Below, piece by piece: positions 1 to 24,335 of a stretch of 24,335 nt of DNA. Position 1 is the first letter of the stretch. Each line of letters begins with the position of its first letter. A program made the position numbers and the translations under genes. The DNA comes from a virus: positions 1 to 24,335 of the IMG/VR virus record IMGVR_UViG_3300009790_000066. One strand, written 5' to 3'. The notes under the pieces were generated by a model. The model was given only the letters and a program-made list of their open reading frames with translations. It was not told where the DNA came from and ran no database searches.

Positions 1-216
1 ACCATCATTACCGTCATTACCTGGAGGACCTGGAGGACCACCGCCTCCATCAGGACCAGGAGGACCATCATTACCTGGAGGACCTGGAGGTCCAGAACCA
101 CCATCATTACCTGGAGGACCTATAGTACCAGGAGGACCAGAAGGACCAGGAGGTCCAGCAGGACCATTACCTACTACCGTAACCCATTGACCATCTTTTC
201 TTAGTTTAAGTGACAT
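1..216 (-). CDS. Collagen-like fibre protein, N-terminal part (runs off left edge)
   Basis: This is the first 72 codons of a minus-strand gene whose remainder lies outside the window. The ATG at 216-214 shares one base with the TAA of the 704-residue tailspike gene (TAATG), so the two are probably translationally coupled. The protein starts [15 protein letters not shown], a short folded or anchoring piece, and from about residue 16 becomes continuous Gly-X-Y triplets rich in GPP, GND and GPD, still running at the window edge. Such tracts form collagen-like triple helices in phage fibres, where they act as rigid trimeric shafts. The 'DGQWVTVV' stretch matches the 'DTSQWVTVV' just before the collagen tract of the 601-residue fibre at 6285-8090, so the two shafts are related. 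A tail-fibre role is inferred from context; the C-terminal tip that would identify the target is not visible. Confidence 0.85.
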
Positions 217-2330
217 TAATGAGTACCACCTAAGTGTGATGAATGTATTGGCATAACATTATGTTGATAATTATGAGTCCCATTACCAGGATTAAATTGT
301 AATGATGCTTGCTTATTATTAGAACAATCTACGTTACTAATAATAATTCTTGAATATTTTGCATTATTAGTAAAATTAATTCCATATCTCTGAGGAGTAG
401 CACCACCAGTAGTCTGTCCAGCAGTTGTTCCCATCATATCTCCACCATACTGTCCACCATCAATATGAATATCTGATTGATCTTCATAAGCCTCATCATA
501 TATGTGAAGACCATCGTAATTATTACTTGAACTCGTACCATTATGACAGCATTGCGAATCTCTTATAAAGATCTTTTTATGATTAGTAGAACGAATCCAT
601 ATTCCATGTTTACCATTACCTCTACAATCAGCAGCATTTACTCTTAAAACACCAGTAAAAGTACTATTAACATAGAGTCCATTATCAAGATTACTACTTA
701 TATATGGGTTATTAATCCAAATGAAACTACCACCAGCAATCTCAATACCATATGAATTATTTGTATCAAAATCACAATCATTTATTCTAAAGAATGAACC
801 AGGATTACCTGTTGATCCACTAGGGACAGTTGAATCCATTAAGAATCCTTTATTACAACGATTAGATACGCAATTAAGGAACCATATTGAATTTACAAAA
901 TCCTTAACCCATAATCCATTTGCTTCTGGATGTGGACCTCCATCAACTACACCATCAATTAAAACATTCTCACATCTTATCTGATCAACTCTTTCTGATC
1001 CACCAGCAGAAGCAGAGAATAACATTCCATAAGCTCCAGGATGAAGTGCAATATCTCTAATTTCTATATCTCTAAATGTTCCAATTGAATGTCCGTCTAC
1101 TTTAATACCACCAAATTGTTTTCTGATATAAATCCTATCCATTCTAATCTGTTGAGTATTTACATTAGAATAAAAATGAACAGCAGCACCATCAGTTCTA
1201 GGAGCACCATCTGTATGATCAAATGATAAATTAGCAAAAGTTACATTTCTTACATTATTTACTTTGAATATATCACTAGTAGTATCAGTAGAAACCAAAC
1301 AAGCTCCTTCACCATCAGCAGCACTAATCCTATAGTTCTGAGTAGGACCGATGATACTTATACCACCACCATCACCCATAACACCTTGATCTATTAATAT
1401 AGTACCAGTTATAGAATAACTTCCTGTAGGAATATAAACCAATCCTCCTGTAGCTGCTAATGAATTAATTGCTGATTCAATACCAGCTTTATTTGTTACA
1501 CCATTAGCACCTGGAACTGCACCAAAATCTTTAACATTAACTATAGGTAATCCTAATGAAGGAAGGTCTACAAATTCTACAGCAGTTGCACCGTTATTTA
1601 CTTTTAGATACTTATTATTACTAGAAGTATAATTTACAGGTGTATCGGATAATGTAATAAAAGCACCACTACTACTATATGTTGCTGTAGCTCCAACAGT
1701 AAAAGTTAAATCTGTGCTCTGACCCATACTACAAATACAAATCTGAGCAGCAGATACAGAATATGTTGGTGTTGGATATCCTATTGATGCACCACTAGTA
1801 TGTAAAGTCCAATTCTGCCCATCGGGTGAAGTCCAAAGTCTAGGACCGCTACTTGTAGTAGTACTAGTAGAATCAATACCGATAGTCCATGTAGTTACTG
1901 CACCTGTGTTTAATGCAAAGAAATGACGAGTGTCACCACCAGCACCACCATTTAATGTTGTTCTATGCGATCCACCCCAAAGATTACCATTAACTATATT
2001 ACTCATACCAGTATACTGATATGTTTTACCAGTAGCACCACTATTAAATTCATTATAATCAGATGTACCAGTATTATTATTCTTTCCCCACCTAATAGTT
2101 GTAGTTGTTGGAGAAGGTGTAAATTCTAAAGCATTTCCAGCAGCATTAACTTTAACAAATTCTCCAGCACCTCCCATACTAGCAGGAGTATCTGTTAAGT
2201 CAGTATAAGTAGTTGCTCCAGCAGTAATAGTTGTCTGTAAAACCCAAGATGTGCCATCATACTTCCATGTCAACCCATTATGAGTATGAGAATCGTTTAT
2301 ACTAGGACTAGCAGGAAAATCTATTGCCAT
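216..2330 (-). CDS. Tailspike-like protein with pectate-lyase-type beta-helix (704 aa)
   Basis: Residues 1-32 ([19 protein letters not shown], then WKYDGTSW) are the same N-terminal module as in the fibres at 2781-4394 and, more distantly, 4781-6256, so it is probably a common attachment or chaperone-recognised domain. Two spacer repeats follow, built on L-[TS]-DTP and KVN.[AG].[AT].EF (about residues 42-72 and 228-258). From about residue 262, '[19 protein letters not shown]' is the classic opening of a pectate_lyase_3-type right-handed parallel beta-helix. Asn/Gly-rich rungs then continue to the C-terminus. The family includes phage tailspikes that bind or cleave surface polysaccharide. Catalytic acids cannot be assigned without a structure, so depolymerase activity is inference. 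The ATG lies 2 nt after the TAA of the 141-residue gene. There is no promoter box directly upstream, so it is probably transcribed from the box at 2778-2785. Confidence 0.85.
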
Positions 2331-2332
2331 TA

Positions 2333-2758
2333 TTAATCTTCAGTTATCGCTACAAAATTATACATCAAAGCATAATTATTTAAACTAAAATTTCCTGAAA
2401 TCTTCACAAAAACCTTCTCAGTATTTGGCACATAAAATTCAGTTGGAAAAGATCCACTAGAACCTCCATACATATGGTCACTATTTTTATCACTACCGTG
2501 CATCGTGGATAACCATTTTCCAGCTGAATGACCACTAGTAAGCGAGAAAAACCAAGTCTCCAAATCATTACCATTATTATGGTCAGGATTAGAAGTTGTA
2601 CCTACATAAAATTCTGCATCAGTAGCAGGGTTTGGGGAAAAAGCTTTTACATAAGACCAAACTAATCTTGCATTTTTACCTGTAGTATTTTCATACAAGG
2701 TCGCAAAATAATTAGACCCTGTTCCATTTAATGTCCCTCTATAAATTGTTGCTGCCAT
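2333..2758 (-). CDS. Small fibre-cassette protein, paralogue of 4394-4756 (141 aa)
   Basis: I do not recognise a named family. It clearly resembles the 120-residue protein at 4394-4756: both start MAAT, then show a G.L.G....Y.N.TG.N.R core, a central [AG]GK.[LI] element, FP.E near residue 105 (about 85 in the paralogue), and end YNF[LV][VA]I.E. No signal peptide or membrane segment is seen. The alternating polar and aromatic pattern suggests an all-beta fold. Each copy lies between two fibre genes and is preceded by a late-promoter-like TCTAAATA that overlaps the stop codon of the upstream fibre gene. A fibre-associated role (decoration, adaptor, chaperone or small adhesin) is inferred from this repeated position only. 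Confidence 0.85.
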   Translation of the reverse strand: MAATIYRGTLNGTGSNYFATLYENTTGKNARLVWSYVKAFSPNPATDAEFYVGTTSNPDHNNGNDLETWFFSLTSGHSAGKWLSTMHGSDKNSDHMYGGSSGSFPTEFYVPNTEKVFVKISGNFSLNNYALMYNFVAITED

Positions 2759-2777
2759 AATTTTAAATACGTATTTC

Positions 2778-2785
2778 TATTTAGA
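2778..2785 (-). promoter_or_regulatory. T4-type late promoter box (TCTAAATA) overlapping a fibre stop codon
   Basis: On the minus strand TCTAAATA differs at one position from the T4 late consensus TATAAATA. The TAA inside it is the stop codon (2783-2781) of the 537-residue fibre gene. The box lies 19 nt upstream of the ATG at 2758, which leaves a very short leader. The same CCACTCTAAATAG context recurs at the next junction (4778-4785). Late boxes are read in T4 by the gp55 sigma factor with the gp45 clamp; use of that system here is inferred. Confidence 0.6.
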
Positions 2786-4394
2786 GTGGTTCATTCCAAT
2801 TTTTTGTCTGAAATAAAAGATTCGGTATAGATGAAGAATTAAGAGCTCCTCTACCTGAAGCATCAACCCATTGTGAACTATCAGTATCCTGATAATAAAC
2901 ATTTAATCGTCCATTCTGAGAATCCCACCAGAGATCACCATCAGAAGGATTAGTTGGAGGAGTATCATCAGTAGTTACACTAGCACCACCACCAGAACCT
3001 GGAGGACCTGGAGGACCAGCAGGACCAGTTGGACTAGCACTATGTTTGATTATATAACATAAGGCATAATATCCAGGAATTACAGTACCAGCAGAAAATG
3101 CAGTACCAGTAAGTTTATTACTATAATTAGGTCCTGTTCCAACAATAAATCTATCTCTTAAATCAGGAACACCATTACCTACCCCAACAATTAGTTGTAA
3201 TGCAGTCGTAACTGGTGTAAAACCATTACATAATTGATACTCACTTGGTATATTAGATACATCCCCAGACCATGCTATGATTGCTCCTATAGCCTCAGCA
3301 CTACCACTACCCGTTGGACCTGGAGGACCTGCAGGACCTGGAGAACCTGCAGATCCTGGAGTACCATCAGAACCTGGAGTTCCATCAGAACCTGGAGGAC
3401 CTGCAGGACCTGGAGAACCTGCAGAGCCTGGAGTACCATCAGAACCATCAGAACCATCTGTGCCGCCAATATTACGTAAAGCACTAAATTTTGCTGGTAT
3501 TTCTGAAACAGTAACTGTACCAGTACCACCCATCTCAACAAAACAACCATAGTTGAAGTAATACTTATTTGTTCCGTAAATCCCACCTGATTCTTCATAA
3601 GGATCTCTTAGTGCGAACGTACATGAAGAAGTAGGGTCAGTAGGATCACAATTAGATGTTCCCATTTCAGAGGAATAACCTTTCCATTTATATGGACCTA
3701 ATCCAGTTCCATATTTGTAACTTGTATTAGTAGGGTAATATTGCTTGACCCAAACCTTTCTGCGTGGCATGTCAATGACGATATGCCAATCAGTAATAAC
3801 ATCAGTATCATTCTGGGGATTAGCCCAATTAACAGTACCACCTCCAGTATAAAAACTGTAAAGAGTATTAGTATCTCCAGCAACAGATCCATTATCTCCT
3901 GAGTTGTCATGATCAGCATTATAACAAAGCCATCTATCACTAGTTCCAGCTTGTGATCTTATATTCTCTGATATTTGACCATTACTATCAATAGTACTAG
4001 AACCATCAACTCCAACTGCATTATTATCTGATATAAACCATCCCCAATAAGCACCAGTACCAGTTGATTGTCCTGTATATCTAAATTCATATATTTTATG
4101 AAGCTCTAATTCCTGAAACTTAACATCCTTCCAATAATTTGAAGATCCATTTACAGGGAAGGTAATTGTTTGATCATTATTTGTATATACAGCAGTAGTA
4201 CTAGTTGCTGTCTTATCTACCACTGGCACATGAACACCACGGGCTGAAGAGCTTGCAGGACCAGGAGGACCAGGAGGACCAGCAGGACCTGGAGCAGATT
4301 GAATAATCCAGGTAGTCCCATCCCACTTCCATGTATAACCGTTCTCGGTGTGGGTGTCGTTATTTGAAGGACTATTTGGAAAATTTACTGCCAT
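2781..4394 (-). CDS. Collagen-like tail fibre with tail-collar domain (537 aa)
   Basis: Modules in order: the shared N-terminal module (residues 1-32, MAVNFPNSPSNNDTHTENG then WKWDGTTW); a short [12 protein letters not shown] linker; a non-repetitive beta-rich domain (about 50-310); a Gly-X-Y shaft (about 313-370) with a 24-residue internal duplication; a phage tail-collar-like domain (about 370-455: GAIIAWSG, YQLCNG, PDLRDRFIVG, YYALCYIIK); another short GPP tract; and a C-terminal segment with the [11 protein letters not shown] / GRLNVYYQD / SSQWV module shared at DNA level with 4781-6256. The protein ends NEPL. Collar domains sit in T4 short fibre gp12 and related receptor-binding fibres, so this is most likely a receptor-binding fibre. 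Its ATG overlaps the TAA of the 120-residue gene by one base (TAATG). Confidence 0.85.
   Translation of the reverse strand: MAVNFPNSPSNNDTHTENGYTWKWDGTTWIIQSAPGPAGPPGPPGPASSSARGVHVPVVDKTATSTTAVYTNNDQTITFPVNGSSNYWKDVKFQELELHKIYEFRYTGQSTGTGAYWGWFISDNNAVGVDGSSTIDSNGQISENIRSQAGTSDRWLCYNADHDNSGDNGSVAGDTNTLYSFYTGGGTVNWANPQNDTDVITDWHIVIDMPRRKVWVKQYYPTNTSYKYGTGLGPYKWKGYSSEMGTSNCDPTDPTSSCTFALRDPYEESGGIYGTNKYYFNYGCFVEMGGTGTVTVSEIPAKFSALRNIGGTDGSDGSDGTPGSAGSPGPAGPPGSDGTPGSDGTPGSAGSPGPAGPPGPTGSGSAEAIGAIIAWSGDVSNIPSEYQLCNGFTPVTTALQLIVGVGNGVPDLRDRFIVGTGPNYSNKLTGTAFSAGTVIPGYYALCYIIKHSASPTGPAGPPGPPGSGGGASVTTDDTPPTNPSDGDLWWDSQNGRLNVYYQDTDSSQWVDASGRGALNSSSIPNLLFQTKNWNEPL
2865..2957. repeat. 93-nt duplicated module, copy 1 (with 5285-5377)
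   Basis: By eye this segment matches 5285-5377 over 93 nt with nine mismatches. It encodes the [11 protein letters not shown] to SSQWV module in two different fibre genes. A shorter relative at protein level (HGELWWEDD to TSQWV) occurs in the 601-residue fibre. It looks like a domain copied between fibre genes. Confidence 0.85.
3319..3447. repeat. 72-bp period direct repeat in a collagen-like shaft
   Basis: A segment of about 56 nt beginning at 3319 recurs at 3391 with a single difference (agatcc versus agagcc). The period of 72 bp equals 24 codons, or eight Gly-X-Y triplets, so gain or loss of a unit keeps frame and triple-helix register. The near-identity suggests recent duplication or homogenisation by recombination. 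Confidence 0.85.
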
Positions 4395-4756
4395 TAGTTA
4401 GTCTCTGGTATAACTAAAAAATTATATGAGGGTTTTCTACCAAATGTTACATTTTGAACAACCCAAGTTACTCTATCACCATCAGATAACATAAGTTCAT
4501 TTGGAAAAGGATTACCTATTGATGTTATTGGTGAAATATGTTTACCAGCATAATATCCATCAAAGAGATCCCATTGCACCCAACTAGTTCCACTTGTTGT
4601 ACCGTTACCAAAACCAAATGTCCCTACGAAATTGTTTGATGCACTAACACCTGCATTAAAATATTCGGTTATAAACCTAACATTACCACCTGTATTATTA
4701 GTATAGGTAAATGATTCATTTCCTGATAAATTTCCTGTTAAAACTGTTGCTGCCAT
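4394..4756 (-). CDS. Small fibre-cassette protein, paralogue of 2333-2758 (120 aa)
   Basis: The protein begins MAATVLTGNLSGNESF and ends NFLVIPETN. It aligns along its length with the 141-residue protein two genes downstream: MAAT start, TGGN.RF, AGKHIS versus AGKWLS, FPNE versus FPTE, and the YNFLVI tail. The 141-residue copy is longer mainly through an insertion around its middle (HGSDKNSDHMYGGSSGS). No named family is recognised. It follows the 491-residue fibre gene with an embedded late box at 4778-4785 and overlaps the next fibre's ATG by one base, so small protein and following fibre are probably co-translated. Any function (fibre adaptor, chaperone or adhesin) is inferred from that pairing alone. 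Confidence 0.85.
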   Translation of the reverse strand: MAATVLTGNLSGNESFTYTNNTGGNVRFITEYFNAGVSASNNFVGTFGFGNGTTSGTSWVQWDLFDGYYAGKHISPITSIGNPFPNELMLSDGDRVTWVVQNVTFGRKPSYNFLVIPETN

Positions 4757-4777
4757 AATATCTTAATTCCTGTTTAC

Positions 4778-4785
4778 TATTTAGA
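4778..4785 (-). promoter_or_regulatory. T4-type late promoter box (TCTAAATA) overlapping a fibre stop codon
   Basis: The arrangement is the same as at 2778-2785: CCACTCTAAATAG on the minus strand, with TAA (4783-4781) being the stop of the 491-residue fibre gene and the box 22 nt upstream of the ATG at 4756. The downstream spacer differs between the two sites, while the box and its flank are kept. That favours function over chance. Confidence 0.6.
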
Positions 4786-6256
4786 GTGGCATATGCCAAT
4801 TACTTTCAAATGGAGCAGCAGCTGCAGTTTTAGCCTTGTTTGCCCATACTGTTCCATTATACTCTAAAACTTCACCTTCGGAAGGACTTGTAAGACTAAC
4901 TGTTAGTAATTGAGAACCCATAAAGGTCAAATTACCATTTGTAATACCAACTGCCCGTTCAACATCATCAGCACCTACAAATTTTAAACTATTATCTGAT
5001 AAGAATAAATGCCTTACCTTATATTCCGCATTACCAATGTCATAATCAGCATTTGATGCTGGAATTATATGTCCAGTACTAGTAATATTCCATCTTCTAG
5101 TTCCATTTGTTTCAAAGGAAATAGAACCAATACCAGAAGCATTACTAGTATCAATAACTTCTACTCTAGTATCACCCTCTTCTATTTTATCCGATACGCT
5201 ACCTGATCCACCAGATCCAGGAGGACCTGGAGGACCTGGAGGACCAGCAGGACCAGTTGATCCAATACCTACACCATTAGAACTAACCCATTGTGAACTA
5301 TCAGCATCTTGGTAATAAACATTTAATCGTCCATTAACAGAATCCCACCAGAGATCACCATCGCTAGGATTAGTTGGTGCAGTATCAGATGTTTCTACAT
5401 TTGCACCACCTGATCCACCAGATCCAGGAGGACCTGGAGGACCTGGAGGACCATCTCCACCTGCAGGACCATCTCCACCTGGAGGACCAGGAGGACCTGG
5501 TGCTGTTGATGCAGGACCAGGAGGACCTGGAGGGCCATCTCCACCTGGAGGACCAGGAGGACCAGCAGGACCAGCAGGACCAGGACCACCACCAGCACCA
5601 GTATCTAAATCATACCATAAATCTCCATCACATACATTCCAACTACCACCAGGAGCAGTTGTTGGATCATCATTCTGAGCAAATCTATTTCCGTAAGCAT
5701 TACTCGTTGATCCAATCCCAATCGTATCACCACCAGTGACAAAAACAGGACTTTCACAACTTCGTTCTACGCCATCTTGTTTATATTGTTTTACAAATAC
5801 TTCAGTAACTGCTGGACCTGAGCCAGGACCAGGAGGACCTACAGGACCATCACTACCTGGAGGACCAGTGGGACCAACAGGACCAGTAGGACCAGGAGTT
5901 CCTGTTCCAGTAGGACCTGGAGGACCTGCAGGACCATCAGCACCTGGAGGACCAGTAGGACCACCAATACCTGGAGGACCATCTGCACCTGGAGAACCAG
6001 GTGAACCATCATTACCAGGAGGACCTGGAGGACCACCAGCAGGACCAGGAGGTCCTACAGGACCTTCAGAACCAGGAGGTCCAGAAGGACCAGTTAAACC
6101 AGGAGCACCAGTAGGACCTGGAGGACCATCTGCACCTGGATCTGGAATTCTTCGCCAAACATACCCATCCCATCTCCAAATGGAGTTATGGTAGGAATAA
6201 TCTTGTCCTACATTGGGATTAGCTGGAAAATCAATTCTGGGAGTATGTCCTGACAT
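4781..6256 (-). CDS. Collagen-like tail fibre, three GPP shafts (491 aa)
   Basis: The N-terminal module ([18 protein letters not shown], then [12 protein letters not shown]) is a diverged form of the one in the two fibre genes downstream. Gly-X-Y shafts follow at about residues 37-148, 220-280 and 328-347, separated by small beta domains. One of these is [21 protein letters not shown]. Another is the [11 protein letters not shown] to SSQWV module, duplicated in 2781-4394. The C-terminal region (about 350-491) has [16 protein letters not shown], a pattern common in phage fibre proteins that present a trimer tip, and [16 protein letters not shown]. It ends HMPL. No collar domain and no catalytic S74 chaperone domain are visible. 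It is probably a structural or adhesive fibre; the target is unknown. A late-promoter-like AATAAATA lies upstream at 6277-6284. Confidence 0.85.
5285..5377. repeat. 93-nt duplicated module, copy 2 (with 2865-2957)
   Basis: This is the partner of 2865-2957, with nine mismatches over 93 nt by eye. Both copies sit just after or before collagen-like tracts, which may act as the homology that lets modules move between fibre genes. Confidence 0.85.
5812..6147. repeat. Collagen-like Gly-X-Y coding repeat tract
   Basis: The DNA is built from 9-nt near-repeats such as 'ggaccagga' and 'cctggagga' on the plus strand, encoding GPP/GPT/GPS triplets on the minus strand. Comparable tracts lie at 1-171, 3316-3460, 5416-5597 and 7012-7586. 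They are locally more GC-rich than the surrounding genes and are the main low-complexity DNA in the window. They are coding, not CRISPR or satellite DNA. Confidence 0.85.
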
Positions 6257-6276
6257 TAATTATTAATATACCTCTT

Positions 6277-6284
6277 TATTTATT
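6277..6284 (-). promoter_or_regulatory. Late-promoter-like box (AATAAATA)
   Basis: The minus strand reads AATAAATA immediately after the TAA stop of the 601-residue fibre gene and 20 nt before the ATG at 6256. It keeps the TAAATA core of the T4 late consensus. An AGAGG lies just downstream, but 14 nt from the ATG, rather far for a ribosome binding site. Confidence 0.5.
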
Positions 6285-8090
6285 TTAAGTTTTCATAATG
6301 TAGCATAGAGCATAATATGGAGGTAAGTTCTTATTAGTTGCAGTAACACCTTCAGAATCAATAGAAGTACTACCACTTACACCAGCACCACCAGATCCAG
6401 TAGTTCCAGATATACTTACACTTCCACTTCCTGTACTTCCAGATACTGATACAGATCCAGAAACACTTACACTTTCAGAACTTGTAGAACCTGAAATACT
6501 AACTGTTGCAGAATTAGCAGAACCACTAACATTAGCAGTTGCACCCCAAGTTGGAGAGTTAGTAACACTACCCCAAATACTTTGTGAACCTGAATTACCA
6601 GCAACAGTATTCATCGCTGGAATAGCAGATGTATGTTGGTGAGCAGAATCACTTAAACTTAAAGAGTGTCCGTGAGAAGCAGATCCAGAGAAGGAGTGAG
6701 AGTGAGATCCAGATGCAGAGAATGAATCTGATCCAGAGAATGAGTGAGAGTGACTATCAGAACCAGAGAAGGAGTGAGTGTGAGAACCAGCACCAGTAAC
6801 AGAAGTATTTGCAGTGTGTGAGTGAGATACAACTACAGCATCAGCACTACCACCACTATTATCTACAGAATAGTTACTACCAGTTCCAGCACCAACAACA
6901 AATCTATTTCTTAAATCTGGTGTGCTATTTTGACCATCGCATAATGCCCACCCAGTTGGAATTGCATTTTCTGCACCAGACCACATAACAACAACACCAG
7001 TAGGTATTGCACCAGCAGAACCTGGAGGTCCTGGAGGACCAGCAGAACCTGGAGTACCATCTGGACCTGGAGGACCATCATTACCTGGAGGACCACCAGG
7101 ACCTGGAGGACCACCAGCAGGACCAGGAGGACCTGCGGGACCAGGAGGACCAGCAGCACCACCGCCACCATCAGGGCCAGGAGGACCTGGAGGACCATCT
7201 GGACCTGGAGGACCACCTGCTGGACCTGGAGGACCTGGAGGACCATCTCCACCTGTAGGACCTTGAGGACCAGAACCACCTTGTGATCCTGGAGGACCTT
7301 CTGGACCAGGAGGACCAGCAGGACCAGGAGGACCTGTTGTACCATCAGTACCATCATTTCCTGGAGGACCAGGAGGACCGTCATCACCTGTAGGACCTGG
7401 AGGACCACCACTTGGACCAGGAGGACCAGCAGGACCAGGAGGACCAGCAGAACCTGGAGGACCAGAACCACCTATAGGTCCAGCTCCACCATCTGCACCA
7501 GGAGGACCTGGAGGACCATTAGGACCACCACTACCTGGAGCACCAGGAGGACCATCTGGACCTGCAGGACCTGTAGGACCTCCACCATTTCCACTAGCAA
7601 CTACAGTAACCCACTGACTAGTGTCACCATCATTATACCAAATACATAAATCTCCTACATCATCTTCCCACCACAATTCTCCGTGGTTTGGATTAATTGG
7701 AGGATCAGAACCAATAGTAACAGGTATAACAGTTACAGTTGCAGCAATACCTGGATGCCCTGAAGGATGTTGAGGATCTGCTGCTGCAGTTACTGCTGCC
7801 CCAACAAAATTAAGTTGAGTAATACTACTCGCAGCACTAACAAGTTGTCCTTCATCATATACACTAATAGCACCTGGAATTAATCCACCACCAACAGGAA
7901 CCCAATATCTCTTACCTTCAAATCCTGGTATAGCAACTAACTGATACTGTTGACCAGCAGGAACTCCAGTAGTATAAATGGGATCTGAAAGATTAGGTTC
8001 TGCTTGATCTAAACCAAGATACCTTTCATTATCTTTTAACTGATCTTGTGGGGTTCTCTTAACCCGACCACTCAAATATCGCTTAGACAT
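6285..8090 (-). CDS. Collagen-like tail fibre with collar domain and His-rich tip (601 aa)
   Basis: The protein starts [20 protein letters not shown]. Residues 1-165 form a non-repetitive domain that includes [21 protein letters not shown] long Gly-X-Y shaft runs about 168-360. A tail-collar-like domain follows (about 362-420: [27 protein letters not shown]). Next comes a Ser/Gly/His region (about 420-483) with six HxH motifs (HSH, HTH, HSH, HSH, HGH, HQH), then Ser-Gly strand repeats (SVSISGS type), and the end [13 protein letters not shown]. In T4, HxH motifs in the gp37 fibre tip and in gp12 bind metal ions along the trimer axis. This architecture therefore argues for a receptor-binding fibre combining gp12-like and gp37-tip-like features. 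Its ATG lies inside the end of the upstream gene (8-nt overlap), so translation is probably coupled. Confidence 0.88.
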
Positions 8091-9075
8091 TACTATTTTC
8101 TAGAATACTCGCAGTCAATTCCATTTCTAATGGAGCAACGAATCCACCAGCATGTGATTTACCAACATTTACTCGAATTGTACTATTGGCAACACCAACT
8201 GCAAGTGTTATTGCAGTATCGTATACAGGATCTGTCGATCTTGGATAAGCATGTTCACTAAAATGATCATCCATAGTGCAAGTGAATACTACAGATTCTT
8301 CTGCTATTTTTATTGTATCTCCATTTGCTAAAGTATTTGCACCAATAGTCAATTCTAATTCTCCTGTAGATCCCTCATAAGTTGCATTAGTTACATTAAA
8401 TTTAGTTCCTACAGCAACACCTGAACTTGCAATTACTTCTACACATTGAAGATTAGCTCTTACAAACTTATGCCTTGCAGTATTATAAACGTGAGGATTT
8501 CCACCTCCACCACCAATATCAATTGAAAATGTTTTAGAAGTTCCAACATTACCTATGATCTGATCTACAATATAAGATCTTTGTGGACTAGGGAAAAGGT
8601 TAGTTGTAATACCAGAATAAGTTGGGCAAGTAAACCACATACCACCCATAGTAATTTTCTGATTTTCAGAAAATTCATGCTTTATCAATGTAGAAACTGT
8701 AGCTATTCCTGTTGGTTCATCATAAACCACACTAGTAACTATACCAACTCCCTGTTGGGTTCCACGAATGTATAAACTATCAATTACTAACGGAGTCTTT
8801 TCTAATACTATTCTACCATCCACCATAACCAATGCATCCTGTGGTGGTACTTCTGCGTCCTGTATTACTCTTATATCACTTACACTACCAGTACTTCTTT
8901 GAGTTCTTCTTTGCCAAAAAGTAGTTGTGGGATAAGTTACACCAACACCAACATTAGCAACTTGTGCATATAGCAATAATGCAGAAGTTCCTGTAGGAAC
9001 CTCATAAAGTTTCTGTACTCCTGGTGCCACAGGAACAGCAACATTAATAAACTTATTTACTGGTGCTATTGCCAT
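8083..9075 (-). CDS. Marine T4-like phage structural protein (330 aa)
   Basis: Residues 1-110 start [16 protein letters not shown] and include [20 protein letters not shown], which looks like a beta-sandwich. Later segments include [20 protein letters not shown] and [21 protein letters not shown] (residue about 260-285). The 'F.C.MD....H.YPR.TDP' signature is one I associate with virion proteins of marine T4-like phages, often in repeated small beta domains. No enzyme motif is seen. It lies between the 1141-residue protein and the His-rich fibre, with 1 nt upstream spacing and an 8-nt overlap downstream, so a baseplate-periphery or fibre-attachment role is plausible but unproven. Confidence 0.8.
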
Positions 9076-9076
9076 A

Positions 9077-12000
9077 CTATCTTAATGCTAATATTAATGG
9101 TGTTAATTGTGCTTGTATTGCTCTATTGAAATCTCTACCACGTATTGTAGACGTTGTCTGATCAATAGTCAAACCATCACCAATCCTAAAATTACCTTTT
9201 TGATCCGTACTTGTGAAAGGAACTTGACCGCCATTAATGGCAACAACTTCATTTTCTGGGACTGGTTTTCCAGCCTGGAATGGGTTAGCTGTATTTAGGT
9301 CTGTGCCAGCACCCACATATTCAAATGAATGTGAACTGGTTATAATTCTACTCAACCTAACAAATTCAACTACTGACCCCGATTTTACTTCATAAGGTAT
9401 AAACTCATTAAATGTAATTGTTGATTGTCCAGAGTTAGTAACTTCAGTTGCTTCATCAACAGTATATAGAATTGGATCCATATCTGCAACTAATTGTGCA
9501 TTACCTTGACCAGATATATTAATCACAATATTCTGTGTAGGTAAGAAGTTTCTACCACTAGCAATTACATCAACTGATGTAATTTTTCCATCTTCACTTA
9601 TATTAGGAGAGAACTCAGCAATAATTGCTTCTGGTCCTAAAGGTAATGTAGCAGTAATAAGAGGTGGTGCGGATGCAGCATAATCACCAGCATTACCACC
9701 ATTAACAACTGTAATACCTCTAATAACTTGCATTGGTGCAGTTATAATATCTGTTGAAATTGTATCTGCATAATCATTCATATCAAGATGGAAGTATGCA
9801 CCCTGTCCATCAAAAGGAGTTCTATTATTATTACTTTGATCTTGACAATTTGCAACAACAATTTGATCAGCCTCTGCATCCATCTTAAGAGCTAATGTTC
9901 CATCAAACTCAATACCACTAGTACCATCAGCAACTAATCCAAATGTACCAAATGATGAGTTAGAGTTTGTAAGATCACATTGTCCACCAGTATCAACATA
10001 AACTGCTTTCTCACATCCAATAGTAAATATAGAAACTAACTGAGCATATCCTTTATTAGTAATTGAAACACCAATACCTGCCTCATTATACTGGGTGAAT
10101 GAATCACAAACCATACTCTTAATATCTTGCCCTAAATCGTTGGTTCCTGTATATGCAGCATTAACATGATTACCATCAATCTTCATTCCAATACTACCAG
10201 TCATAAAGTTAGTACAGTTTCTAACATATGGACTTTGATATCTTCCTCTAGGACCTTCATTAGATGGGCCAAGTTCAATATATCCACCAACTGCTTGATC
10301 GGCAGCATCAGTAGGTGGGAAAGCAACTGCTGCTAATCCATGATGTGTTGTCAATACACCATCTGCACCCTTGAAACTCATATTTTCAACTAAACATCCA
10401 TTTCTAACATGGAATAAATCTTTATCTGTAGTATTAGGAACCACAGTAACTAATCTTAAATCTTCACCTGAGATTGCAACATCAGTTCTTAATCCAATTG
10501 GGTTGTTCTCATAATAAACACCAGAACGAACTTTAATAGTATCGCCCATTTGTGCTACTCCTGCTGCAGCAGAAATTGTTGCTTTTGCATCACCTTCTAA
10601 CAATCCACTATTACTATCACATCCATTCTTTGTAACCCAAATAGTTCTCTTAGTTTGAACTCCAGATGGTCTCCAAGATACTCCAACACCAACACCAGTA
10701 TCAAAGGAAGAAAGTCTATAATCAGTTTTACATATACCAACACCATTACTATCAAACTTATCAATTATATGATTCTCTAATTCTAAAGTTCCTGTAAGTT
10801 TTGTGTTCTGACCTACATTTAAATTCTTTTCAATACCAACACCACCTTCAACAACTAATGCACCACTATTCTTATCCGTTGATTGTGTTGTTGCAATAAT
10901 ATCAACTTCACCACAAACATTCAAATTCTTAGCAATACCAACACCACCCTTAACAACTAAAGCACCAGTTGTACAATTTACAGATTGTGTTGTATCATCT
11001 ACTTCAAGTTTTTCTAATTCAGTATCACCACAAACAAAAAGTTTCTTAGCAATACCAACACCACCGTCAACAATTAAAGCACCAGTGCTACAAGATGATG
11101 CATCAGTAGTATCATAAACTCTTGTTGCTCCACCAATATTCAATCTCTTAACAATACCAAGACCACCATCAATCTGAACACTACCTGTTGTTGTTGATGT
11201 TGAATCAGAACCATCATTAAATGTAGCTAATCCATCAACATCTAATTTAGCATTTAATGTAGTATCACCATCAACATTTAAAGTATCATCAAAATCAACA
11301 GCACCAGTTACATGAAGTTCTCCAGTTACATCCAATTCAACTGATGGACTTTGATTTTTAATACCAACCTTAGTCATCCTATAGATTGGAGAATTATTAT
11401 TACTATTAGTATGTCCCCATAAATCCTGTGTTTGGATCTTTGCAACTGTAGTTGGGTTTGCTGGATCTGGTATTGGAATTAATGTATCTACTCCAAGACC
11501 TTGACTATCTAATTGTGCAAAATTTAAATACTGGAATAATTGTGCAGTTCCACCTACAGGTAAATTAGAACCCTCATCCTGAACATACATTCCATCAAGA
11601 TTAAGAGGAGATGCTTGTACCCAACGAATACCATTTCCATCTCTTGCTAAGTAATATCCATTTGCACCTGGAGAATCAGCAGAGTCAATAATATTTCTAT
11701 CAATCTTAACTGTTCCTTCTACATTTAATTTTATAATTCCATCAGAAATATTATAACCAGGAATAGCAGTAGGATCTAGACTTCCTATACCAACATTACC
11801 ATCATCAGTAATAACAAAGCACTTATCTGTTGAATTTACTTTAAAGACTTCTGTCCCCTCGAACATAGAGGTTCTTACACCAACTTGTCCAGCATCACTT
11901 ATAACTGCACCAACTGTATCATTTTTGACTTGGAATTTTTGTGCAGGTTGAGTTGTTCCGAGACCAACCCTACAGTCATTTGTAATGGTTAGACAATCTA

Positions 12001-12502
12001 CTCCTACCTGGAACTTTCCAGCAGGGGCTGTAGTACCAATTCCTACTCCACCTTTTGGATGAACAATAAAAATAGATTCAAATGGATCTGCAGGATCTTC
12101 TGGATCTAAACCTTCTCCACCAATACCAATCTCGAATCTACCAGCAGGTTGAGTTGTTCCTACACCTACACGACCTCCAATCTGCCCTTCTCCATCTCTA
12201 CCATTGGTAGTAGAAATAGCAACGAATATAGTTCCAGCAGCACCAACATTTAATCTTTGAAAAACTGTAAGATAGTCTGTATCAATCAGACCTTCTACAT
12301 TTAAATCTCCATCAATATTAACATTATTCTTTACATCTAAATTATATACTTCTAATGTTCCATCACCATCACCAGTTAATCCACCAACTAAATCAGCATA
12401 TAATTTTCCATAAACATGGACATCATTATAGAACTCAGCAACATTACTGACTCTATGATTATTACCATCATTTACCGATGAAAAATTTTCTGATTCTGCC
12501 AT
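9077..12502 (-). CDS. Large baseplate/fibre structural protein with pectate-lyase-like segment (1141 aa)
   Basis: Modules in order: residues 1-90 with short beta repeats (YNLDVKNNVNIDGDLNVEG); three VG[VIL]GTT.PA.[RK]F repeats (about 111-192), typical of phage fibre proteins; a long central region; four or five copies of an approximately 38-residue repeat with core TGALVV.GGVGI.KNLNV (about 435-565); a segment beginning RTIWVTKNGCDSNSG (about 617-880) that resembles the start of a right-handed beta-helix of the pectate-lyase superfamily; and a C-terminal domain ending FNRAIQAQLTPLILALR. Such very long proteins lie beside the baseplate genes in marine T4-like phages. It may be the counterpart of a T4 baseplate-to-fibre connector (gp9/gp10/gp11 region), but sequence alone does not decide that. 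It follows the spike gene after 6 nt. Confidence 0.82.
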   Translation of the reverse strand: MAESENFSSVNDGNNHRVSNVAEFYNDVHVYGKLYADLVGGLTGDGDGTLEVYNLDVKNNVNIDGDLNVEGLIDTDYLTVFQRLNVGAAGTIFVAISTTNGRDGEGQIGGRVGVGTTQPAGRFEIGIGGEGLDPEDPADPFESIFIVHPKGGVGIGTTAPAGKFQVGVDCLTITNDCRVGLGTTQPAQKFQVKNDTVGAVISDAGQVGVRTSMFEGTEVFKVNSTDKCFVITDDGNVGIGSLDPTAIPGYNISDGIIKLNVEGTVKIDRNIIDSADSPGANGYYLARDGNGIRWVQASPLNLDGMYVQDEGSNLPVGGTAQLFQYLNFAQLDSQGLGVDTLIPIPDPANPTTVAKIQTQDLWGHTNSNNNSPIYRMTKVGIKNQSPSVELDVTGELHVTGAVDFDDTLNVDGDTTLNAKLDVDGLATFNDGSDSTSTTTGSVQIDGGLGIVKRLNIGGATRVYDTTDASSCSTGALIVDGGVGIAKKLFVCGDTELEKLEVDDTTQSVNCTTGALVVKGGVGIAKNLNVCGEVDIIATTQSTDKNSGALVVEGGVGIEKNLNVGQNTKLTGTLELENHIIDKFDSNGVGICKTDYRLSSFDTGVGVGVSWRPSGVQTKRTIWVTKNGCDSNSGLLEGDAKATISAAAGVAQMGDTIKVRSGVYYENNPIGLRTDVAISGEDLRLVTVVPNTTDKDLFHVRNGCLVENMSFKGADGVLTTHHGLAAVAFPPTDAADQAVGGYIELGPSNEGPRGRYQSPYVRNCTNFMTGSIGMKIDGNHVNAAYTGTNDLGQDIKSMVCDSFTQYNEAGIGVSITNKGYAQLVSIFTIGCEKAVYVDTGGQCDLTNSNSSFGTFGLVADGTSGIEFDGTLALKMDAEADQIVVANCQDQSNNNRTPFDGQGAYFHLDMNDYADTISTDIITAPMQVIRGITVVNGGNAGDYAASAPPLITATLPLGPEAIIAEFSPNISEDGKITSVDVIASGRNFLPTQNIVINISGQGNAQLVADMDPILYTVDEATEVTNSGQSTITFNEFIPYEVKSGSVVEFVRLSRIITSSHSFEYVGAGTDLNTANPFQAGKPVPENEVVAINGGQVPFTSTDQKGNFRIGDGLTIDQTTSTIRGRDFNRAIQAQLTPLILALR
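10820..11190. repeat. Tandem repeat units coding TGALVV.GGVGI.KNLNV
   Basis: Four clear copies of an approximately 110-120 nt unit lie within the 1141-residue gene. In translation they read GSVQIDGGLGIVKRLNI, GALIVDGGVGIAKKLFV, GALVVKGGVGIAKNLNV and GALVVEGGVGIEKNLNV. The last three are closest to each other. They probably form stacked beta rungs or trimer shaft units. Confidence 0.8.
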
Positions 12503-12508
12503 TAGTTA

Positions 12509-13027
12509 TTACTGTTGGAAATTTACTTCGGTTCCTGCACAACAACTTGCCAAGAATCCAGCATCACGAACAACAACATCTTTGGGTACATTATTACCTA
12601 CAAATTTATCACTAACTTTTAAATCAGCAACATCAAAAAAATGCATATCAGATTCTGAATTAATCCTTTTAGATCCTTTTAAATTTAAAGTATCAGTTGC
12701 AATAATATCAATATTTTCAGCAGAAAGAGTAATTTTACCCTTAGTAGCTGTAACAGAAACTCCACCAGCAAGAGATTGAATTACAACACCATTACCTTGT
12801 GCGGGACTAGATCCCTTGGCAGCACCTGTTATAGTAATGGTTTGATCAACTCTAATATCATAATTACCATCATTTCTCATACCCAATTGAGAATTTCCAG
12901 CAGTACCCTCTGCCATAAGAGTATAAACTCTTTCACCACTCAAATTTACATTAGGACTACCATATTCAATTCTAAATTTACCAAAAGAATCGACCTGTCT
13001 TTTTTGCCAACTTGGTTGTTTTGTCAT
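12509..13027 (-). CDS. Beta-helical tail spike/needle, separate gp5 C-domain-like protein (172 aa)
   Basis: After a basic start (MTKQPSWQKRQVDSFGKFRI), residues 55-145 are short alternating beta-strands of the kind IRVDQTITITG, GGVSVTATKGKITLSAENI and DIIATDTLNLKGS. This is the pattern of the intertwined triple-stranded beta-helix that forms the membrane-piercing needle at the end of T4 gp5 and of VgrG/gpV proteins. In T4 the OB-fold, lysozyme and needle are one polypeptide. Here the OB-fold protein is the immediately upstream gene (28 nt apart) and the needle is separate. The C-terminus (LASCCAGTEVNFQQ) has an adjacent Cys pair. The spike function is inferred from fold pattern and position. 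Confidence 0.72.
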   Translation of the reverse strand: MTKQPSWQKRQVDSFGKFRIEYGSPNVNLSGERVYTLMAEGTAGNSQLGMRNDGNYDIRVDQTITITGAAKGSSPAQGNGVVIQSLAGGVSVTATKGKITLSAENIDIIATDTLNLKGSKRINSESDMHFFDVADLKVSDKFVGNNVPKDVVVRDAGFLASCCAGTEVNFQQ

Positions 13028-13047
13028 AAACTAATACCTTACTCTTT

Positions 13048-13055
13048 TATTTATT
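13048..13055 (-). promoter_or_regulatory. Late-promoter-like box (AATAAATA)
   Basis: Minus-strand AATAAATA begins directly after the TGA of the gp5-like gene (13058-13056) and lies 21 nt before the ATG of the spike gene at 13027. The same 8-mer and placement occur at 6277-6284. A GAGTAAGG stretch lies between box and ATG. A separate promoter here would allow extra spike mRNA relative to the hub genes upstream. Confidence 0.5.
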
Positions 13056-15341
13056 TCAACTGATACAATCAATAACTTGCTTAACTTCACCTTGATACTC
13101 AGGTCTTGGTTTTAACTGTGCTCTCAACACAGCACCTTCTCCAGATTCAGTTCTAATTGTAAGTTGAGGGAAGTCACTAATTTCACTAACATTATTCTTC
13201 ATATTATTTGGTGCAATAACACTAACAATACGACCAGTAGCATCAACCAAAGGTGTATATTCATTACCAGAAGAATCTTCAATCACATCATCCTTATCAT
13301 ATCCAGTTCCAGGATTAACCACCACAACATGATCAACCACAACAGGTACATCATCTTCTTGATCTATAATTGGATAATTTTCACCAATAGATATCATAAT
13401 AACATCAACCACTTGTTGATAAGTAGGAGAATTTCTATCTTGATCAACAACTGCTTGAGCAACAGCACCATAACCCTTCTCACAAGTATCAACAATCTCT
13501 ATAAAAGGATTGCCGATATACCCAGATCCACCACTCTTTAAATCAATACCAATAATACTACCAACTGCTTCAACACCAGTACCTATCTTATTTCCAAAAA
13601 TTGCTCTAGCAGTTGCACCTATTCCACCTCTACCAAAAATATTAACCTTTACTCCAGCACAACTTAATTTTGGACCAGTATAACATTCTCCAAGTGGACT
13701 CTTAAATCCAGGAACAGATACACTTGGGTTTGCAAAATCAAAGACACCCAATCCACCACCAAGTTGTGATAGACCTTGAACAGCGTCAACTAATCCTCCA
13801 GTTAAAGAATCTGCTTTATTTGCAACACTCATTATATCATCTATAAGAGAATCAACTGCTTGTTTTGGACCTCCACCAACAATTAATTGCTCAACATCCA
13901 AAGGTCCAAGTGGTTTAGCATCATCACATTCAAAAATAGCAGCAATCTCTGCTAAATTTTGAGCTTTACCTCTAAGGAAATCACCTGGACTAAATCCACC
14001 TAAAAGATCACCTATTCCACCTAAAGATGGCAGAATACTTTTAGTAAGATTTCCTATTATACTATTTGTTATACCAGCAAGAAATTGAGTTTGAATACAA
14101 TCAGTGATATTATCAACATTCTCGGCAAATTGATCAAGCATACTAAAAAGAGAATCACCCAATCCATCAGTTACATTTTGAAGAACACAAGGAAGTCCTG
14201 ATTTAAAATTCTTAAGAGCTGGAAGAAATGCTTCTTGTGCTCTAATAGCAGCTTGTTTTGCTTGAGGTCTACTCTTAGTTGCTGCAAATACAGTAGCAAA
14301 TGTTGCAGCACCTACTTTCTTCATTCCACCATTCGCTTCTTTAGCAATTCCTTTTGTTAAATTATTCATTGCAGCTCTAGCTATTCCACCACCCAATACC
14401 TTCAAATGTTTTGCAGCATCATCTTTTCTAATATCAACAAGTTCTTTCATCTTACCTTCAAGTTCGGAAACCTTTGATTCCATAAAAGGTTTAAATACCG
14501 TTTTTAATTCATTTGCTGCTTCACTAACATCACTCATCATAGCAGGTGAAACACCTTCCAAATCAAATAAACCAGACATTTCTTCTTTAAATGCATCTGG
14601 ATTAAATTGCTCCTTTATTTTTTTAATATCAGCCATCATATTGGTAGTTTCTGTCTTAATCAACCTCATACAAATCTTTGCATTCGGAAGATCGCCTGGT
14701 GGAATGTCAACAACATTACCTAAAGCAAGACAGGTAGATTTCAATTTTTCCTTATTAAATTTAAGCTTACCTATCTTCTCTCCAAATTCACCAACAAAAC
14801 TTTGTAACTTCTTCTCATTTAAAACCTTACATAACTTATCTGGTAAATCAACAGGTAAAGAAACAACTTGAGATCCCTCTTGAGTTCCTACTTCACTATT
14901 AATAAAATATGCACTAGGAGGATTTTCTGATGTAAATCCCGTATATGGTTGGAAAGGTTGTTTATAAGGTCCTAATGGAGTATCAAACGAAGGTCTACCA
15001 AAAGCACCTAATATGACTGGTAATTGTGCATCATCACCATCAAGAAAGAAACCAAATACACTATCACCTGGTGTTAATCTAATTGATCTACTCAATCCAC
15101 CACCACCAGTTCCTGCTGTTACTGGCAATAAAATCTGAGCCCAAGGCAAGTCATCATCAGGTAATTCAACAGGGTTTTGGGGATGATACCCCATAATCCT
15201 TACTTTAATTCTATTTCCCCAAGCTTCTCCAACTTCATTTATCTGATCACCTTGACAACTTTCTGGACCAATTTGACCAATCCACCACTTGAATCCATCT
15301 CTTCCTACAAAATTACTTTTTAATATTGATTCTTCTATCAT
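13056..15341 (-). CDS. 5: Baseplate hub protein gp5-like, OB-fold, no lysozyme domain (761 aa)
   Basis: Residues 1-120 (FKWWIGQIGPESCQG, RIKVRIMGYHPQN, PWAQILLPVTAGTGGGG, LTPGDSVFGFFLDGDDAQLP, ILGAFGR) form the OB-fold domain typical of T4 gp5 and of spike-hub proteins of contractile machines. T4 gp5 then has a lysozyme domain and a beta-helix. Here neither is seen: residues about 165-480 are mostly alpha-helical, with Lys/Glu-rich helices and an amphipathic Gly/Leu stretch (SILPSLGGIGDLLGG). The C-terminus (about 605-761) has GSGY- and GTGY-type beta repeats. The needle appears to be encoded by the next gene. The start overlaps the gp27 stop as ATGA. The protein is expected at the centre of the baseplate, bound to gp27. 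The hub assignment is strong, and loss of peptidoglycan hydrolase is an observation from the sequence. Confidence 0.85.
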   Translation of the reverse strand: MIEESILKSNFVGRDGFKWWIGQIGPESCQGDQINEVGEAWGNRIKVRIMGYHPQNPVELPDDDLPWAQILLPVTAGTGGGGLSRSIRLTPGDSVFGFFLDGDDAQLPVILGAFGRPSFDTPLGPYKQPFQPYTGFTSENPPSAYFINSEVGTQEGSQVVSLPVDLPDKLCKVLNEKKLQSFVGEFGEKIGKLKFNKEKLKSTCLALGNVVDIPPGDLPNAKICMRLIKTETTNMMADIKKIKEQFNPDAFKEEMSGLFDLEGVSPAMMSDVSEAANELKTVFKPFMESKVSELEGKMKELVDIRKDDAAKHLKVLGGGIARAAMNNLTKGIAKEANGGMKKVGAATFATVFAATKSRPQAKQAAIRAQEAFLPALKNFKSGLPCVLQNVTDGLGDSLFSMLDQFAENVDNITDCIQTQFLAGITNSIIGNLTKSILPSLGGIGDLLGGFSPGDFLRGKAQNLAEIAAIFECDDAKPLGPLDVEQLIVGGGPKQAVDSLIDDIMSVANKADSLTGGLVDAVQGLSQLGGGLGVFDFANPSVSVPGFKSPLGECYTGPKLSCAGVKVNIFGRGGIGATARAIFGNKIGTGVEAVGSIIGIDLKSGGSGYIGNPFIEIVDTCEKGYGAVAQAVVDQDRNSPTYQQVVDVIMISIGENYPIIDQEDDVPVVVDHVVVVNPGTGYDKDDVIEDSSGNEYTPLVDATGRIVSVIAPNNMKNNVSEISDFPQLTIRTESGEGAVLRAQLKPRPEYQGEVKQVIDCIS

Positions 15342-16609
15342 TTTGCTTTAGGTCCAAAAGTATCTTTTATAATATTTAACTGAGTAAATGATCCTAAAGG
15401 ATCAAAATGATGACATACTGCTGCAATCATATATAGACCACTTTGCTCCTCATCAATAGTATCAGTATCAGAAGTTCTAACAAAAGAACACTCAATCAAA
15501 TTACCAGCTTGTAAGTTAGTATTTGATGGAATAGTCATAGATATTTCCTTTGAAAAAACACTATTATATCTCATCATAGATTGAGATTGATATTGTGATG
15601 GTTCTGCATTTTCTTTCTTATATCTTTCTGAGGTCTTTTCTAATGTTCCAACATCCATAACAGCAGTAATAAATCTACTAGGACTATCCTCTATTCCAGT
15701 AGTAGGTGTAACTTCTTCCGAACCCAAAGTCGAACCTTCATAATCCTTCAGTTCAAATCTTCCTTTAGCTGGATCAGTATAATTAAAAGTTAATGGATTA
15801 AAAAATATTCTATGACTGCAATAAGCACCTCTTTGAAGTTTCCCTAGAATATCATCACCATGATTAGTAGTATATTTAAGTATTTTAAAATCATTAGCTG
15901 GTTCGGATGCTATAACTTCACTAAAAACATATTCTGCAACTGGTTCTTGATCAATAAGTCCATCAATAGATTTAAAGTTAAAACCAGATTGAGTTTCATA
16001 GAAAACATATCCTGCAGTTGCTTTATCAGATTCAGGAACTGATTTAGATGCCAACCAAAATAAAATAGTAAATGGTTTTCTCATATTACCAAGAAATCCA
16101 TATGTATTTTGAGTAGGATCACAAAAAACTTCTTTAGAAGTTCCTATGTAATTTTTAACAATATCTTTAACAGATTCTGATAATTTAAATGTTGGTGGAT
16201 ATTTTCTACCAACTCTAGAAGTTTCATTGGAAATAGCCTCACGAGAAATCAAATGCAATGTAAAAGATTCAGTCTTTTTAGAAACTAATACATTACTAAC
16301 ACTAGAAACATAAAACTGCTTTTCTTCTGTAAAATCTAATCCTGGATTTGATTCACAATTACCAGCAATCTTTAAAGATACTTTCTCACCACCTCTTAGA
16401 GGAAGTCCATTAAAAATAGACTCCAATTCTCCATCTTCACCTGTTATACTATGCCCTTCATTAACAACTTGTATTTTAGCGGTAATAACTGGAGAAAAAA
16501 GATCTTCATAATAATCAACCATTACAGTACCAGGAGCAATATCTACAGTATTACCATTTGGTGATGTTATTACGATATCTTCGTAAATTGATTTGTCTAA
16601 CGCTGCCAT
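15338..16609 (-). CDS. 27: Baseplate hub subunit gp27 (423 aa)
   Basis: The N-terminus (DKSIYEDIVITSPNG, GTVMVDYYEDLFSPVITAKI) and the following beta-rich domains match the T4 gp27 style of tail-tube-like hub protein. In T4 it forms a trimeric ring between tube and spike and holds gp5. The length is close to T4 gp27 (391 residues). A central segment (SESVKDIVKNYIGTS, GFLGNMRKPFTILFWLASKS) is also in keeping with the family. The ATG is directly adjacent to the TAA of the upstream tape-measure-like gene (TAAATG), and the 3' end overlaps gp5 by 4 nt, the arrangement expected for a hub complex translated together. Confidence 0.88.
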   Translation of the reverse strand: MAALDKSIYEDIVITSPNGNTVDIAPGTVMVDYYEDLFSPVITAKIQVVNEGHSITGEDGELESIFNGLPLRGGEKVSLKIAGNCESNPGLDFTEEKQFYVSSVSNVLVSKKTESFTLHLISREAISNETSRVGRKYPPTFKLSESVKDIVKNYIGTSKEVFCDPTQNTYGFLGNMRKPFTILFWLASKSVPESDKATAGYVFYETQSGFNFKSIDGLIDQEPVAEYVFSEVIASEPANDFKILKYTTNHGDDILGKLQRGAYCSHRIFFNPLTFNYTDPAKGRFELKDYEGSTLGSEEVTPTTGIEDSPSRFITAVMDVGTLEKTSERYKKENAEPSQYQSQSMMRYNSVFSKEISMTIPSNTNLQAGNLIECSFVRTSDTDTIDEEQSGLYMIAAVCHHFDPLGSFTQLNIIKDTFGPKAK

Positions 16610-18112
16610 TTAAGTATAAGAAGTTATTAATGTTGTTAATTTTTTATATAGTAATCCATCACTACTACTTCCATTTTGAGGAATAGGAATTGATGATCCA
16701 ACAGGAAGACTACTAGATTGTTTCGACCCACTACTCATTGCTGGAAGTGGAACCATAATGGTTTTCCTAGATTTAGGTTTAATCTCCTCAAAAATACTTT
16801 GAGTAGTCTTTTTAAGAGTTTCAAACTCAGAACTTTTTACAATAGGTTCTACTTCTTCCGCAAGTCCTTCTAATTCTGGTCTTATGGTTTCCCCAACATC
16901 AGACATAGTATCTTTAATAATATCAAATATTCCACTTATATCACCACCAATATCAATCTCTTTAGAAATATTTCTAGCAGTATTTTTAAGATCATTAAAT
17001 TCAGAACTTTTTACGATGGGTTTAATATCATCTGCCATTTGTTTCATTGTAGTGAATAATGACTCATAAACATGTCCATTTCTTTTTTCATCTTCTAATA
17101 CCTTTTTAATATCCCCTAAACCAAATTCTTCTAATCCACCTTCAGTAGAAGTAATATTCATTTTATTCAATGAAGAAAGGAATGAAACTCCCAATTTATC
17201 AACTGCTTTCTTAGACATAACAAATTCACCAGCAGTCAATCTTGCTGGTACATTATCAATTCCACCTGGTCCTTTAACAATACCACCATCAGCATATTCC
17301 ATTACCTCATTTTCTTCTCCTCTTATATCCCCATACATCCAATACATCACATTATCCCACCATGATTTATCTTTTGGTGTTAATGATTCATCAACAGTAA
17401 GTTCATCAGAATCTTCAGGATTTTCTCCAGATTCTACTGTCTCAGCATCCTTACCGAATTTTTTCTCAAGTTTTGTTAATTCAGTATCAATGTCGCTACC
17501 TTTAGCTTGGAATTGATTACCAACATCACTAACTTGCATACTAAATTGATTAAGTTCAAGATTAGTAGATTCTAAATCTTTTTTTATCAAATCTTGAGAT
17601 TCTTGAAATTTTGCAGAATTTAAAGTTTCCTGAGTCTTATCTAATTCTATACCAAAAGCCTGAAGTATATTACCAATTCCATTAGACCAACCATTAAGAA
17701 CCTCAATAAGACGTCCAATCCTTTTTACTAAAGCATCAATACCTTTAAGTATAGCAGGTAAATTTTTAATCAACCAACCAAGTAAAGTTATAGCAAAAAT
17801 ATCCAATACCCTTCCCAAAAATCCCTTTACAGAATTTTTCACAGTTTTTCCAACTTGAGTGAATATACTACCTGGACTAGAAGCTTCTACTTCTTCCTCC
17901 TTTTTTCTTCTTAATAAAGTTTCATTCCTTTTTCTAAAAAACGAAGATCCTCTATCTAAAGCCTTAGTTTTTTCTAAATTATCTCTATTAATATCTTTTG
18001 CAATATTCCTAGCTAAAACACTACTCCTAGCCATACTAGCTGAAATAGAAGTCATAGACTTAGATATATTTCTAAGACTTGTAGATGAACTTAAGAGAGA
18101 TTGGATTGCCAT
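16610..18112 (-). CDS. Tape-measure/baseplate hub-like protein 2 (500 aa)
   Basis: The N-terminal 95 residues are Ser/Arg/Lys-rich and helical. A hydrophobic segment follows at about 105-125 (FAITLLGWLIKNLPAILK). Then come a long coiled-coil-like region and, at about 275-320, ADGGIVKGPGGIDNVPARL with AGEFVMSKKAVDKLG. The latter is a motif recurrent in phage tape-measure proteins (GG.V.GPG..D.VPA.L..GE.V). The C-terminal part is acidic and helical with two similar PIVKSSEF segments (EIDIGGDISGIF between them), ending in a Ser/Pro-rich tail. The hydrophobic segment is very like the one in the preceding gene, so the two are probably paralogues or a split tape measure. In T4 this position holds gp28/gp29, and which one this matches cannot be told from sequence alone. 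Confidence 0.75.
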   Translation of the reverse strand: MAIQSLLSSSTSLRNISKSMTSISASMARSSVLARNIAKDINRDNLEKTKALDRGSSFFRKRNETLLRRKKEEEVEASSPGSIFTQVGKTVKNSVKGFLGRVLDIFAITLLGWLIKNLPAILKGIDALVKRIGRLIEVLNGWSNGIGNILQAFGIELDKTQETLNSAKFQESQDLIKKDLESTNLELNQFSMQVSDVGNQFQAKGSDIDTELTKLEKKFGKDAETVESGENPEDSDELTVDESLTPKDKSWWDNVMYWMYGDIRGEENEVMEYADGGIVKGPGGIDNVPARLTAGEFVMSKKAVDKLGVSFLSSLNKMNITSTEGGLEEFGLGDIKKVLEDEKRNGHVYESLFTTMKQMADDIKPIVKSSEFNDLKNTARNISKEIDIGGDISGIFDIIKDTMSDVGETIRPELEGLAEEVEPIVKSSEFETLKKTTQSIFEEIKPKSRKTIMVPLPAMSSGSKQSSSLPVGSSIPIPQNGSSSDGLLYKKLTTLITSYT

Positions 18113-18116
18113 AATA

Positions 18117-19658
18117 TTATAACGGTACTACCTGATAATGTTTATATGCAAGAAAAACATAATTATTAGATTCATTTCTAGCAATTAAACTTGGAATACC
18201 ACCAGCACCAGTAGAAGCTGCTACTGTAACTGGTTCTTCTTCATTACCAGATGATTGTAATGCAGGAATTGTAACAATCTCAGGTGAATCGTCAGGAACA
18301 TTTTGCTCAACAGTTGTAGTATCTTTCTTAACAGGAGTTATATTAGCCATTGCAATCTTCTCACCATCTCCAGTGATCCCTAAATTAGGAGTGGCATCAG
18401 ATACAGGATCTTGGAATATAGATCTTCTAGTCTCCGCATCTACTACATTATTAAGAGTTTTATCAGTCTCTTTAGTATTAAAGGCAACAACTTCACCCTT
18501 GGTTTTAGTCTCTACAGAAGATACTTCATCATTTTTACCATCTTCCTCCGTTACATCTACATCTATGGAATTTTTCTTGTCATCACCAGTTATTGCATCC
18601 TGTATCGGATCTCTTACATTACTACCAATATTCAATAATCCAAAATACAATAAAGCTTCAAGTAATCCTCTTGCCACAGGATGTTTAACTTTTGAAACCA
18701 TTGGTCTAGAAAGAGATGCAAGACCAAGTCCTGTAATTAGATCAATACCAGCTTCCCACCAAGTATCAACACCAGTTAAAACATCCATTCCTTCTTGGAT
18801 TCCAACAACAGTAGTAGTTACACCTGATGGTTTAGCAAATTTACTACCTGGTTTTACATTAGGTTGTGGATTATTATTCTTTTTTGATTGACCAAACCAT
18901 CTTAAACCACCGCCACCAGGAGTTTTAGCACCACCAAAATTAAGTCCTAAAGCAAGAGAAGTTGCAGTTACTAAAAGTTTTCCTAATGATGCTATTGGTT
19001 TTAAAAATACTCCTCTAGCAGCAAATCCAGCAAGGGTTAATGCTAATTTACCCAAAATCAACTGAAATCCAGTTATAGCAGCACCTACTAAAAGGAAAGT
19101 AGTACCAGATATAGCAAGACCTTTTATTATATTATTAGTTATCTCTTTTACCTTATCTTGATTCCCCTCAGAATTTGCTTTTAATAAATCAAATACATTA
19201 TCTATCAACCAACCACCTAATAAAATACCAAAAAGACTTGTTAATTTACCTAATGAAAAATTAGTTTTCTCTGCAATCTTTTTAACAGGAGAAAGTAATG
19301 CACTTTGAATTTTTGATTCTATTGCCGCTTCCTTTCTTCCCCTTAATCCCTGTTCTGCTAATAATTGTTCTTGCCTAAGTCTTTCTGCCTCCCTTTTTCT
19401 CTCTAAAAGACTGCTATTAGTTAAATTAACACTTATAACTTCTAAAGTTTTAGTTAATATAACATTCTGCTTATTAATATTATCAAGTTGCGTAGAAATA
19501 TTAGATAATAGAATAGAATTTCTATTGATTAACGCATTACTATTCGCTTCACCACCATCTTGCTTCTGACCAGTCGGAGATCTAAAGAAACCAGGAGACA
19601 AAGATCTCCTAATACCTCTTAAATTTCCTAATATTGGATTATTAACTGGTTCAGCCAT
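18117..19658 (-). CDS. Tape-measure/baseplate hub-like protein 1, gp29 candidate (513 aa)
   Basis: Residues 45-130 are heptad-like and charged (SNISTQLDNINKQNVIL, RKREAERLRQEQLLAEQ), then LFGILLGGWLIDNVFDLLK (about 142-160). A strongly hydrophobic Gly/Ala/Leu stretch follows (about 178-245), as in tape-measure proteins that end up crossing the host membrane. The C-terminal half is hydrophilic with acidic, low-complexity segments. It is the first gene after gp26 and the frameshift ORF, the place a tape measure has next to its chaperones. It starts 8 nt inside the end of the 57-codon ORF. T4 gp29 is the tape measure and hub component, and this is the best counterpart. Tail length versus the sum of the two tape-measure-like genes was not assessed. 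Confidence 0.75.
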   Translation of the reverse strand: MAEPVNNPILGNLRGIRRSLSPGFFRSPTGQKQDGGEANSNALINRNSILLSNISTQLDNINKQNVILTKTLEVISVNLTNSSLLERKREAERLRQEQLLAEQGLRGRKEAAIESKIQSALLSPVKKIAEKTNFSLGKLTSLFGILLGGWLIDNVFDLLKANSEGNQDKVKEITNNIIKGLAISGTTFLLVGAAITGFQLILGKLALTLAGFAARGVFLKPIASLGKLLVTATSLALGLNFGGAKTPGGGGLRWFGQSKKNNNPQPNVKPGSKFAKPSGVTTTVVGIQEGMDVLTGVDTWWEAGIDLITGLGLASLSRPMVSKVKHPVARGLLEALLYFGLLNIGSNVRDPIQDAITGDDKKNSIDVDVTEEDGKNDEVSSVETKTKGEVVAFNTKETDKTLNNVVDAETRRSIFQDPVSDATPNLGITGDGEKIAMANITPVKKDTTTVEQNVPDDSPEIVTIPALQSSGNEEEPVTVAASTGAGGIPSLIARNESNNYVFLAYKHYQVVPL

Positions 19659-19824
19659 TTTGTTGCTGTTTTAGATTTTCTTCTTCAATATATTGATGTA
19701 GAAGAGATAAATATATTTCCCTTTCCCAAGGCATCATATTTTCTAGCTCTGTTAAACTATATTTATGGTGTTGCATCAAAGCAAAATTAATTTTATAGTA
19801 TGACTCAAGATCTTCATGAGACAT
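19651..19824 (-). CDS. Small ORF after gp26, probable -1 frameshift extension (57 aa)
   Basis: The ORF reads MSHEDLESYYKINF, then HHKYSLTELENMMPWEREI, and ends IEEENLKQQQNG. The 'MMPWEREIY' patch is a feature I associate with small tail-assembly proteins encoded next to tape measures. It lies in the T4 gene 51 position (after 26). There is no Shine-Dalgarno-like sequence before its ATG at 19824, and that ATG falls inside a predicted hairpin. The -1 frame is open from the end of gp26 straight through this ORF (joining residues H-V-S), so it may be made mainly as a gp26 fusion of about 298 residues. Termination-reinitiation is the alternative, because the gp26 TAA is only 2 nt upstream of the ATG. 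Confidence 0.75.
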   Translation of the reverse strand: MSHEDLESYYKINFALMQHHKYSLTELENMMPWEREIYLSLLHQYIEEENLKQQQNG

Positions 19825-19839
19825 ACTTACATGAAAAAA
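19798..19839 (-). promoter_or_regulatory. Candidate programmed -1 ribosomal frameshift signal
   Basis: On the minus strand the last codons of gp26 are AGT TTT TTC ATG TAA. T_TTT_TTC (19839-19833) is an X_XXY_YYZ slippery heptamer in the correct frame. Six nt later begins a stem-loop: GTATG (19826-19822) pairs with CATAC (19802-19798), a T-T mismatch follows, then CTCA (19820-19817) pairs with TGAG (19807-19804) around a 9-nt loop. A -1 slip bypasses the TAA at 19829-19827 and reads CAT GTA AGT ATG in frame with the 57-codon ORF. Heptamer, spacer length, stem-loop, stop position and open -1 frame all agree. Confidence 0.7.
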
Positions 19840-20546
19840 CTCTGCAAACCCTCCAAAACTATTTTATTTTCTTTTTTAGTATTTGGATTCATTACTTTCA
19901 CAGTATGAGTCATTTTAGGCATAGTATCAAAGAATTTTTCAATTTGCTTAAATTGCTGAGAACTAAGAGATTCTATAAACTCTGATAGTTCTTTATCTGT
20001 ACAATCGGATCCTGCCCAAGATTCCTCTTCAGAATAGATCTGATCAATACAAGATGCTATTAATTTAAATGTGTCATCTACATTTAAATTCTCAGTTGTA
20101 CTAAAATTAGTCTTGATAAATTCTTCCATTGATGGATATCTCATCCTCAAAGTTAGTACATCATCCAATTTAATATCAGGAGAATGTTCTTTATCAATTT
20201 TAACTTTTATATCATCCAAATTAATGGTAGTTGGAACCTTAGTTTCTCCATCATCAGTACAAGTAATCATTACTTCTATTTCTTCACCAACAGATTTACC
20301 TCTGATGTTTAAAAATAGATATTCAATATCAAATGTTGCTAACTTATCAACTTTAATTCCTTTAGTTAAAATACAAGATTCAAGAACATCTTTAATAGCA
20401 TTTGCTATTTGATTATTATCTTGACTCTCCATAGCTATAATTAAAATCTTCTCTTCTTTAACTAAAAAAGGTCTGAATTTAATCTTCTTCTTACTTGATG
20501 GTATAACCATCTCATAAGTAGGAGTCGAAATTTTTGGTAAAGGCAT
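19827..20546 (-). CDS. 26: Baseplate hub assembly protein gp26 (239 aa)
   Basis: The start MPLPKISTPTYEMVIPSS, followed by KKKIKFRPFLVKEEKIL and a helix AMESQDNNQIANAIKDVLES, is the signature of the T4 gp26-like baseplate family. These proteins are needed for assembly of the central hub. A domain of strands with paired acidic residues follows, then a helical C-terminal part (YPSMEEFIKTNF, LSEFIESLSSQQFKQIEKFF). T4 gp26 is 208 residues, so this one is slightly longer. The stop TAA lies just after a slippery heptamer, and a -1 shift would append the 57-codon ORF. With the tape-measure genes directly downstream, the pair looks like the G and G-T chaperones of lambda-type tails, although that equivalence is inference. 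Confidence 0.85.
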   Translation of the reverse strand: MPLPKISTPTYEMVIPSSKKKIKFRPFLVKEEKILIIAMESQDNNQIANAIKDVLESCILTKGIKVDKLATFDIEYLFLNIRGKSVGEEIEVMITCTDDGETKVPTTINLDDIKVKIDKEHSPDIKLDDVLTLRMRYPSMEEFIKTNFSTTENLNVDDTFKLIASCIDQIYSEEESWAGSDCTDKELSEFIESLSSQQFKQIEKFFDTMPKMTHTVKVMNPNTKKENKIVLEGLQSFFM

Positions 20547-20595
20547 AATATGCTAATAACAATTCATAATGTATATAGGACAGTTTTTTCAGATT
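20547..20595 (-). other. 49-nt gap between the gp54-like gene and gp26
   Basis: This is the widest gap inside the minus-strand block. It has TATATAC and several A/T runs but no TAAATA late core and no clear hairpin with a T-run. A five-codon ATG-start mini-frame (ATG AAT TGT TAT TAG) precedes the gp26 ATG. I see no convincing regulatory element. Confidence 0.4.
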
Positions 20596-21438
20596 CTAAT
20601 TAACATCAAACTTATACCAAACATCAGAATCTGGTGGAATATTTAAGAAATCTTTAGGTAATTCTGGTGTCCATGTAAATGTTCCAGGTGATTCATTAGT
20701 AATTTCTTGAAGAACCTGATCATTATTAGCAACTCCTGGATTAAGAGCAGCAACCTGATTTATATTACCCTGTCTATTTCCAAATCTTCCAGATGCTTCA
20801 CTAACAAAATTCTCATTATTTCCAGACCTTTGTGAAAAAGAACTTGCCTTTCCGCAAATATATCTCTCATAAGCAAAAGCACAGCTCGCCTTTAATACTT
20901 GTGATCTTTGGTATTGTACTCTTGTAGAATCTAACGCAAGAGGATATAACCCTTTGAAATTATATTCCAAAGATTGTCTATAATTTTTTTCAAATTTAAC
21001 TATTTTAGTTGATTCTGATCTATATTGTTCAGGATAATTCAGTTTAAAATTATAAGCACTTTCTAATGGATTAGACGAAGATCCTCCTGTAATATACTCC
21101 ATCCAATGTTCTAAAAACTTAAGTGCTTTATATTCATTATCAACATAAAACTCCAATTTAATCCTAGTAAAATTTCTTGTATGTGGTATCGTCTCAGTTA
21201 CACCTTGATATTCACCAGTTACAGTTTCAGTTGCAAACGTTGATCCTGGTAAACTAGCACCACTACAAAGTAATCCTATATCATTTGTATGAAATCTATA
21301 ATCTATACCCTTACCCTGCAAATGATCCCTCAATTTACTACTAGGAATACCAAACTGAACCAAGTAATGAGAAGTTTGTGCAACATTCTGAAATGTAGGT
21401 AATATCTGTGATATTTTCTTTGGAATTGGAGCAGACAC
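20596..21438 (-). CDS. 54: Baseplate-tail tube initiator, gp54-like (280 aa from GTG)
   Basis: The reading frame is open up to an ATG at 21510, but that would overlap the divergent gp4 gene by 39 nt and translate the promoter region as MRKSWIILSFI and so on. I choose the GTG at 21438-21436, which gives (V)SAPIPKKISQIL and sits directly after the minus-strand late box. The body shows the tail-tube-like pattern shared by T4 gp54, gp48 and gp19: GASLPGSTF, TRNFTRIKLEFYVDNEYKALKF, a LEHWMEYITGGSS helix-turn, and YNFKGLYPLALDSTRVQYQ strands. The C-terminus ends DVWYKFDVN. T4 gp54 (320 residues) joins baseplate hub and tube. The position, beside gp26 and opposite gp48/gp53, fits. Distinguishing gp54 from another tube-like protein rests on context. 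Confidence 0.72.
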   Translation of the reverse strand: MSAPIPKKISQILPTFQNVAQTSHYLVQFGIPSSKLRDHLQGKGIDYRFHTNDIGLLCSGASLPGSTFATETVTGEYQGVTETIPHTRNFTRIKLEFYVDNEYKALKFLEHWMEYITGGSSSNPLESAYNFKLNYPEQYRSESTKIVKFEKNYRQSLEYNFKGLYPLALDSTRVQYQRSQVLKASCAFAYERYICGKASSFSQRSGNNENFVSEASGRFGNRQGNINQVAALNPGVANNDQVLQEITNESPGTFTWTPELPKDFLNIPPDSDVWYKFDVN

Positions 21439-21446
21439 TCTAAATA
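21439..21446 (+). promoter_or_regulatory. T4-type late promoter box (TCTAAATA) for the plus-strand operon
   Basis: TCTAAATA begins one base after the GTG of the gp54-like gene. Transcription would be expected to start about 6-7 nt downstream, leaving a leader of about 20 nt before the gp4 ATG at 21472. It is one arm of a 9-bp perfect inverted repeat (tctaaatag 21439-21447, ctatttaga 21464-21472) with a 16-bp spacer. Confidence 0.65.
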
Positions 21447-21464
21447 GATGTATTATATCATTTC

Positions 21465-21472
21465 TATTTAGA
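21465..21472 (-). promoter_or_regulatory. T4-type late promoter box (TCTAAATA) for the minus-strand block
   Basis: The other arm of the inverted repeat carries the same 8-mer on the minus strand and overlaps the first base of the gp4 start codon. It is 27 nt upstream of the GTG at 21438. It is the only good late box upstream of the gp54-like to gp5 gene series, so it probably drives at least the hub genes. Confidence 0.65.
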
Positions 21473-21909
21473 TGGCTTATAAAGGAAAGTATTATCCAAC
21501 TTTTCCTCACAAATATAAAGGTGATCCTACCAATATAATATTTCGATCACTATGGGAAAGGAAATTCATGGTCTACTGTGATAAGAATGCAAACGTATTA
21601 GAATGGGCAAGTGAAGAAATAGCAATACCTTATGTGTCTCCCGTAGATCAAAGATCTCACAGATACTTTCCAGATTTTTACATGAAGATAAAGGAAACTG
21701 ACGGTATTATAAAAAAATATGTTATTGAGGTTAAACCTTTAAAACAATGTAGTCCACCTAAAAAACCAAAACGACAAACTAAAGGATATATACGTGAAGC
21801 ATTTGAATATGCTAAGAATCAAGCAAAATGGAAAGAAGCAAGAGAATGGTGTGCAGATCGTCAATGGGAATTTAAAGTAGTTACTGAAAAAGAACTAGGA
21901 ATTAAATGA
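21472..21909 (+). CDS. 4: Head completion protein gp4, PD-(D/E)XK nuclease fold (145 aa)
   Basis: The motifs are in the expected order: IIFRSLWERKFMVYCD (about 20-36), WASEEIAIPY (about 45-54), HRYFPDFYMKI (about 63-73) and YVIEVKPLKQ (about 83-92). FPDF with the acidic residue, then EVK, is the PD-(D/E)XK nuclease core, and the early Glu in LWE fits the auxiliary position. T4 gp4 (also gp50/65) is a virion protein of about 150 residues required for head completion before tail joining. The match in length and motifs makes this one of the firmest calls here. It is the first gene of the plus-strand operon and overlaps the next gene by 4 nt (ATGA). Confidence 0.9.
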   Translation: MAYKGKYYPTFPHKYKGDPTNIIFRSLWERKFMVYCDKNANVLEWASEEIAIPYVSPVDQRSHRYFPDFYMKIKETDGIIKKYVIEVKPLKQCSPPKKPKRQTKGYIREAFEYAKNQAKWKEAREWCADRQWEFKVVTEKELGIK

Positions 21910-22253
21910 GTAGAGTTAGAGAGATACGGGATAATCTAATCGGGACAGAAGATCCTGATGATTTAATGATGGAAATTATTAGCGTCTTAAATGAAGGTGG
22001 AAAGGTTCCTGAAGTAGGAAAATTCTATACTTTTGTATATAATCCAAAAACACCTAATATAAGGTATGATCAAAATCCTTTAGTAGGAGTAACTGCAATA
22101 TTTGAATGGGGATTTCGTGGAATCAATTTTCATTGGAACGATCATAGGCAATATACTTGGAATGAAGTGCCTGGTGGATTATATGAAATTAGTGATAATG
22201 AACTTTCTGATCTTGATGGTATTCCTTTCGCAAATTTTCGTATAAATAGCTGA
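21906..22253 (+). CDS. Conserved hypothetical protein between gp4 and gp48 (115 aa)
   Basis: I do not recognise a named function. The N-terminal 35 residues look helical and acidic (RDNLIGTEDPDDLMMEII). The rest is a compact aromatic-rich beta domain: GKFYTFVYNPKTPNIRYD, QNPLVGVTAIFEWGFRG, INFHWNDHRQYTWNEV. The 'Y..F.Y.PKTP.IRYD..PLV' followed by 'GINFHW' is a pattern I think recurs in small proteins of marine T4-like phages, but I cannot attach a role. It starts within the stop of gp4 (ATGA). Its last codons (ATA AAT AGC TGA) contain the late-promoter box for gp48. Confidence 0.82.
   Translation: MSRVREIRDNLIGTEDPDDLMMEIISVLNEGGKVPEVGKFYTFVYNPKTPNIRYDQNPLVGVTAIFEWGFRGINFHWNDHRQYTWNEVPGGLYEISDNELSDLDGIPFANFRINS
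22241..22248 (+). promoter_or_regulatory. T4 late promoter box, perfect consensus TATAAATA
   Basis: This is an exact match to the T4 late consensus, lying inside the end of the 115-residue gene and 25 nt upstream of the gp48 ATG at 22274. It should give separate late transcription of gp48-gp53. No strong Shine-Dalgarno is seen before the gp48 ATG. Confidence 0.75.
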
Positions 22254-22273
22254 TAATAATAAAGTAACCTATA

Positions 22274-23461
22274 ATGCCATCTGGTTCATCACAACAAACA
22301 ACACAAGTAGGTGCTAATAAAAAAAGGTCTCATTATGCAGGAAACGGTGGAGATCAATCAGCAAAATCTGGGTATGATTTCTTTTTAAGTTATCCACTTA
22401 AAAGAGCACCTTCAGGAGCAGAAGATAGTTTTTTAATTCAATCAGTAAGATACATAGCTAATCAAGAAGCAAGTAGTCTGAAAAGGGGTAGTACGCTCAG
22501 TGCAGATATTGGTCTCAATCAACAGAAGGATAAAGATAATAATAATATTTCATTCATCAATAAAGCTGGAAAACTAGCCTCTGAATATGATGATCAATTA
22601 AAAACCCCCATGAACTTTGGTATGGGTGGTGGAAAGGATATGGTATATAATGCCCACGATGGATTAGGGGGAGCAGCAAAATTTGGAAAAGATACAAATT
22701 TTTATGTAGAACTACCAATACCAAGACAAGTTCAAGATGGAAATGCAGTCCAATGGGGTGCAAACTCAATGAATTTATTTACCCTAGCAGGAATGGATTT
22801 AGCTGCTAAGGTAATGGCAGATCCAAATTCAGCTTTATCAGATATTCAAACCATATATAATACTCTAGTTAGAAGTGATAAACCATTAGAGGCATTAGGT
22901 GTTGAAAGTGGTACAGATCTTGGTAATGCAGTAAGAGCATCTTTAGCAGGTGCAGCAGTTAATGTATTTGGTGCAAACGTAACACCAAACACTGTAATGT
23001 CAAGAGCACTTGGAAAAATATTAAACGGTAATAAAGAACTATTATTTGATGGTGTTACTTTAAGAGAATTTAAATTTGATTTCACATTTACACCAAGAAG
23101 TTTGGATGAGGGTGAAAGAGCAAAAAAAATAATAAGACAATTAAAAAGATCTATGTCACCAAAAGCAGGTAAAGAATATCAAGGTGGAGGAGCATTTGGT
23201 TCTGGTGGTGGTATTTTCCTAAATTCTCCAGACTTATTCTTATTAAGATATTTAAGTGGTGGAAAAGATCATCCATTTTTAAATTCATTTAAACCTTGTG
23301 CATTAACAACTTTATCAGTTAATTACACTGGTGGAGGAACATATGCAACATATAGTAATTCTACACCTGTTCATATGAAAGTTTCAATGGTATTTAAAGA
23401 GACTAATCCAATATACAATGAAGATTATGATAATGAAAATGTAAAAGGAGTTGGATTCTAA
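22274..23461 (+). CDS. 48: Baseplate tail-tube cap gp48 (395 aa)
   Basis: A flexible Ser/Gln/Gly N-terminus is followed by FFLSYPLKRAPSGAEDSFLIQSVRY. Then come a long middle region, a helical segment rich in Ala (LGNAVRASLAGAAVNVFG), and a C-terminal tube-like domain: LFDGVTLREFKFDFTFTPRS, EGERAKKIIRQLKRSMSPK, PDLFLLRYLSGGKDHPFLNSF, CALTTLSVNYTGGGTYATY and VSMVFKETNPIY. The 'F.F.P....E......I...K' layout with a final beta-rich part is that of T4 gp48 (364 residues), which caps the baseplate and starts the tail tube with gp54. A perfect late promoter lies upstream. The stop overlaps the gp53 start (TAATG). Alternative: another tube-domain baseplate protein. Confidence 0.8.
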   Translation: MPSGSSQQTTQVGANKKRSHYAGNGGDQSAKSGYDFFLSYPLKRAPSGAEDSFLIQSVRYIANQEASSLKRGSTLSADIGLNQQKDKDNNNISFINKAGKLASEYDDQLKTPMNFGMGGGKDMVYNAHDGLGGAAKFGKDTNFYVELPIPRQVQDGNAVQWGANSMNLFTLAGMDLAAKVMADPNSALSDIQTIYNTLVRSDKPLEALGVESGTDLGNAVRASLAGAAVNVFGANVTPNTVMSRALGKILNGNKELLFDGVTLREFKFDFTFTPRSLDEGERAKKIIRQLKRSMSPKAGKEYQGGGAFGSGGGIFLNSPDLFLLRYLSGGKDHPFLNSFKPCALTTLSVNYTGGGTYATYSNSTPVHMKVSMVFKETNPIYNEDYDNENVKGVGF

Positions 23462-24216
23462 TGGGATATTTAAGAGAAATACCTAATGTAAGGTATCAAT
23501 CACCACTAGCACATAAAAATTCATCAAAAGATTTTATTCTAGTTAAAAATCTTTTTCGTAAAAATAAATTATTAGATTGGTTATCAGTTTCTGGTGCTAA
23601 TATGTTTAATAAATTTGTAGTAGCAGATGGTGCTAGACCAGATAATGTTGCAGAAGACATTTATGGAAGTGCAGAACTGGATTATGTTGTGATTATATCT
23701 TGCGGTATAACAAACTTAAGAGATGAATGGCCACTATCATCTAAAGAATTGAATGAATATGTTGAAAATAAATATGGTCTTGCTGGTATGGGTGAAATTC
23801 ATCACTATGAAACACTAGAAGTAAGAGATGAAAATAATAGACTAATTTTACCAGCAGGACAAGTAGTTGATAGTACCTTTACAATTGATGGTCCTTCTAC
23901 AAAGTATAATGGTCTTGGTGTTACATGGTCGGGTAGAAATCCATCAACAATTGGAACTCTAAACCCAGAGAAGAACATATACGAAAGCTCTAGTTCATCA
24001 ACATATGTTGGCGATACTATATCACCAATTACAGGTGTATCTAATTATGATTATGAAACTCAAAAAAATGAACAGAAAAGAGAAATAAGACCTTTAAAAT
24101 CACAATACTTGCAGATGTTCATATCAGATTTTAAACGAATTATGAGATATGATAGAAACAGTCAATATATAACAGACAAACTCATAACAACAGATAATTC
24201 AGATATAGTTACATAA
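23461..24216 (+). CDS. 53: Baseplate wedge subunit gp53 (251 aa)
   Basis: The protein opens MGYLREIPNVRYQSPL with KDFILVKNLFRKNKLLDWL. It continues DGARPDNVAEDIYGSAELDYVVII, ITNLRDEWPLSSKELNEYV and GEIHHYETLEVRD. The 'RPD.VAE..YG...LDWVI...N' block is the hallmark of gp53-type wedge proteins and the related LysM-like baseplate family. T4 gp53 is 196 residues; the extra length is in the C-terminal half (about 140-220, Ser/Thr-rich). In T4 gp53 links wedges to one another and to the hub during dome closure. The final part is basic and helical (LQMFISDFKRIMRYD). It is the last gene of the plus-strand operon and overlaps the convergent gene by about 8 nt. Confidence 0.85.
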   Translation: MGYLREIPNVRYQSPLAHKNSSKDFILVKNLFRKNKLLDWLSVSGANMFNKFVVADGARPDNVAEDIYGSAELDYVVIISCGITNLRDEWPLSSKELNEYVENKYGLAGMGEIHHYETLEVRDENNRLILPAGQVVDSTFTIDGPSTKYNGLGVTWSGRNPSTIGTLNPEKNIYESSSSSTYVGDTISPITGVSNYDYETQKNEQKREIRPLKSQYLQMFISDFKRIMRYDRNSQYITDKLITTDNSDIVT

Positions 24217-24335
24217 AAAAAGACCCACCCGAAGGTGAGTCTTCCCAATATTCAGGCTCTCTTGGATCATCTTTCGGATCCCAGTAGAAGAACTTCATCT
24301 GGGATAATCGACAATGTTTAAGAGGCTTGATTTTC
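24209..24335 (-). CDS. C-terminal end of a convergent unknown gene (runs off right edge)
   Basis: The minus-strand frame is open from the window edge to a TAA at 24211-24209, giving 41 residues: KIKPLKHCRLSQMKFFYWDP, then KDDPREPEYWEDSP and SGGSFFM. The last ten residues are encoded by the terminator hairpin and its T-run, which is common when a gene's stop lies beyond its terminator. No family is recognised. An internal ATG (residue 13) could be the true start of a 29-codon peptide, but the frame is open further upstream, so a longer partial gene is more likely. Confidence 0.5.
   Translation of the reverse strand, partial: KIKPLKHCRLSQMKFFYWDPKDDPREPEYWEDSPSGGSFFM
24220..24243 (-). terminator. 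Rho-independent terminator for the convergent minus-strand gene
   Basis: The minus strand reads AAGACTCACC, TTCG, GGTGGGTCTT: a 10-bp stem including one T-G wobble, closed by the very stable C(TTCG)G tetraloop and followed by more T residues. On the plus strand the same site has a C-A mismatch and no T-run, so it should terminate gp53 transcripts only weakly. It marks the convergent boundary of the plus-strand operon. Confidence 0.85.

Follow-up and report, generated by a model that had tools for sequence, protein, structure and literature searches.

Phage lambda makes its tail-assembly chaperone (TAC) in two forms, gpG and gpGT, the longer of which is produced by -1 frameshifting at the heptamer G_GGA_AAG. 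A 2016 review considered the G-T frameshift to be conserved in long-tailed phages with the exception of T4 (PMC5009743). The TAC genes of T4-like phages are the subject, as indicated by its title, of a study by Vladimirov, Gautam and Davidson (2022; Virology 566:9-15, doi 10.1016/j.virol.2021.11.003; cited in PMC10885494), which is credited in another article with poly-T slippery sequences in the TAC-N genes of these phages (PMC12846349). As far as can be told from the title and from this crediting statement, the phage group and the device are the same as those analyzed here, and the core finding is already known because the -1 frameshift device of T4-like TAC genes was reported in that publication. 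Its abstract is said to assign TAC-N and TAC-NC of T4 to two distinct genes, 26 and 51, respectively, and, reportedly, to describe frameshifting in several other T4-like groups. For the TAC gene of the Vandenendeviridae and Andersonviridae, the relevant passage of PMC12846349 describes a -1 frameshift at the poly-T motif GTTTTT, the ORF that follows having been wrongly annotated as an independent gene. On this description, the poly-T device is similar to the one considered below, although the motif and the phage families differ. Three elements of the present analysis are possibly new: the covariation observed in a hairpin that follows the slip site, the number and range of loci surveyed, and a relative (L154) from which this site has disappeared.

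The DNA analyzed, referred to as the window, is a virus record of 24,335 bases from a marine cyanophage related to T4. Among named phages, those closest to it are P-SSM2 and P-SSM5 of Prochlorococcus (76% DNA identity over 72% of the compared segment). All genes of the locus are on the minus strand. A gene encoding a tail tube protein (20596 to 21510; PF23849, E = 3.9e-20; PHROG 45, tail tube, E = 5.4e-37) is located just upstream from a gp26-like gene (19827 to 20546) encoding a protein of 239 amino acids in the zero frame (PF12322, E = 3.9e-75; PHROG 150, E = 1.2e-81). The -1 frame extends over 60 codons and a stop codon (19651 to 19833), and the extension matches PHROG 634 (baseplate hub assembly catalyst, E = 2.3e-30) and the C-terminal part of PHROG 150 (E = 1.1e-10). 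The extension includes a gp51-like ORF of 57 codons (19651 to 19824), which is annotated as a separate gene, gene 51, in relatives. This small ORF overlaps by 8 nt a gene encoding 513 amino acids (18117 to 19658), a tape-measure candidate for which searches of Pfam-type and PHROG profiles returned no family match. The following ORF, of 500 amino acids (16610 to 18112), displays weak matches to several PHROG tape-measure families (best named match E = 2.5e-8, residues 269 to 326). The gp26-like gene is therefore flanked by the tail tube gene, directly upstream, and by this tape-measure-like ORF, two genes downstream. Both downstream ORFs are candidates for the tape measure, and the assignment is not certain for either of them. 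In another part of the window, two ORFs located among the tail fibre genes (2333 to 2758 and 4394 to 4756, both on the minus strand, 141 and 120 amino acids, respectively) had no PHROG match.

On the minus strand, the 3' end of the gp26-like ORF reads CAG AGT TTT TTC ATG TAA. Direct reading of this sequence reveals an in-frame heptamer, T_TTT_TTC (19833 to 19839), that has the X_XXY_YYZ form of a -1 programmed ribosomal frameshift signal, and a 6-nt spacer (19827 to 19832) made of one sense codon (ATG) and of the zero-frame stop codon TAA (19829 to 19827). The spacer is followed by a 29-nt hairpin (19798 to 19826), GTATG.CTCA...TGAG.CATAC, comprising nine pairs around one T-T mismatch, with two further inner pairs predicted. 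The hairpin begins 6 nt downstream of the heptamer, within the interval of 5 to 9 nt required of a stimulatory structure, and is a probable stimulator of frameshifting. A 40-nt stretch containing it has a folding energy of -12.2 kcal/mol (z = -4.1), and a z of -4.35 was obtained for a 66-nt stretch, none of 200 shuffles being equally stable. The -1 frame is open across the gp26 stop codon (FFHVSM...) and runs into the 57-codon ORF, thereby generating a fusion of 298 amino acids. The initial annotation had described the heptamer, the spacer holding the stop codon, the mismatched stem and the open -1 frame leading into the small ORF, all of which we found at the positions given above. It had also placed the ATG of the small ORF inside the stem, with no ribosome binding site, and the upstream bases indeed contain no convincing site. 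The main ORFs of the window harbor 61 in-frame X_XXY_YYZ heptamers, only two of which give access to a -1 frame extending more than 40 nt beyond the stop codon of the ORF. Both are located at the gp26/small-ORF junction, and none elsewhere in the main ORFs. The second heptamer, GGGTTTG (19854 to 19848, minus strand), precedes T_TTT_TTC by 12 nt and leads into the same -1 frame.

The locus very probably encodes a tail-assembly chaperone of the lambda G/G-T type, made in two forms by -1 frameshifting. This is the device that the initial annotation had proposed for genes 26/51, and the proposal is supported by the conservation of the signal, by compensatory changes in the hairpin, and by missing start codons and ribosome binding sites in relatives. 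Most ribosomes would stop at the TAA codon past the heptamer and release the short form (TAC-N, gp26). We infer that a fraction of the ribosomes slips one base back on U_UUU_UUC, aided by the hairpin, and passes the stop codon in the -1 frame, which would lead to synthesis of the long form (TAC-NC, 298 amino acids) harboring the gp51-like C-terminal domain (TAC-C). The efficiency of slippage would set the ratio of TAC-N to TAC-NC. If the two forms act like lambda gpG/gpGT, the tape measure protein would be covered by numerous copies of the short form and a small number of the long form; these would attract the subunits of the tail tube and then leave the particle. The heptamer of the window differs from that of lambda, and no sequence similarity was detectable between lambda gpG/gpGT and the proteins of the window. 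The likeness to a chaperone of this kind, that of HK97, is at the level of the predicted fold only.

The slip site, whose conservation at the junctions of related phages the initial annotation had proposed as a check, was found to be highly conserved. In all 80 close relatives, the heptamer was identical, and the one-codon gap, the stop codon, and the outer stem arms were identical in place. A wider set of 340 related loci was assembled from five further query proteins and from annotated isolates. The heptamer was kept in 334 of these loci, the -1 frame being open for 30 codons or more in 325 of them and ending at the contig edge in the other 9. Five of the remaining six loci run off the contig, and the sixth (L154) is an in-frame fusion. 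Among unique junctions, the open -1 frame comprised 56 to 73 codons, and the distance from the heptamer to the stop codon was 3 nt in 190 of 229. Following reduction of the loci to 61 lineages sharing less than 70% amino acid identity, U_UUU_UUN was present in the same phase in every lineage (TTTTTTC in 45, TTTTTTT in 10, TTTTTTA in 5, and TTTTTTG in 1). Elsewhere in these genes, 62% of the Phe codons are TTT and 35% of all codons end in T, so that a Phe-Phe site would be slippery by chance with a naive probability of about 0.22 per lineage; the resulting figure of 0.22^61 takes the lineages as independent and is indicative only. The same pattern was present in the isolates P-SSM5, P-SSM4, S-CAM1, phiN3, Cr30, Vibrio nt-1, pf16, Melnitz-2, S-CRM01, S-PM2, S-SKS1, P-HM1, S-N03, Cronobacter S13, Yut2, and OLIVR6. 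The range of isolates covers the Kyanoviridae and other cyanophages, the Straboviridae (Vibrio nt-1 and Cronobacter S13), Emdodecavirus, pf16, Caulobacter Cr30, and phages of Stenotrophomonas, Agrobacterium, and Methylophilales. The pattern is also present in a Desulfovibrio phage. Scans with the gp26 proteins of Vibrio nt-1 and Caulobacter Cr30 retrieved only two loci each.

The hairpin is less widely distributed. For the 40-nt stretch starting 4 nt past the heptamer, the mean folding z was -1.42 over the 61 lineages, versus means between -0.46 and 0.09 at nine control offsets (p = 2.6e-6 for the difference). Folding was uneven, since z was below -2 in only 30% of the 61 lineages, and we therefore rejected the notion of a universal hairpin. 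About half of the lineages have a weak hairpin or no stable one, indicating that the structure is not needed everywhere; it is a feature of the clade of the window and of some others, not of all. Covariation was assessed in the clade of the window, with 94 unique junctions and changes counted on a gp26 tree. The pair 19819-19805 is T-A in 42 junctions, G-C in 24, and A-T in 14, with double changes from one Watson-Crick pair to another on about nine branches. The two positions were paired in 85% of the sequences, as compared to 40% in shuffles (maximum of 55%). Changes on one side of the pair affect a third codon position and are silent; those on the other side affect a second position and exchange Glu, Ala, and Val. 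These changes are explained by selection on RNA pairing and not by selection on the protein. The other pairs of the hairpin are mostly invariant and provide little covariation information. The initial annotation looked to a conserved stem with covariation, and this held for the compensatory changes at one pair in the clade but not for the presence of the hairpin in all lineages. We tentatively propose that the clade keeps a stimulatory hairpin under selection for pairing, in spite of the resulting Glu/Ala/Val changes in the long form, and that other hairpins may have arisen at this position in distant lineages. These structural aspects are perhaps unreported.

Alternatively, the small ORF could be a gene of its own (gp51), with termination-reinitiation at the ATG located just past the gp26 stop codon allowing its translation. 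An ATG is indeed present at most 12 nt from this stop codon in the window and in about a third of the lineages, and most database annotations treat gene 51 as a separate CDS (P-SSM4, S-PM2, P-HM1, S-SKS1, P-SSM5, and others); among the annotated records of the frameshift type that were examined, none joins it to gene 26. However, the head of the conserved domain, taken as the first 15 codons of the extension, is devoid of ATG in 36 of the 61 lineages and devoid of any ATG, GTG, or TTG in 23 of them. Ribosome binding sites are also rare, a Shine-Dalgarno match of at least 4 nt being associated with 3 of 25 small-ORF ATGs in relatives versus 42 of 60 gp26 starts. Reinitiation moreover leaves the invariant phase of the heptamer unexplained, and T4 has the same domain fused within one ORF. 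Together, the missing starts and the rarity of Shine-Dalgarno sequences indicate that the small ORF is best read as a -1 extension, and we consider reinitiation to be very unlikely.

Slippage of the RNA polymerase on the T6 run, rather than of the ribosome, is slightly less probable still. Addition of one U to part of the mRNA would lead to an identical protein, and the run is homopolymeric, reaching T7 to T8 in some relatives. Nonetheless, six Ts are short for transcriptional slippage, the X_XXY_YYZ phase is always kept, and a downstream hairpin displaying compensatory changes at a fixed distance fits a ribosomal stimulator. The break between the frames could also be a sequencing indel in the T run, the true gene being one continuous ORF. 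The initial annotation had designated continuous ORFs in relatives as the sign of such an error, and a single one was found, in L154 (1 of 340 loci). The same break is present in at least 334 independently assembled loci and in many isolate genomes, which led us to reject this explanation, whose probability is negligible.

Ribosomal frameshifting at the gp26/small-ORF junction thus remains the preferred reading, and comparison with T4 revealed how the two forms are related to gp26 and gp51. The alignment of T4 gp26 with the gp26 profile spans the entire T4 protein (hhalign E = 9.1e-18), which terminates at the slip-site Phe-Phe. The N-terminal part of T4 gp51 also aligned with the gp26 profile (hhalign E = 8.2e-6), and its C terminus aligned with the small-ORF profile (hhalign E = 7.7e-5). 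The relationship between the small ORF and T4 gp51, which the initial annotation had suggested checking, is thereby supported for the C-terminal domain. An alignment in which short forms were combined with C-terminal fragments proved to be misaligned and was left out. Both T4 proteins belong to PF12322 and PHROG 150, the same families as the gp26-like protein of the window, and cover positions 14 to 235 (gp26) and 13 to 280 (gp51) of the 282 positions of PHROG 150. The TAC-C domain is conserved among relatives and is fused in T4 gp51. These profile alignments indicate that T4 encodes the short (gp26) and long (gp51) forms as two genes, which are divergent. Since the Phe-Phe codons of T4 gp26 are TTC TTT preceded by G, the T4 gene is devoid of the slippery run. 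This defines the place of the T4-like group, in which most relatives frameshift whereas T4 itself has two genes. Gp51 of cyanophages and vibriophages was described as lacking the first 200 residues (Sullivan et al., 2010; PMC3037559), an apparent loss accounted for by gp51 being the -1 extension of gene 26. Gene 51 of marine T4-like records should be annotated as such.

In Citrobacter phage Moon (L081), the depositors annotated a 'GT-like fusion' of genes 27 and 28 as a tape measure chaperone (record positions 116606 to 118244). This annotation conflicts with the evidence for genes 26/51, T4 gp27 being a known baseplate hub protein, and it was rejected as a precedent since it joins genes 27/28 rather than 26/51.

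The fusion in L154 (positions 1501 to 2391 of IMGVR_UViG_3300049043_000112, a 236-kb contig) is a continuous gp26-gp51 ORF of 297 amino acids, the only one in the 340 loci. At the junction, only five Ts remain in the run, and 2 nt are missing in comparison to L162-type sequences. L154 either carries a natural permanent fusion, with the long form as its sole product, or reflects an error of assembly. Unless the latter applies, the absence of the slip site suggests that the short form is perhaps dispensable in some phages. The C-terminal part of the L154 fusion was poorly predicted in a structural model (pLDDT of about 42 to 73).

An AlphaFold2 model of the window gp26 was obtained with a pLDDT of 89. 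Comparison of residues 1 to 88 of the model with solved structures by VIA-align gave 2ob9, the HK97 tail assembly chaperone, as the top match (Z = 7.8), followed by the chaperone structures 3fgx (Z = 7.6) and 3klu (Z = 7.2), values of 7 to 8 being within the range reachable by unrelated folds. Foldseek alone detected no match of the model to solved structures below an E of 0.5, and no significant hit to a solved structure was obtained when gp26 and the small ORF served as queries in sequence profile searches. Since the Foldseek result was not significant, the VIA-align match supports, but does not prove, a TAC-N fold of the HK97 gp13 type. Together with the homology of T4 gp26 and gp51 to the proteins of the window, this N-terminal match favors the link between the T4 hub-assembly proteins and the tail-assembly chaperones that was put forward in the initial annotation. 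The fourth-best match to the N-terminal domain was 5ir0 (Z = 4.7), all later matches having a Z of at most 4.0. This structure is that of a protein of unknown function (ORF19) from a PICI-like element of Vibrio cholerae, which, judging from the predicted model, might be a satellite-encoded mimic of the tail chaperone.
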